From assembly GCA_018057705.1 (NCBI GenBank), contig JAGPDF010000025.1:1-57163 (forward strand): a stretch of 57,163 nucleotides of DNA. Reading direction: 5' to 3'. The notes below the pieces were generated by a model. That model was not told the DNA's origin and did not search any database. It saw nothing but the letters and a program-made list of their open reading frames with translations. This DNA comes from Thermoanaerobaculia bacterium (lineage in GTDB: Bacteria > Acidobacteriota > Thermoanaerobaculia > Multivoradales > JAGPDF01). The first letter of the stretch is position 1, and the number at the start of each line of letters is the position of its first letter. The position numbers and the translations under genes are program-made. This document shows positions 1-57,163 of this stretch, in pieces.

Positions 1-114
1 CTCTTTACTGAGCTTTTCCGGCCAGGTGGACGCCGGAAGGGTTTCGCCCGAGCTCCTTCCAGCGGCGAGGAGGAGGAGAAGAGCGAGGAGGGGAGCCGCC
101 CGGTTCGCGCGCAT
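1..114 (-). CDS. N-terminus of a secreted protein (partial, runs off left edge)
   Basis: An open frame begins at an ATG at 114 on the minus strand and stays open to the window edge, giving 38 residues. The N-terminus is a typical Sec signal peptide: two arginines near the start, then a leucine-rich hydrophobic core of about 12 residues ending in Ala-Ala-Gly, followed by a polar mature start. It lies 37 bases downstream of the EF-P gene on the same strand, so it may be the last gene of that transcript. The function cannot be told from 38 residues. Confidence 0.55.
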   Translation of the reverse strand, partial: MRANRAAPLLALLLLLAAGRSSGETLPASTWPEKLSKE

Positions 115-151
115 GTCGGGTCGCGGGGTGGAGGGCTCCCCGGGGCCCGCC

Positions 152-706
152 TCAGACCCGCCGCAGGTACTTGTTCTCGCGGGTGTCGATCTCGATCTTG
201 GCGCCGGATTCGACGAAGGGCGGGATCTGGACGACCAGTCCGGTCTGCATCTTGGCGGGTTTGTAGCTGGACGAGGCCGTTGCGCCCTTCATCCCGGGCT
301 CGGTGTCGACGATTTCGAGGATGACCGTGTTGGGGAGCTCGACGCCGACCGGCATTCCCTCGTAGAAGTCGACCTTGATCACGCTGTTGGGCAGGATGTA
401 GAGCAAGGTGTCGCCGAGCGCGTCGTTCGAGAGGGTGACCTGCTCGTAGTTCTCCTGGCTCATGAAGTGGTGCATGTCGCCGTCGGAGTAGAGGTATTCC
501 ATCGGAATCGTGTCGAGGATGGCGCGCTCGACCGATTCGGTCGAGGCGAAGCGATGCTCGAAGCTGTTGCCGTTCTTCAAGTTCCTCATCCGCACCTGGA
601 CGAAGGCCCGGAGGTTCCCGGGCGTGCGGTGGGTGACCGACATGATGGAGCAGACTTCGTTGTTGTGCAGCACGCACATTCCGGCGCGCAAGGCGTTGGC
701 CTGCAT
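152..706 (-). CDS. efp: Translation elongation factor P
   Basis: This is EF-P, which binds ribosomes stalled at consecutive prolines and stimulates peptide bond formation. The 184 residues match the family length and show all three beta-barrel domains, including the conserved C-terminal stretch with LEIVDTEPGMKG followed by the STG-like and IDTRENKY region. In the domain I loop that reaches the peptidyl-transferase centre the sequence reads TPGNLRAF, so residue 31 is Asn where E. coli EF-P has the beta-lysylated Lys34. Neither the Lys (EpmA type) nor the Arg (EarP type) modification target is present. The gene starts 28 bases after the EF-G-like gene stops on the same strand, so the two are probably co-transcribed. 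Confidence 0.95.
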   Translation of the reverse strand: MQANALRAGMCVLHNNEVCSIMSVTHRTPGNLRAFVQVRMRNLKNGNSFEHRFASTESVERAILDTIPMEYLYSDGDMHHFMSQENYEQVTLSNDALGDTLLYILPNSVIKVDFYEGMPVGVELPNTVILEIVDTEPGMKGATASSSYKPAKMQTGLVVQIPPFVESGAKIEIDTRENKYLRRV

Positions 707-734
707 CAGGCGTACTCCTCAGGTAAGAGTGGGA

Positions 735-2825
735 TCAAGCTTCATGTTCCTCGTGCATCTTCTTTCGCGCGTCGGCGACGATCTTGTCCTGCACGAGGCG
801 AGGAACCTCCTCGTAATGCGAGTACTCCATGATGAAGCTGGAGCGCCCCTGCGTCATCGCCCGGAGTGCCGGCGCGTAGTTCAACATCTCCGCCATCGGA
901 ACCTGCGCCTGCACGATCTGCGCGCCGTTCCTGACGTCCATTCCCTGCGGGCGGCCACGGCGATGGGAGAGGTCGCTCATGATGTCGCCCATGAACTCCT
1001 CGCTGGTGTGGATCTCCACCTTCATCACCGGCTCGAGCAGCGTCGCCCCGGCGCGCTCCATGGCGTCCTTGTAGGCGAGCGAGCCGGCGATCTTGAAGGC
1101 GAGCTCGGAGGAGTCGACGTCGTGGTACTGGCCGTCGAGCAGGCGGACCCGGAAGTCGACCATCGGGTAGCCGGCGAGGAAGCCGCGCAGCCGGGCCTCC
1201 TGGATCCCCTTCTCGACCGCCGGGCGGTAGTTCTGGGGAATCGAGCCGCCGAAGATCTCGTCCTTGAACTCGAACTCCTCGCCGCGCGGCAGCGGTTCGA
1301 TCTTGATCCGGCAGTCGGCGAACTGGCCGCGGCCGCCGCTCTGCTTCTTGTGGCGCCCGTGCCCCTCCGCCGGCTTCTGGATCGTTTCGCGATAGGGGAC
1401 TTTCGGCGGATGCAGGATGACCTCGACGTTCGAACGCCGCTTCATCCGGGCGAGCGCGATCTCGACGTGCAACTGGCCGCTGCCGGAGAGCAGGAATTCG
1501 TGGGTCTGCGGATCCCGCCCGGCGCGCAGGCTCGGATCCTCTTCGATCAGCCGGTGGAGCGCGTCGCCGATCTTTTCGTCGTCGCCCTTCGACTTGGGCT
1601 CGACGGCGAACGACATCGCCGGCTCGGGGAGCTGGATCCACTCGGCCGCGAGGGCCTGCTCCTTGGCGGCGAGGGTGTCGCCCGAAGTGGCGAGTCGCAG
1701 CTTCGGAACGCCGCCGATGTCGCCGGCCATGAGCTTCGGGGTCGCGGTGCCCTGCTTGCCCTGGAGGTGCACGAGTCCGTGCGCCTTCTCGTTCTCCTCG
1801 GCCCGCACGTTCCAGAGTTGAGCGTCGTTGTGCAGGGTGCCGGAGAGCACGCGCAGGATCGACAGTCGTCCGGTGAACGGGTCGTTCAGCGTCTTGAAGA
1901 CGATGGCGACGACAGGTTTCGCGGGATCGGCTTCGAGCATCGTCGTCTTGCCGTCGAGGCTCTTCGCCGGATAGGGATGATCGACGGGCGAGGGAGCGAA
2001 GTCGACCAGAAAGTCGAGCAGGGTGGAGCAGCCGACGAGATGGAGAGAGGAGCCGAGCGTGACCGGAAAGAGCTTGCGGCTGAGAATGGCGCTCTTCAGG
2101 CCGGCCTCGAGATCCGCGGCATCGAGATTGCCCTCCTCGAAGAACTTCTCGAGCAGGTGCTCGTCGGCCTCGGCAACGGCCTCGACGAGACGAATGCGCG
2201 CCTCCGCGGCCTCGGTGGCGAGGTCGGCGGGGATCGCCTCCTCTTTGGCTTTGCCGCTGCCGTCCCGGTCGAACCGGAAGGCCTTCTGCCGGACGAGGTC
2301 GATCACTCCAGTGAAGTCCTTCTCGGTCCCGATCGGCAACTGCACCGGCAGCACCTGTCGCCCGAAGGTCTTCTGCAGACTCTCGAGACAGCGGCCGAGG
2401 TCCGCCCGTTCGCGGTCCATCTTGTTGCAGTGCAGGATGACCGGCAGTCCGAGATCGTCAGCGGCCTCCCAGACCTTCTCGGTGTTGACCTCGGCACCGG
2501 CGACGGCGCTGACGCAGAGCAGGGCGGCGTCGGCGACCCGCAGCGCGGCGCGCGTCTCGGAGAAGAAGATGCCGTAGCCGGGGGAGTCGAGCAGATTGAC
2601 CTTGTGCTGTTTCCAGGGCAGGTGGCAGACGCCGAGGCCGATGGAGATGCCGCGCTCCCCCTCTTCGGGGTCGAAGTCGGTGACCGTGTTGCCGTCTTCG
2701 ATCTTCAGGAATCGAGGGACCGCGCCGGCGGTGAACAGAAGGGCGCTGGCCAGAGTGGTCTTCCCGGTGTCGTTGTGACCGGTGATCGCGATGTTCCGGA
2801 TCCTGCCTGGACTGTCGACCTGCAT
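735..2825 (-). CDS. EF-G-like translational GTPase
   Basis: This 696-residue protein has the full EF-G architecture: a G domain with P-loop GHNDTGKT (about 16-23), DSPGY (80-84) and NKMD (134-137), then domain II, domain III, a domain IV containing SGGRGQFADC, and domain V. Canonical EF-G reads DTPGH in switch II; here the catalytic His is Tyr. That Tyr is typical of the EF-G-like (FusA2-type) subfamily, so ribosomal translocation should not be assumed. The ATG at 2825 is chosen because AAGGAG lies just upstream and the G domain begins at once; a longer frame adds about 39 low-similarity residues. It is immediately upstream of efp. No rpsL, rpsG or tuf is adjacent, which also argues against the canonical fusA locus. 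Confidence 0.9.
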   Translation of the reverse strand: MQVDSPGRIRNIAITGHNDTGKTTLASALLFTAGAVPRFLKIEDGNTVTDFDPEEGERGISIGLGVCHLPWKQHKVNLLDSPGYGIFFSETRAALRVADAALLCVSAVAGAEVNTEKVWEAADDLGLPVILHCNKMDRERADLGRCLESLQKTFGRQVLPVQLPIGTEKDFTGVIDLVRQKAFRFDRDGSGKAKEEAIPADLATEAAEARIRLVEAVAEADEHLLEKFFEEGNLDAADLEAGLKSAILSRKLFPVTLGSSLHLVGCSTLLDFLVDFAPSPVDHPYPAKSLDGKTTMLEADPAKPVVAIVFKTLNDPFTGRLSILRVLSGTLHNDAQLWNVRAEENEKAHGLVHLQGKQGTATPKLMAGDIGGVPKLRLATSGDTLAAKEQALAAEWIQLPEPAMSFAVEPKSKGDDEKIGDALHRLIEEDPSLRAGRDPQTHEFLLSGSGQLHVEIALARMKRRSNVEVILHPPKVPYRETIQKPAEGHGRHKKQSGGRGQFADCRIKIEPLPRGEEFEFKDEIFGGSIPQNYRPAVEKGIQEARLRGFLAGYPMVDFRVRLLDGQYHDVDSSELAFKIAGSLAYKDAMERAGATLLEPVMKVEIHTSEEFMGDIMSDLSHRRGRPQGMDVRNGAQIVQAQVPMAEMLNYAPALRAMTQGRSSFIMEYSHYEEVPRLVQDKIVADARKKMHEEHEA

Positions 2826-2956
2826 CGGGCGAAATCTCCTTTCGAGTCGCTTCGAACGGCCTCTGCACCATATCAAAGCGGACGGCGAAAACCGGCATTT
2901 CCCGGTCCTTTCCCGCCCGCCGGCACCGGTATTTCCCGGCACCGTGACTCTTTCGA

Positions 2957-2985
2957 TTGACCGTCCCGTGCCGCGCGCCTAGAAT
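2957..2985 (+). promoter_or_regulatory. Sigma70-type promoter for the Ser/Thr kinase gene
   Basis: TTGACC (2957-2962) and TAGAAT (2980-2985) are separated by 17 bases, close to the sigma70 consensus. Transcription would start near 2992, about 24 bases before the kinase ATG at 3016. The site lies in the divergent gap between the EF-G-like gene and the kinase gene. Confidence 0.6.
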
Positions 2986-3015
2986 GCTTTCTCCCGTTCC
3001 GCGGGGTCAATCCGG

Positions 3016-5208
3016 ATGACAACCAACGCGCCGCAGAAACTAGGTCGCTACGAGATCCTCGAGGAGATCGGCAAGGGCGCCATGGGGGTTGTTTACCTGG
3101 CGCGGGACCCGCTCATCGGCCGCCAGGTCGCCTTGAAGACCTTCCGCGTCGGATTCTCGGCGAAGGATCAGGAGCTCGCGCAGTTCCGCAGCCGCTTCGT
3201 GCGCGAGGCGCAGAGCGCCGGAATTCTCTCCCACCCCAATATCGTCACGATTCATGACGTCGTGGACGAGGGCGGCGAGGGCACGTGCTTCATCGCGATG
3301 GAGTTCGTGAAGGGCACGAACCTGAAGCAGCTGATGCAGCGCCCCGAGACTTTCGGCTACGACCGTCTCATCGACATCCTGTCGCAGATCGCGGAGGGCC
3401 TCGACTACGCGCACTCCCGCGGCGTCGTCCACCGCGACATCAAGCCGGCGAACATCCTCATCGCCCAGGACGGCAAGGTCAAGATCACGGACTTCGGCAT
3501 TGCCCGGCTCGACACTTCGAACCTGACGATGGAAGGCCAGCTCCTGGGCACTCCGAACTACATGGCACCGGAGCAGATCCAGGGCAAGGAGGTCGATCAC
3601 CGCGCCGACATCTTCTCGCTCGGCGTCGTCTTCTACGAGATGCTGACCCGGAAGAAGCCGTTTCAGGGCGAGAACCTGACCGCGGTGACCCACAAGATCG
3701 TCTACGAGCCGTTCACCCCCGCAGAAGAGATCATCAAGGACCTGCCGCCCGGGCTCACCGCGATCATGACGCGCTGCCTGGAGAAGGACCCGAACCGGCG
3801 CTATCCGAGGGCCGCCGAGATCGCCGCCGAGCTGCGGCGCAGCGGTACCCGGCTCTCCGCCGAGCCGGACGACGAGGATGACGACACTTCGGCCACCCAG
3901 GAGGTCCCGGAAGAGACGCCCGAGAGCACCGCAGCGCGGACGGTGGACGCCGCGCCGAAGGCCGCCGCCCTTGAGCCGCTCCCTCAGCGGGCTGCGGCGA
4001 CGCCAGTGGCCGAGACGGCGAAGATGGTGGATATGGCCGAGCTCGCGGCGGTGGCGGACAGGGCAGCAGTAGCCGAGATGGCTGCGGTGGCCGAGATGGC
4101 CGCGACGACTGCAATGCCGCGGTGGCCGGCGCCGGCCGCGCCCTCCACGCCACCGAGTCCGCCGACCCCGCCGGCGCTTTCGACCTCTCCGACCCCTCCG
4201 ACCCCTCCGATTGCCGGCGTCCCCTCGCCCCCCGCGGGTTCTCCCGCCGGCGCGACGCCGCCACCCGAGGCACCGCTGCGCCTGCGCTCGCAGCGCCGGG
4301 TGCAGTACGTTCTCCTCGGGCTGGCCGCTGCCACCGTGGTGACACTTCTCGCCCTCTGGGCCACAGGCAGGACCGACTCGCAGCCCCCGCCGCCGGCCGG
4401 GCCGACCGCAGAGGAGCGCCGCCAGCTCGATCTCGCGGCGGCACTCGTCGATGCCCGGCAACGGCTCGACAGCGGCGACCTTCAGGGGGCCCTGGCCGCG
4501 CTGGCGCTCGCCCAGCAGGCCGATCCAGCAAGCGCTGCAGCGCGCGACATGCGCGCCGAGATCGAGCGCGTCTCGCTCGACCTCTCTTCGGCGGCCGAGC
4601 GCGAGCAGCGCGTCTCGGAAGGGCTGATATCGGCGCGGGAGGAGTACGCCAAACGGCGCTACGAAGCGGCGATCGCGGCGGCGCAGGGCGTGCTGGCCCT
4701 GGTGCCCGAGCACCCCGAAGCGGTCAAGCTGGCCGCCGACTCCGAGAGCGCGCTGGCGCGCCAGAAGGAGCGCGAGCGCGCGCAGAAGTCGGCCCGGGAG
4801 GCGGCGCAGGTCGCGGCGGCGAGCGCGCCAGCGCCGGTGGCGATTCCCCAGACCACGGCGCAGCCCGAGGCTCCGGCCCCCGTTCCGGCCGATGCCACCG
4901 TCGAGATCGACTTCTACTCCGAGCTCTCGGAAGGCGTCCTCACGGTCTATTCCGGCGAGCGCCAGATCCTCCGCGAGCCGTTCAAGTTCGTCAAGAAGAC
5001 CGGTTTCCTGAGCAAGGAGAAGATTCCGGGCGCTCTGGGCGCCCAGCGGACGCTGCCGGCAGGCGCAGCGGCGCTGCGGGTCTATGTCACGCTGCCCGGG
5101 AAGCCGACGAAAGCGATCGTGGTCGAGGGCAACCTCGTCGGCGGTACGACGCGCCGGCTGGTCATTCGCGTCGATGGCGACGCGCGCGTCACTGCCGGGC
5201 TGGAGTAG
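3016..5208 (+). CDS. Receptor-like Ser/Thr protein kinase
   Basis: This is a 730-residue PknB-type membrane kinase. Residues about 10-275 form the kinase domain: glycine loop GKGAMGVVY, Lys41 in VALKTF, HRDIKPAN with catalytic Asp141, DFG at 159-161 and APE at 184-186. All catalytic residues are present, so it should be active. An acidic then Ala/Pro-rich juxtamembrane linker (about 285-425) contains short repeats of the VAEMAA type and poly-Pro. One transmembrane helix follows at about 431-450. The outer part has a helical TPR-like region (about 465-590), an Ala/Pro linker and a C-terminal beta domain of about 95 residues. It stands alone, with a PP2C phosphatase gene some 16 kb away (21284-22090) as a possible counterpart. 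Confidence 0.93.
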   Translation: MTTNAPQKLGRYEILEEIGKGAMGVVYLARDPLIGRQVALKTFRVGFSAKDQELAQFRSRFVREAQSAGILSHPNIVTIHDVVDEGGEGTCFIAMEFVKGTNLKQLMQRPETFGYDRLIDILSQIAEGLDYAHSRGVVHRDIKPANILIAQDGKVKITDFGIARLDTSNLTMEGQLLGTPNYMAPEQIQGKEVDHRADIFSLGVVFYEMLTRKKPFQGENLTAVTHKIVYEPFTPAEEIIKDLPPGLTAIMTRCLEKDPNRRYPRAAEIAAELRRSGTRLSAEPDDEDDDTSATQEVPEETPESTAARTVDAAPKAAALEPLPQRAAATPVAETAKMVDMAELAAVADRAAVAEMAAVAEMAATTAMPRWPAPAAPSTPPSPPTPPALSTSPTPPTPPIAGVPSPPAGSPAGATPPPEAPLRLRSQRRVQYVLLGLAAATVVTLLALWATGRTDSQPPPPAGPTAEERRQLDLAAALVDARQRLDSGDLQGALAALALAQQADPASAAARDMRAEIERVSLDLSSAAEREQRVSEGLISAREEYAKRRYEAAIAAAQGVLALVPEHPEAVKLAADSESALARQKERERAQKSAREAAQVAAASAPAPVAIPQTTAQPEAPAPVPADATVEIDFYSELSEGVLTVYSGERQILREPFKFVKKTGFLSKEKIPGALGAQRTLPAGAAALRVYVTLPGKPTKAIVVEGNLVGGTTRRLVIRVDGDARVTAGLE

Positions 5209-5267
5209 CGCGCTCCGCGATCTTCGAGAGGCGCGAGGCCGATCCTGGGCTCGGACTGCCCGCGGCT

Positions 5268-6608
5268 TCAGGCGATCGCCTGAGGCGAACTCCACAGCTC
5301 GGGCTCACCCAGCTCCCGCAGCTCGCGCCGGAGCTCCTCTGCCGGTCCCACCGCCACGATCAGCGCGCTCTCGGGGAAGAGGTACGTTTCGGCGAGGCGG
5401 GCGAGATCCTCCGGCTGCAGGCGCGCCACTTCCGCGAGGTAGCGCGCTGGAGTGTCGAGAGGCAGGTCGTAGAGCGCGATCTCGTCCAGACGGGCGGCGA
5501 GCCCCTCCACGGTTTGCAGGCCGTAAGGAAAGACCCCGAGCAGGTAGTTGCGGGTGGCTTCGAGCTCTGCTGCCGGCACGGGTTCGCTGCGCAGGCGCAC
5601 GAGCTCGCCCAGAACCTCGGCGGTCGCGCGCCCGGTGGCCGAGGTCGTGACGGCCGTCGAGACCACGAACGGACCGCGGCTCTTGCGATCGACGAAGCGG
5701 CTGGACGCGCCGTAGGTGAAACCGTGCCGTTCGCGAAGATTGAGGTTGATCCGGCTGGTGAACTTGCCACCCAGGAGCGTGTTCAGAACGCCCAGGCCGA
5801 CCCGGTCCGGGTGGCGGCGGGGGACGCCGGCGTGGCCGATGCGCAGTTCGGTCTGTTCGGCGCCGGGCCGGTCGACGATGACGATGCGCTGGCTGCCGGA
5901 CGATGCCGCGAGTGCGCCGGGTCCGGACATTGCGGCCGCTGCCGGGCTGCCGATCGGCGCGCCGCCGGCGGGAAACGCCGCCGCGATCGCCGCCGCCAGC
6001 CGGCGAGGGTCGATATCGCCGGCGACGACCAGGGAGCCCCGGTCGAGGCGATAGTGCTGGCGATGAAAGTCGAGCAGCTCTTCGCGGCGGAGCGCTTGGA
6101 GCGCCGCAGGAGTCCCGGCCAGCGGATGGGCAAAGACCGTCCCGGCGTGAAGGTGGAACGCGAAGGCCTCGTCGGCGAGCGCAGCCGGCTGGTCCGCCCG
6201 GCGCTTCAACTCCGCGAGCGTCTGCTGCCGGAGCCGCGCGAGCTCGTGCTCCGGAAAGGCCGGCTCGAACAGCAGCTCGGCGAGGAGCTCCAGCCCGTAC
6301 TCGAGGTCCGAGGACAGCAGGTGCAGCCGAAGTCTGGCAGCGTTCCAGTCGGCGTGACAGGAGAGCGTGCCGCCGCGCCGCTCGAGCTCGGCGGAGAGTT
6401 GCGGACCGGAGCGGCGCGCGGTGCCTTCGTCGATCATCGACGCCGTCATCGCCGCGAGTCCCGGCCGCTGTTCCGGGTTGTGCTCGCCTCCGGCCGCGAG
6501 CAGGACCTCGAGCTCGACCAGAGGAACCCCACTGCGTGCGGCCAGGTAGACCGGTGTGCCCGGCGATTCCCCGCCGCCCGCTGCCGTGAAACGCTCGAAG
6601 ACCGGCAT
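5268..6608 (-). CDS. M16-family peptidase-like protein, non-catalytic partner
   Basis: This 446-residue protein has the M16 (insulinase/processing-peptidase) fold. It contains GLAAMTASMIDEGT at the position of the HxxEH region of active members, and later the conserved HYRLDRGSLVVAGDID and the second-domain substrate-binding segment. There is no HxxEH zinc motif, so it is probably the inactive half of a heterodimer with the upstream M16 protein, a common arrangement in bacteria. The ATG at 6608 is preceded by GGAG. A GTG at 6659, 15 bases after the upstream stop, is an alternative that adds 17 residues. No signal peptide is evident. Confidence 0.88.
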   Translation of the reverse strand: MPVFERFTAAGGGESPGTPVYLAARSGVPLVELEVLLAAGGEHNPEQRPGLAAMTASMIDEGTARRSGPQLSAELERRGGTLSCHADWNAARLRLHLLSSDLEYGLELLAELLFEPAFPEHELARLRQQTLAELKRRADQPAALADEAFAFHLHAGTVFAHPLAGTPAALQALRREELLDFHRQHYRLDRGSLVVAGDIDPRRLAAAIAAAFPAGGAPIGSPAAAAMSGPGALAASSGSQRIVIVDRPGAEQTELRIGHAGVPRRHPDRVGLGVLNTLLGGKFTSRINLNLRERHGFTYGASSRFVDRKSRGPFVVSTAVTTSATGRATAEVLGELVRLRSEPVPAAELEATRNYLLGVFPYGLQTVEGLAARLDEIALYDLPLDTPARYLAEVARLQPEDLARLAETYLFPESALIVAVGPAEELRRELRELGEPELWSSPQAIA

Positions 6609-6673
6609 CGGGACGGCGCTCTCCGGCCCGGGGGCCGGAGGTCCGCCGCGGTCCGGCACTTGCGGGGACGGGG

Positions 6674-8008
6674 TCAGGGGCGGCCCCCTTCCGGTTCGAC
6701 GACCAGCAGCGCGCAGTTCGCAGCCCCGAGCCGGGCGGCCGCGAAATCCCGGACGGCTGCGATGTCGACCGCCTGGTAGGCCGCAGCTTCGCTCCAGGCG
6801 CGTTCGGGGGCGTCGAAGAAGGTGGTGTACTGGGAGAGCAGGTCGGCCCGGTGGTCGAGCGTCTGGAGCTCCGAGTAGATCCCCGCCACCGTCCGGCGCC
6901 GGGCGCGCTCGAGCTCGGAATCGAGGGCGTCGAGCCAGGTGGGCGCGGGCGTTCCCGCCGCCGGCGCTGCCAGGCCGTCGAGGTGCTCGCGAATGCGGTC
7001 GGCGAGCCGGTCGACCTCGACGCCAGGGCGGGCCGTCGCGACCAGCAGGAAGACTCCGACCTCCGCGGTCGGATAGACGTAGGCGGAGACGTCCTGCGCC
7101 AGCTGGCGGTCGACGACAAGATCGTGCACGAGCGGGCTCGACTTGCCGTCGGTGAGCAGATTCGCGGTGACCGCCGCGGTCCACCAGCCGGGAGTTCCGA
7201 ACGGCTCGGTGCGAAAGGCGAGGTAGATCCGGCGCAACTGCACGCGGTCGGTCATCGAATCGCGCACGGCAGCTGCCAGCGGAGGCAGGGGCGCAGCCGT
7301 GCGTGTCACGGGCGGCCCCGGGGGCAGGCTGCCGAACCAGCGCTCGATCGCCACCAGAGCTGCCTCCGGATCGAAGTCGCCGGCGAGCGACAGGACCGCG
7401 TTGCCGGGGCCGTACCAGGTCGAGAAGAAGTCGCGGACGTCGTCGAGCGTCGCGGCCTCGATGTCTTCCATCCAGCCGATGACCGGCCAGCGATAGGGAT
7501 GGTCCGCCGGGAAGAGCAGCTCGAACAGGCGCTCCATGGCGCGCCCGTAGGGCTGGTTGTCGACCCGCTGGCGGCGTTCGTTCATCACGACCTGGCGCTG
7601 GTTCTCGAGCTTCTCCGAGGTCAGGCCGGGAAGCAGGTATCCCATGCGATCGGATTCGAGCCAGAGGGCGAGCTCCAGGTGGCGCGACGGGAGCGTTTCG
7701 TAGTAGTTGGTGCGGTCGTACCAGGTCGAACCATTGGCCACGCCGCCGACCTCCTGCAGATAGCGGAAGTGGTCGTTCGTGCCGACATTCGCACTGCCCT
7801 GGAAGAGCATGTGCTCGAAGAGGTGGGCGAAGCCGGTCCGGCCGGGCCGCTCGTTCCTGGAACCGACGTGGTACCAGAGATTGACGGCGACGAGCGGCAG
7901 CGTGGCGTCGCGATGCAGAACGATCCGGAGGCCATTCGCGAGCTGGTGGCGTGCGAGGTGCCTGCCTGCCGGCGGGGCAAGGTCGGACGATGAAGTGGGC
8001 GTGGTCAA
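6674..8008 (-). CDS. M16-family zinc metallopeptidase (catalytic subunit)
   Basis: This 444-residue protein carries the inverted zinc motif HLFEH in GFAHLFEHMLF, the downstream glutamate in MNERRQRVDNQPYG, and the NNAVLSLAGDFD-type strand, so it should be an active M16 peptidase. A C-terminal M16_C domain follows. The start is a TTG at 8008: no in-frame ATG or GTG precedes the first conserved strand (LANGLRIVL), so a rare start seems required. It is immediately upstream of the non-catalytic M16 protein; together they likely form a PqqL- or MPP-like heterodimer. The substrate is unknown. Confidence 0.9.
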   Translation of the reverse strand: MTTPTSSSDLAPPAGRHLARHQLANGLRIVLHRDATLPLVAVNLWYHVGSRNERPGRTGFAHLFEHMLFQGSANVGTNDHFRYLQEVGGVANGSTWYDRTNYYETLPSRHLELALWLESDRMGYLLPGLTSEKLENQRQVVMNERRQRVDNQPYGRAMERLFELLFPADHPYRWPVIGWMEDIEAATLDDVRDFFSTWYGPGNAVLSLAGDFDPEAALVAIERWFGSLPPGPPVTRTAAPLPPLAAAVRDSMTDRVQLRRIYLAFRTEPFGTPGWWTAAVTANLLTDGKSSPLVHDLVVDRQLAQDVSAYVYPTAEVGVFLLVATARPGVEVDRLADRIREHLDGLAAPAAGTPAPTWLDALDSELERARRRTVAGIYSELQTLDHRADLLSQYTTFFDAPERAWSEAAAYQAVDIAAVRDFAAARLGAANCALLVVEPEGGRP

Positions 8009-8078
8009 AGAGGGCGCAGTGTAGGGAGCGGGTGGGACCCTGTCAAGGAGGATGGGCCCCGATCGGGGAGCGCCCGGG

Positions 8079-8108
8079 TTGACTTACGCCGCGTTACCGC
8101 CGTAGGCT
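8079..8108 (+). promoter_or_regulatory. Candidate lexA promoter with embedded partly symmetric operator
   Basis: TTGACT (8079-8084) and TAGGCT (8103-8108) are 18 bases apart. The -10 ends 6 bases before the lexA ATG at 8115, so a start at +7 would give a leaderless message, consistent with the absence of a Shine-Dalgarno sequence. The spacer holds an imperfect 20-bp inverted repeat (8085-8104) with arms TACG and CGTA plus inner matching CG pairs, a possible LexA autoregulatory site. This is an inference from position and symmetry only. Confidence 0.45.
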
Positions 8109-8114
8109 TTCGCC

Positions 8115-8762
8115 ATGGCTTCGTACCTGACGGCACGGCAGAAGGAGATTCTGGAGTTCATTCACCAGTTCCGCAAGGAGAAGGGGCTCGCGCCCACCCA
8201 CAGGGAGATCTGCGAGCGCTTCGGTTTCTCCTCCTACGGTACGGCCTACAAGCACCTGAAGCTGCTCTCGGAGAAGGGCTTCCTCAAGCGCGATCGCCAT
8301 CAGCGGCGAGGCATGGAGCTGCTCGACGGCGAGGGTGCGGAGTCGTCCCCGATCGCTCCGATCGCTTCGATCACCGCCGCCGGTCGCGAGCTGCCGTTTC
8401 TCGGCCGGATCGCCGCCGGCCGGCCGATCGAGGCCGTCGTCGGCGACGAGACGCTCACCGTTCCGGCGGCGCTCTTCGGGGCCCGGATCGACGAGCACTT
8501 CGTTCTCCGCGTGGCCGGCGAATCGATGATCGGCGAGGGCATCCACGATGGCGACTGGGTCGTCGTCGAGCGCCGCGAGCGCGCCCAGCCGGGCGAGATG
8601 GTCGTGGCCCTGGTGGGCGACGAGGTGACGCTCAAGCGGTTCTACCCTGAGGGGGCAATCGTCCGTCTCCAGCCGTCGAACCCGGCCATGGAACCGATCC
8701 GTGTGCCCGCCGCCGACCTGCGCATCCAGGGCATCGTCGTCGGTCTGATGCGCAAGTACTGA
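8115..8762 (+). CDS. lexA: LexA repressor
   Basis: This is LexA, the SOS-response repressor that self-cleaves when RecA is activated. Its 215 residues include an N-terminal winged helix (about 1-65, with PTHREICERFGFSS), a linker, and an S24 peptidase domain. The cleavage site is Ala101-Gly102 in RIAAGRP. Ser137 in AGESMIG and Lys174 in VTLKRFY form the catalytic dyad, so self-cleavage should work. The linker includes a short repetitive run near APIASITAAG. There is no ribosome-binding site; the ATG lies 6 bases after a candidate -10 element. SOS targets such as imuA-imuB-dnaE2 are not nearby. Confidence 0.95.
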   Translation: MASYLTARQKEILEFIHQFRKEKGLAPTHREICERFGFSSYGTAYKHLKLLSEKGFLKRDRHQRRGMELLDGEGAESSPIAPIASITAAGRELPFLGRIAAGRPIEAVVGDETLTVPAALFGARIDEHFVLRVAGESMIGEGIHDGDWVVVERRERAQPGEMVVALVGDEVTLKRFYPEGAIVRLQPSNPAMEPIRVPAADLRIQGIVVGLMRKY

Positions 8763-8815
8763 GCTCGAGTACCGAGCTGCTGCCGCGTTTCACAACCTTC
8801 GTCGGATTTCGGGTC

Positions 8816-8821
8816 TAGAAT
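8816..8821 (+). promoter_or_regulatory. Candidate -10 element for the PilT-like gene
   Basis: TAGAAT lies 9 bases before the ATG at 8831. No good -35 is seen at 16-18 bases upstream. The spacing would leave a leader of only a few bases. The hexamer matches the -10 proposed upstream of the kinase gene. Confidence 0.35.
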
Positions 8822-8830
8822 GGCGCCGCG

Positions 8831-10267
<1,437 letters not shown>

Positions 10268-10295
10268 AGCGCGGTTCGCCGGCCCCCGCCGGACT

Positions 10296-11600
10296 TCATC
10301 CGTCCGCTGCGGGCGTCGACCGCAACAGCGCCTCGGCCTCCTCCCGCACCCGCACCGCACCTTCGACCTGCGCGCGCCGCACGCGCGCCAGCGCCGCGCC
10401 TACCGCCGGTCCCGGCGCGATGCCCAGCAGCGCCTGAACGTCCTCTCCCGACAGCAGGGCCGGCGGCGACAGCACCCCGGCCCGCAACTCCTCTGGCCAG
10501 CTGAGGTACGTCGTCTCGAGGCTCGCCCAGGCTTCGAGCTCGGCGGCAGATCCGGCAAGCGCGGCGCGCAGGGCCAGAGAGTCGCGCCAGCCTGCGCCGG
10601 CCTGGTGCAGCCAGCGGCGGCGGCCGGGCACGTCCCGAGGCGCCTGCCACGGTGGCGCCAGCAGTGCGAGTGCGGCGTCGCTCGAGTCGCGGGTCATGAG
10701 GCCGCGCCGCGCGAGGTCGCGCAGCCGAGCCGAAGTCGCCTCGTGTGACGAGGAAAAGAGCTCGGTGAAAAGAGTCCAGTGAAGCGCCTGTGGCGAGTTC
10801 GCGGCTGAGGTTGCCGCCCGCGGGGTCGCTGGATCTGTCGCCGGGCGCGAGGCTCTCCATTCATCCAGCCTGCTCGCGGGGCGAAGAGTCGTCGAGGAGG
10901 CGGCCGCCAAGGCTGCCCCTCCACCGAAAAAATGCGTCGGCAGGTCGAGATCGACGCACCAGGCCGCTGCCGGTGCGATCCGGGGTTGGCCAAAGAGGAG
11001 CTCGAGCTCGACGCGCAGGCGTTCGTGCGGCATCTCGCCGAGCCGGGGCGTGACGGCGCGCGCCCAGTCCACGGTCGCGGAATCGGCGCTGAACCCGGGC
11101 AGGGTCGTCGCGAGGCGGGCCAGGCGCAGCACCCGCACCGGGTCCTCGGCGAAGACACCCGCCCGGGTCGCGCGCAGCCGCTTTCGCGAGAGATCCTCGA
11201 GGCCCCCGGTCGGATCGGTGACGACGCCTTCGGGCACCTGAAGCGCGACGGCGTTGACCGTGAAGTCGCGCCGCCAGAGGTCGGTCGACAGGGCGCCGCC
11301 CCGAAGGTCCCAGATGTCGATGTGCCGGGTACCGGAGACCAGGCGGATCGCCCCGAAGCGGTCCCCCCCGAGCGCTACCAGACGACTGCCGGTCCTGTCG
11401 GCGAGACGTCGCGCGATCGTCGGTCCGTCGTCGGCCACGACGACATCCAGGTCGCTCACCGGGCGGCCGAGGCCGGCGTCGCGCACCGCGCCGCCGACGA
11501 GATGGGTCGGCACACCGCGCGCTGCCGCTGCGAGCTCGGCGATGCGGGCATCGGCGAGGAGCTCGCGCCAGGCAGCGGGGATGGAGGGGGCGGAGGTCAT
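10296..11600 (-). CDS. tRNA nucleotidyltransferase / poly(A) polymerase family protein
   Basis: This 434-residue class II nucleotidyltransferase shows the signature GGAVRD, the metal-binding DLDVV, and RRDFTVNAVAL in the head, followed by the RNA-binding neck (DPVRVLRLARLA) and a helical body. These are features of CCA-adding enzymes and bacterial poly(A) polymerases, which the motifs seen here cannot separate. No HD domain is evident. It converges on the PilT-like gene and is divergent from gatC with 50 bases between starts. The ATG at 11600 is well placed before the first conserved helix. Confidence 0.88.
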   Translation of the reverse strand: MTSAPSIPAAWRELLADARIAELAAAARGVPTHLVGGAVRDAGLGRPVSDLDVVVADDGPTIARRLADRTGSRLVALGGDRFGAIRLVSGTRHIDIWDLRGGALSTDLWRRDFTVNAVALQVPEGVVTDPTGGLEDLSRKRLRATRAGVFAEDPVRVLRLARLATTLPGFSADSATVDWARAVTPRLGEMPHERLRVELELLFGQPRIAPAAAWCVDLDLPTHFFGGGAALAAASSTTLRPASRLDEWRASRPATDPATPRAATSAANSPQALHWTLFTELFSSSHEATSARLRDLARRGLMTRDSSDAALALLAPPWQAPRDVPGRRRWLHQAGAGWRDSLALRAALAGSAAELEAWASLETTYLSWPEELRAGVLSPPALLSGEDVQALLGIAPGPAVGAALARVRRAQVEGAVRVREEAEALLRSTPAADG

Positions 11601-11605
11601 TTCGT

Positions 11606-11635
11606 TTGCGCCATCTTCGGCTTCCTCGCTAGGAT
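11606..11635 (+). promoter_or_regulatory. Candidate gatCA promoter
   Basis: TTGCGC (11606-11611) and TAGGAT (11630-11635) are 18 bases apart, with a likely start about 9 bases before the gatC ATG at 11651. It lies in the short divergent gap next to the nucleotidyltransferase start. The -35 match is only moderate. Confidence 0.4.
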
Positions 11636-11650
11636 GCCGGTCGACCGATT

Positions 11651-11965
11651 ATGTCTCTCTCTCTCGCAGAAGTACGCCAGGCGGCGACGCTCTCACGGCT
11701 TCGCCTGACGGCGGCCGAGGAGGTGCTGTTCGCAGAACAGCTGGGCCGGATCGTCGCCCACATCGACCACCTTCGCGAGTTCGAGACGCTGGTGGAGGAG
11801 GTCGCTCCGGCCTCTGGGATCGAGGCATCGGACGAGCCACAGCCTTACCCGTGCGCCGAGCTCCTGCTCGAAAATGCGCCCGAGGTCCGTGGAGCCTTCT
11901 TCGCCGTCGCGCGGATGACCGCGGGCGCCGGCGGAGCGGCCGGGGAGGATCCGCTCGATGAATGA
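11651..11965 (+). CDS. gatC: Asp/Glu-tRNA amidotransferase subunit GatC
   Basis: GatC is the small subunit that stabilises GatA-GatB in the transamidation of Glu-tRNA(Gln) or Asp-tRNA(Asn). The 104 residues match the family: the N-terminal helix pair (VRQAATLSRLRLTAAEE and FAEQLGRIVAHIDHL) and the extended C-terminus with ENAPEV. It overlaps gatA by 8 bases, indicating translational coupling. gatB does not follow, so it must be elsewhere. Confidence 0.92.
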   Translation: MSLSLAEVRQAATLSRLRLTAAEEVLFAEQLGRIVAHIDHLREFETLVEEVAPASGIEASDEPQPYPCAELLLENAPEVRGAFFAVARMTAGAGGAAGEDPLDE

Positions 11966-13436
11966 GCTCCTCGCCCTGCCGGCGGAAGCGCTCGCCGCCG
12001 CCGTGCGTGGCGGCGAGCTCTCGGCCCGGGAGGTCGCAGAGGCCAGTCTGGGGCGGATCGCCGAGGTCGAACCACGGCTCGGAGCCTTCCTCGGCGTCGA
12101 AGCCGAGGAGGCCCTTCAGGCCGCCGCAGCGATCGATGAACGCCGGCGGCGAGGCGAGCGTCTGGGGCGCCTCGCCGGGGTACCCGTGGCCCGCAAGGAC
12201 AATCTCGGGCTCGCCGGGCGCCGCACGGGCTGCGCTTCGCGCATCCTCGAGGGCTACCTCTCGCCGATCACCGCGACGGCGATCGAACGGCTGGTCGCCG
12301 AGGACGCGGTCTTCGTGGGACGCACCAACATGGACGAGTTCGCGATGGGCTCGTCCTGCGAGAATTCGGCCTATCAGACGACGCACAATCCCTGGGACCT
12401 GCGCCGTGTGCCAGGAGGCTCGAGCGGCGGTTCCGCGGCCGCGGTCGCCGCCGGCGCCGTATCCTTCGCGCTCGGCTCGGACACCGGCGGCTCCATCCGC
12501 CAGCCCGCCGCATTCTGCGGCCTTGTCGGCCTGAAGCCGACCTACGGGCGTGTCTCGCGCTACGGCCTGGTCGCCTTCGGCTCCTCGGTCGACCAGATCG
12601 GTCCGATCGCGCGGGATGTGAGGAGCTCCGCGCTGGCGCTCGAGATCATGGCCGGGGCCGACCCGCGCGACCCGACCTCCTCCGGACTCACCGTACCGTC
12701 GATGCTCGACGGCATCGAGGACGGCCTCGCCGGGCTGCGCGTCGGCATTCTCCGCGAAGTCCCGGTGGACCGACTCGAGCCGGCCATGGCGGCAAGCTGG
12801 AGCTCCGCGCTGGCGCGACTCGAGAGACTCGGCGCCGAGCTGGTTCCTGTTTCGGTGCCCAACGTCCCGGCGGCGATCGCCATCTACTACGTGATCGCCA
12901 ACAGCGAGGCGTCGAGCAATCTGGCGCGTTTCGACGGCGTGCGCTACGGGCTGCGCGTGACAGCGGAGGGGCTGGAAGAGACCTACGTCGCGACGCGCAC
13001 GGCGGGATTCGGGCACGAAGTCAAGCGTCGTATCCTGCTCGGTGCCTTCGCCCTCTCGGCGGGTTACTACGACGCCTACTACGGCCGGGCTCGCGGTGTC
13101 CTGCGCGCGCTCGAGCGCCAGTTCGAGGCCGCGTTCGCGGAGGTCGATCTGATCGCCACTCCGACCACGCCCGGCGCGGCCTTCGGCATCGGCGAGAAGA
13201 CGAGCGATCCGCTGGCGATGTACCTGTCCGACATCTTCACCACCCCGGCGAGCCTCGCCGGACTTCCCGCGGTCGCCGTCCCGTGCGGCAGTGACAGCTC
13301 CGGTTTGCCGCTCTCGCTGCAGCTCATGGCCGCACCCTTCGAGGAGGCGAAGCTCCTGCGCTCGGCGCGCGCCTTCGAACGCGAGGTTGCCTGGAGCGTC
13401 GCGCCGCAGCTGCGTGCGGAGACGGACGCTGCCTGA
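11958..13436 (+). CDS. gatA: Asp/Glu-tRNA amidotransferase subunit GatA
   Basis: GatA is the glutaminase subunit, supplying ammonia to convert misacylated Glu-tRNA(Gln) or Asp-tRNA(Asn). This 492-residue protein has the amidase-signature triad: Lys in PVARKDN, the cis-Ser in PGGSSGGSAAAV and the nucleophilic Ser in DTGGSIRQPA. The substrate-binding stretch GLKPTYGRVSRYG and the TNMDEFAMGSS segment are diagnostic for GatA rather than a general amidase. The ATG at 11958 overlaps the end of gatC. The 3' end overlaps the candidate start of the following amidase gene. Confidence 0.95.
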   Translation: MNELLALPAEALAAAVRGGELSAREVAEASLGRIAEVEPRLGAFLGVEAEEALQAAAAIDERRRRGERLGRLAGVPVARKDNLGLAGRRTGCASRILEGYLSPITATAIERLVAEDAVFVGRTNMDEFAMGSSCENSAYQTTHNPWDLRRVPGGSSGGSAAAVAAGAVSFALGSDTGGSIRQPAAFCGLVGLKPTYGRVSRYGLVAFGSSVDQIGPIARDVRSSALALEIMAGADPRDPTSSGLTVPSMLDGIEDGLAGLRVGILREVPVDRLEPAMAASWSSALARLERLGAELVPVSVPNVPAAIAIYYVIANSEASSNLARFDGVRYGLRVTAEGLEETYVATRTAGFGHEVKRRILLGAFALSAGYYDAYYGRARGVLRALERQFEAAFAEVDLIATPTTPGAAFGIGEKTSDPLAMYLSDIFTTPASLAGLPAVAVPCGSDSSGLPLSLQLMAAPFEEAKLLRSARAFEREVAWSVAPQLRAETDAA

Positions 13437-15588
13437 GCCTGCCGGGTTCCGGCGTGCCGAGAAAGCAGAGCCGGGCGGAGCTCGCCGGACCGCTGCCGCG
13501 ATCGCGCTCGCCTGGGCTCTTCTCGCCGCCGGAACGGGCCTCGCGACCCCCGCGGCGGCGGCGGTCGAACGCGCCCGGCTGACCAACGGCGACCGTGCCG
13601 CCCTGGTGGACAAGCGCGATCTCTTTCTCGAGACCGTCCCGAAGCGCGGCGAAGGGCTCATCACCTTCAGCCGGAGGGTGACCGGGTCGCCGAAGCACAC
13701 GGCCGCGGTCGGCAAGGCGAACGGCAATCCCCGGCGTCTCCTCGCCGGAGTGCGCTATCGCGTACCGTTCGGGCTGATCCCGCCCGAGCGCCAGTTGGCT
13801 GTGATCCGCGCCCTCTATCCGACCGACAAGGGCGGAGCCGACGGCTGGGTCCATCGGACGCGCGGCGAGAGTCTGGAGAAGGTCGCCGAATGGTTCACGA
13901 GCGGAGCGAACGCGGTGGCCACGCTGCGCAGCAGAAACAAGCTGGGCAAGGGAAAGCTCGCAGCACAGACCACGCTCCGGATCCCGAACGAGATCCTGCG
14001 GGCGCCGTTTCGCGCTCCGGCGGCGCCCTCCGTCCAGGCGGCCGCCGAGGCACCGCCTCCTGCTCCGGCCGCAGCGCCGGCCCCCGTGGAGGTCGCCCCG
14101 GTCCTGCTTCCGTCGCCCGCTCCCACGATCTCCGCCGGGCCGCCGGAGGGCTCGTCCCCGGCAGCTCCGCCCACCGCGCCGGCTGCCGCTCCGCCTGTCG
14201 CTTCGCCGAGCGCGCCGCCAGCAGGGGCGATCTCCGGGACGACTCCGACGAGCCCTCCGCCGCCGGCGGCTGCGCCCGTCTCCGGAGTCGAGACCGGAAC
14301 CGGTGCTCGGCCGTTACCCGCTCCGTCCGGGACCGTGGTCGCAGCGCCGGACGCCGTCGTCCTGGCGAGCCCTTCCGGCCCCACGATCTCGGCCGGCCCG
14401 GCGAGTGCCGGTCTGCGGCCGGCTGCCGCGCTGCCCGCGGCATCCGCGCCATCCGCGCCATCTGGACCGCTGCAGTACGGGGAGGATGCCAAAGGCAAGT
14501 TCGCGATCTATGCGCTGCACGCGGGGGAGGCCCTCTATTCGAGTGTCGTCATCCGGTTCACCGGCCGCCTGCAGTCGGAGGACGTCCGCGCCATCGCGAG
14601 CGATATCGCCGCCCGCAGCGGCATCGCCGACGTCACCAGCATTCCGATCGGTTTCCCGGTGCGGATTCCCTACGAAGTGCTGCTTCCGGAGTTCCTGCCG
14701 ACCAACGACCCGCGGCGGCTGGAATACGAGGTCGAGCAGCGCCTCGCCGGGCAGTACAAGAACGAGGTCCAGGCGCGCGGGCTCGACGGCGTGACCGTCA
14801 TCCTCGATGCGGGCCACGGCGGCATCGATGTCGGAGCTTCGATGGCGGGCGTCTGGGAGAGTCTCTACGTCTACGACATCGCCTTGCGGGTGAAGCGGAC
14901 TCTCGAGGCCGAGACCCGGGCCACCGTCAAGATGACGACACGCGACGGCGCCGCCTGGACGATCCTCGATCGCGACGTGCTGCCGTTCTCGCGCGCTCAC
15001 GCGGTGCTGACGACGCCGCCTTTCCCGATCACCGACACCATCGTCGGCGTCAATCTGCGCTGGTATCTGGCGAACAGCCAGTACCGCCAGGCGAAAGCGA
15101 ACGGTTCGAGCTCCGACAAGGTGGTCTTCATCTCGATCCACGCCGACTCGCTCCACCCGACGCTGCGCGGCGCCACCGCCTACATTCCGAACGCCGCGGG
15201 GACCGCCGGGAGCGCCCGCAAGAGCGGCTCGGCGTTCACCTCGCGCAAGGAGGTTCGCGAACAGCCCGAAGTGAAGTTCTCGTTGCAGGAACGCCAGCGC
15301 AGCGAAGGACTCTCGCGCGATGTCGCCGAGCGGGTCATCGCCGCTTTTCGAACCGCTGGCCTGGGGATTCACCCCTTCAAGCCGGTGCGTGACCGGATCT
15401 ACCGTGGCCGCCGGGCCTGGGTTCCGGCCGTGCTGCGCTACAACGCCGTGCCGGCGAAGTTTCTTCTCGAGGTGGGCAATCTGGCCAACGTCGAGGATCG
15501 GGCGCTGCTCACCACGCGTGCCTTCCGGCAGCGCGTGGCAGCGTCCGTCGTCGATGGTCTGCTGGGGTACTTCGGCGCCCGGCGATGA
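13414..15588 (+). CDS. Exported N-acetylmuramoyl-L-alanine amidase with LysM-like domain
   Basis: This protein of about 724 residues is predicted to be secreted and to cleave peptidoglycan. An N-terminal hydrophobic segment ending in Ala-rich residues acts as a signal peptide. A LysM-like region follows (RGESLEKVAEWF through LRIPNE), then a roughly 170-residue Ala/Pro/Ser-rich linker. The C-terminal Amidase_3 domain has DAGHGGIDVG (first zinc His), the Glu of WESLYVYDIA, SIHADS (second zinc His) and the catalytic-region Glu in FLLEVGNLAN. The start is uncertain: the GTG at 13414 overlaps gatA by 23 bases and gives a normal signal peptide; no ATG is available. It may act in cell separation or remodelling. 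Confidence 0.88.
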   Translation: MRRRTLPEPAGFRRAEKAEPGGARRTAAAIALAWALLAAGTGLATPAAAAVERARLTNGDRAALVDKRDLFLETVPKRGEGLITFSRRVTGSPKHTAAVGKANGNPRRLLAGVRYRVPFGLIPPERQLAVIRALYPTDKGGADGWVHRTRGESLEKVAEWFTSGANAVATLRSRNKLGKGKLAAQTTLRIPNEILRAPFRAPAAPSVQAAAEAPPPAPAAAPAPVEVAPVLLPSPAPTISAGPPEGSSPAAPPTAPAAAPPVASPSAPPAGAISGTTPTSPPPPAAAPVSGVETGTGARPLPAPSGTVVAAPDAVVLASPSGPTISAGPASAGLRPAAALPAASAPSAPSGPLQYGEDAKGKFAIYALHAGEALYSSVVIRFTGRLQSEDVRAIASDIAARSGIADVTSIPIGFPVRIPYEVLLPEFLPTNDPRRLEYEVEQRLAGQYKNEVQARGLDGVTVILDAGHGGIDVGASMAGVWESLYVYDIALRVKRTLEAETRATVKMTTRDGAAWTILDRDVLPFSRAHAVLTTPPFPITDTIVGVNLRWYLANSQYRQAKANGSSSDKVVFISIHADSLHPTLRGATAYIPNAAGTAGSARKSGSAFTSRKEVREQPEVKFSLQERQRSEGLSRDVAERVIAAFRTAGLGIHPFKPVRDRIYRGRRAWVPAVLRYNAVPAKFLLEVGNLANVEDRALLTTRAFRQRVAASVVDGLLGYFGARR

Positions 15589-15607
15589 GCTCGCGGGCGG
15601 CGGCGCT

Positions 15608-17692
15608 TCAGGCGCGGGCGACGCACCGTTCGATGCGCGACAACGAATAGAGCTCGTCGCCGATCTGCAGCGTTTCGCCGACCCGCTTTCCGAGAAGTTG
15701 CTTGCCGAGCTCGGACTCGTAGGAAACGACGCCGCTCTCCGGTCGGCTCTCCCAGGGGCCGAGCACCGCGAGCTCGCGCTCGTTGCCGTTCGGGGCGAGG
15801 AGAATCAGCCGGGCACCGATCCGGGTCTCGGTGAGGTCGAGGTTCTCGAAATCGATCGGGCGGGCCCGCCCGAGGTCGCGATGCAGCGCCGCCAGCCGGG
15901 AGTTCAGATACTCGTGCCGCTCGCGCGCCGACTTGTATTCGAAGTTCTCGCGCAGGTCTCCCATCGCCCGCGCCTCTTCGATCGCCTTGCGATTGGCCGG
16001 AATCTCCGTTTCGGCGAGGCGCTTGAGCTCGAGGCGCTTGGCAGCGATCGATTCCGCGGTCGCGTAGAGCGCATGGCCGGTCTCTTCGCGCAGGGTGGGG
16101 AAGCGCAGCAGGAGTCCGTTCTTGAGCGGCTCCTTCTGGAACGAGTCGAGTGAGTTCGTGCGGACGATCGCCTCCAGCGCGGTCGCCGCCTGCTCGAGCG
16201 TCAACTGGGCGAAGAGCCTCGGCAGCGTGCCGCCGGAATCGGCCAGGACACGCAGCCGGCCCTTGTACGGCCCGAAGTCGTCGCTCGCCAACGCGGCGAG
16301 GATCTGCTGCGCCAGGCGCAGAGGGTTCCGCCCGCGCAGCGCCTCGTCTTCCGCCGCGCGTTCCGCCAGCCAGGTGAAGACCGCCGGACCCTTGCGCGGC
16401 TGAGAAAGGACGTCGTCGAGGAGGCGGTCGAGATCCGCCGGCGCTTCCTTGCCGATCGCGGCAGCCAGCAGGTTCAGCACCCGTGGATCCGATTCGCGCA
16501 GCAGCTGCTCGCGGAAGATCGTCGGCCAGTCGTCTCGCCGCTCCCGGAACATCGTCAGGGCGCGCTCGCGCAGCATGCGGTCGTCGATTCCGGTGAGCAG
16601 CTTGCGCGCGTCGGCGGTCGAGCCGAGCAGGTCCTCGACCGACCATGGCAGGTCGGGGGGCAGGAATCCGGCACGCTCGAGAGCGAACCATGTCTCGAAG
16701 GCGAAGGCCGGCTCGCTCTCCAGCCGCTCGCCGGCCAGGCGACCGAGTACCCCCGCCATGAATCTGGCCAGCGCCGGGTCGCGCTCGGCGTTGCGCCGGA
16801 AGAGGTCGAGCTTCTCCCGCGGCGTAGCCTTCTCGAACGACTTCTTCACCGAGGCGAGTGCTCCGGCGGTCGAGCTCTCCCAGCGATAGAGCTGCCGCCC
16901 GCCGGTGCTGGCCATGATCTGTGGATGCCGGCGCGCCGAGTTCCACCACGAGGTCCACTGCGCCTCGGAGACGATGCCCGCGAGGGTGTCGCGGATCTCG
17001 GAACCCAGCAGCGGGCGCCCGGCGGCTTCGAGCACGGCGCGAAGGAGCTCTGCGGGCTGCTCGTCGCGGAGCTTCGCGAGGCCTTCGGGATCTTCGAGCT
17101 TGCGCCGGAGGAGGTGCCCGGGCGGCAGCGGCGTGAGCATCTTGGCTGCAGCGCGGAATCCGACGGTGACGCCGCTCAGGCGCTCGAAATCGATCTTGAG
17201 GGTTTCGAGCGGCAGGTTCACTTCGACCACGCGGCCGACCCCCTGGTTGGCCATCGCCACGACTTCGCCTACGTCGTAGAGCAGCAGGCTCTGCAGCCGT
17301 GTGACCTTGTCCCAGATCTTCTTGGGCTCGTCGGAGGGCTTCTGCAGGCCGACATACTCGAGGATCGACTTGAAGTTGGGTTTCGCCGACCAGATGCCCT
17401 CGAGCGTCGCGAGGATCTCGCGCTGCAGCTTGTTCGGCTTCAAGACCAGGAGCCCGGCCCGGCGGAGCAGCTCGAGCCGGATGGGATGGAGGCCACGGCT
17501 CTTGAGCTCGGCGTCGTAGAGTTCGAGGAGGCCGCGGGCCCGATCTTCCTCGTCGCTCGCGACCAGAGCCTGCGCGAGATCGAGGAAGGAATCGAGGTTC
17601 TCGGGATCGGCCTCGACGGCGGCGATCCAGTCGTCTTCGAGGCTCGCCGTGGAGCCCGGGGCCCGGTATTCTTCGATCGAACGTGGTGTCAT
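15608..17692 (-). CDS. GreA/GreB-family transcript cleavage factor with large N-terminal extension
   Basis: The last 150 or so residues of this 694-residue protein are a Gre factor: a coiled coil with GDLRENFEYKSARE at the tip, keeping the acidic Asp and Glu that position the second Mg2+ in the RNA polymerase active site, then the FKBP-like globular domain. Ordinary GreA has about 158 residues. The roughly 540 N-terminal residues are helical and repeat-like (VEADPENLDSFLDLAQAL opens like a TPR). A similarly long GreA is known in Chlamydia and some other phyla. It could couple backtrack rescue to another factor. It is divergent from the repeat-protein operon, with 49 bases between starts. Confidence 0.87.
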   Translation of the reverse strand: MTPRSIEEYRAPGSTASLEDDWIAAVEADPENLDSFLDLAQALVASDEEDRARGLLELYDAELKSRGLHPIRLELLRRAGLLVLKPNKLQREILATLEGIWSAKPNFKSILEYVGLQKPSDEPKKIWDKVTRLQSLLLYDVGEVVAMANQGVGRVVEVNLPLETLKIDFERLSGVTVGFRAAAKMLTPLPPGHLLRRKLEDPEGLAKLRDEQPAELLRAVLEAAGRPLLGSEIRDTLAGIVSEAQWTSWWNSARRHPQIMASTGGRQLYRWESSTAGALASVKKSFEKATPREKLDLFRRNAERDPALARFMAGVLGRLAGERLESEPAFAFETWFALERAGFLPPDLPWSVEDLLGSTADARKLLTGIDDRMLRERALTMFRERRDDWPTIFREQLLRESDPRVLNLLAAAIGKEAPADLDRLLDDVLSQPRKGPAVFTWLAERAAEDEALRGRNPLRLAQQILAALASDDFGPYKGRLRVLADSGGTLPRLFAQLTLEQAATALEAIVRTNSLDSFQKEPLKNGLLLRFPTLREETGHALYATAESIAAKRLELKRLAETEIPANRKAIEEARAMGDLRENFEYKSARERHEYLNSRLAALHRDLGRARPIDFENLDLTETRIGARLILLAPNGNERELAVLGPWESRPESGVVSYESELGKQLLGKRVGETLQIGDELYSLSRIERCVARA

Positions 17693-17741
17693 GTGGGTAG
17701 GACCTTATCATTCGGGTCCTTGGAGACGGAGGGCGGGCGCG

Positions 17742-18491
17742 ATGGTTGAGGGGCGGCAGGACGATCTGGCGCGCCTCCTGCGGGAAGCCAGCGAAGAGGA
17801 GCTCGACCTGCTGCTCACCGGACGGCTCGAGGAGATCGAGCCGGCGGTCGCGCGTCACCTCTTCCGGAACCCGTTCCTCACCTCGGTCCTGATCGACCGC
17901 CTGCTCGGCTCGAAGCGCCTGCTCGCGTCCTACGAAGTCCGGATGGAGGCGGCGCGACACCCGCGTACCTCTCAGATCCTGGCCCTGCGCTTCATACCCG
18001 GTCTCTATTGGGCCGACCTGGTGCGGCTCGGGGTCGACATGCGGTTGCACCCGATCGTCCGCCGGGCTGCGGAGACCCGGCTCGTCGAGCGGCTCCCCGG
18101 ACTCTCCGTGGGCGAGAAGATGGCGATTGCCAGGACCGCCAGCCCGGCCGTGATCGCCGCTTTGCGCCACGATCCGACCCCCAGGGTGATCGCCGCCCTG
18201 CTCGAGAACCCCCGCCTCACCGAGGGCCTCCTGATGCCGTTGCTGGCCTCGGAAGCTGCGCTGCCGTCCGTTCTGGCCGTCGTCGCCGCCAGCCCGAAAT
18301 GGAGCGCCCGCTATCCCGTCCGCCTCGCGCTGTGCCAGAACTCCCGCACCCCGCTCGACCGCGCACTGGTGCTGCTGCCGCTGCTCAAACGCACCGATCT
18401 GGAGAGCGTCGCGGGAAATCTGCATCTCAGACTCCCCCTGCGCCGCAGGGCCCAACTCCTCGCTCGGGGAGGCGGGGAACTGCGAATTTGA
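17742..18491 (+). CDS. Helical repeat protein of unknown function (paralog of 19618-20634)
   Basis: I do not recognise a named family. The 249 residues are almost wholly amphipathic helices (ARLLREASEEELDLLL, HLFRNPFLTSVLIDRLL, VIAALRHDPTPRVIAALLEN), in a pattern like HEAT or leucine-rich-variant repeats. The C-terminal part (RLALCQNSRTPLDRALVLLP) resembles the equivalent part of the protein at 19618-20634 (CLALTKNPRIPVGVAVKLLP), so the two are probably paralogs. The ATG at 17742 follows a purine-rich GGAGACGGAGGG. It opens a same-strand run ending in a PP2C phosphatase, suggesting a scaffold role. No signal peptide or membrane segment is visible. Confidence 0.75.
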   Translation: MVEGRQDDLARLLREASEEELDLLLTGRLEEIEPAVARHLFRNPFLTSVLIDRLLGSKRLLASYEVRMEAARHPRTSQILALRFIPGLYWADLVRLGVDMRLHPIVRRAAETRLVERLPGLSVGEKMAIARTASPAVIAALRHDPTPRVIAALLENPRLTEGLLMPLLASEAALPSVLAVVAASPKWSARYPVRLALCQNSRTPLDRALVLLPLLKRTDLESVAGNLHLRLPLRRRAQLLARGGGELRI

Positions 18492-18550
18492 CCGCGGACG
18501 ACGGGACTCGATACCCTAGTCCGTCCGGCAGCAGACATTCCGGTACCGGC

Positions 18551-19612
18551 ATGAGCCAGCCCCCCTCCGAAGACACGTCGAAATCAGCCGAAGGACAGGC
18601 CACGGAAACCCCGCGGGCCTCGTTCGGTTCCTGGCTGCGCCACCAGCGCGAGGCGCGCAGCGTGTCGATGCGGGAGATCGCAGACAACAGCAAGATCAGC
18701 CTGCGCTATCTCGAAGCGCTCGAACAGGATCGTTTCGACGTTCTGCCGGCGCCGGTCTTCGCGCGCGGCTTCCTGCGCGAGTACGCCCGGGTCGTGGGCC
18801 TCAACCCCGACGAAGTCGTGAATCTCTATCTGGTGGCGATCGAGGAGCGCGCCGAGGGCCATCGCCGGCTGGAGCGCCCGAAGCCGGCGCGTCCCGAGAG
18901 CTCGAGATCGGCGCCCTCCTCGCTCGGCTACGGGTTGCTGCTGGGGCTCGCGGTCGTCCTTTTCGTGGGCATCGCAGCGCTGCTCTCGTTCCTCGCCGAA
19001 CGGCGCCGCGCGGCGCCGGTCGATTCCCGACTCGTGGCTCCGGCGACGATGGCCGCGCCGGCTGCCGCGGAGCCGGCCAACGGCGGTACGGCCGCCCTGC
19101 CGCTGGCCGAATCTGCGGTCGAATCGTCCGATTCGGGCCGATCCGGGGCGCCGGCCGGCCTGTCGGGCGCGGTCGCCGGCGAAGTCGGTACCGCGCCTGC
19201 GAACCCGGATCCGCCCGCGCTGGAGGCTGGAGGGGCTCCCGGCGTCCTCACCGCCGGAGCGCCGGCCGGACCCTACCGGGTGGTCCTGAACTTCTCCCAG
19301 GACTGCTGGATGGAATCGGTCGTCGACGGCAACCGCCGCACCAGCGAGCTCAAGGCCGCCGGGGAGACTGTCCAACTCGAGGCGTTCGAATCGGTACTTC
19401 TGACGCTCGGAAACTCGCGCGCTGTGACTGTCGAGGTCGACGGTCAGCCGTTCCTGCTGCCGGAGAACTCGACCCGGGTCGTCCGCGAGCTGAGGATCGA
19501 GCGCCCCGTCCGGGTGTCTCCGGAGCCGCGGATCCAGCTGCCGTCGACCGCTCCTCCTTCCACCCCAGCCCGCCCAGCCTCCCCGCCGAATCCTTCGCCG
19601 GTTCGACCCTGA
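18551..19612 (+). CDS. RodZ-like HTH membrane protein
   Basis: This 353-residue protein has a cytoplasmic HTH_25 domain (about 25-95: FGSWLRHQREARSVSMREIAD through RYLEALEQDRFDVLPAPVFARGFLREYAR), a basic linker, one transmembrane helix (about 127-149), an Ala/Pro/Ser-rich outer linker, and a C-terminal DUF4115 beta domain (SQDCWMESVVDG onward). This is the RodZ architecture; RodZ bridges MreB to the elongasome. No mreB is nearby, so a shape-determining role is an inference from architecture. The ATG at 18551 begins just before the HTH. It sits between two paralogous helical repeat proteins. Confidence 0.85.
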   Translation: MSQPPSEDTSKSAEGQATETPRASFGSWLRHQREARSVSMREIADNSKISLRYLEALEQDRFDVLPAPVFARGFLREYARVVGLNPDEVVNLYLVAIEERAEGHRRLERPKPARPESSRSAPSSLGYGLLLGLAVVLFVGIAALLSFLAERRRAAPVDSRLVAPATMAAPAAAEPANGGTAALPLAESAVESSDSGRSGAPAGLSGAVAGEVGTAPANPDPPALEAGGAPGVLTAGAPAGPYRVVLNFSQDCWMESVVDGNRRTSELKAAGETVQLEAFESVLLTLGNSRAVTVEVDGQPFLLPENSTRVVRELRIERPVRVSPEPRIQLPSTAPPSTPARPASPPNPSPVRP

Positions 19613-19617
19613 CGCCC

Positions 19618-20634
19618 GTGGCGTCGACCCACCCGCTGGTCGAGCAGGTCCGGTCCGGCCAGAGCCGGGAGCTGCAACTGCTCGCCGCGCAGGGGATTCT
19701 GCCGCTTTCGGCGCAGGATCTGATCCCGCTTCAGGTCGAGCTGGTTGCGTCCGAGAGCCCCGAGATCTCAGGCTACGCGAGGTCCTCGCTGGAGGAGCTG
19801 GATCCCCAGCTCGCCGCGACCTTCGTCGCGACGGACGCCAGCGAGGAGGTCCTCGAGTATTTCGCCGTCAACCCAACCCATCCGTTCGTGCTCGAGGCAC
19901 TGTTGCGGCGCCGGGACGTCCCGCGGCGGCTGCTCGTCGAACTCGCTTCGCGGCTGGGAGCCGACCTGCAGGAGAACCTCCTGCTGCGCCAGGACGCGAT
20001 CATCGAGGAGCCGGAGATTCTCGTCGCGCTCGAAGCGAATCCCGAGCTCTCGGTCTACTCGCGGCGCAAGATCACCGAGTACAGGGAGCACCTGCTGCCG
20101 CGCGACCGACAGCCGGAAGTGGATGCCGGAGTCGACCTTCGGACGCTCGACCTCGAACCGGAGGAGCTCGAGGCGATCGACCGGGTCCGCCAACTGCCGT
20201 CGGTGGGCGAGCGGGACGAGAAGACCGGCCTGTCGGAGAGTCAGATCCGGGCCCTGCCGGTGCCGGTGAAAATCAAGCTGACGCGGGGGGCGGGGCGAAC
20301 CCTGCGCAACATTCTGATCAAGGATACGAATCAGTCAGTGGCGCTCTCGGTGGTGAACAACGCCGCCATGTCGGACGAGGAGATCGCCATGGTGGCCTCC
20401 AGTCGGTCGGTGATCGAAGAGGTCCTGGCCGTGATCTATCGCCGCCGCGAATGGGTCGCGAAGTACAAGATCTGCCTGGCCTTGACCAAGAATCCGCGGA
20501 TTCCCGTCGGGGTGGCGGTGAAGCTCCTGCCCAAGCTGGGAGTCCGCGACCTGCGAATGTTGTCGAAGGATCGCAACGTTTCCGACGGTGTGCGGTCGGC
20601 CGCCGGGCGGTTGTATAGAATCAAGACCAAATAG
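19618..20634 (+). CDS. Helical repeat protein of unknown function
   Basis: This 338-residue protein has no named family that I recognise. Its start is a GTG 5 bases after the preceding stop. The sequence is a series of short helices with a leucine-rich-variant or HEAT-like look (EEVLEYFAVNPTHPFVLEALL, LVALEANPELSVYS), then an acidic linker near 170-210 and a conserved C-terminal half (SVALSVVNNAAMSDEEIAMVA, YKICLALTKNPRIP). That half resembles the C-terminus of the protein at 17742-18491. It ends 2 bases before the DnaJ-TPR gene. Shared repeats and close packing suggest that these proteins work with the RodZ-like, J-domain and phosphatase neighbours. Confidence 0.78.
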   Translation: MASTHPLVEQVRSGQSRELQLLAAQGILPLSAQDLIPLQVELVASESPEISGYARSSLEELDPQLAATFVATDASEEVLEYFAVNPTHPFVLEALLRRRDVPRRLLVELASRLGADLQENLLLRQDAIIEEPEILVALEANPELSVYSRRKITEYREHLLPRDRQPEVDAGVDLRTLDLEPEELEAIDRVRQLPSVGERDEKTGLSESQIRALPVPVKIKLTRGAGRTLRNILIKDTNQSVALSVVNNAAMSDEEIAMVASSRSVIEEVLAVIYRRREWVAKYKICLALTKNPRIPVGVAVKLLPKLGVRDLRMLSKDRNVSDGVRSAAGRLYRIKTK

Positions 20635-20636
20635 GT

Positions 20637-21284
20637 ATGGCAAAGGACTACTACGTCATTCTCGGCGCGGCCAGGAGCGCCACCAGGGAGCAGATCCGCG
20701 ATCGCTTCCGGCAGATGGCGCGTGTTCGCCATCCGGACCGCTTCCAGGGTGCCGAACGACAGAAAGCCGAGCTCGACTTCCAGGACATTACCGAGGCGTT
20801 CAATGTCCTTTTCGATCCGGAGCGGCGCCGTCAGCACGATCTCGAGCTGGCCCGGCCCGAATCGCAGTCGGCGGCCAGCGACGCGTCGCGTCTCGGCCGG
20901 TTCCACATGGAGGCGGGCGTGCAGTTCTATCGCGACGGCAACTTCGTCCAGGCCGCCGAGGCGTTCGAGAGCGCGATCCAGGCCGAGCCGAAGAATCACC
21001 AGGCCTGGCATCACCTGGCCCAGGCGCTGGGACATCAACGGCGCCATCTGGCGCGCGCGGTCGAGGCGATCGCCCGCGCCTGCGAGCTGCAGGCGATCAA
21101 TCCCGCCTATCTCAAACTCGCCGGGAAGCTGCACGCGGAGGCGGGATTGGTGGATCGGGCCGAGCACTATTACAATGAGGCGCGAATCTGGGGGGGCGAG
21201 GATCCGGTCATATCCAAGGCTCTCGAAGAGTTGCGCAAGAGCGAGAAGAAGGGCTGGGGCGGTCTTTTCGGAAAGGGCACCTGA
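20637..21284 (+). CDS. J-domain protein with TPR repeats
   Basis: The N-terminal 70 residues of this 215-residue protein are a J domain with the HPD motif at 32-34 (RVRHPDRF), so it should stimulate an Hsp70/DnaK ATPase. The rest holds about three TPR-like helix pairs (AGVQFYRDGNFVQAAEAFESAI, HHLAQALGH, AGLVDRAEHYYNEARIWGG). There is no glycine-rich region or zinc-finger domain, so it is not canonical DnaJ but a specialised co-chaperone. The gene starts 2 bases after the upstream stop and overlaps the phosphatase start by 1 base (TGATG). Confidence 0.9.
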   Translation: MAKDYYVILGAARSATREQIRDRFRQMARVRHPDRFQGAERQKAELDFQDITEAFNVLFDPERRRQHDLELARPESQSAASDASRLGRFHMEAGVQFYRDGNFVQAAEAFESAIQAEPKNHQAWHHLAQALGHQRRHLARAVEAIARACELQAINPAYLKLAGKLHAEAGLVDRAEHYYNEARIWGGEDPVISKALEELRKSEKKGWGGLFGKGT

Positions 21285-22090
21285 TGCTGCGCGCTAGGGC
21301 CTGCGGACTCTCCGATGTGGGAGTTCTACGCAGCCACAACGAAGACTGCTTCGAGATCGATCCTGTGCACCAGCTCTTCGTCGTTGCCGACGGCATGGGT
21401 GGGCACAGCCACGGAGAAATCGCCTCGCGGATCGCGGTGCAGGCGATTCGTGAGTGCATTGCCACTGACGGCGACGGCTCCGAGGAGGCACCGGGCGCCG
21501 GGCCCGAGGGGGTCGGCCGACAGGGCGACCGGATCCGCAAGGCGATCCGGGTCGCACACGACCGCGTGCTGAAGGCGATCCGGCAGGACGGCTCGCTGCA
21601 CGGCATGGGCACGACCGTCGTCGGCATGGTTCTCGAAAGCGACACCATGGCCGTGGCTCACGTCGGCGACAGCCGCGCCTACAGACTGCGAAACGGCAAG
21701 TTCGAGCTCCTGACGCAGGATCACACCTGGGTGAACGAGCAGGTGGTCGCCGGTTTCCTGACCGAAGAGCAGGCCCGAGTCCATCCGCTCAAGAACGTCG
21801 TCACCCGCGCCCTGGGCGGCGACAGCGAGGTCGAGGTCGACGTGCGCGAGTGGCCAGTCCAGGTCGGAGACCTCTTCCTGCTCTGCTCCGATGGCCTGAC
21901 GACGATGCTCTCCGATCCGGAGATTCTGGAGCGTCTGCGTCCGGGCGCGCGCATGGAGGAGATCTGCAGCCGTCTGGTGCGCGACGCGAACGCCCGCGGC
22001 GGCTTCGACAACATCTCCGTCGTCCTCCTGCGCATCGAGGCCGACCGCGACGCGTTCAACGACGAAGAGACCGCCGCCGGCGTCGACTGA
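21284..22090 (+). CDS. PP2C-family Ser/Thr protein phosphatase
   Basis: This 268-residue PPM phosphatase of the Stp1/PstP type removes phosphate from Ser/Thr-phosphorylated proteins. The metal-binding motifs are all present: RSHNED, VVADGMGGH, GTTVVGMV, AHVGDSRAY, LCSDGLT and the terminal DNISVVLLR. No membrane segment is seen, so it is cytoplasmic. Its ATG overlaps the stop of the J-domain gene by 1 base. The nearest kinase in the window is at 3016-5208. Confidence 0.94.
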   Translation: MLRARACGLSDVGVLRSHNEDCFEIDPVHQLFVVADGMGGHSHGEIASRIAVQAIRECIATDGDGSEEAPGAGPEGVGRQGDRIRKAIRVAHDRVLKAIRQDGSLHGMGTTVVGMVLESDTMAVAHVGDSRAYRLRNGKFELLTQDHTWVNEQVVAGFLTEEQARVHPLKNVVTRALGGDSEVEVDVREWPVQVGDLFLLCSDGLTTMLSDPEILERLRPGARMEEICSRLVRDANARGGFDNISVVLLRIEADRDAFNDEETAAGVD

Positions 22091-22105
22091 GCCAGCCGCC
22101 GTCCT

Positions 22106-23281
22106 TCATTCTCCGAAGCGATAGCCCTTGCGCGCCGTGACCTCGAGCTCGGGGTTGGCCAGGGTGACCTCGACTCGCTGAAAGCCGCGCAGGCCCGTCA
22201 GGTGCTCTGCCCTGTAGCTCACCAGATAGTAGCCGCTGGTCTCCCTGGCAACGTCGGCGATCGGCGTCTTGAAGTGCAGGACGTTGGGAAAGTAGCGGCC
22301 GCCGGTGTCGTCCGAGATGTGGCTCATGGCATTGGCGAACGGATGATTCGCGCCGGTGTCGGTCAGGTCGAAGGTATAGATCGCGACGTTGGCGTCGTTC
22401 AGCGACTCCGACATCGGCTCGAAATAGCGCGGATCCGGTTCGTACTGGCGAAAGCGGTTCATCCGGCCGAAGCCGGTCGTGAACATCAGGAGGTTCTTGC
22501 GCCCGACGAGCGACGCCGACGCCTCGCCGATCACGGTAAGCGCCTCGTAGATGGTGGGAGTCTCCTGGCCGAGCGCGTCGCCGACCGGCAGCCCGGGCGC
22601 GAGAGCCGGGGCTCCGGGCGTCGAAGGGGACTGGCGCGACGGAAAGTTCTCCCGGCCGCTCCGGCCCGTGGTCGCGCTCTGAATCGCGCGCTCCAGCGCC
22701 TCGCGGTCCCGCGAAAAATCCTGAAAGAGCTTGAGGCGGTTGTCGTAGCCCGCCACCGCCACCCAGTCGGTCGGGGCGAGGCCTTCGCGCAGCCACTCGA
22801 TGGCGTCCCTGCCGGCGCGGACCTGCCGCTGCAGCAGTCCGGGGACGTCGGCGCTGTTGCGGCGCTGATCGTCGAACAGGAAGATGAAGTAGTGCGGGGC
22901 GGGCCCGGTGTTGTCGGCCGGCGCGTTCGCGGCGGCCGGCGCGGCTTCGGAGCCCGCGTATCGCCGGTTGCTGTAGAACGCTGCAGAGGTGACCTGGACC
23001 TTCCTGTCGTCTTCGGTGATCTGGAAGTCGGCTGGCCCCAGCCCGAGGATCGGATTGCCCTTCTTGTCCGTCACCAGAACGTCGAGCAGGACCTCGCTCA
23101 CGAGTATCTCGGCGCCAAAGGGAGCGACCAGGAGTGGGGCTTCCTGCTGCCAGGTGGGCTCTACCGCCGGCGCTTGCCCCCGCAATGCCGGCGGGTGCGC
23201 GAATGCGAGGAGGGTGGCGACAAAAAAGCTCCAGTAAAGGGGGGTGCCGGTGCGTGCCGTTCGCTGGGTCTCTCGAGGCAT
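22106..23281 (-). CDS. Secreted VWFA-related domain protein (TIGR03436-like)
   Basis: This 391-residue protein starts with a signal peptide (hydrophobic WSFFVATLLAFA). The mature part contains the conserved VLLDVLVTDKKGNPILGL and FQITEDDRKVQV stretch, then a von Willebrand A-like fold with FLFDDQRRN and the later FDLTDTGANHP. This matches the VWFA-related family that is greatly expanded in Acidobacteriota. The MIDAS motif is degenerate. The function is unknown, probably in protein interaction outside the membrane. The ATG at 23281 is preceded by AAAGGA at good spacing. It lies 71 bases downstream of the FadJ-like gene on the same strand. Confidence 0.87.
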   Translation of the reverse strand: MPRETQRTARTGTPLYWSFFVATLLAFAHPPALRGQAPAVEPTWQQEAPLLVAPFGAEILVSEVLLDVLVTDKKGNPILGLGPADFQITEDDRKVQVTSAAFYSNRRYAGSEAAPAAANAPADNTGPAPHYFIFLFDDQRRNSADVPGLLQRQVRAGRDAIEWLREGLAPTDWVAVAGYDNRLKLFQDFSRDREALERAIQSATTGRSGRENFPSRQSPSTPGAPALAPGLPVGDALGQETPTIYEALTVIGEASASLVGRKNLLMFTTGFGRMNRFRQYEPDPRYFEPMSESLNDANVAIYTFDLTDTGANHPFANAMSHISDDTGGRYFPNVLHFKTPIADVARETSGYYLVSYRAEHLTGLRGFQRVEVTLANPELEVTARKGYRFGE

Positions 23282-23352
23282 GGGTATTATTCCTTTACTG
23301 AAATACGGCGTTGCGGGCGCCACGGTTGCGGCGAGCTCGCAGCGGACAAATG

Positions 23353-25485
23353 CTAGGAAGACGGACTCGAATAGAAGCCACCGCGAGCGGCGAATTTTCG
23401 CAGGGCGTCGCTCGGCGCGAGGCGCGGGCCGCGCGCAGCGGCGAGAGACTCCAGTTGCTGGACGATGTTGTCGAGCCCCTGCTCGTCAGCCCACCGGCAG
23501 AGGCCGCCGCGGAAGGGCGGAAAACCGATGCCGAAAACGAGCGCCAGATCGAGCGCTCCGGGTCCCTCGACGACGCTCTCCGCGAGACAGCGCGCCGCTT
23601 CGTTCACCATCGCGAGGATCGGGCGCTCGGCTTGAGGCGGCGCTGGCCCGGCTGCGGGCGTGAGATTCAGGATGGCGTAGATCGCCGGATCGGCCTCCTG
23701 CTCGCGCCCGTCCTTGTAGCGAAAGATGCCCTTGCCGGACTTCGCGCCGAGGCGGCTCTTGTCCACGCCGATGCGGTCGATCCAGGAAGGGAAGAGCAGG
23801 CGGTCGGGAAAGGCGTCGTGGAGGATCTTGCCGACCTTGGCCGAGACGTCGAGCCCGACCTCGTCGGCGAGCCGCAAAGGCCCCATCGGCATGCCCCAGT
23901 CGACCATGGCGCGGTCGATCGCCTCGACCCGGTGGCCTTCGTCGAGCAGCCACATCGCTTCCGCGGAGTAGAAGGCGAGCAGCCGGTTGACGAGAAACCC
24001 CGGCCCGTCGCGCACGATGACCGGCGTCTTGCCCAGGCGCCGGGCGAATGCGCTCGCGGTGCGCACTGCGCTCTCGCCCGTCAGGCTTCCGGCAATCACC
24101 TCGACCAGCGGCATCTTGTCCACCGGGTTGAAGAAGTGCATGCCGACGATGCGCTCGCGCCGGCTCGCCGACTGACCGATGTCGTCGATCGAGAGCGACG
24201 AGGTGTTGGTCGCGAGGATCGCGCCCGGCGCGAGCCGGCGCGAGAGATCGGCGAAGAGCTTCTGTTTCACTGCCAGGTCTTCGACCACGGCCTCGACCAC
24301 GAAATCACAGCTGTCGAGGCCGGCCTCTTCCAGCGTCGGCTGCAGGAGCCCCATCTTGCGGCGCATCCCGGCGGGCTCGAGCCGACGTCGGCGGACCAGC
24401 TTCTCGAAGAGCGCCGCGGCATGCTGCAGGGCGGTTGCGATCGCCCCGGGCTGGATGTCCTTGATCCGCACCGGGAGTCCCGCCTTGTCGGCCATGAGCT
24501 GGGCGATGCCGCCGCCCATGACGCCGGCGCCGAGGACCGCCGGCCGGCGGACCGCTGGCGGCGGTGCGGCGTCGGCGGGGCCGTCTTTCTTTGCCGCCTC
24601 CATGAGGCCGAAGAGGTGAATCAGGTTCTTCGCAGTGGGCGAGACCGCGAGCTCGCGGACCGCTCGCGCTTCGGCATCATAGCCGGCGAACGGGCCCTTC
24701 TCGATCCCGGTCCGCACCACGTCGAGCGCCGCGAGAGGGGCCGGATAGCGCCCCTGGCTGGCGGAGAGGGTCTTCTTTCTCGCCTGGTCGAAGATGAACC
24801 AGCGCCCGGCCGGTCCTTCGAGCAGGAGGCGTTTCAGGCCTCCCGGGAGGCGCCGGCGAGGGCGCCGGCGGCCGACTTTGGACCTTGCGAAGTCGCGCAC
24901 ATGGTGGAGGAACCCGGCTTCGGGGAAGAGAGCATCGGCGAGGCCCATCCGCAGCGCCTGCTTCCCGGAGACTGCTTTCCCGGCCAGGATGATGTCGAGT
25001 GCCGCGACCAGGCCGACCCGGCGCGGCAGGCGAACGCAGCCGCCCCAGCCGGGGACGATGCCGAGCTTGACCTCGGGGAGGCCGATCCGCAGGTCCGCTC
25101 GGTCGGAGACGATGATGAAGGACGAGGCCAGGGAGAGCTCCGTCCCGCCCCCCAGGCAGGTCCCGGAGACCGCCGAAACCGTGGGGAAGGGGAGTTGCTC
25201 CCATGCCGAGAAGAGCCGGTGGCCGTACCGCGACCCGGATTCGGCATGATCCGGGTCGGCGACCCCGGCGATCTCCGCGACATCGGCTCCGGCGATGAAC
25301 ATCCCCGGTTTCGCCGAAAGCAGGACGAGGCACCCGATGTCATCCCGGCCGGAGAGCTCGACCAGCAAGGTATCGAACTCCGCCAGGGCCTCGCGGGTGA
25401 AGATGTTGGCCTTCCTGTCCGGCAGGTCGAAGGTCAGCGTGGCGAGGTGGTCCTCGCCGACCTCGAGGTGGAAGGCCTGCGACAC
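23353..25485 (-). CDS. fadJ: Multifunctional fatty-oxidation protein (enoyl-CoA hydratase / 3-hydroxyacyl-CoA dehydrogenase)
   Basis: The N-terminal crotonase domain of this 710-residue protein has an oxyanion-hole region with GTCLGGGTELSLA and PEVKLGIVPGWGG, including both catalytic Glu residues. The 3-hydroxyacyl-CoA dehydrogenase part has the NAD-binding GAGVMGGGIAQ and the catalytic HFFNPVDKMPLVEV, followed by two C-terminal HADH domains. It performs steps two and three of beta-oxidation. FadJ and FadB share this layout, so the symbol is by type. The GTG start at 25485 directly abuts the TAA of the acyl-CoA synthetase gene. No thiolase (fadI/fadA) is adjacent. Confidence 0.92.
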   Translation of the reverse strand: MSQAFHLEVGEDHLATLTFDLPDRKANIFTREALAEFDTLLVELSGRDDIGCLVLLSAKPGMFIAGADVAEIAGVADPDHAESGSRYGHRLFSAWEQLPFPTVSAVSGTCLGGGTELSLASSFIIVSDRADLRIGLPEVKLGIVPGWGGCVRLPRRVGLVAALDIILAGKAVSGKQALRMGLADALFPEAGFLHHVRDFARSKVGRRRPRRRLPGGLKRLLLEGPAGRWFIFDQARKKTLSASQGRYPAPLAALDVVRTGIEKGPFAGYDAEARAVRELAVSPTAKNLIHLFGLMEAAKKDGPADAAPPPAVRRPAVLGAGVMGGGIAQLMADKAGLPVRIKDIQPGAIATALQHAAALFEKLVRRRRLEPAGMRRKMGLLQPTLEEAGLDSCDFVVEAVVEDLAVKQKLFADLSRRLAPGAILATNTSSLSIDDIGQSASRRERIVGMHFFNPVDKMPLVEVIAGSLTGESAVRTASAFARRLGKTPVIVRDGPGFLVNRLLAFYSAEAMWLLDEGHRVEAIDRAMVDWGMPMGPLRLADEVGLDVSAKVGKILHDAFPDRLLFPSWIDRIGVDKSRLGAKSGKGIFRYKDGREQEADPAIYAILNLTPAAGPAPPQAERPILAMVNEAARCLAESVVEGPGALDLALVFGIGFPPFRGGLCRWADEQGLDNIVQQLESLAAARGPRLAPSDALRKFAARGGFYSSPSS

Positions 25486-27291
25486 TTAGTTGCCACCCCC
25501 GGCGTCACCGGCGGCATAGAGGCGGTCGAGGATCGCTTTGTACTTGATGTTGATCACCCGCCGCTTGACCTTCAGTGTGGGAGTGAGCTCGCCGCCTTCG
25601 AGGGTGAACTCGGCCGGCACCAGTTCCCAGACCCGGATCTGCTCGTAGCGCGCGAGGTGCTCGTTCACCGCATCGACTTCGCGCTGGAAAAGGGCGCGCA
25701 GCCGCGGGTCCTGGAGCTGCTTTTCGACCGTGCCGCCGACCTTCTCGGAGGCACTCCAGGCCTTGAGGACGTCGAAGTCGGGCACGACCAGCGCCGCGAG
25801 ATACTGCCGGCGGTCGCCGATCACCACGGCCTGAGAGATCCACCGGCTCGCCTTGAGGGCGTTCTCGATCGGCGCCGGCGCGATGTTCTTGCCGTAAGCG
25901 TTGACGATGAGCTCTTTCTTGCGGTCGGTGATGACGAGGAAGCCGCCGTCGTCGACATGCCCGATGTCGCCGGTGTGGAACCAGCCGTCGTCGTCGATCA
26001 CTTCGGCAGTCGCCTGCGGCTTGCCGTAGTAGCCCCGCATGGTGTTCGGGCCCCGGGAGAGGATCTCGCCGTCCTCGGCGATCTTCACTTCGATGCGCGG
26101 CATCGGCCGGCCGACCGTTCCGAGGCGGGTGGCGCGGCGGGTATTCACCGAAATGACCGGCGAGGTCTCGGTCAGGCCGTAGCCTTCGTAGATCGGGATA
26201 CCGGCGCCCCAGAAGAACTCGGCGACGTCCCGGCCGAGCGGGGCGCCGCCGGACATCGCGAAGGCGAACCGGCCGCCCAGACGCTCGCGGATCTTCGAAA
26301 AGACGAGCTTGTCGGCGATCCGGACCTTGAGGCCCACGGGCTCGAAAGCCAGGCGCTTCGGCAGCGCCTCGCGCCCGACGCCGATCGCCCAGCGGAAGAT
26401 CTTTGCCTTGAGACCGCCGGCGGCGGTGGCGTTCTCGAGAACGCGTGCCATGACCTTCTCGTAGACCCGCGGCACGGCGACGAAGACGTGTGGACGCACC
26501 TCGACGAGGTTCGCCGCCACGGTCTGCACCGACTCGGCGTAGGCGATGGTGATGCCCTTGAGGAAGTAGCAATAGTCCACCAGGCGCTCGAAGGAGTGCG
26601 AGAGCGGCAGGAAGGAGAGGGCAGTGAAGCTCCCCTCGAGGCCGAGAACTTCGCAGCCGGTGAGCGCGTTCGAGACCAGGTTGTCGTGCGTCAGCATGAC
26701 CCCTTTCGGGTCGCCGGTCGTGCCGCTGGTGTAGATGAGCGTCGCCAAATCCTCTGGCTTGGCGTGCGCGGCCATCTCCTGGAGCCAGGCCATGTCGGCT
26801 CCAGCGCCGCGCGCCATGAATTCTTCGAGGGACTCGACTCCGCCGGCGTCGCCCGCAGCCGCATCGCCGCTCGCTCCACTGGCTCCAATGGCCACGATGC
26901 GCTCGACCGTCGGCATCTCGCCGCGCACGGCGAGGAGGCCCTCCAGGCGCTCCTGCCCCTGCACGAAGAGGATCCGGGAGCCGCTGTCGCGCGCGACATA
27001 GGCAGCCCCCTCGGGGAGCAGAGTGGGGTAGATCGGCACCAGCGCCGCGCCGATGCACAGCGTCGCGAAGTCGACCGCCGGCCAGTGAGGTCCGTTTTCG
27101 GCCATGAGCGCGACCCGGTCGCCGGGGCGGACGCCGCACTCGACCAGCGCCCGGGCGATCTGCCGTACCTGTCGTGTGAGCTCGGCGGTCGAAACGGCGA
27201 CGTAGCTCCCGCCCACCTTGTGCATCAGGCAAGCTTCCTTCTCGTAGCCCGCGGCGACGAGAAAGAGCTCGGATAGCGTCCGGATGGCCAT
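25486..27291 (-). CDS. fadD: Long-chain acyl-CoA synthetase (AMP-forming)
   Basis: This 601-residue ANL-superfamily enzyme activates fatty acids to acyl-CoA. The AMP-binding motif YTSGTTGDPKG, the A5-type YGLTETSPV, the hinge region HTGDIGHVDDGG, ITDRKKELIV and the C-terminal lysine region are present. It resembles the FAA1/long-chain group. The ATG at 27291 has AAGGAG 9 bases upstream. It precedes the FadJ-like gene with no gap, forming a beta-oxidation unit. The symbol reflects function by family, not a proven ortholog. Confidence 0.9.
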   Translation of the reverse strand: MAIRTLSELFLVAAGYEKEACLMHKVGGSYVAVSTAELTRQVRQIARALVECGVRPGDRVALMAENGPHWPAVDFATLCIGAALVPIYPTLLPEGAAYVARDSGSRILFVQGQERLEGLLAVRGEMPTVERIVAIGASGASGDAAAGDAGGVESLEEFMARGAGADMAWLQEMAAHAKPEDLATLIYTSGTTGDPKGVMLTHDNLVSNALTGCEVLGLEGSFTALSFLPLSHSFERLVDYCYFLKGITIAYAESVQTVAANLVEVRPHVFVAVPRVYEKVMARVLENATAAGGLKAKIFRWAIGVGREALPKRLAFEPVGLKVRIADKLVFSKIRERLGGRFAFAMSGGAPLGRDVAEFFWGAGIPIYEGYGLTETSPVISVNTRRATRLGTVGRPMPRIEVKIAEDGEILSRGPNTMRGYYGKPQATAEVIDDDGWFHTGDIGHVDDGGFLVITDRKKELIVNAYGKNIAPAPIENALKASRWISQAVVIGDRRQYLAALVVPDFDVLKAWSASEKVGGTVEKQLQDPRLRALFQREVDAVNEHLARYEQIRVWELVPAEFTLEGGELTPTLKVKRRVINIKYKAILDRLYAAGDAGGGN

Positions 27292-27339
27292 GAATTCGAC
27301 TCCTTCGAGAGGCATCCGGAATTGTATCGGAGGATGCGC

Positions 27340-27369
27340 TTGACCGTTCAGGCATCGCGAAGGTATTCT
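27340..27369 (+). promoter_or_regulatory. Candidate promoter for tRNA-Pro
   Basis: TTGACC (27340-27345) and TATTCT (27364-27369) are 18 bases apart, in the 149-base gap between the divergent fadD start and the tRNA. Transcription would start about 65 bases before the mature tRNA 5' end. Confidence 0.45.
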
Positions 27370-27440
27370 CCCGATCCTTCGCGGAGTCATTCCGCAATCC
27401 GTCGCGATCCCGAGGCGACGACAGCCGCAGCGCCACAAAA

Positions 27441-27517
27441 CGGGGCGTAGCTCAGCTTGGTAGAGCGCACGGTTCGGGACCGTGAGGCCGGAGGTTCAAA
27501 TCCTCTCGCCCCGACCA
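27441..27517 (+). tRNA. tRNA-Pro (anticodon CGG)
   Basis: A full cloverleaf can be folded. The acceptor stem pairs CGGGGCG with CGCCCCG, followed by discriminator A and an encoded CCA. The D arm is GCTC-AGCTTGGTAGA-GCGC. The anticodon stem is CACGG/CCGTG around loop TTCGGGA, giving anticodon CGG and G37, as expected for proline. The T arm GGAGG-TTCAAAT-CCTCT is complete. It decodes CCG, a common proline codon at this GC content. A T-run follows at 27518-27523. Confidence 0.96.
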
Positions 27518-27523
27518 TTTTTT
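27518..27523 (+). terminator. T-run after tRNA-Pro
   Basis: A run of T residues follows the CCA end directly. The tRNA acceptor/T-arm helix may serve as the upstream structure. No separate GC-rich hairpin was seen, so intrinsic termination is only a suggestion. Confidence 0.25.
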
Positions 27524-27658
27524 CCCTTCCAGCGCGCTTTTCGCGCAATCGCCCCCCATTTCAGCAGGTTTCGAGCCGGGGTCTCCCTGGCGCCTTTCCG
27601 CTCGCGCCGCGTCTCGGCTGGTAGGATCCGGCCGAATCCCGGGAACCGGAGAGTCGAC

Positions 27659-28957
27659 ATGAGTGGAATTGGGGCCTTTTTCGAGCTGGCGAGGACCGGT
27701 TTCTCGCGCACCTTCTGGATCGCCAACATCATCGAGCTGTTCGAGCGCTTCGCGTACTACGGCTCGAAGGCGATCCTGGCGGTCTATATCGCCGAGCAGG
27801 TCGGCCTGGGACCGGGAAAGGCAGGATTCCTGGTCGGCAGCCTCTTCAACACGCTGCTGTATTTCCTGCCGCCGCTCGCCGGAACGATCGTCGACCGCTA
27901 CGGTTTCAAGAAGAGCCTCCTCGCCTGCTTCTCGATCTTCAGCGTCGGCTACTTCCTGATCGGCCTGGGCGGCCTGCCGCAGGGCAAGCCCCTGGTCGAC
28001 GCGCTCGGCGGGGCCACCTACATGATCGTGGCGCTCGTCATCACCGCGATCGGCGGCTCGCTCATCAAGCCCTCGATCGTCGGCACCGTGGCGCGCACGA
28101 CGACGCCGGAGACCAAGTCGCTCGGCTACTCGATCTACTACACCCTGGTGAATCTCGGCGGCGCGATCGGTCCGCTGCTCGCCATGCAGGTGCGGGAGAA
28201 TCTCGGCATCGCCTATGTCCTGGTGATGTCGTCGATCGTCAGCCTCTGCCTCATCGCCGGCACGTTCTTCTTTTTCCGCGAACCGCCGCGGCCCGCGGAC
28301 GCCCCGCCGGCGAAGTCGATGGCCGGCGTCCTGGCCGACATGTTCATGGTCTTCAAGGACCTGAAGTTCATGAGCTTCCTGGTGATCTTCTCCGGGTTCT
28401 GGATCATGTTCTGGCAGATCTTCTACGCCCTGCCGTTCTATGTGCGCGACGTCCTGCATTTCGAGAAGTTCGAGATCATCGAAACCGTCGACGCCTGGAC
28501 GATCATCCTGATCACCATTCCGATCACGGCGCTCGCCAAGCGGGTGAAGCCGCTGGCGGCGATGACCCTGGGCTTCGCCATCGCCTCGGCCTCCTGGTTC
28601 CTGATGGGGGCGATTCCGACCCTCACCGCGACGATCGTGGCGATCGCCATCTATGCGATCGGAGAAGGGCTGCAGGCGCCGCGCTACTACGAGTACGTCG
28701 CCGACCTCGCGCCCAAGGAGCAGGTGGGCACCTACATGGGCTTCGCTTTCCTGCCGGTGGCGATCGGCACCTTCGTCGCCGGAGCGATTGCCGGTCCGTT
28801 GGTCGAGCGCTACGTCGGCGTGCGGCAGGACGGCATCTTCACACCCGGCCCGGAGTTCGCGCATGCCGGCCGGATGTGGTTCTGGGTCGGCGGGATCGGC
28901 ATCGTTTCGACTCTCGCCATGCTCGCCTATGACCGCCTCGTCGTGAAGCGGCCTTGA
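27659..28957 (+). CDS. POT/PTR2-family proton-coupled oligopeptide transporter
   Basis: This 432-residue, very hydrophobic protein with about 12 transmembrane helices belongs to the MFS. The N-terminal ELFERFAYYG is the ExxERFxYYG motif of proton-dependent oligopeptide transporters, where the Glu/Arg residues couple protons to peptide. The loop motif GTIVDRYGFKK is the MFS A-motif. Typical bacterial POTs have about 460-500 residues, so this one is slightly short and its substrate may differ. The ATG at 27659 is chosen because the frame upstream overlaps the tRNA. A TAGGAT at 27622-27627 could be its -10. Confidence 0.85.
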   Translation: MSGIGAFFELARTGFSRTFWIANIIELFERFAYYGSKAILAVYIAEQVGLGPGKAGFLVGSLFNTLLYFLPPLAGTIVDRYGFKKSLLACFSIFSVGYFLIGLGGLPQGKPLVDALGGATYMIVALVITAIGGSLIKPSIVGTVARTTTPETKSLGYSIYYTLVNLGGAIGPLLAMQVRENLGIAYVLVMSSIVSLCLIAGTFFFFREPPRPADAPPAKSMAGVLADMFMVFKDLKFMSFLVIFSGFWIMFWQIFYALPFYVRDVLHFEKFEIIETVDAWTIILITIPITALAKRVKPLAAMTLGFAIASASWFLMGAIPTLTATIVAIAIYAIGEGLQAPRYYEYVADLAPKEQVGTYMGFAFLPVAIGTFVAGAIAGPLVERYVGVRQDGIFTPGPEFAHAGRMWFWVGGIGIVSTLAMLAYDRLVVKRP

Positions 28958-29002
28958 GGCGGGACGGACGCCGGCGGTGACCCAGATAGCTGCGATTCGG
29001 GG

Positions 29003-29830
29003 ATGACGACGATGAAGAACACGAAGATTTCCATCCTCGGCCTGGGCATGATGGGCCAGGCGATCGCCAGCGGACTGATCCAGGGGCATCACGCCAAGCG
29101 CCTTCTCTCCGGGACGACGCGCACCCGGGCTGGCGCGACGCGGCTCAGGGCGCAGCTCGGCATCGCAGTCGGCGCCGACAACGTCGGGGCGGTGGCCGGG
29201 GCAGACGTCATCGTGTTCGCGCTCAAGCCGATGCAGGTGCTCGAGGTCGCCCGCGAGCTCGCCGCCGCCGGTGCCGTGGCGCCGCGGACGCTGGTGATCT
29301 CGATCGCCGCCGGGGTCACGACGGGCCAGCTCGAGGAGATTCTCGGACCGAAGGTGGTGGTCGTCCGGGCGATGCCGAACACGCCGTGCAGCATCGGCTG
29401 CGGCACGACCGTGCTCTCGCCCGGCAAGCGGGCCGGAGAGGGGCACATCGCGACGGCGCGCCGGATCTTCGCGCCGCTCGGCCGGGTCCTCGAGCTCGAG
29501 GAGAAGCACATGAATACCGTGACGGGGCTCTCGGCTTCCGGTCCGGCCTTCGTCTACGTGATCCTGGAAGCGCTCGCCGACGGCGGAGTGGCGCGCGGCC
29601 TGCCCCGGCAGACGGCGATCGAGATGGCGGCGCAGATGGTCTACGGCGCCGCTTCGATGGTGCTCGCCACGGGCCGCCACCCGGCGGCGCTGAAGGACGA
29701 TGTGACGACTCCGGCCGGGTGCACGATCGCCGGGATCCTGGCACTCGAGGACGGCCGGATCCGCAGCGTCCTGTCGCGCGCCGTCGAAGTGGCCAGCGTG
29801 CGCGCCGGCGAGCTCGCCTCCGGCAAATAG
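29003..29830 (+). CDS. proC: Pyrroline-5-carboxylate reductase
   Basis: This 275-residue enzyme catalyses the last step of proline synthesis, reducing pyrroline-5-carboxylate with NAD(P)H. It shows the Rossmann motif GLGMMGQAI, the VIVFALKPMQV strand, the conserved RAMPNTPCSIGCG loop, GLSASGPAFVYV and the signature TPAGCTIAGILALEDG near the C-terminus. The length is standard. It stands 45 bases after the POT transporter stop and 41 bases before a small membrane protein gene. Confidence 0.95.
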   Translation: MTTMKNTKISILGLGMMGQAIASGLIQGHHAKRLLSGTTRTRAGATRLRAQLGIAVGADNVGAVAGADVIVFALKPMQVLEVARELAAAGAVAPRTLVISIAAGVTTGQLEEILGPKVVVVRAMPNTPCSIGCGTTVLSPGKRAGEGHIATARRIFAPLGRVLELEEKHMNTVTGLSASGPAFVYVILEALADGGVARGLPRQTAIEMAAQMVYGAASMVLATGRHPAALKDDVTTPAGCTIAGILALEDGRIRSVLSRAVEVASVRAGELASGK

Positions 29831-29871
29831 TCCACGAGAGAGACGATGGAACGAAAGCGAGGGGAGCTGCG

Positions 29872-30489
29872 ATGAAGAGGATCCTGAGCGCGGGCCTGGC
29901 GGGTGGACTGGTGGTGTTCCTGTGGGGCTTCGTCTCGCACGCCCTCCTCCCGGTCGGTGAAATGGGTTTGAGTTCCATGCCGGTGAACTCGCCGCTCCTC
30001 GAGTCGATGAAGAGCCACCTCGCGGAAGATGGGCTCTACTTCTTCCCCGGCAAGGAGGCCGGGCGCAAGCAGACCGAAGCCGAAGACGCGGTGTGGGCCA
30101 CGAAGTACCGGATGGGCCCGACCGGCCTGCTGCTCTTTCACCCGACGGGAAGCGAACCGATGTCGCCGAAGAACCTCGGGCTCGAGCTCGCGACCGACGT
30201 AGCGGCGGCGGTCCTCCTCGCTTACCTGCTGGTGGCGATCGGTGGCAGCACCGGCGCGCAAGTGCGGATGGCGAAACAGGTGCGGATTGCGATGGTGGCG
30301 GGGGTCTTTGCCTGGATCTCGATCAGCGTCCCGCACTGGAACTGGTACGGCTTTCCCTTCGCCTTCATCCTGGGCGAGCTCATCGATCAGGTAGTCGGGT
30401 GGACACTCGCCGGCCTGGTGATGTCGCTCCTCTGGCGGCGTGCCGAGCGGCGGGCGATCCTCCAGGCCGAGCGCCACTGGGAGAGCTAG
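29872..30489 (+). CDS. Small polytopic membrane protein of unknown function
   Basis: This 205-residue protein has four likely transmembrane segments: near the N-terminus (GLAGGLVVFLWGFVSHALL), at about 105-123, at about 140-155, and near the C-terminus (about 170-190). A polar extramembrane loop of roughly 75 residues separates helices one and two. I do not assign a family. The ATG at 29872 has GGGGAG upstream. It follows proC closely and may be co-transcribed; it converges on serC. Confidence 0.75.
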   Translation: MKRILSAGLAGGLVVFLWGFVSHALLPVGEMGLSSMPVNSPLLESMKSHLAEDGLYFFPGKEAGRKQTEAEDAVWATKYRMGPTGLLLFHPTGSEPMSPKNLGLELATDVAAAVLLAYLLVAIGGSTGAQVRMAKQVRIAMVAGVFAWISISVPHWNWYGFPFAFILGELIDQVVGWTLAGLVMSLLWRRAERRAILQAERHWES

Positions 30490-30541
30490 CGCTCCGGCCC
30501 GACAAACGGGCTTCGCGCGACCGGCGAAGGCCGGCCCGCGA

Positions 30542-31648
30542 TCAGCCGTTCTTTTGCGCGAATTCGGCCATGAAGGCGACCAGGGCGTCGACGCCGGCCT
30601 CGGGGAAGGCGTTGTAGATCGAGGCCCGGATGCCGCCGACCGAGCGGTGACCCTTGAGGCCGTCGAGGCCGGCAGCGGTCGCCTCGGAGACGAACTTCTT
30701 CTCGAGCTCCTCGGAAGGCAGCCGGAAAGTCACGTTCATCCACGAGCGGCTCTCCGGTTGGGCGTGGCCGCGGTAGTAGCCCGCGTTGCCATGGGCGCCG
30801 TCGATCGCCGCGTAGAGCTTCGCCGCCTTGCGCCGATTCTTCGCCTCGACGGCCGGAAGACCGCCCTCTGCCAGGAGGTGCTTCAGCACCAGGTGCAGGA
30901 TGTAGATCCCGAACGCGGGCGGCGTGTTGTAGAGCGAGCGCTCCTTGGCGTGAGTGGCGTAGTTCAAGTAGGCCGGCGTCGACGCCGGCGCCTTGCCGAG
31001 CAGGTCCTCCCGCACGACGACCAGCGTGAGGCCGGCGATCGACAGGTTCTTCTGCGCCCCGCCGTAGATCATCCCGTAGCGCTCGATCTCTACCGGCCGG
31101 CAGAAGATGTCGGACGAGGCGTCGTTGACCAGCGGGACGCCCTCCGGGACCTCGGGCAGGTGGTGCCACTGGGTCCCGAAAATCGTGTTGTTCGAAGTCA
31201 TGTGGACGTAGGCCGGCGCCGCGCTGTAGCGGATCTCGCTCTGTAGCGGGATGCGGTCGTGGTTCGTTGCCTTCGAGCTGCCGGCGATGTGCACGGTGCC
31301 GAGCTTCTTCGCGTCGGCAATCGCCTTCTCCGACCAGACGCCGGTCTCGATGTAGTCGGCGGTCCCGCCGGCCGGCAGGAGGTTCATCGCCAGCATCGCG
31401 AACTGCAGCGTCGCTCCGCCCTGCAGGAAGAGCACCTGGTAGCCGTCGGGGACGCCCGCGAGCTTGCGCAGGTTGGCCTCGGCGCCGAAGCAGATCTCTT
31501 CGAACGGCTTCGAGCGGTGGCTGATTTCGAGGATCGACATGCCGACGCCGGGCAGCGCCAGGAGGTGCTCACGTGCCTCTTCGAGCACCGGCAGGGGCAG
31601 CACCGCCGGACCGGCGGAGAAGTTGAAGATGCGGTGGACAGTCGTCAT
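30542..31648 (-). CDS. serC: Phosphoserine aminotransferase
   Basis: This 368-residue class V aminotransferase converts 3-phosphohydroxypyruvate and glutamate to phosphoserine. It shows NFSAGPAVLP at the N-terminus, FLQGGATLQFA, VNDASSDIFCRP, the PLP lysine in GGAQKNLS, and the C-terminal RASIYNAFPEAGVDALV. The ATG at 31648 has GGAGG-type purines upstream; the start of FNFSAGPA matches family N-termini. Its start lies 41 bases after the stop of the N-formylglutamate amidohydrolase-like gene on the same strand. Confidence 0.95.
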   Translation of the reverse strand: MTTVHRIFNFSAGPAVLPLPVLEEAREHLLALPGVGMSILEISHRSKPFEEICFGAEANLRKLAGVPDGYQVLFLQGGATLQFAMLAMNLLPAGGTADYIETGVWSEKAIADAKKLGTVHIAGSSKATNHDRIPLQSEIRYSAAPAYVHMTSNNTIFGTQWHHLPEVPEGVPLVNDASSDIFCRPVEIERYGMIYGGAQKNLSIAGLTLVVVREDLLGKAPASTPAYLNYATHAKERSLYNTPPAFGIYILHLVLKHLLAEGGLPAVEAKNRRKAAKLYAAIDGAHGNAGYYRGHAQPESRSWMNVTFRLPSEELEKKFVSEATAAGLDGLKGHRSVGGIRASIYNAFPEAGVDALVAFMAEFAQKNG

Positions 31649-31689
31649 GGGAGGAATCTCCGGAGGGACCTGCGTAGGAGCAAATTGTA

Positions 31690-32625
31690 TCAACGTGGGG
31701 CGAGCCGGCGCGCCAGAGCCTCGGCCAGCGGTCGCGCCAGCCGGGCGACCTTGCGCGAACCGACCGGCGAGGGGGTGAAGGGTCCCCAAGGGGCGCCCAG
31801 CAGATCGCGGCGGAACTCGGCGCAGAGGACCTGCCCGGGATGGGCGAGGGCATACCGGTAGCCCATCGTCGCCGGATGCAGGTGATAGGTGGCGTTCTCG
31901 CCGGTCGCGAGGCCCAGCCCGCCATAGGCGGCTCGAAGTTCCGCAACCAGTCCCGTCGGAGCCAGATCGTTCCCCGCGGCATCCTGCGTGATGAAGTCCA
32001 CTCCAGGCCGCTGCGTCCAGCGGGCGTAGGCTTCGGGCTGATAGGCCTCACGCAGCGCGGTGACGATGTCGGCGTCGACCGCGACCTCGACCGACCGCGG
32101 GGCGTAGCTGTGCAGCGCCACGGCGAGCCCGCCACCGTCCTTGGCAGAGCAGGTCTCCCGGTACAGCTTCGCAACCGCAGCGTGGTATTGCTGGTAGAGG
32201 GAAACCAGCATCTGCTGGTCGCGTGCTTCGGTGATGTAAGGCGGGAGACCGGGGGTCATGCCGCTCGCGGCCGATGCGGCGATCTCGCGGTTGAGATCGA
32301 TGAAGGTGCGCGGCACCAGCGCCCGAACGACCACGACCCCCTTTACCGAAGCCTTTCGCGCTGAGCCCGTCAGCCGAGCCGCGACCTCGCGGGCGAGCTC
32401 CGGCACCCCGAAATCGGTATTGACGTGGAAGAACTGCTCGAGCCGCGCCGGCAGCGGGCTCGCGACCCGCGCCGCGACCGCGTCAAAGTGCTCCCGCTCC
32501 GTCGCGCCATGCGGCAGCTCGATCAGGAGGTCGGCCGGCCCATCGCCGCCGAACCGGAAGACCTCGCAGACGCTTTCGATCGATTCCTGCGTGCGGCGAG
32601 GTGCAACTGGTTGCGGGCGAGGCAT
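31690..32625 (-). CDS. N-formylglutamate amidohydrolase-like protein
   Basis: This 311-residue protein resembles the FGase family of zinc-dependent hydrolases. It shows PHGATERE where the family has a PH(S/G) loop, TFIDLNRE matching the DxNR signature, and ALHSYAP as the later metal-binding His region. HutG acts on N-formylglutamate in histidine degradation, but no hut genes are nearby, so the substrate is open. The ATG at 32625 is preferred over a TTG at 32637. It lies upstream of serC on the same strand. Confidence 0.75.
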   Translation of the reverse strand: MPRPQPVAPRRTQESIESVCEVFRFGGDGPADLLIELPHGATEREHFDAVAARVASPLPARLEQFFHVNTDFGVPELAREVAARLTGSARKASVKGVVVVRALVPRTFIDLNREIAASAASGMTPGLPPYITEARDQQMLVSLYQQYHAAVAKLYRETCSAKDGGGLAVALHSYAPRSVEVAVDADIVTALREAYQPEAYARWTQRPGVDFITQDAAGNDLAPTGLVAELRAAYGGLGLATGENATYHLHPATMGYRYALAHPGQVLCAEFRRDLLGAPWGPFTPSPVGSRKVARLARPLAEALARRLAPR

Positions 32626-32720
32626 GGCCGAGAGCAAATCATATCGCCGCCCGGAGCGTGTGGCCGGTGCCGCGGAGTTGTCGTATCTTCACTGCAGGCG
32701 CCTTCATCGAGGAGACCTCC

Positions 32721-32801
32721 TTGCCGCTCTCCTGGAACGAGATCCGTGACCGATCGGTGGCCTTCGTCCGCGAGTGGGCTCTGCGTGGAATCGTCAGTTG
32801 A
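32721..32801 (+). pseudogene. Remnant N-terminus of a large DNA methyltransferase
   Basis: A short frame starting at TTG 32721, with GGAG 10 bases upstream, encodes LSWNEIRDRSVAFVREWA. This closely resembles the first residues of large class I DNA methylases of restriction or BREX-like systems, which begin with an LSWNEIRDRA-type segment. The frame ends after 26 codons at a TGA, and no later methylase motif (NPPY, SAM loop) is found before the next gene. It looks like a truncated leftover. The match is from memory of the family, so confidence is moderate. Confidence 0.4.
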
Positions 32802-32830
32802 TTCCTCTGGGCTGCATGAGTTCGAAGTCA

Positions 32831-32868
32831 GGCCCGGGCAATAGTCGCTTCTCGCCGGAGCCCGGGCC
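32831..32868 (+). promoter_or_regulatory. Strong inverted repeat upstream of the HTH-repeat gene
   Basis: A perfect 9-bp inverted repeat, GGCCCGGGC (32831-32839) and GCCCGGGCC (32860-32868), is separated by 20 bases. It ends 18 bases before the ATG at 32887. It could be an operator for the HTH-repeat protein, an RNA hairpin near its ribosome-binding site, or an end of an inserted segment. No T-run follows, so a terminator is unlikely. Confidence 0.5.
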
Positions 32869-32886
32869 CTGGGGGAAGCGAAAGCG

Positions 32887-33975
32887 ATGAAGCGGGGCGA
32901 GATCCGGAGTCGACGGCAACTCGAGAAGGAGGGGCCGCGCATCGCCGTGCGGCGCGGCCGGGCGGTGAACCGGCGGAAGTGGTCGGCGGCGCAGGTGAAG
33001 CTCCTGGGCAATCTCTCCGACGACGAGGTGGCGCTCCGCATCGGCTCTTCGCGCACCATCGTGCAGGCGGAGCGTGTGCGTCGCGGCATTCCGCCCTTCG
33101 CTCCTCGAAGCGGATCGCACGCCTGGACCGAGCGCGAGCTGGCCCTTTTGGGAACGGCCTCCGACGCGGCGGTAGCGGCCGAGCTCGGAGTGTCGCGACC
33201 CGTCGTGACGATCAAGCGCCGAATCCTCGGCATTCCATCCTTCAATGCTCCGCCTCACGACGCACACACAGTGAATTGGACTGCCGACGAGGAGGCGATG
33301 CTCGGCAAGGTCTCCGACGCACAACTTGCCGAGATCCTCGGGCGTTCGAGAGCGGCCGTATACCTGCGGCGGCGGATGTTGGGAATTCGGTCTTCGAAAC
33401 CGGGGCCGATCAAGATCCGCTGGACGAAGCGGCGGCTCGTGCGCCTGGGCAAGGACACTGACGATGCCATTGCACGCGAGCTCGGGGTTCATTCCTCTTC
33501 CGTGCAGCGCAAACGCCTGGAGCTCGGCATCGCCGCCTGGGTCGCGAAGGGCCCGGTCGTGGTTACGCGCGAGCTCAGGCGCCTACTGCGGTCGCCGAAC
33601 ACCGTCGTGCATGCGCGCACGGGACTCAAGAACGAGACCATCAACGATCTGCGCGAGAAAGTCGGGATCGCCGCGCCGCCGAACTTCATCGACACTCCGT
33701 GGACCCCCGAGGCGATCGCTCGGCTGGGCAAAGTCCCGGATGCCCGGCTCGCCGCCGAGCTGGGCGTTTGCCTGTCTGCCGTCCGCGGTCGAAGGCTCGC
33801 CGCGCAGCGCCCGCCCTCCCGACCTCAGCGGCGCTGGGCGGCCGGGGAAGTGAAGCTCCTGCGGAGCCGACTCTCGCTCGAGGCTCTTTCCGAGCGCCTA
33901 GGGCGCTCGGTGGCCACGATTCGAGCCAAACTGCACTACATGCGAAAAAAGCGGCAGCGCCGTGCTGCCGGCTGA
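32887..33975 (+). CDS. Tandem helix-turn-helix repeat protein
   Basis: This 362-residue basic protein is built of about seven tandem units of 45-51 residues. Unit starts lie at Trp32, Trp80, Trp131, Trp179, Thr227 (degenerate), Trp272 and Trp317. The unit pattern is W(T/S), an acidic helix, LG, (S/T/P)D, an A-LG(V/R)S helix, then V-x4-RR-x-LGI. The middle looks like a helix-turn-helix with a recognition helix after LGxSRxxV, similar to Myb/SANT-like or sigma-region-4-like HTHs. A modular DNA-binding role is the natural inference. A purine-rich GGGGGAA lies upstream of the ATG. It sits in a small island with VapBC and a methylase remnant. Confidence 0.8.
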   Translation: MKRGEIRSRRQLEKEGPRIAVRRGRAVNRRKWSAAQVKLLGNLSDDEVALRIGSSRTIVQAERVRRGIPPFAPRSGSHAWTERELALLGTASDAAVAAELGVSRPVVTIKRRILGIPSFNAPPHDAHTVNWTADEEAMLGKVSDAQLAEILGRSRAAVYLRRRMLGIRSSKPGPIKIRWTKRRLVRLGKDTDDAIARELGVHSSSVQRKRLELGIAAWVAKGPVVVTRELRRLLRSPNTVVHARTGLKNETINDLREKVGIAAPPNFIDTPWTPEAIARLGKVPDARLAAELGVCLSAVRGRRLAAQRPPSRPQRRWAAGEVKLLRSRLSLEALSERLGRSVATIRAKLHYMRKKRQRRAAG

Positions 33976-33992
33976 GCCCTCTCATCTAGAGG

Positions 33993-34008
33993 CCAGCCAT
34001 AAAGCTGG
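33993..34008 (+). promoter_or_regulatory. Small inverted repeat upstream of vapB
   Basis: CCAGC (33993-33997) and GCTGG (34004-34008) are separated by 6 bases, between the HTH-repeat stop and the vapB start. TATGGT (34016-34021) just downstream could be a -10. VapBC operons are usually autoregulated by binding to such a site, so an operator is plausible, but the arms are short. Confidence 0.3.
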
Positions 34009-34033
34009 TATCGAGTATGGTACGCTTTGCGGC

Positions 34034-34240
34034 ATGAGCGAAGTGCAGAAGATCACTGTGGAAGTACCGGCAGAGTTGTTGGCGAAAGCGCGGGCGGCCA
34101 GCGGCGAAAGTTTGACGGCGACGGTGCGAGAAGGGCTGAGACTGGTCGCGGCGGGACAGGCATTCAAGAACCTGCGGGCGAAGCGCGGCAAGGTCCAGTT
34201 CTCCCAGACGCTGGCGACTCTCCGCGACGATCGGGAGTAG
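34034..34240 (+). CDS. vapB: VapB-type antitoxin
   Basis: This 68-residue protein has an N-terminal ribbon-helix-helix-like segment (KITVEVPAELLAKARAASGESLTATVREGL), which binds DNA, and a basic C-terminal tail (NLRAKRGKVQF) expected to wrap the toxin. The ATG at 34034 is chosen because the RHH strand starts three residues later. It lies 6 bases before the PIN-domain toxin gene, the usual antitoxin-first order. Confidence 0.85.
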   Translation: MSEVQKITVEVPAELLAKARAASGESLTATVREGLRLVAAGQAFKNLRAKRGKVQFSQTLATLRDDRE

Positions 34241-34246
34241 GCGGGA

Positions 34247-34627
34247 GTGATCGCGGCGGACACGAGCAGCTGGATCAGCTATCTTTCAGGAGAAGCAGGC
34301 GAAGACGTTACGATGCTCGATCGTGCCCTCGAACAAGGTCAGGTCTGCGTGCCGGTGCCGGTACTGACTGAGTTGTTGAGCAATCCAAGACTGGATGAAG
34401 GAACGGTCCAGGACCTACTCGAGCTGCCGCTCCTCGAGCCCACGCCAGGCTACTGGGTGCGCGCCGGCGGGTTGCGCGCGAAGATCATCGAAAAAGGCCG
34501 CCGCGCGCGGCTCGGCGATGCCCTCATCGCGCAACTGTGCATCGACCACAAGATTCAGCTCATTACTCGTGACCGGGACTTCCGCGCCTTCGTCGATGCG
34601 GGAGAGCTGTCGATTCTCTATTCCTGA
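34247..34627 (+). CDS. vapC: VapC-type PIN-domain ribonuclease toxin
   Basis: This 126-residue PIN-domain protein has the four acidic active-site positions: Asp5 in AADTSSW, Glu42 in VLTELL, Asp91 in LGDALIA and Asp109/Asp111 in TRDRDF. VapC toxins cleave tRNA or rRNA. The start is a GTG at 34247, 6 bases after vapB, consistent with coupling. All catalytic residues are present, so it should be functional. Confidence 0.9.
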   Translation: MIAADTSSWISYLSGEAGEDVTMLDRALEQGQVCVPVPVLTELLSNPRLDEGTVQDLLELPLLEPTPGYWVRAGGLRAKIIEKGRRARLGDALIAQLCIDHKIQLITRDRDFRAFVDAGELSILYS

Positions 34628-34743
34628 GTTTGCTCTTTGGATGCCATGGACTCGCAGGTCATGAGGCGCGGAGACTCCATGAGAGTCGGCGTCGCGCTCC
34701 GCACTCTTGTGAAATCGAGAGCATGTCGACCGAGGTTGGATGA

Positions 34744-34947
34744 ATGACCCACCGGAAGATTCGCGGCGTCGAGATTGTGCGCGACACCGCCGGAAAGCCA
34801 ACGGCAGTTCGGCTCGACCTGCGTATGCACGGGCAGCTTTGGGACGAGATTTACGATTGCCTTCTCGCGAAGCTGCGCGAAGCCGAGCCGCGAGAATCGC
34901 TCTCCGAGGTCCAGACCCACCTGGAGTCCTCGCGGTGCCGCCGATAG
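34744..34947 (+). CDS. Orphan antitoxin-like small protein
   Basis: This 67-residue protein has VRLDLRMHGQLWDEIYDCLLAKLRE and a terminal ESLSEVQTHL, a pattern common in small antitoxin-like proteins paired with RelE-type toxins. No toxin gene follows: the DUF1015 gene on the other strand ends 7 bases later. It may be the remains of a second toxin-antitoxin pair or a standalone antitoxin. GAGG lies 9 bases before the ATG. The family assignment is tentative. Confidence 0.55.
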   Translation: MTHRKIRGVEIVRDTAGKPTAVRLDLRMHGQLWDEIYDCLLAKLREAEPRESLSEVQTHLESSRCRR

Positions 34948-34953
34948 TCCTCG

Positions 34954-36186
34954 CTAGATTTCGTGGACGAGCAGTCCGTCGCGGAGCTTGGGCTCGAACC
35001 AGGTGGACTTGGGGGGCATGATTTGGCCGGCGTCGGAGACCGCGATGAGGTCGGCGACGGAGACCGGGAACATGGCGAAGGCGCCGGCGGCTTCGCCGGC
35101 GTCGACCCGCTTCTCGAGCTCCTTTGTGCCGCGGATGCCGCCCACGAAGTCGATCCGCTGGTCGGTTCTGGGGTCGCCGATGCCCAGCAGTGGGGTCAGC
35201 ACATTCTCCTGGAGGACGTTGCAATCGAGGTTCTCGAGCGGAGAAGCTCCAGTAAAGGTGGGCAGCACGAACGTCTGCCAGCGTCCGCCCAGGTAGAGGC
35301 CGACGTGACCTTTGTGGTCCGGCTGCGGGGGGCCGTCGACAAACGCAAATCGTTCTCGGAGCTCAGCGAGCAGGTGCTCGGCGGTCTTGCCCTGGAGGTC
35401 TTTCACCAGGCGGTGGTAGGGCAGGACCTGGACCTGGTCGTCGGGGAAGGCGACGGCGAGGAAGTTCTCGGCGCTGCCGGCGTTGGGGCTCGGGGCATGC
35501 GGCGAGTGGCCGGCCGCAATCTCGGCGCGGGTTCGCCAGGCCGAAGCAGCGCGGTGGTGGCCGTCGGCGATGTAGAGCTCGGGAATCCCCGCGAACGCGG
35601 CGACCAGAGCGTCCCGGTCGGCGCCCGAGGCGCGCCAGACGGTATGCGCGACGCCGTCGGCGGCGGTGAAGTCGAACAACGGCTCGCAAGCGGCCACCTG
35701 CGTCACGATGTCGTCTACCTTTGCTGAAGCTTTGTAGGTAAGGAAGACCTTTCCCGTCTGGGCGCGCAGCTCGCACATATGGTGCGTACGGTCGTCCTCT
35801 TTGTCCCTGCGGGTCTTCTCGTGCTTCTTGATCCGGCCGTTCTCGTACTCGTCGACGCTCCAGGTACCGGCGACCCCCGTCTGCGTGTGATTTCCCATCT
35901 TCAGCTGATAGACGTAGAGCGCAGGCTCAGCCTCGGTCTCGAGCGGCGCGGCTCGGCGCAGGGCGTCGAGGTTCGTTCGCGCCAGGGCATATACCGCGTC
36001 GGAATGCACGTCGGTCTCTTCGGGCAGGTCGATTTCGGAACGTGTGACGTGCAGGAAGGAGAGGGGATTGCCGGCCGCGAGCGCCCGCGCCTCCGCGGTG
36101 CTGACGACGTCGTAGGGCACCGAGGAGACCAGCGGTGCCCCCTGTGGAGTCGGACGCAACGCGCGGAATGGGGTCAGTTTTGCCAT
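34954..36186 (-). CDS. DUF1015 family protein
   Basis: This 410-residue protein opens with LTPFRALRPTP and the conserved VPYDVVSTAEARAL, followed by NPLSFLHVTRSE, a central YENGRIKKHEKTRRDKEDDR stretch, YIADGHHRAASA and MPPKSTWFEPKLRDGL at the end. These are hallmarks of DUF1015 (HpaII-like), often encoded next to serA/serC in other bacteria. The function is unknown; the conserved His and acidic residues suggest a kinase or hydrolase-like enzyme. Here it lies about 3.3 kb from serC across the accessory island. Confidence 0.88.
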   Translation of the reverse strand: MAKLTPFRALRPTPQGAPLVSSVPYDVVSTAEARALAAGNPLSFLHVTRSEIDLPEETDVHSDAVYALARTNLDALRRAAPLETEAEPALYVYQLKMGNHTQTGVAGTWSVDEYENGRIKKHEKTRRDKEDDRTHHMCELRAQTGKVFLTYKASAKVDDIVTQVAACEPLFDFTAADGVAHTVWRASGADRDALVAAFAGIPELYIADGHHRAASAWRTRAEIAAGHSPHAPSPNAGSAENFLAVAFPDDQVQVLPYHRLVKDLQGKTAEHLLAELRERFAFVDGPPQPDHKGHVGLYLGGRWQTFVLPTFTGASPLENLDCNVLQENVLTPLLGIGDPRTDQRIDFVGGIRGTKELEKRVDAGEAAGAFAMFPVSVADLIAVSDAGQIMPPKSTWFEPKLRDGLLVHEI

Positions 36187-36277
36187 AATCACGATTCTAG
36201 GACGGATTCCAGGTGGGATTTCGAACCGGAGTCCATGGATGCGGGCCCCTCCGCGAGCTCTCGAGGATCTTCGATAC

Positions 36278-37312
36278 ATGGGTGCAATCAGGGTGGGTAT
36301 CGTCGGTTGCGGTCGAATCGGTCGCAACCTGGTGCGTATTCTCGGACGCTCTTCCGGGATCGAGTTGCGGGCGATCATCGATCCGGCCGATCCGGAGGGC
36401 ATCGAATACCTGCTCCGGTTCGACACCCTTCTCGGACGGTTCCCGGCGCCGATCTCCCGGCGTGACGGCATACTCGAGATCGACGGCCGCGAGGTCGCCC
36501 TGCTCGCTCCGCCGGTGGGCGCCGGTGGGGCGGGGGCGCCCGACTGGAAGGCGCTCGGCGTGGACATCGTCATCGAGGCGAGCGAGAGTCTGCAGAGTCG
36601 GGCGGCACTCGAAGCTCATCTCGCGAACGGCGCGTCGCGCGTGCTCCTCTGCTCGCCGCCGGTCGAGCCGCCCGACGCCACGATCGTGATCGGGGTCAAT
36701 GACCGGAGCCTCGCGGCGGAGCACCGCATCGTCTCGGCGGGCTCGGTCACGGCCAACTGCGCCGCGCCGGTCCTCAAGGTCCTGGCCGCGGAGTTCGGCC
36801 TCGAGCGCGTCTTCCTGACCACGGTGCACGCCTACTCGAACCACCTGCGCCTCGCCGACGTGCCCGCGGAGGACATGCGCAGCGGGCGCGCGGCGGCCGA
36901 GAACATCATTCCTCAGCCGACCAACGCCGACGAGCTGATCGCCGAGTTGGTGCCCGAGCTCGCCGGGAAAATCTCGGGATTGGCGGTCAATGTGCCGGTG
37001 GCGAACGGCTCGATCGTCGACCTCACCTGCTGGCACCCCGGCGCGGTCACGGTCGAGGCGATCAACGCCGCCCTGAAGAGCGCGGCCGATCAGGGCCTCT
37101 ACGGTGTCCTCGCCTACGAGACCGAGCCGATCGTCTCCTCGGACATTCTGCGCTCGACCTATTCGGGCACCTTCGATTCGCTGTCGACCATGGTCATCGG
37201 CGGCAAAGTGTCGAAGACACTTACCTTCTACGACAACGGCTGGGGCTACTGCCATCGCGTGATCGACCTCCTGCGCCGGCTCTCGACCTTCGCCGCGGGG
37301 GAGCAGCGATGA
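36278..37312 (+). CDS. GAPDH paralog lacking the catalytic cysteine
   Basis: This 344-residue protein aligns along its whole length with glyceraldehyde-3-phosphate dehydrogenase. It keeps the NAD-binding GCGRIGRN, His184 in TTVHAYSN and YDNGWGYCHRV near the end. The active-site block that reads SNASCTTNC in GAPDH reads SAGSVTANC here, so the nucleophilic Cys is Val157. The STGAAKAVG phosphate-binding segment is replaced by QPTNADEL, and the later Arg of FRVP is Asn (VNVP). It therefore cannot perform the normal reaction. An ATG at 36239 is an alternative start. It overlaps the canonical gap gene by 4 bases, so stoichiometric production is likely. Confidence 0.9.
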   Translation: MGAIRVGIVGCGRIGRNLVRILGRSSGIELRAIIDPADPEGIEYLLRFDTLLGRFPAPISRRDGILEIDGREVALLAPPVGAGGAGAPDWKALGVDIVIEASESLQSRAALEAHLANGASRVLLCSPPVEPPDATIVIGVNDRSLAAEHRIVSAGSVTANCAAPVLKVLAAEFGLERVFLTTVHAYSNHLRLADVPAEDMRSGRAAAENIIPQPTNADELIAELVPELAGKISGLAVNVPVANGSIVDLTCWHPGAVTVEAINAALKSAADQGLYGVLAYETEPIVSSDILRSTYSGTFDSLSTMVIGGKVSKTLTFYDNGWGYCHRVIDLLRRLSTFAAGEQR

Positions 37313-38337
37313 CCATTCGGGTCGGGATCAACGGCTTCGGACGTATCGGGCGCTCCGTCTTCCGGATCTTGAGCGACCGGGCGGACGTCGAGGTGGTCTG
37401 CATCAACGATCTCTTCGAGAACGAGCACCTCGCCTACCTGCTCGAGTACGACTCGGTAATGGGACCGTTCGGCAAGCAGGTGACTTTCGACGACGAAACG
37501 ATGGTCGTGGCCGGGCACTCGATCCGCATGACGGCGGAGAAGGATCCGGCGGCGATCCCCTGGGGCGAGCTCGGAGTCGACGTCGTGATCGAGGCGACCG
37601 GCGTCTTCAGGAGCCGTGAGAAGCTCGAACGGCACCTCGCAGGGGGCGCGAGGAAGGTGATCCTGACCGTGCCGCCCAAGGACGAGATCGACCGGATGAT
37701 CGTGATGGGAGTCAACGAGGGGCAGCTCGAGCCGACCGACCGTATCGTCTCGAACGCCTCGTGCACGACGAACTGCCTGGCGCCGATTGCCCGCATCCTC
37801 GACGAGGCCTTCGGCATCGAGGAGGGTTTCGTGACGACCGTCCATGCCTACACCAACGACCAGCGGCTCGCCGACGTCCCGCACAAGGACCTGCGGCGGA
37901 GCCGTGCAGCCTCGGCCAACATCATCCCGACCTCGACCGGCGCGGCGCGGGCCGTCGGCAAGGTGCTGCCGCGGCTCAAGGGCAGGCTCGACGGCGTGGC
38001 GCTGCGGGTGCCGGTGCCCGACGGCTCGCTGGTCGACTTCAGCTGCCGGCTGGCGAAGCGGCCGACTGTCGCCGAGATCAACGCTGCCGTGGAGCGCGCG
38101 GCCGCCTCCGACCTCGTGCGCATCGTCGAGTACAGCACGCGACCGTTGGTTTCGACCGACATCATCGGCAACGCGCATTCGTCCATCTTCGACGCCCTGT
38201 CGACCCAGAGCCTTGGCGACGGCTTCGCCCGCGTCGTCGCCTGGTACGACAACGAGTGGGGTTATTCGCAGCGGGTCGTGGACCTGCTCTTCCTGCTCTC
38301 CGGCGGCGGAGCGCAGCCCGTGAGGAGTGAATCGTGA
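37309..38337 (+). CDS. gap: Glyceraldehyde-3-phosphate dehydrogenase
   Basis: This is canonical GAPDH, 342 residues, catalysing NAD-dependent oxidation and phosphorylation of glyceraldehyde 3-phosphate. Motifs: GINGFGRIGR, SNASCTTNC with Cys152, TTVHAYTNDQR with the catalytic His, STGAARAVGKVLP and YDNEWGYSQRVVDL. Its start overlaps the cysteine-less paralog by 4 bases (ATGA) and its stop overlaps the ketoacyl-synthase-like gene by 4 bases (GTGA). No pgk or tpi is adjacent, which is unusual for a glycolytic gap gene. Confidence 0.96.
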   Translation: MTIRVGINGFGRIGRSVFRILSDRADVEVVCINDLFENEHLAYLLEYDSVMGPFGKQVTFDDETMVVAGHSIRMTAEKDPAAIPWGELGVDVVIEATGVFRSREKLERHLAGGARKVILTVPPKDEIDRMIVMGVNEGQLEPTDRIVSNASCTTNCLAPIARILDEAFGIEEGFVTTVHAYTNDQRLADVPHKDLRRSRAASANIIPTSTGAARAVGKVLPRLKGRLDGVALRVPVPDGSLVDFSCRLAKRPTVAEINAAVERAAASDLVRIVEYSTRPLVSTDIIGNAHSSIFDALSTQSLGDGFARVVAWYDNEWGYSQRVVDLLFLLSGGGAQPVRSES

Positions 38338-39902
38338 CGCGGATCGGAGTTTTCGGCTGGGGAGTCGTCGCGCCGCTCTCGAAGAACATCGAGGCGTTCG
38401 AGCACCACCTGCAGTCGAAGGAGAGCTGGCTCACGCCGTTCGAGGGCTTCGGCCCCTCGAACTTCCTCGTCGGGCAGCCGGACTTCGACTTCGCGGACTA
38501 CAAGCCGTGGATCGACGCCCGATTCCCGCCCAGCCGCTTCGCGCAGCTCACCGAGAAGATGGACCTGCCGACCCTGTTCGCGGTCGGCGCCTTCATTCAG
38601 GCGCTCGCGCAGAACCCCGGGATCGAGCAGCTCCTGCACGAGCTCGGTTCGCAGGCCCACGTTTATGTCGGCACCGGCCTCGGAGCGCTCGGCACGATCG
38701 AGTCGGTTTCGCTGCAGCTGCACCGCGCGCAGCGCCGTTGGGACCGCTTCTGGGCAGCGCCGGAGCGCAACGAGCCGCTGCGCCGTTTCCTCGCCGGTCA
38801 GGGTGCCCCGGAAGGCAGCCTTCCGCCGGTCGATCCGGCGACCCTCCCCGACGAGGATCGCGAAGAAGTGGAAGAGCAGTGGTGGCATTTCTGGGCCGGA
38901 CATTCGCACGAGCTCCGGGCCTTTCTCGTCGAGATGCGAGAGATCGAGTCGCTCGCCGTGCAGGGCACGGTCGAGACCGGCAAGCTCGGCCTGATCAAGG
39001 AGAAGCAGCGGCGTATTCAGCGGATGCTGAAGGCCTGGGCCTGTCCGTCGCCGCCCTGGCGCGAAGTACCGGCGAACCTGCTGTGGAACATCCACAACGC
39101 ACCGGCGGCGCAGATCTCGATGATGGGCCGGATCACCGGGCTGACCTTCGCTCCCGTGGCCGCCTGCGCGACCTTCGGCGTGACCTTGAAGCTCGCCATG
39201 GATGCCATCCGCCGCGGCGAGGCCAAGGCCGTGGTCATCGGTGCCACCGATCCGCCGCCACTGCGCCTGATGGTCGGGGCGTTCCACAACGCGCGGGTCG
39301 GGGCGGCCGACGGGTCGGTCTCCAAACCGATGACCGGCCTGCGCGGCACTCACGCCGGCGGTGGCGCGGCGGTCTGGATCGTCGGTGACCTCGACTTCCT
39401 GCGCGCCCGGGGCTTCCACCCGATCGGCATGGAGCCGCTCGCGGTCGGTGTCTCGTCGGACGCCGAGCACATCATCACGCCCTCGAAGACGGGGCCGACG
39501 ACGGCGATCCTGCAGGCCCTGAGGGAGTCGGGGGTGCCGCCCGAAGAGATCGGGTCGTGGGACCTGCACGCCACCGCGACGCCCGGGGACTTCCTCGAAG
39601 TCGAGAACATGCGCAGCGTCCTGCACGAGAACGTCCTGGTCACGGCGCGCAAGGGGACCTTCGGCCACGGCATGGGCGCGAGCGGCGGTTGGGAGCTCAC
39701 CGCCCAGTACCTGGGCTACCAACGGGGCGTGATCTTTCCGACGCCGCTCGCTCGCACCGAGCTCAATCCGGAGATTGCCCGCGTCCACGAACGCTTTGCT
39801 TTCAACGAGGGATGTCCCGTGCCTCCGGGCGCCGCCGGCAAGCTCTCGATGGGAGTCGGCGGCATCAACGCCTGCGTGATCTCGAAGCCGCTCGCGGACT
39901 GA
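38334..39902 (+). CDS. Beta-ketoacyl synthase-like protein with large internal insertion
   Basis: This 522-residue thiolase-fold protein resembles KAS I/II. The triad is recognisable: Cys278 in VAACATFG, His in DLHATATPGD and His in TFGHGMGASGG, with the C-terminal SMGVGGINACV. The Cys of KAS II lies near residue 163, so about 115 extra residues precede it, including a charged helical stretch (about 125-240). It may condense an unusual acyl substrate. The GTG start overlaps gap by 4 bases. No acyl carrier protein or malonyl transferase is nearby. Confidence 0.85.
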   Translation: MTRIGVFGWGVVAPLSKNIEAFEHHLQSKESWLTPFEGFGPSNFLVGQPDFDFADYKPWIDARFPPSRFAQLTEKMDLPTLFAVGAFIQALAQNPGIEQLLHELGSQAHVYVGTGLGALGTIESVSLQLHRAQRRWDRFWAAPERNEPLRRFLAGQGAPEGSLPPVDPATLPDEDREEVEEQWWHFWAGHSHELRAFLVEMREIESLAVQGTVETGKLGLIKEKQRRIQRMLKAWACPSPPWREVPANLLWNIHNAPAAQISMMGRITGLTFAPVAACATFGVTLKLAMDAIRRGEAKAVVIGATDPPPLRLMVGAFHNARVGAADGSVSKPMTGLRGTHAGGGAAVWIVGDLDFLRARGFHPIGMEPLAVGVSSDAEHIITPSKTGPTTAILQALRESGVPPEEIGSWDLHATATPGDFLEVENMRSVLHENVLVTARKGTFGHGMGASGGWELTAQYLGYQRGVIFPTPLARTELNPEIARVHERFAFNEGCPVPPGAAGKLSMGVGGINACVISKPLAD

Positions 39903-39961
39903 ATCCCCGATCGCTTCGCGAGACGCCTGACGCGACGCCTCCACCCGCCGACCGACGCCCC

Positions 39962-41344
39962 ATGCCCCTACGGAAGGCTCTCTCGCCCGATCTGCTGCGA
40001 CGCCTCGCGGTGGTCCTGGGCCTGCTCGTCTCCATCGTCATGGTCGCGCGGTCGCAGGCCGGCGGCGACCAGCTCAATCTGCTGGCGCGCGGCTGGCTGC
40101 TCGCCGAGCGCGGCGAGCTCATTCCGTATGGAAATCCACTTTCCTCGGGCGGCGACGGACCGGGGATCGCGACCACCCTCACCGTCGCCGCGCCGCTCTA
40201 CGTCTGGTCGCATCACCGTGCGCCGGTGGTCCTCCTCTGGATCCTCCATCTCGCGGCCTGGGTGATGCTCGACCGGCGGCTGCGTACGGTATTCACGCCC
40301 TGGGAGCGCGCCGCATTCGCCGTCGTCTATTGGCTCAATCCCTGGCGCCTCGAGGCGTCGGCCTATCTCTGGAATCCGAACTTCCTCTATTTCGCCGGTG
40401 CGCTGCACTTCGCCACGGGCTTCGATCAGCGCGAGCGGGCCCGCTTCGGCGCCTCCTTCCTGCACATCCTGGCGCTCGGGGTGGGTGCGCAGCTGCATCC
40501 GGCGATGCTGCTGCTCATCGTCGCCTCGCTCCTGCTCTGGCGGCGCGGCGCCGTGCACGTGCACTGGGGCGGAGTTTCGGCCGGTGTCTTCGTCACCGTC
40601 CTCCTGCTCGTTCCCTGGTGGCAGGCGGCGGCCGCGGAGCCGGCGATCGTCGCCGCCGGCGAAGGCTTCCCCTTCCGCGGCCTGATCTGGTTCCAGCCGT
40701 GGATCAAGGGGCTCTCCTACTGGCTGCGCTACCCCTCGCTGCTGATCAACAAGCAGAGTGCCATCTTCGACTTCAGCGCGCTGCTCGGCGCCGGCGCGGA
40801 CCGCCTGCTGGCGCCGCTCGCGAAGGGGTTCGTCGGCGTCGCCGGAGCGGCGTCGATGTTCGCCGTGCTGATGGCGAACATCGACTTCTTCCGCCGCCGC
40901 TTCGCCGCCGGCGCGCGCGCGGCATTCGCCCGGCCGCTCCATCCCGATCCGCGCCGTTTCGTCGAGGACTACGCCTTCTGGTGCTTCGTGTCGGCGGTGG
41001 TGGTCTTCGCGGCGGCGCCGACGACGCCGCAGAGCTGGCAAGCGGTGCCGCTCTTCCAGGCGGCCGTCCTGCCGGTCGTCTTCTGGCTCGGGCGCAAGCT
41101 CGACGCTCCCGTCCACGCCCTCGCTGCCCGGCGTGCGCTCGCGGCGACGGCGACCGCGGCGCTCCTGCTGCACATCGCGCTCGCCGTCGGTGGCCACAAC
41201 TTCCGCTGCGGAGGGCGGGCAGCCGTCGGCATCCCCCTGCGCGCCGCCTCGCCGATGTTCGAGGATCTCGGACTGCAGGCGACCTGCCCCTGGTCACTCA
41301 GCGTGCCGAACGAGTGGTGGCCCGACGTCCTGCCGGAAGAGTAG
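39962..41344 (+). CDS. Polytopic membrane protein, possibly GT-C-like glycosyltransferase
   Basis: This 460-residue protein has about ten hydrophobic helices (for example AVVLGLLVSIVMVA, VVLLWILHLAAWVML, ASLLLW, VFVTVLLLVPWW). The first periplasmic loop contains GGDQLNLLARGWLLAERG with an acidic residue, as in GT-C glycosyltransferases that use lipid-linked sugars. The overall similarity is too weak to assign a substrate. The ATG at 39962 lies 59 bases after the KAS-like gene on the same strand, so it may be part of that operon. An alternative is a general integral membrane protein of unknown role. Confidence 0.7.
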   Translation: MPLRKALSPDLLRRLAVVLGLLVSIVMVARSQAGGDQLNLLARGWLLAERGELIPYGNPLSSGGDGPGIATTLTVAAPLYVWSHHRAPVVLLWILHLAAWVMLDRRLRTVFTPWERAAFAVVYWLNPWRLEASAYLWNPNFLYFAGALHFATGFDQRERARFGASFLHILALGVGAQLHPAMLLLIVASLLLWRRGAVHVHWGGVSAGVFVTVLLLVPWWQAAAAEPAIVAAGEGFPFRGLIWFQPWIKGLSYWLRYPSLLINKQSAIFDFSALLGAGADRLLAPLAKGFVGVAGAASMFAVLMANIDFFRRRFAAGARAAFARPLHPDPRRFVEDYAFWCFVSAVVVFAAAPTTPQSWQAVPLFQAAVLPVVFWLGRKLDAPVHALAARRALAATATAALLLHIALAVGGHNFRCGGRAAVGIPLRAASPMFEDLGLQATCPWSLSVPNEWWPDVLPEE

Positions 41345-41374
41345 CGCCGGCGCGCTTTCCCGTCTCGACGCGAC

Positions 41375-42289
41375 CTACGGACAGGTCGCGACGTTGTCGT
41401 CCGCGAGAACCGGTTCCGCCGGGGCCAGATAGACGACGCGCTCGACGCCGGGCCGGCGGGCGAGCGCCCGCACGGTCGCCGCCGAGAACTGGCTGCGATG
41501 CAGGCGGGCGGCGGCGACCGAGTAGCTCCAGGTGCCCGGAACTCCGGCGATGTCCGGTGTCGCCGTATAGCCGAACGTGCCGGCGCGCGCGCCCGCCGCT
41601 GGGGAGTAGCGGATGAAGGGCGGCGCCGCGGTGACCTCGACAAGGGTCTCGAGCAGGAAAGTCGCCGGCATCGGGTCCAGGCGGTCACGCGCCGCGAGGA
41701 GCAGTTCGCCCGCCGCCCGGTGGTCGCCGTGGCAGGTGGCGCCGTGCCGGGGATCGAAGGTCAGGATGAGGTCGGGAGCCAAGCCGCGCAGGAAGCCTTC
41801 GAGCCGCGTGACGAGCGCCCCGTGGCCGCCCGAAGCTGCGTCCCACCCGGCGAGTCCGCCGCCGTCCGGCAGTGTCCACAGGGTGAGCTCGGCGCCGAAG
41901 AGGGCCGCCGCCTGCTGCATCTCCTGGGTGCGCACCGTGGCGAGATCCGGCAGGCAACCCTCCGGCCGCAGGCAGACCCCGGCTTCGCCGCGCGTCAACA
42001 CGAGGAAGTGGCAGGCGAGCCGCTCGAGGCGGCAGAGCTTGGCGATTGCTGGCGCGACCAGAACCTCGTCGTCGGGATGGGCGGCGACCCAGAGGACCGA
42101 CTGCACCCCCGGAAACAGGGGCGGGGAGTGCGGCGTCGGCAGGGGATCGAGGATCCCCGGCGTCGAGAGCGCCGCGAGGATCCCCGGCGTCGTCGCCGGT
42201 ATCGCCAGGATCGCCAGGATCGCCAGCAGCTGAAGCCAACGGATCATCTTCGAAACGCGGCGCCGTGCGAATGCGGGGAGCGGATCCAT
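41375..42289 (-). CDS. Exported PIG-L-family deacetylase
   Basis: This 304-residue LmbE/PIG-L fold protein has the zinc motif AAHPDDE (about 69-75) and the later CHGDHRAAGE. Family members deacetylate N-acetylglucosaminyl or related substrates. An N-terminal hydrophobic segment suggests export or membrane anchoring; it is built from repetitive ILAILAI and TPGIL units encoded by short DNA repeats. The ATG at 42289 is used; an ATG at 42247 is also possible and starts just before the hydrophobic run. It is convergent with the membrane protein gene at 39962-41344. Confidence 0.85.
   Translation of the reverse strand: MDPLPAFARRRVSKMIRWLQLLAILAILAIPATTPGILAALSTPGILDPLPTPHSPPLFPGVQSVLWVAAHPDDEVLVAPAIAKLCRLERLACHFLVLTRGEAGVCLRPEGCLPDLATVRTQEMQQAAALFGAELTLWTLPDGGGLAGWDAASGGHGALVTRLEGFLRGLAPDLILTFDPRHGATCHGDHRAAGELLLAARDRLDPMPATFLLETLVEVTAAPPFIRYSPAAGARAGTFGYTATPDIAGVPGTWSYSVAAARLHRSQFSAATVRALARRPGVERVVYLAPAEPVLADDNVATCP
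42149..42226. repeat. Short tandem repeats inside the PIG-L signal segment
   Basis: A 17-bp direct repeat, GAGGATCCCCGGCGTCG, occurs at 42149-42165 and 42176-42192. Next to it is a 9-bp tandem unit, GCCAGGATC, about three copies at 42204-42226. Together they encode the repetitive hydrophobic N-terminus of the deacetylase. Such repeats can change length by slippage without breaking the frame when the change is a multiple of three, as 9 is. Confidence 0.6.
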
Positions 42290-42310
42290 GGCGCGCCTAG
42301 TGTACGGCCG

Positions 42311-43135
42311 CTAGCGATCCGGCGCGGCGGCCCCCGTGGCGAGCATCCGGCCGACGATCTCCTTCACCAGCTTCGCCGCGACCCGGGCGGTCGTCCCGCC
42401 GACATCGCAGAGCGGGTTGTACTCGACGACATCGGCGCCGACGATCGGACCGGGAAGACGCTGAATCAGCGAGATCACGTCGCGCACCGTAAGTCCCCCC
42501 GGCTCCTGGTGCGACACTCCGGGGGCGAAGGCGGGGTCGATCCCGTCGAGGTCGAGAGAGAGGTAGACCGGCCCTCCAAGAGCAGGGCGCCGGCCCTCCT
42601 CCCAGGCGCGCATGTCGATCACCTCGACCCCGAATCGGTCGGCCTGGGCACGCTGGTGGCCGCTCATCGTGCGAATGCCGATCTGGACCAGTCGCGCGAC
42701 GAGACCCTCCTCGAGGATGCGCGCGAAGGGGCAGGCATGCGAGAAGCGATCCCCTTCGAAGATGTCGTTGAGATCGGGATGGGCGTCGACGTGGACCAGC
42801 GTGAGCTCCGGGAAGCGCGGTCCGACGGCGCGCAGCACGGGAAAAGACACCGAGTGGTCGCCGCCGAGAGCGATCGCCCTGCCGCCGGCCGCGTAAACCG
42901 CGGCGACGCCGGCTTGGATGCGTTCGCGCGCTCCGGTGCTGTCGGGCGGCAGCTCGAGATCGCCGGCGTCGGCCAGCGCTCCCGCTACGGAGATGTCGAT
43001 CAGCGCTTCGCTCCACGGATTCGTCGCCTCCGACCAGAGCTGCTTCCGGATGAGCTGTGGGGCGGCCGCCGGTCCGCGCAAGAACGACGAGCTCGCGTCG
43101 TAGGGCAGGCCGAGCAGCGTCGGGGTGCGGCTCAT
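42311..43135 (-). CDS. Agmatinase/arginase-family ureohydrolase
   Basis: This 274-residue Mn-dependent ureohydrolase has the metal ligands in GGDHS, VHVDAHPDL and SLDLDGIDPAFAPGV. It most resembles agmatinase (SpeB) and formimidoylglutamase-type enzymes; the exact substrate (agmatine, guanidino acids, formimidoylglutamate) cannot be set from motifs. The ATG at 43135 overlaps the SGNH hydrolase stop by 4 bases (ATGA). It is the last gene of a three-gene overlapping run. Confidence 0.88.
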   Translation of the reverse strand: MSRTPTLLGLPYDASSSFLRGPAAAPQLIRKQLWSEATNPWSEALIDISVAGALADAGDLELPPDSTGARERIQAGVAAVYAAGGRAIALGGDHSVSFPVLRAVGPRFPELTLVHVDAHPDLNDIFEGDRFSHACPFARILEEGLVARLVQIGIRTMSGHQRAQADRFGVEVIDMRAWEEGRRPALGGPVYLSLDLDGIDPAFAPGVSHQEPGGLTVRDVISLIQRLPGPIVGADVVEYNPLCDVGGTTARVAAKLVKEIVGRMLATGAAAPDR

Positions 43136-43992
43136 GCCGTGACCTCGCCGCTCGCCCTCACCTCGACCGGGGCGAGCACGGGGCGCTTCGGCTGGCGCCG
43201 ATCGCCGGACGACCGGCCGAGCGAGTGCCGGAGCAGCCAGGGAAGGAGATAGTCCCTGCCCCAGACGAGCTCGTCACGCAGGCGGCGCGCCGCAGAGCGC
43301 GGCGCGGCCGGCGGCAGCGGCAGGCGCCAATCCTCGTCGGCGTCCGGGATCCCGAGCGCATGCGCGAGCGCCGCAGCGATGCGCGCGTGCCCGAGGGCAT
43401 TGGCGTGCAGCCGATCTGGGCTCCAGAGGCGCGGATCGGAGGCGACGGGGTGAACGGCGAAATCGACCAGCAACGTATCGGTCCGCGCGGCGGCGGCGCG
43501 AATCGCCGCGTTGAGCGCCGCGAGGCGCGGCGCGAGTCGGCGTGCCATCGGCATCACCGGCACGAGGTCGGGCATGGTGAAGGTGAGGAGGGCGGCGCCG
43601 GTCGCGCGCACCGCCGCCATCATCTCCTCGAGGTCGGCGGCGACCGCGGGCAGATCGAAGCTCCGAGACACCACGTCGTTGGTGCCGGAGAAGAGGGTGA
43701 CGAGGTCGGGGCGCATGGCGAGTGCGCAGGCCAGTTGCTGGTCGCGGATCTCGCGCGTCTTTCTGCCGCGCACGCCGAGGTTGGCGTAGAGAAGGCCTCC
43801 CTGGCCGGCCTGGACGCGCGCGAGATGCTCGGCCAGCCGGTTCGCCCAGCCCCGGAAACTGCCGTCGCCGGACGGATCGTCGAGGCCTTCGGTCGAGCTG
43901 TCGCCGATCGCCACATATCGTTCGAAACTTCGGCCAGCGCGGTGTTCGAGGCGGCGCGCGCGCGGGCTCGGGGCTTCGATCCCGGGACACAT
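43132..43992 (-). CDS. SGNH/GDSL hydrolase
   Basis: This 286-residue esterase/lipase-like hydrolase has block I GDSSTEG with the nucleophilic Ser, the block II Gly in LGVRGRK, block III GTND and block V DRLHANALGH with the catalytic Asp and His. No signal peptide is visible. Its ATG overlaps the stop of the FAD oxidoreductase gene by 1 base, and its own stop overlaps the agmatinase-type gene. It probably acts on an ester substrate in the cytoplasm; the substrate is unknown. Confidence 0.88.
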   Translation of the reverse strand: MCPGIEAPSPRARRLEHRAGRSFERYVAIGDSSTEGLDDPSGDGSFRGWANRLAEHLARVQAGQGGLLYANLGVRGRKTREIRDQQLACALAMRPDLVTLFSGTNDVVSRSFDLPAVAADLEEMMAAVRATGAALLTFTMPDLVPVMPMARRLAPRLAALNAAIRAAAARTDTLLVDFAVHPVASDPRLWSPDRLHANALGHARIAAALAHALGIPDADEDWRLPLPPAAPRSAARRLRDELVWGRDYLLPWLLRHSLGRSSGDRRQPKRPVLAPVEVRASGEVTA

Positions 43993-45617
43993 CAGGGGTG
44001 AGCGCCGGCCGTGGAACCGAGGCAGGCCAGGGCGACGGCTTCGGCGACCTGGATGCCGTCGATCGCCGCGGAGAGGATGCCGCCGGCGTAACCGGCGCCT
44101 TCGCCGGCGGGGTAGAGGCCGGGAGTGCTGATGCTCTGCAAGCTCAGGGCGTCGCGGCGGATCGAGATCGGTGACGAGGTGCGGGTTTCGACGCCGGTCA
44201 GCAGGGCATCGGGCATCGCAAATCCGGGGATCTTGCGATCGAAGGCCGGAATCGCCTCGCGGATCGCGGTGATCGCCCAGTCCGGGAGGCAGGTCGAGAG
44301 ATCGGCGGGCTTCACTCCCGGAGTGTACGAGGGCAGGACGCTGCCGAGAGCCGTCGAGGGGTGCCCGGCGAGAAAGTCGCCGACGCGCTGCGCAGGAGCG
44401 TCGTAGTCCGAACCGCCGGCTTCGAACGCGCGCTGCTCCCAGAGTCGCTGGAACTCGATCCCGGCGAGGGGGCCAGCGGGAAAGTCGGCCGGTGTGATGC
44501 CGACCACGATTCCGGCGTTGGCATTCCTCTCGCTGCGGTCGTACTGACTCATGCCGTTGGTCACCACCCGTCCCGGCTCCGACGCCGCCGCGACCACCGT
44601 GCCGCCCGGGCACATGCAGAAGCTGTAGACGGTGCGACCGTTCGTGCAGTGGTGCACGAGCTTGTAGTCGGCGGCGCCCAGCAACGGGTTTCCGGCCTCG
44701 GCGCGATACCGGCAGGCGTCGATGATGGCCTGGGGATGCTCGATTCGGAAGCCGATCGAGAAGGCTTTGGGTTCGATGGTGACGCCCTGGTCGAGCAGCG
44801 TCCTGAAGGTGTCGCGCGCGCTGTGGCCGACCGCAAGCACGACCTGGTCGGTGCGAATCTGCTCGCCGCCGGCGAGCTGCACGCCGCGGATGCGACCGTC
44901 CTCGAGATGGAGGCGCTCGACGCGGCTCTGGAACCGGATCTCTCCGCCGAGGCCTTCGATCCTCGCGCGCAGGCTCTCGACCACCTTCACGAGCTTGAAA
45001 GTGCCGATGTGCGGCCGGTGGATCCAGAGAATCTCCTCCGGCGCACCGGCCGCCACGAACTCGGTCAGGACCTTGCGCCCGAGATGGCGGGGATCGCGCA
45101 CCTGGCTGTAGAGCTTGCCGTCGGAGAAGGTCCCGGCGCCACCTTCGCCGAACTGCACGTTCGACTCCGGATCGAGGATCCCCTTGCGCCAGAAGCCGAA
45201 GGTGTCGACAGTGCGCTCGCGGACCCTTTTGCCGCGCTCTAGGACGATCGGCCGAAAGCCCATCTGCGCGAGCGTCAGCGCGGCAAACAGGCCGCAGGGC
45301 CCGGCTCCGACGACCACCGGCCGTGGACCCACGAAGCCGGGCGGCGCCTGCGCCACGAAGCGGTAGGTGGAATCGGGCGTCGGGCCGACATGCGGGTCGT
45401 CGGCGAAGCGCCGCAGCAGCTCGGACTCGCGCGGGCTCTCGAGGTCGACGGTATGGACCAGCCGGATGCCGCGGCGCTGTCGCGCGTCCAGGCTGCGCTT
45501 GAAGATCGAGTAGCCGGTGAGATCTCCGCTGCCGAGACCGAGACGGTGCCGAATCGCCGCCTCGAGCTCGGCGGTCGAGTGCCCCAGAGGAAGAGCGAGA
45601 TCGGTGAGTCGGATCAT
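43992..45617 (-). CDS. FAD-dependent dehydrogenase (COG2509-like)
   Basis: This 541-residue flavoprotein has an N-terminal domain of about 95 residues, then the FAD-binding VVVGAGPCGLFAALTL, the FGEGGAGTFSDGKLY stretch that is typical of COG2509 uncharacterised dehydrogenases, a second dinucleotide motif region (VVLAVGHSARDT), and the C-terminal GLYPAGEGAGYAGGILSAA. The substrate is unknown. It opens a tight run with the SGNH hydrolase and agmatinase-type gene. Confidence 0.88.
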   Translation of the reverse strand: MIRLTDLALPLGHSTAELEAAIRHRLGLGSGDLTGYSIFKRSLDARQRRGIRLVHTVDLESPRESELLRRFADDPHVGPTPDSTYRFVAQAPPGFVGPRPVVVGAGPCGLFAALTLAQMGFRPIVLERGKRVRERTVDTFGFWRKGILDPESNVQFGEGGAGTFSDGKLYSQVRDPRHLGRKVLTEFVAAGAPEEILWIHRPHIGTFKLVKVVESLRARIEGLGGEIRFQSRVERLHLEDGRIRGVQLAGGEQIRTDQVVLAVGHSARDTFRTLLDQGVTIEPKAFSIGFRIEHPQAIIDACRYRAEAGNPLLGAADYKLVHHCTNGRTVYSFCMCPGGTVVAAASEPGRVVTNGMSQYDRSERNANAGIVVGITPADFPAGPLAGIEFQRLWEQRAFEAGGSDYDAPAQRVGDFLAGHPSTALGSVLPSYTPGVKPADLSTCLPDWAITAIREAIPAFDRKIPGFAMPDALLTGVETRTSSPISIRRDALSLQSISTPGLYPAGEGAGYAGGILSAAIDGIQVAEAVALACLGSTAGAHP

Positions 45618-45635
45618 GGGTGAAGGAGCCTCGAA

Positions 45636-46073
45636 TCACTTCGGACGCGCGGTGCTGGCGAGCCAGAGCGCCGAGAGGCCGAGCACGAGAGCGATCGGCG
45701 AATAGAGCACGGAATCCCAATACGCGAAAGCTGTTCCGCGCACCGTCTTCCCGAAGCCGACGAGGCGAAAGTCACCGACGGCGCGGAGCACCAGGATCGC
45801 TCCCAGGACGATGGTTGCGAAAGTCGCGAGCCGGGGCGGGAAGGAGGGCAGGAGAACTCCGGCGCGCACCAGCACGACGAGCGCTGCGGCGGCGAGCAGT
45901 CCCGCGACGGCGAGGGTGGTGCCCGCCGACGGCCGCAAGGCAGGCGTTCCGTCCACGACCGGGATCACTGAGCCGCTCGCGAGCTTGCCGCCGAGCGCCC
46001 AGGCGACGTGAAGCGCAGACAGAAGTCCGAAAGCGGCAGCGAGCCCGAGAGCGACGCCTGTGCTTGTTTTCAT
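45636..46073 (-). CDS. DUF3995-like small membrane protein
   Basis: This 145-residue protein has four predicted transmembrane helices (AAAFGLLSALHVAWAL, AGLLAAAALVVLVRAG, FATIVLGAILVLRAVG, SPIALVLGLSALWLAS). The conserved HVAWALGG and the central RAVGDFRLVGF match the DUF3995 layout. The function is unknown. The ATG at 46073 starts directly before the first helix. It lies 35 bases downstream of the DUF1304-like gene. Confidence 0.78.
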   Translation of the reverse strand: MKTSTGVALGLAAAFGLLSALHVAWALGGKLASGSVIPVVDGTPALRPSAGTTLAVAGLLAAAALVVLVRAGVLLPSFPPRLATFATIVLGAILVLRAVGDFRLVGFGKTVRGTAFAYWDSVLYSPIALVLGLSALWLASTARPK

Positions 46074-46108
46074 TGTGTGCGCTTTTCGCGTCGCGGAGGG
46101 AGCCCGGG

Positions 46109-46471
46109 CTAGCCGCGAGCCAGCAGGCTCGTGGCCAGAGCGAGCGCCGCCGGCAGGGCCTGGATCCAGAGGATCTTCCGGCTGGCCGTCGCCGCGCCGA
46201 ACGCGCCAGCGACCATGACGCAGGCGAGGAAGAAGACGCGCATCTCGAAGCCGGCCTCGCCGCGCCAGAGCGCCCAGCCGAGGCCGGCGGCGAGGAATCC
46301 GTTGTAGAGCCCCTGGTTGGCGGCGAGCATCCGCGTCGCCTTCGCCATCTCCGCCGAGAGTCCGAAAGCGCGCCGGCCCGCTGGACTCTCCCACAGGAAC
46401 ATCTCGAGAACCAGGAAGTAGACGTGCAGCAGCGCGACGGCGGCGGTGAGCAAGTCGGCAGTCAGAGTCAT
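46109..46471 (-). CDS. DUF1304-like small membrane protein
   Basis: This 120-residue protein has four transmembrane helices. It shows LHVYFLVLEMFLWESPAGRRAFGL and the NQGLYNGFLAAGL stretch typical of DUF1304. The function is unknown. It lies between two minus-strand genes, 46 bases after the DUF1851-like gene stop. Confidence 0.87.
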   Translation of the reverse strand: MTLTADLLTAAVALLHVYFLVLEMFLWESPAGRRAFGLSAEMAKATRMLAANQGLYNGFLAAGLGWALWRGEAGFEMRVFFLACVMVAGAFGAATASRKILWIQALPAALALATSLLARG

Positions 46472-46517
46472 CGTGGCTCGATTCTAGCCTCTTGCGCGGC
46501 CGGGCCTGCCGCTGATT

Positions 46518-47048
46518 TCAGTTGTGCTCAACCTCGCCCGCGCCGCTCGCCTGCCGGGCGCGGCGAAGGAAGTCGACGCAGAGCGCCTGCCAGGGGCCGC
46601 CTTCGAGGACCATGATCGCGGCCGGATCGAGGCGGTCTTCGGCCCAGGGATCGGGGCCGCCGACCGCCGGATGGGGCGCGATGGCGTAACACTCGGTGCC
46701 GCGGGCGACGACACCGGCGGCGTGCAGAGCCCGCACCGAGGCGGCCAGGAGGTAGGTCTCCTGCCAGGCGGGATTGGCGGCGAACCCGGCGAGCGTCGCG
46801 CTGTCGGGCGCGAGCTCCTGCACGTCGCCGAAGAAGACGTCGAGCATGCAGCAGGTGCCGTCCTGGCGGGCGTAGAAGAGCGTGCCGAAGCGCGAGGCGA
46901 AGAGCGGCTCGCGCCGCTCTCCAGCGAGGCCCCGAGGGAGGATCGTGTCCCAGACCGCGAACCAGTCGGCGATCTCGGGATGCGCCGCGGCGTCGATCAG
47001 GAGATCGCCGAGCCCTTCGAGATCGCCGCTCGCGAAGCCTTTCACCAC
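46518..47048 (-). CDS. DUF1851/Tdi1-like protein
   Basis: This 176-residue soluble protein has a mixed alpha/beta pattern: GTLFYARQDGTCCMLDV, VQELAPDSATLAGFAANP and GTECYAIAPHPAVGG. This resembles DUF1851 proteins, a group that includes T6SS immunity proteins such as Tdi1. No T6SS effector is nearby, so an immunity role is not supported by context. The start is GTG at 47048 or 47045, overlapping the upstream methyltransferase stop. The family call is tentative. Confidence 0.6.
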   Translation of the reverse strand: MVKGFASGDLEGLGDLLIDAAAHPEIADWFAVWDTILPRGLAGERREPLFASRFGTLFYARQDGTCCMLDVFFGDVQELAPDSATLAGFAANPAWQETYLLAASVRALHAAGVVARGTECYAIAPHPAVGGPDPWAEDRLDPAAIMVLEGGPWQALCVDFLRRARQASGAGEVEHN

Positions 47049-48199
47049 AGGTCCAATACCAGCACGCGGGCTTCGAGCGGTCCGTTCCAGACCGGGATGC
47101 GGCGCGTGGGTTTCAGGCCCAGGAGCTTGCCCTGCGTCGCGCCGCCGGCGAAGATGACCGCCTTCCAGCCGCGGTATTTCTGCTTCAGGGTGTCGCCGAG
47201 CTCCTTCCAGAGCTCCGGCGAATCGACCAGCCGCTCGCCGTGCGGCGGATTCGCGACCACCAGGCCCGGACCGGCCGGAGGGTCGAAGGCGAAGGCGTCA
47301 CCTTCGATGAGATCGGTCTGCCCGAGGAGGCCAGCCGCGGCGAGGTTGCGCTGCGAGGCGACGATCGCCTCGCGCGCCAGATCGACGCCGATCATCCGGA
47401 CTTCCGGGTCGGGCGCCCGGATCGGCTCCTCGCGGATCCCCCGCCAGAGCTCGCGGTCGAAGCCGGGCAAGCGCTCGAAGGCCCAGAGATTGCGCAGGCG
47501 GTTCGGCGCCAGACCGAGGGCGATGGCGCCCGCTTCGGCGAGAAACGTCCCCGAGCCGCACATGAGGTCGACGACCGGACCGTGCCCGTTCCAGCCGGAG
47601 GCGAGGAGCGCCGCCGCAGCGAGCTGCTCGCGCAGCGGCGCCGCGGTCGAGCTGACGCGGTAGCCGCGGCGGTCGAGCGGCTCGCCCGAGGTGTCGAGGA
47701 GGAGCGTCGCGCGGTCGCGAAAGAGCCGCAGCCGCAGCGCGACGTCCGGGCTCGAGCGCTCGATGTCGGAACGCGCCTGGAAACGCTCGCGCTGCGCATC
47801 GACGATGCCGTCCTTCGCCTTCATTGCGATCCAGCGCGTGTCGCGGATCTGCGAATGCGAGGACGTCGCCTGGATGGAGAAGGTGCGATCGGGCGAGAAG
47901 AGCTCGGCGAGCGGCAACGTCGCCCCGCCGTCGCGCTTCAGAAAGGCGTCCGGAGCGGATTCGACGAGCTCCCTGGCTCCGGTATAGAGCTGGTCGTTGT
48001 CTGCCGCGGGCCAGCTCGCGAGCTCGACGAGGACCCGGTTCGCGGTGCGCAACCGCCAGTTCGCCCGCAGGCCGTCGGCGAACGATCCGTCGAAGGCGAC
48101 GCCGCCGGTCTCCCGGGAACGGACCTCGACTCCGAGCTCGCCCAGCTCGCGCTCGAGGAGCTCCTCGAGCCCGCGGCCGCAGGTGGCTATCCAGCGCAT
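47042..48199 (-). CDS. THUMP-domain RNA methyltransferase (RlmL/TrmN-like)
   Basis: This 385-residue protein has an N-terminal ferredoxin-like/THUMP module (residues about 1-160, with LEELLERELGELGV and RSFSIQA-like strands) and a C-terminal Rossmann methyltransferase (VDLMCGSGTFLAEA, GVDLAREAI). Relatives methylate 23S rRNA G2445 or tRNA guanosine. The catalytic motif IV reads ANPPHGERL, so the usual Tyr of NPPY is His. The ATG at 48199 follows GGAG; a GTG at 48205 is an alternative. It overlaps the DUF1851-like gene downstream. Confidence 0.88.
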   Translation of the reverse strand: MRWIATCGRGLEELLERELGELGVEVRSRETGGVAFDGSFADGLRANWRLRTANRVLVELASWPAADNDQLYTGARELVESAPDAFLKRDGGATLPLAELFSPDRTFSIQATSSHSQIRDTRWIAMKAKDGIVDAQRERFQARSDIERSSPDVALRLRLFRDRATLLLDTSGEPLDRRGYRVSSTAAPLREQLAAAALLASGWNGHGPVVDLMCGSGTFLAEAGAIALGLAPNRLRNLWAFERLPGFDRELWRGIREEPIRAPDPEVRMIGVDLAREAIVASQRNLAAAGLLGQTDLIEGDAFAFDPPAGPGLVVANPPHGERLVDSPELWKELGDTLKQKYRGWKAVIFAGGATQGKLLGLKPTRRIPVWNGPLEARVLVLDLW

Positions 48200-48239
48200 C
48201 TTCACTCCAGTCAGGTCCCGGCCCGGTCTCGGACGGCGC

Positions 48240-48734
48240 TCAACGGTCGCCGAGTGCGAGGCGGCGGTAGTCGCGATTCCAGTAGAGGAGCGGCGCTCCG
48301 TCCGGTCGGGGCACCGCGCTCGCCTGAACGGCGCCGATGTAGATCGTGTGGGTGCCGGCCGCGTGGCGCGAGTCGATCGTGCAGTCGAGCCAGGCGACGG
48401 CGTCTGCGAGCACCGGCGCGCCGGTCACGGCGGTGGTCCAGCGACCGGCCGCGAAGCGCTCCGAGTCCTTCCCCCAGGCGAAACGATCGGAGAGCGCCTG
48501 GTCGGAAGCGGAGAGGATGTTCACCGCGAACACCGCTCCCGGGATCTCGAGGAACTGGTGGGCGCGATGCTTGTGGTCGATGATGACCGCGATGAGCGGC
48601 GGGTCCGGCGACACGGAGACGAAGGCCGAGACCGTCAGGCCATGGATCTCCCCGCCCGACTTCAGGGTCACGAGCGTGACTCCGGCGGGAAAGTGACGCA
48701 GGGCGTCGCGGAAGGCATCGGCGGAGACGGGCAT
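48240..48734 (-). CDS. Flavin reductase-like FMN-binding protein
   Basis: This 164-residue flavin reductase domain protein has FPAGVTLVTLKSGGEIHGLTVSAF, the SDPPLIAVII strand and the SASDQALSDRFAWG and GTHTIYIGAV segments. Members supply reduced flavin to two-component monooxygenases. No partner monooxygenase is adjacent, so its partner is unknown. It lies 40 bases upstream of the methyltransferase gene on the same strand. Confidence 0.87.
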   Translation of the reverse strand: MPVSADAFRDALRHFPAGVTLVTLKSGGEIHGLTVSAFVSVSPDPPLIAVIIDHKHRAHQFLEIPGAVFAVNILSASDQALSDRFAWGKDSERFAAGRWTTAVTGAPVLADAVAWLDCTIDSRHAAGTHTIYIGAVQASAVPRPDGAPLLYWNRDYRRLALGDR

Positions 48735-48786
48735 GGCTCTGGAGGCTCAGATGGCTCGGAAGGCTCGGATGGCTCGGATGGCGCAG
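48734..48786. repeat. 10-bp tandem repeat between flavin reductase and apaG
   Basis: About five imperfect copies of a GGCTCGGATG-type unit fill the short divergent gap and reach the ATG of the flavin reductase gene. No promoter hexamers are apparent in it. Such a minisatellite could vary in length and alter spacing upstream of either gene. Confidence 0.6.
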
Positions 48787-48852
48787 GTCCCGGGCAGGGA
48801 CGGTTTGCTCGAACCCAAGAGGGGAGTTTATCCTCGTTTGTCAGGAGAATCC

Positions 48853-49239
48853 GTGAGCGATACGACGACACGCGGCATCCGCATCGAGGTCGAGAGCGAA
48901 TACGAGCCCGAACGGAGCTCGCCTTTCGAGAGTTATTTCTTCTTTTCCTACCATGTGAGGATCTCGAATCTCGGTGAGGCGACGGCGCAGCTGCTCTCGC
49001 GGGTCTGGATCATCACCGACTCCGACGGCGAGGTGCAGACGGTCGAGGGCCCAGGAGTGGTCGGAGAGACTCCGGTGCTCGCCCCCGGTGAGACCTTCGA
49101 GTACACGAGCTTCTGCCCGCTCAAGACTGCGGTGGGCGCCATGGAAGGGCACTACGAGATGCGTCTCGTCGACACCGGCGAGACCTTCCCGGCTGAAATC
49201 GCTCCGTTCACGCTCGCCGTTCCCGGATCGGTGAATTGA
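48853..49239 (+). CDS. apaG: ApaG
   Basis: This 128-residue ApaG fibronectin-III-like protein has GIRIEVESEYEPERSSP, the YHVRISNLGE strand, RVWIITDSDGEVQTVEGPGVVGETPVL and CPLKTAVGAMEGHYEM. ApaG homologs are linked to Co2+ resistance and Mg2+ efflux; the biochemical role is unclear. The GTG at 48853 has AGGAG 5 bases upstream, and fits the usual 125-residue length better than a longer frame through the tandem repeat. It overlaps the methyltransferase start by 4 bases. Confidence 0.92.
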   Translation: MSDTTTRGIRIEVESEYEPERSSPFESYFFFSYHVRISNLGEATAQLLSRVWIITDSDGEVQTVEGPGVVGETPVLAPGETFEYTSFCPLKTAVGAMEGHYEMRLVDTGETFPAEIAPFTLAVPGSVN

Positions 49240-50084
49240 ATCGGCGGAGTGCCGACTGCTGCCCACGGCTGCGCGCTTTCGTCCGGCGGATCGTTCCCGG
49301 GCCGATGCGGGCGGCTTTGCGCCGCACCGTCGCCGACCTGGGACACCGGCGGCGGGACCTCGTCCCCGACCTGCGGGAGCGCCTTTTCCCCGCGCCCGGT
49401 CTGCCGCTGCCCCCGGCCCGGCTCCGGCATCGTGTCGGGCCCAACAGCTCGCGCGCCGAGTTCCTGCACGTCGGAGCGCTCTGCGCCGCCGACCTGATGA
49501 AGGTCTACGCGCAACTGGGGCGGCCTGCCGAGGGCGACCGTCGCTGGCTCGACTTCGGTTGCGGGTGCGGCCGAGTCGCGCGGCATCTGATCGGAAACGA
49601 AGCCTCTCGCCAGGCCGGGATCGACTACAGTGGCGTCGACGTGGACCGCTCGCAGATCGACTGGGCGGCGCGCCATCTCGGCGGCCGATTCGAGGTCATT
49701 CCCACGGCGCCCCCGACGGCTTTGGCGAGCGGCAGTTACGACCTGATCTTCACGATCTCCGTCTTCACTCACCTGGACGAGGCCATGCAGGACGCCTGGC
49801 TGGCCGAGCTCACCCGCCTCCTGCGCCCCGGCGGACTCCTTCTCGCGACGACCCACGCCCCGGAGATCGCCCGCACCAGCCCCGGAGTCACCGCGCCGGA
49901 GCTCGAGCTTCTCGAGCGGACCGGCTTCCTCTTCCGCCCGAGCGTCGGACCGTTCAACGAACAGTCGGCATTCCATTCCGAGGCCTACCTGCGGGAGAAC
50001 TGGGCGCGGCAGCTCCAACCCCGCGGTTTCTTTCCTTTCGCCCTCGGGAGCTTTCAGGACATTTCCGCCTGGGAAAGGGCCTGA
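49236..50084 (+). CDS. Class I SAM-dependent methyltransferase
   Basis: This protein of up to 282 residues has the SAM-binding motif LDFGCGCGRVARHL, an acidic end of strand two (GVDVD), SYDLIFTISVFTHLDE and LLRPGGLLLATT. This is a Methyltransf_25/31-type small-molecule methyltransferase of unknown substrate. The TTG at 49236 overlaps the apaG stop (TTGA); an ATG at 49305 gives a protein shorter by 23 residues and is possible. The basic N-terminal stretch has no clear function. Confidence 0.82.
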   Translation: MNRRSADCCPRLRAFVRRIVPGPMRAALRRTVADLGHRRRDLVPDLRERLFPAPGLPLPPARLRHRVGPNSSRAEFLHVGALCAADLMKVYAQLGRPAEGDRRWLDFGCGCGRVARHLIGNEASRQAGIDYSGVDVDRSQIDWAARHLGGRFEVIPTAPPTALASGSYDLIFTISVFTHLDEAMQDAWLAELTRLLRPGGLLLATTHAPEIARTSPGVTAPELELLERTGFLFRPSVGPFNEQSAFHSEAYLRENWARQLQPRGFFPFALGSFQDISAWERA

Positions 50085-50133
50085 CCGGCCCAGGACGATG
50101 GGGGCCGTCGAGTGCGGGAACCTTTTCCCCGAG

Positions 50134-50181
50134 CCGGGTCTCTTCGCAGGTGTAGTGCCCGGCATCGCCTGGTGCGATGCC
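50134..50181 (+). promoter_or_regulatory. Two competing hairpins upstream of the exported OB-fold-like gene
   Basis: A perfect 8-bp stem GGCATCGC/GCGATGCC with a 5-base loop lies at 50161-50181. Upstream, CCGGG (50134-50138) can pair with CCCGG (50158-50162), sharing two bases with the first stem, so the two cannot form together. The structure ends 23 bases before the ATG at 50205. It could be a cis-acting RNA switch or attenuator; no T-run follows. Confidence 0.4.
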
Positions 50182-50204
50182 GCTCCATCGTGCTGGAGGC
50201 TCCC

Positions 50205-50708
50205 ATGAAAGTACGCATCCCGTTTGCAACCCTTGCCATCGCCGCCGTCGTCGCTTCGTCTGTCGTTTTTGCGCAGGGCGGCCCCGGAGCCGGGGCCGGA
50301 TCCGGGACCGGGCAGCACAACTGTCAGGGTCGTCACGCTGGCGGACCGCCGGCCTACGACCGCGCTGCCGAGACGACGGTGGCCGGCCGGGTCGCCGAGC
50401 TCCTCCCCCAGCCCTGTGCCTGCGGTGGCCTGCATCTGCGCCTCACGACGGCGGACGGCGATATCGAGGTCGCGCTCGGACCGAGCCAGTACCTCGCCGA
50501 CATCGGCGCCGCCTTCCTGCCGCAGGACGAGATCCGGGTCATCGGCGCGAAGCCCTCGAACGCCGCGCCGGCCGACTTCCTGGCGCGCTCGATCAGCAAG
50601 GGCGACGCCACTTTCGAGCTGCGCGATGCCGAAGGCAAGCCGCGCTGGGCCGGCGCCGGGATGGCCTGCCCGATGCACAAGGACCGCGGCGCAGCCAATG
50701 CCGGTTGA
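50205..50708 (+). CDS. Exported small OB-fold-like protein
   Basis: This 167-residue protein has an N-terminal signal peptide (Lys/Arg start, hydrophobic core, cleavage near VVFAQ). The mature part has a Gly-rich linker, then a beta-rich domain with VAGRVAELLPQPCACGGLHLRL and IEVALGPSQYLADIG, resembling periplasmic OB-fold proteins found next to cytochromes. CACGG may bind a metal. TGGAGG lies before the ATG. It overlaps the haem protein gene by 11 bases. The family is a suggestion based on pattern. Confidence 0.75.
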   Translation: MKVRIPFATLAIAAVVASSVVFAQGGPGAGAGSGTGQHNCQGRHAGGPPAYDRAAETTVAGRVAELLPQPCACGGLHLRLTTADGDIEVALGPSQYLADIGAAFLPQDEIRVIGAKPSNAAPADFLARSISKGDATFELRDAEGKPRWAGAGMACPMHKDRGAANAG

Positions 50709-51357
50709 GGGTTCGCGGAGGATCCGTTCGGGGCGATGGCGACGGCTTCTCCCGACGGTATGGGTGGCGATCGTGATCGGCGTCGCGCCCGGCACTTCCG
50801 GCGAACTGCCGGCGGTGCCGGAGGCGCAACTGGCGGTCGCCCGAACGGCGGCCGACGGTCTCGGCGCCCGCCTGCGCACTCTGCTCACGGCGGAACTGGC
50901 GCGTGGCGGCCCGCAGGGGGCGGTCGAAGCCTGCGCCGCGCAGGCCCAGGAGGCCACCTTTGAGGAAGCCGCCCGCCACGGGGTCGCGCTGCGGCGGGTT
51001 TCGCTGCAATATCGCAATCCTGCCGATGCGCCGGACGAATTCGAGCGCGCAGCGCTCGAACGGCTGGCGGCGGGGGCGCGGCAGGGGAGTCCGCCGGCCG
51101 AGATCGCCCAGGTGACGGCCGGCCCGGACGGCGGGTCGGAGCTGCGCTACCTGCGGCCGATCGTGCTGGCGGCGCCATGCCTCAGTTGCCATGGCAAGGT
51201 CGCGGAGCTCGCTCCGGGCGTCGCCGCGATCCTCGCAGAGCGCTATCCGGGCGACCTCGCGACCGGCTATTCCGCCGGCGACCTGCGTGGCGCGGTCAGC
51301 GTGCGCGTAGCGTTGCCGAAGGTGTTTCCGGCGGCTGCCGCTCCGGAGGTGCCTTGA
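50698..51357 (+). CDS. Exported haem-c protein, DUF3365/Tll0287-like
   Basis: This 219-residue protein has an N-terminal signal segment (WRRLLPTVWVAIVIGVAP). The mature part has a helical domain with AVEACAAQAQE and RRVSLQYRNPADAPDEFE, then APCLSCHGK, a CxxCH haem c attachment site, and a C-terminal GDLRGAVSVRVALP strand. This is the DUF3365 (Tll0287-like) pattern, found as a periplasmic sensor or electron carrier. It overlaps the upstream gene by 11 bases and precedes a rhodanese, pointing to sulfur or redox chemistry outside the membrane. Confidence 0.85.
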   Translation: MPVEGSRRIRSGRWRRLLPTVWVAIVIGVAPGTSGELPAVPEAQLAVARTAADGLGARLRTLLTAELARGGPQGAVEACAAQAQEATFEEAARHGVALRRVSLQYRNPADAPDEFERAALERLAAGARQGSPPAEIAQVTAGPDGGSELRYLRPIVLAAPCLSCHGKVAELAPGVAAILAERYPGDLATGYSAGDLRGAVSVRVALPKVFPAAAAPEVP

Positions 51358-51358
51358 G

Positions 51359-51703
51359 ATGAAGAGCCCGGGCGTCGTCGGACTCTCGCCCGAGGAGTTG
51401 GAACGCCTGCTGGCGAGTGAAACGATCGTGCTGGTCGACGTGCGGGAGAAGGTCGAGCACTGGCTGGCGTACATCGCGGGTTCGCGGCTGGCGCCGCTCT
51501 CTTCCCTGCCGGTCGAGCAGTTGTCGGAAGAGGCTGGCGAGCTCGTTCTCTACTGCCGTTCCGGCAGCCGGTCGGCGAATGCCGCTGCCCGGATCGCGGC
51601 CCATGCCGGAGTCTCCGTCCGGCACCTCGAGGGCGGCCTCATGGCCTGGACCGCCTCCGGCAGGCCGGTGGCGCGCTTCGGCGGCGGCTCGGGCAGCGCT
51701 TGA
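51359..51703 (+). CDS. Rhodanese-like sulfurtransferase
   Basis: This 114-residue single-domain rhodanese has VLVDVREKVEHWLAYIAGS, the active-site loop YCRSGSRSA with the catalytic Cys, and the terminal HLEGGLMAW. It transfers sulfane sulfur. There is no signal peptide, so it is cytoplasmic. GGAGG lies upstream of the ATG. It overlaps the TauE/SafE exporter by 4 bases (TTGA), so the two are likely functionally linked. Confidence 0.93.
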   Translation: MKSPGVVGLSPEELERLLASETIVLVDVREKVEHWLAYIAGSRLAPLSSLPVEQLSEEAGELVLYCRSGSRSANAAARIAAHAGVSVRHLEGGLMAWTASGRPVARFGGGSGSA

Positions 51704-52497
51704 TCGCAGCCGCTCTCGGCGCGCTCGCGATCGGGTTGGCGCTCGGCTTCCTGGGATCGGGCGGCTCGATTCTCGCCGTTCCGGTGCTGATCTATCTCCT
51801 GGGGCAGGAGGAGAAAGTGGCGATCGCCGGCTCGCTCGCCGTCGTGGGCGCCGTCGCGGCGGCGGGGGCCATCGACGCCGCGCGCCGTGGCGCGATCGCC
51901 TGGCGCGCGGCGGTGCTCTTCGGCGGTGCCGGCTTCTTCGGCAGCTCGCTGGGGGCCCTGCTGGGTACGCGCTCGTCGGGGACGATTCAGTTGGCGCTCT
52001 TCGGCCTGGTCCTCATCGCGGCCGCCGTGGCGATGGCCTTGCGTCGCGTCCCATCGCCTTCCGAGGTTCTCGCGGCAAGCGCATCGCTCTCCGGCCAGCG
52101 TTCCGCCGGCAAGTTGGTGCTGGACGGGTTTCTGGTCGGAGGCCTGACGGGCTACGTCGGAGTGGGTGGCGGATTCGCCATCGTACCGGCTCTCACGCTG
52201 CTGGGCGGGCTACCGATGTATCTCGCGACCGGCACCAGTCTGGCCGTGATCGCGGCCAACGCCGGCACCGGCTTCGCCTGGCACCTCATGCTCAGCCCGC
52301 AACTGCTCCGGGTGCTCGACTGGCCGGTTCTCGGCGCGATCGCTCTGGTCGGCATGGTGGGCAGCCTCGCCGGCCGCCATCTCTCCAGGCGTTTCGACGA
52401 TCGCGCGCTCCGCCGGGCGTTCGCCGTCGCGCTGGTTCTGCTGGCGATCTTCGTGCTGCGCGACGCCCTGCCGAGAGTTCTCTCTGCCCTCTCCTAA
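51700..52497 (+). CDS. TauE/SafE-family sulfite/anion exporter
   Basis: This 265-residue protein with about eight transmembrane segments has the duplicated TauE/SafE pattern: GLALGFLGSGGSILAVPVLIYL in the first half and GGLTGYVGVGGGFAIVPALTLL in the second. Relatives export sulfite or other organic and inorganic sulfur anions. The TTG start overlaps the rhodanese stop. Paired with the rhodanese, it may remove a sulfur compound made in the cytoplasm. It converges on the OsmC-like gene with a 4-base overlap. Confidence 0.88.
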   Translation: MIAAALGALAIGLALGFLGSGGSILAVPVLIYLLGQEEKVAIAGSLAVVGAVAAAGAIDAARRGAIAWRAAVLFGGAGFFGSSLGALLGTRSSGTIQLALFGLVLIAAAVAMALRRVPSPSEVLAASASLSGQRSAGKLVLDGFLVGGLTGYVGVGGGFAIVPALTLLGGLPMYLATGTSLAVIAANAGTGFAWHLMLSPQLLRVLDWPVLGAIALVGMVGSLAGRHLSRRFDDRALRRAFAVALVLLAIFVLRDALPRVLSALS

Positions 52498-52943
52498 GCC
52501 GTTACTGCCACCGTAACCTGCGGTTCGAGCTCGACGGTCGTGCGCATCGAGCGCGCGACGAGACAGGCATCCTCGGCCTTCTGGATCAGCCGCAGCGCCT
52601 TTTCGCGGTCCGCCTCGAGAGCGACGGTGACGAGCGGACGCAGGACGATCCTGGCGATCGAGAACTTGCGGTCGTCTCCCTTCTCGAGGAACCCTTCGGC
52701 GGCGACGGAGAGTCCGAGGAACTCGAGCTTGGAGAGCTCCGCGACGGCGAGGAACGTCGTCATCCAACAGGCCGCCGCAGAGCCGACGTAGAGGTGTTCC
52801 GGCGTCCATTGTCCGCCGGGGCCGCCAAATTGCGGCGGTGAAGCGAGCCCGAGGTCCGGCAGTCCATCCGGCGAGCTTGCGATCGCCTGTTTCCCTCCGG
52901 TCGATCGGATCGAGAGCGCATAGGTGCTGTGCAGTTCGGGCAT
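52494..52943 (-). CDS. OsmC/Ohr-family protein
   Basis: This 149-residue peroxide-detoxification-type protein has the two redox Cys residues, in SAAACWMTTFL and AEDACLVARSM. These are the OsmC/Ohr pattern for thiol-dependent reduction of organic hydroperoxides. The N-terminal PPQFGGPGGQWTPEHLYVGS segment is typical for the YhfA-like/OsmC group. No MarR-type regulator (OhrR) is adjacent; the neighbour is an ECF sigma factor gene on the other strand. Confidence 0.9.
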   Translation of the reverse strand: MPELHSTYALSIRSTGGKQAIASSPDGLPDLGLASPPQFGGPGGQWTPEHLYVGSAAACWMTTFLAVAELSKLEFLGLSVAAEGFLEKGDDRKFSIARIVLRPLVTVALEADREKALRLIQKAEDACLVARSMRTTVELEPQVTVAVTA

Positions 52944-53118
52944 CTGGACGACCCTCCCAGGCTGGCTTCGGAGTTGTCTTGGACAGGCCGCACGTCGATG
53001 CCGCGCTGTTCCTATGGGCTAGAGCCGGATTCGGACGAGAAGGTTCCGCCTGGCTCTGATTGGCGCCGATTGGCTCCGCCTGGCGCTGACTCGTGGCCGG
53101 CGAAGTAGAGTATGCAGG

Positions 53119-53910
53119 ATGGAGAGGTCAGGCTCAGAAAACAGCTCCGGGGCAGCGACCGTTGCCGCTCTTTTCGAGAGCGAGGGCGGGCGGGTCCACG
53201 CGCTGGCTCGCAGGCTCTGCGGCGACCGTGACGCCGACGACCTCGTGCAGGACACTTTCCTCAACGCCTTCCGGGCCATCGATCAGTTGAAGGATCTGGC
53301 GAATCCACGACCGTGGCTCTATGCCATCGCACATCGGGCCTGCTCACGGATGCGACGGCGCCGAGCCGGCGAACCGCAGCACCTCGAAGAGTTCGACGAG
53401 CTGCTGCCGCATCCGGGAGCGACCGTTCCGGATTTTTCCGGGCAGAAGGCAGGTCCGGAAGGCGACAGCCTGCGCACCGAGGCGCGCGAGCTCGTGGAGA
53501 GGGGAATCTCGGCGCTACCGGAGGCTTTTCGGATCCCGCTTCTGCTGGCAGATATCGCCGGCCTTCGGCTCGCCGAGATCGCGGCGATCCTCGACCTCCC
53601 GGAGGCCACGGTCAAGACCCGCGTCCACCGCGCCCGCCTGAAACTGCGCGCCGTTCTTGCCCAGGGGCTGCCGCAGCGCCAAGCCGGCCCGGCCTCGCAG
53701 GCGCAGGAGATCTGCCTCGACCTCCTGCGGGCACGTCTCGCGGCTTTCGATCATGGTGTGGACTTCTCGTATTCCGACGCGTCGATGTGCGAGCGGTGTC
53801 AGACCGTTTTTGCGACCCTCGCCCTGTCCGCTTCGGTTTGCGGCGCGCTCGGTCGCGACTCGCTTCCGGAGGGCTTGCGCGACCGGGTTCTCGCGACCAC
53901 ACGACCTTGA
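53119..53910 (+). CDS. ECF sigma factor with C-terminal Cys-rich domain
   Basis: This 263-residue ECF sigma factor has region 2 (residues about 15-75, DADDLVQDTFLNAF) and region 4 (about 130-180, LAEIAAILDLPEATVKTRVHRARLK). Region 4 normally ends the protein. Here about 80 more residues follow with C199, H212, C224, C227 and C241; D220-x3-C-x2-C resembles the zinc anti-sigma motif with His replaced by Asp. This could be an internal regulatory domain, as in the metal-sensing CorE-like sigma factors. No separate anti-sigma gene is adjacent. Imperfect GATTGGC-type repeats lie at 53058-53090. Confidence 0.88.
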   Translation: MERSGSENSSGAATVAALFESEGGRVHALARRLCGDRDADDLVQDTFLNAFRAIDQLKDLANPRPWLYAIAHRACSRMRRRRAGEPQHLEEFDELLPHPGATVPDFSGQKAGPEGDSLRTEARELVERGISALPEAFRIPLLLADIAGLRLAEIAAILDLPEATVKTRVHRARLKLRAVLAQGLPQRQAGPASQAQEICLDLLRARLAAFDHGVDFSYSDASMCERCQTVFATLALSASVCGALGRDSLPEGLRDRVLATTRP

Positions 53911-54041
53911 GCTGCGGGGGGGGGCGAGGACCGGAACCGGGAACTTTCGCGCCGTTTCGTGACTCTTATCGAAGGAATGCCGCACCTTCCTGGCGCGAGA
54001 CTCTGCGGCCAGCGCGGGTGAGCAGGGGAGCCTAGAAATCC

Positions 54042-54113
54042 ATGTCCAGCGAAGACCTCTCGCGAAGCCCGAAACCGCGAATCTGCGGCCTTGAGGGAGT
54101 GGGCCTGTCATGA
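54042..54113 (+). CDS. Possible leader ORF of cydA
   Basis: A 23-codon frame starts at ATG 54042, with AGGGGAG about 12 bases upstream, and its TGA overlaps the cydA ATG by 4 bases (ATGA). The peptide is polar and basic with one Cys. If translated, it would couple ribosomes to cydA, which itself lacks a clear Shine-Dalgarno. It could also be chance. Confidence 0.3.
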   Translation: MSSEDLSRSPKPRICGLEGVGLS

Positions 54114-55483
54114 CCGATGCCGTTTCGGATCCGCTCTTCTGGCACCGCTTGCAGTTCGGATTCACGATCACCTTTCACTACATTTTTCCCCAGCTCACGA
54201 TGGGCCTTGCCCTGCTGATCGTCGTCCTCAAGGGGATCGGTCTGCGCACGGGTCGGCCGGAGTGGAACGACGCGGCGCGATTCTGGATCCGGATCTTCGG
54301 GCTGTCGTTCGCGATGGGCGTCGTGACCGGCGTTCCGATGGAGTTCCAGTTCGGCACCAACTGGGCGGCTTTCTCCGCCCTGACGGGCGAAGTGATCGGT
54401 CAGACGCTCGCCATGGAGGGGATCTTCGCTTTCTTCCTCGAGTCGAGCTTTCTGGCGCTTCTCATCTGGGGTGAACGCCGGCTGGGTGAGCGCCGGCACT
54501 TCTTCGCCGCGGTCGCGCTCTGGGTCGGAAGCTGGCTCTCCGGCTACTTCATCGTCACCACCAACGCCTTCATGCAGCACCCGGTGGGTCACGAGATCGG
54601 CCCCGACGGCGTCTTTCACCTGGTCGATCTCTCGGTCTTCCTGTTCAACCCGTGGGCGGTCGCCCAGTATGCCCACACGATGATGGGCGCCGTGGTCACG
54701 GGCGCGTTCGCGATGGCGGCGCTCGGCGCCTTCTGGACGCTGCGCGGCGAGCACCGCGATGCCGCCCGGGTCTCGCTCGCGACCGGAGTGGTCGTTGGTC
54801 TCGCCGCCGCGATTCTCGTCGCCATGCCCACCGGCCACCTCCAGGGACGTCTCGTTGCCGAGCATCAGCCGGCAGCACTCGCCGGCATGGAGGGTCGCTT
54901 CGAGAGCGGGCCGCGCGCGCCGCTCGCCGTCATCGGCCAGCCGAACGTCGCGGAGCGCAGGCTGGACAATCCGCTGCAGCTGCCCGCGCTCCTGTCTTAC
55001 ATCGCCTACGGCGACTTCTCGGCGAACGTCAAGGGTCTCGACTCCTTTCCCGAAGACGAGTGGCCGACCAACATCGAGCTGCTCTACTACGGCTTCCACG
55101 TCATGGTCGGGCTGGGGTCGCTGTTCATTGCGCTGATGGCTTTGGCCGCGCTCCAGCTCGCGCGCCGGAAGCTCGCGACCAGCCGTTGGCTGCTCTGGAT
55201 GCTCGCCCTCGCCTTTCCCTTTCCGTTCATCGCCAACACCGCCGGATGGATGACCGCCGAGATGGGACGCCAGCCCTGGCTGGTGTATGGCCTTCTGCGC
55301 ACGGCCGAGGGCGGCTCGCCGACGGTGCATGGCGGCTCGACTCTCTTCACCACCCTCGGCTTCGCCGGGCTCTATTTCGTGCTCGGCATCCTGTTCGTGC
55401 TGCTCGTCTTGCGCGAGGTCGGCCATGGCCCGCGCCCGCTCGGCGCGCCGACGTCGCCGCCATCGCCAGTGGCAGGGCACTGA
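54110..55483 (+). CDS. cydA: Cytochrome bd ubiquinol oxidase subunit I
   Basis: CydA carries haems b558, b595 and d and oxidises quinol. The 457 residues include the N-terminal FHYIFPQLTMG with the haem His, GVVTGVPMEFQFGTNW, a short Q-loop and NTAGWMTAEMGRQPW near the C-terminus. The loop is short, as in the CioA or short-Q-loop class. About nine transmembrane helices are visible. It is followed by cydB after 10 bases. The intergenic gap 53911-54109 holds no clear promoter or FNR/ArcA-like site that I can defend. Confidence 0.95.
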   Translation: MTDAVSDPLFWHRLQFGFTITFHYIFPQLTMGLALLIVVLKGIGLRTGRPEWNDAARFWIRIFGLSFAMGVVTGVPMEFQFGTNWAAFSALTGEVIGQTLAMEGIFAFFLESSFLALLIWGERRLGERRHFFAAVALWVGSWLSGYFIVTTNAFMQHPVGHEIGPDGVFHLVDLSVFLFNPWAVAQYAHTMMGAVVTGAFAMAALGAFWTLRGEHRDAARVSLATGVVVGLAAAILVAMPTGHLQGRLVAEHQPAALAGMEGRFESGPRAPLAVIGQPNVAERRLDNPLQLPALLSYIAYGDFSANVKGLDSFPEDEWPTNIELLYYGFHVMVGLGSLFIALMALAALQLARRKLATSRWLLWMLALAFPFPFIANTAGWMTAEMGRQPWLVYGLLRTAEGGSPTVHGGSTLFTTLGFAGLYFVLGILFVLLVLREVGHGPRPLGAPTSPPSPVAGH

Positions 55484-55493
55484 GGAGATTCCC

Positions 55494-56540
55494 ATGGAAA
55501 TGCTCTGGTTCTGGATTGCCGCGGTGATGGTGGCGGTCTACGTGGTGATGGACGGCTTCGACTTCGGCGCCGGCGCTCTCTACCTCGACGTGGCCAGGAC
55601 CGACCGCGAGCGCCGACAGGTGCTGGCCGCGATCGGTCCGTTCTGGGACGGCAACGAGGTCTGGCTGCTCGCGGCTGGAGGCGTCCTCTTCCTCGCTTTC
55701 CCGAAGGTGCTCGCCTCGGGTCTCTCGGGCCTCTATCTCGCGATCATGCTGGTGCTCTGGGTGCTCATTCTCCGCGGGATCTCGATCGAGTTCCGTTCGC
55801 ACGTCGCCGACGGCATGTGGCGGAGCTTCTGGGACGGCACTCTCGCCCTCGCCTCGCTCCTCGCGCCGGTCCTTTTCGGCGCCGCGCTCGGAAATCTCCT
55901 GCGCGGCGTGCCGCTTTCCGACAAGGGGTGGTTCGCGTTGCCGCTCTTCGACTCCTTCTCGCCGACCGGAGCGCTCGGCATCCTCGACTGGTACACCGTC
56001 GTTGCCGGAGTCCTCGCGCTCGTCGCGCTCGCGCATCACGGTGCCCTGTTCCTCGCCTGGAAGACCGACGGAGCGGTGCGAGAGCGCAGCCTCGCCTGGG
56101 CCGGACGCCTCTTTCCGGCGACGGTCGTCCTCTGGCTGGCGGCGAGTGTGGCGACGGCGCGCGTCGCTCCCGAAGTCTTTGCCGGTATTCCAGGCCGCCC
56201 GCTCGCCTGGCTCGCGACCGCGCTCGCGGTCGCCGGGATCGTCGCCAGCTTCGCCGCGCGGCGCAGTGGACGCGATCTCATGGCGTTCCTCGGCTCTGCA
56301 GCCTTCCTGCTCGGAATCCTGGCGGCGACCGCGGCATCCATCTTTCCGACCATGCTCAAGTCGTCGACCGACCCGGCGCTGTCTCTGACCGCGCTCAACT
56401 CCGCAGCGGGAGCGCAGTCCCTGCGCGCCGGTCTCTACTGGTGGCCCTTCGGCCTGGTGCTCGCCATCGCCTACGTCGCCTTCCTCTTCCGCTTTCACCG
56501 CGGCAAGGTGCAGGCTGCGGCCGAAGGGGAGGGCTATTGA
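55494..56540 (+). CDS. cydB: Cytochrome bd ubiquinol oxidase subunit II
   Basis: CydB is the second subunit of the bd oxidase. The 348 residues include the N-terminal MDGFDFGAGALYL, GNEVWLLAAGGVLFLAFP and RGISIEFR, all family signatures, and eight transmembrane helices. GAGGAG lies upstream of the ATG at 55494, 10 bases after cydA. No cydX, cydC or cydD follows within the window. Confidence 0.95.
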   Translation: MEMLWFWIAAVMVAVYVVMDGFDFGAGALYLDVARTDRERRQVLAAIGPFWDGNEVWLLAAGGVLFLAFPKVLASGLSGLYLAIMLVLWVLILRGISIEFRSHVADGMWRSFWDGTLALASLLAPVLFGAALGNLLRGVPLSDKGWFALPLFDSFSPTGALGILDWYTVVAGVLALVALAHHGALFLAWKTDGAVRERSLAWAGRLFPATVVLWLAASVATARVAPEVFAGIPGRPLAWLATALAVAGIVASFAARRSGRDLMAFLGSAAFLLGILAATAASIFPTMLKSSTDPALSLTALNSAAGAQSLRAGLYWWPFGLVLAIAYVAFLFRFHRGKVQAAAEGEGY

Positions 56541-56575
56541 CTCGGAAGGGCCACAGTGAAGAAGAGGCCTCGCGC

Positions 56576-57163
56576 TCAGCGGCGAGCGATGTGCCAGGCC
56601 TGCGTGCGACGGTTGCCGGCGCCGTCGACGACTTCGGCTTCGAGCACCATTCGGCCCGGCCGATAGGGTGAGGGCGCGATCCGCAGCGCGAGCTGCGTCG
56701 CGCCGCAGCCGACATCCCAGGCCGCGAGGCTCACCGCTGCGAGACCCGCGCCGACCACATTGGCGGGGTCCTCGCCCAGGGCCACGGCGCTGCCCGTCGT
56801 GCGCAGCTTCACCGTGGGACGGGCGGGATCGAGCGCCAGGAGCGCGGGAGCGTCGGAGGTCGCCAAAGCCGCGCAGGGAACCGGCTGCCAGTTCGCGCCG
56901 CCGGCCCCGGGCGCCATCACTTCGAGTCCGGTATCGCATACCGCGACTGGCGGCGGTTCGGTCGTGCGGCGGCGCGACCGCTTGCGGCGGTCCGACGCCT
57001 TTTCCTCTTCCGGGCTCGCGGCCGGACCGGCTGCCGTCGTCACGAGGTCGACCCAGGGAGCGGCGGCGTCCAGCGTGATGGCGATCGCCGGCGAGTCGGC
57101 GCTGCGGCCACGCGCGTCGGTCGCCCGGGCGGTGATCTCGTGCCTGCCGGCGGGCGGCAAGGC
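56576..57163 (-). CDS. C-terminal fragment of an extracellular beta-sandwich protein (5' end beyond window)
   Basis: An open frame of 195 residues runs from the right edge to the stop at 56576; the start lies outside. The sequence is beta-rich with GRHEITARATDARGRSAD near the left of the fragment, a basic linker (SDRRKRSRRRTTE) and the final VVDGAGNRRTQAWHIA, resembling Ig-like or bacterial Big-type extracellular domains. No catalytic motif is seen. The family cannot be set. It converges with cydB. Confidence 0.6.
   Translation of the reverse strand, partial: ALPPAGRHEITARATDARGRSADSPAIAITLDAAAPWVDLVTTAAGPAASPEEEKASDRRKRSRRRTTEPPPVAVCDTGLEVMAPGAGGANWQPVPCAALATSDAPALLALDPARPTVKLRTTGSAVALGEDPANVVGAGLAAVSLAAWDVGCGATQLALRIAPSPYRPGRMVLEAEVVDGAGNRRTQAWHIARR

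Follow-up and report, generated by a model that had tools for sequence, protein, structure and literature searches.

Does a bacterial protein built of seven tandem helix-turn-helix (HTH) units read one long stretch of DNA, unit by unit, and what would such a reader do on a chromosome? The question is raised by a gene in a window of 57,163 nucleotides (the whole stretch of DNA analyzed), which is contig C25 of the 5.08 Mb genome of a Thermoanaerobaculia bacterium. The gene is single-copy in that genome, and its open reading frame, starting with ATG, encodes the 362-residue protein P0001. An initial annotation, made from the sequence, had divided the protein into repeats and had proposed that each repeat reads different bases. 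P0001 is probably a modular, sequence-specific double-stranded DNA-binding protein, the third helices of which would read one long asymmetric site, with a role as a regulator or blocker.

Units and predicted structure of P0001

A unit profile of 38 columns, built without rows from the window protein, located tandem units with starts at residues 32, 80, 131, 179, 272, and 317 and a weak match (231-247) in the degenerate unit placed from residue ~227 (Table 1), in agreement with the positions and the 45–51-residue spacing given in the initial annotation, and likewise separated six clear units (15.7–56.4 bits) from one degenerate unit (1.9 bits). The whole protein scores 205.5 bits, compared with a maximum of 10.3 bits in 500 shuffles of the same residues. 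The Pfam models HTH_23 and HTH_11 exceed their cut-offs in P0001; Myb_DNA-binding (PF00249) is not among its Pfam matches and matches only the relative L014, weakly. The AlphaFold2 model, the input of which included ten aligned relatives, contains exactly 21 main helices, which fall into seven sets of three, and the predicted structure thus bears out the earlier assignment of the units as HTH domains. In the model, unit 5 has all three helices despite its degenerate sequence. The mean pLDDT is 76.7, the pTM is 0.26, and the inter-unit linkers are of low confidence; therefore, the units are well-formed and their mutual placement in space is not predicted, for which beads on a string would be the natural reading of the model.

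Table 1. Features of the array gene and of the encoded protein P0001 (positions in the window).
Feature	Position	Strand	Basis
Seven-unit HTH array protein, 362 aa	32887..33975	+	ORF, unit profile, AlphaFold2
N-terminal basic tail, residues 1-31, predicted disordered	32887..32979	+	mostly pLDDT < 50 (residues 1-28); Arg/Lys-rich by inspection
Unit 1, residues 32-68	32980..33090	+	30.2 bits; helices 34-42, 45-52, 56-66
Unit 2, residues 80-116	33124..33234	+	49.2 bits; helices 82-87, 93-100, 104-114
Unit 3, residues 131-167	33277..33387	+	56.4 bits; helices 133-138, 144-151, 155-165
Unit 4, residues 179-215	33421..33531	+	39.1 bits; helices 181-187, 192-199, 203-213
Unit 5, sequence-degenerate, residues ~227-262	33565..33672	+	1.9 bits over 231-247 only; helices 228-234, 238-245, 249-259
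Unit 6, residues 272-304	33700..33798	+	44.2 bits; helices 274-278, 285-292, 296-307
Unit 7, residues 317-348, third helix runs to C-terminus	33835..33930	+	15.7 bits; helices 319-325, 331-338, 342-361

The structural neighbors of the modeled units include DNA-bound tandem homeodomains (DUX4 and engrailed), c-Myb, and GcrA, with Z-scores of 5–7, and the predicted units resemble DNA-binding domains of the Myb/homeodomain type. Sequence relatives of P0001 were not detected in the PDB, and Foldseek on the PDB returned no match at E <= 0.001. Several of the best structural neighbors are CDC5-type Myb domains of spliceosomes, as would be expected if the units bound RNA or proteins instead of DNA, like some Myb/SANT domains; however, the wider set of structural neighbors and matching families consists of DNA-binding HTHs, and the GIY-YIG nucleases fused to some relatives act on DNA by family, and we regard such a function as very improbable. 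In the favored mechanism, the seven Myb/homeodomain-like three-helix units, joined by short flexible linkers, would each insert the third helix into the DNA major groove, where unit positions 25, 26, 29, 30, and 33 would choose the bases, and the whole string would recognize one long asymmetric DNA site.

Family and genomic setting

A genome contig scan and further searches yielded 59 distinct arrays of 3–12 units in Acidobacteria, Verrucomicrobia, Planctomycetes, Shewanella, Pseudomonas, Bacteroidetes, and phages, and arrays were found in 82 plasmid records, mostly of Pseudomonas. Approximately ten array loci are present in one Verrucomicrobia genome (G099), and the plasmid pQBR103 alone carries five array genes, one of them at 306369-307286. 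The nearest relatives of P0001 are encoded in two Acidobacteria metagenome-assembled genomes of the same order, L002 (= L005) and L003 (= L006); at 32–33% identity the three proteins have a common seven-unit layout, and both orthologs likewise have a degenerate fifth unit. A 196-aa Cro/C1-type HTH gene overlaps the array gene start upstream in both relatives (L005:29-619; L006:3798-4388), which suggests translational coupling; it was considered as a needed partner and rejected as such, since it is missing from the genome of the window.

In the window, an FGase-family gene and a class-V aminotransferase gene lie upstream of the array gene on the opposite strand. Downstream are a small probable antitoxin gene without a Pfam match and a VapC-like PIN-domain gene, which together resemble a VapBC pair and follow the array gene immediately (34034-34627); beyond them lie DUF1015 and a co-directional pair of neighboring GAPDH-family genes (36239-38337), the first of which is more divergent. 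Defence-system models gave only weak HTH-like matches. An inverted repeat at ~32831-32868 was considered as an operator; it folds no better than shuffles of the same composition (z = 0.39) and is thus not a strong operator candidate, it was not listed by the repeat finder at its settings, and no sigma-70-like promoter was found near it.

Two groups of phage relatives bear on function. Of the proteins that have been studied, phage T5 D5 is the closest to the family; it carries the annotation of a DNA-binding protein required for replication and for late transcription. PHROG 323 (“transcriptional regulator, D5-like”) matches P0001 in three stretches with E = 2.6e-29, which may reflect unit-level similarity only; in a single BLASTP comparison the pairwise match of P0001 to T5 D5 is weak (E = 3e-4, 28% over 110 columns), and a viral origin was considered and rejected, as P0001 alone retrieves no close viral relative. 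In the second group, a GIY-YIG domain, above the Pfam cut-off, precedes three to six HTH units in one IMG/VR contig (L026:4674-5948) and three Vibrio phages (L029:3734-4774, L073:2785-3822, and L074:2713-3714). The three Vibrio phage fusions lie beside or within terminase genes, where homing nucleases are often located. In the phage relatives with such fusions, the array would most likely supply target recognition. The Pfam search found no GIY-YIG or other nuclease domain in P0001; without an attached catalytic domain, the protein would most likely be a site-specific regulator, or would block or mark a site.

These fusions also raise the prospect that P0001 is a decayed or domesticated targeting domain of a mobile element or a phage homing nuclease, its catalytic part lost and with no specific role now. 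The distribution is patchy, with the window-type gene present in 3 of the 72 genomes of the order, once in the genome of the window and with fragmentary copies in one relative. Against such decay, the reading frame is open over its full length, and another family of the order retains the seven-unit layout at the above identity. The genes around the array gene also give no hint of a mobile element, and the array gene does not differ in GC content from its flanks, leaving this origin improbable.

Other members of the family stand in different surroundings. An unnamed domain of ~110 residues before the arrays is shared by the N-terminal regions of L014 and L019 and by L130, its hosts being some Planctomycetes, Acidobacteria, and Verrucomicrobia members. 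Two unlike HTH arrays, of eight units (L011:6137-7543 = L128) and of seven units (L130:3346-4803), independently occupy the same position, immediately upstream of a cas4-cas1 fusion gene, and the former belongs to a full operon with Cas3, GSU0053, GSU0054, Cas2, and CRISPR repeats; among 30 cas4-1 loci inspected, these two have an array upstream.

Furthermore, pQBR103 (NC_009444; L077-L098) carries, over ~220-405 kb, approximately 80 copies of an asymmetric motif, nearly all in one orientation. The motif consists of [CG]TTCTG[GC]CAC[AG]C followed ~12 bases later by GANNATGG (in short form, TTCTGGCAC); above 20 bits, 64 copies lie on the + strand and one on the - strand, compared with none in a shuffle. 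The motif resembles a promoter or operator used across the plasmid. A copy also lies upstream of the gene for a six-unit array, where it is conserved from plasmid to plasmid. An autoregulatory site was considered for this conserved block before the megaplasmid array genes; since the block is one of the ~80 copies, that simple reading is unsafe.

Variation and conservation of the third helix

Over 160 units, the framework W1, L9, G10, D14, A18, L21, V28, R32, L35, and I37 is fixed, and the columns of highest entropy are 30, 26, 33, 25, and 29, all in helix 3 (columns 25-35 in the model), together with 12, 15, and 34. The unit-specific variation in homologs that the initial annotation had anticipated is thus found, with variable positions falling on the third helix. 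Columns 25, 26, 29, 30, and 33, selected partly by entropy, served as the recognition columns. Units of the same protein are nearly unrelated in them, being approximately 7–14% identical over a range of 4–18%, with ~7% in the megaplasmid proteins.

Two regimes are seen when orthologous proteins are compared. In the Pseudomonas megaplasmid pairs L028/L065 and L067/L088, all 45 of 45 recognition residues are identical, with pN = 0 and pS of 0.34-0.37 at their codons, compared with 154/204 for the other variable columns and linkers (Fisher P = 1.9e-5). By contrast, in L002/L003 (Acidobacteria) and L019/L056 (Planctomycetes) pN is close to pS, the recognition columns change faster than the framework, and 10/48 of them are identical vs. 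281/518 (P = 7.6e-6). The pairs pooled for these tests were selected with all 15 values in view, and the pooled P values are therefore descriptive. In single-pair tests, most of the 15 pairs show no difference, and only three reach P < 0.05: the recognition columns are more conserved in L018/L048 (Verrucomicrobia; 29/40 vs. 21/48, P = 0.009) and in L024/L025 (P = 0.04), and less conserved in L002/L003 (P = 0.04). The simplest reading of these alignments is that helix 3 of each unit would be separately constrained while the target is kept and fast-changing when the target changes. The pattern fits units that may read different DNA subsites with occasional retargeting, and this helix-3 variation is what would support DNA binding via the third helix. 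The proposal that each repeat reads different bases is accordingly borne out in part: it agrees with the megaplasmid proteins, where recognition residues are kept among units so unlike one another; in the window protein, 3 of 29 recognition residues are identical to those of L002, a background level, and none of the relatives found conserves them. The target of P0001, if any, thus differs from that of its relatives.

The same lack of conservation, together with the basic character of P0001, would also suit a weakly sequence-specific, D5-like coater of DNA, in which HTH units bind cooperatively to package DNA in bulk or to silence it generally, and differ from one another by drift. The relationship to D5 favors this reading, and in one T5-like phage D5 was an abundant protein of the virion (PMC8624392). 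Drift, however, leaves the complete conservation in the megaplasmids unexplained, as well as the unit-specific conservation in the Verrucomicrobia pair, and the nuclease-fused members need a specific target. We consider a coating function unlikely, though the most serious of the alternatives. Site-specific reading remains our preferred explanation. The computations show the units, their predicted fold, the family with its nuclease fusions, and the pattern of variation and conservation; we infer that P0001 binds DNA, with one subsite per unit, in a regulatory role.

Comparison with known systems

The fold, the tandem use of such domains, and the D5-like phage proteins as a named family are already known. 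Searches of the open-access literature for modular DNA binders made of tandem HTHs or HTH repeats returned no account of the array family, which is apparently undescribed, and none of long arrays with unit-specific recognition residues, of natural nuclease fusions, or of the two evolutionary regimes. More speculatively, and rather doubtfully as a generalization, the arrays may constitute a natural modular DNA-recognition system, in which each unit would read one subsite via five third-helix residues, duplication of units would lengthen the arrays to as many as 12, and changes in those residues would retarget an otherwise fixed scaffold. Few natural modular DNA readers are known (zinc fingers and TAL effectors), and HTH arrays, if this is true, would add another; a readable, engineerable code may then exist, and designed DNA binders might be derived from the arrays. 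The idea is open to direct testing in the Pseudomonas megaplasmids, several of which carry arrays with perfectly kept recognition residues.

Among studied proteins, T5 D5 is similar to P0001 in consisting of tandem HTH units, but it has fewer and more degenerate ones (approximately four weak units by the unit profile) and is phage-borne and linked to replication, whereas the seven-unit window gene is chromosomal and lies among metabolic and VapC-like PIN genes rather than in the phage replication cluster typical of PHROG 323. In a 2026 preprint, D5 is reported to trigger a retron, and the D5 HTH was modeled on the DNA of the retron (PMC13405049). GIY-YIG homing endonucleases are comparable through the phage relatives that carry the nuclease domain before the array, a domain that the window protein lacks. 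The likeness to TAL effectors and TALE-like proteins concerns only the way of working, i.e., a repeat array with a constant framework and few hypervariable residues per unit. TAL effectors form a two-helix solenoid in which one base is read per repeat; their 34-residue, two-helix repeats and two-residue code differ from the units of P0001, which are 45–51 residues long, three-helical, and independent HTH domains without a known code. The tandem Myb/homeodomain proteins, such as c-Myb, DUX4, SNAP190, and Reb1, are similar in their serial three-helix units and reading by the third helix. They usually have two to four units, whereas the arrays described here have 3–12, and of the Myb pattern the arrays keep just the first Trp.
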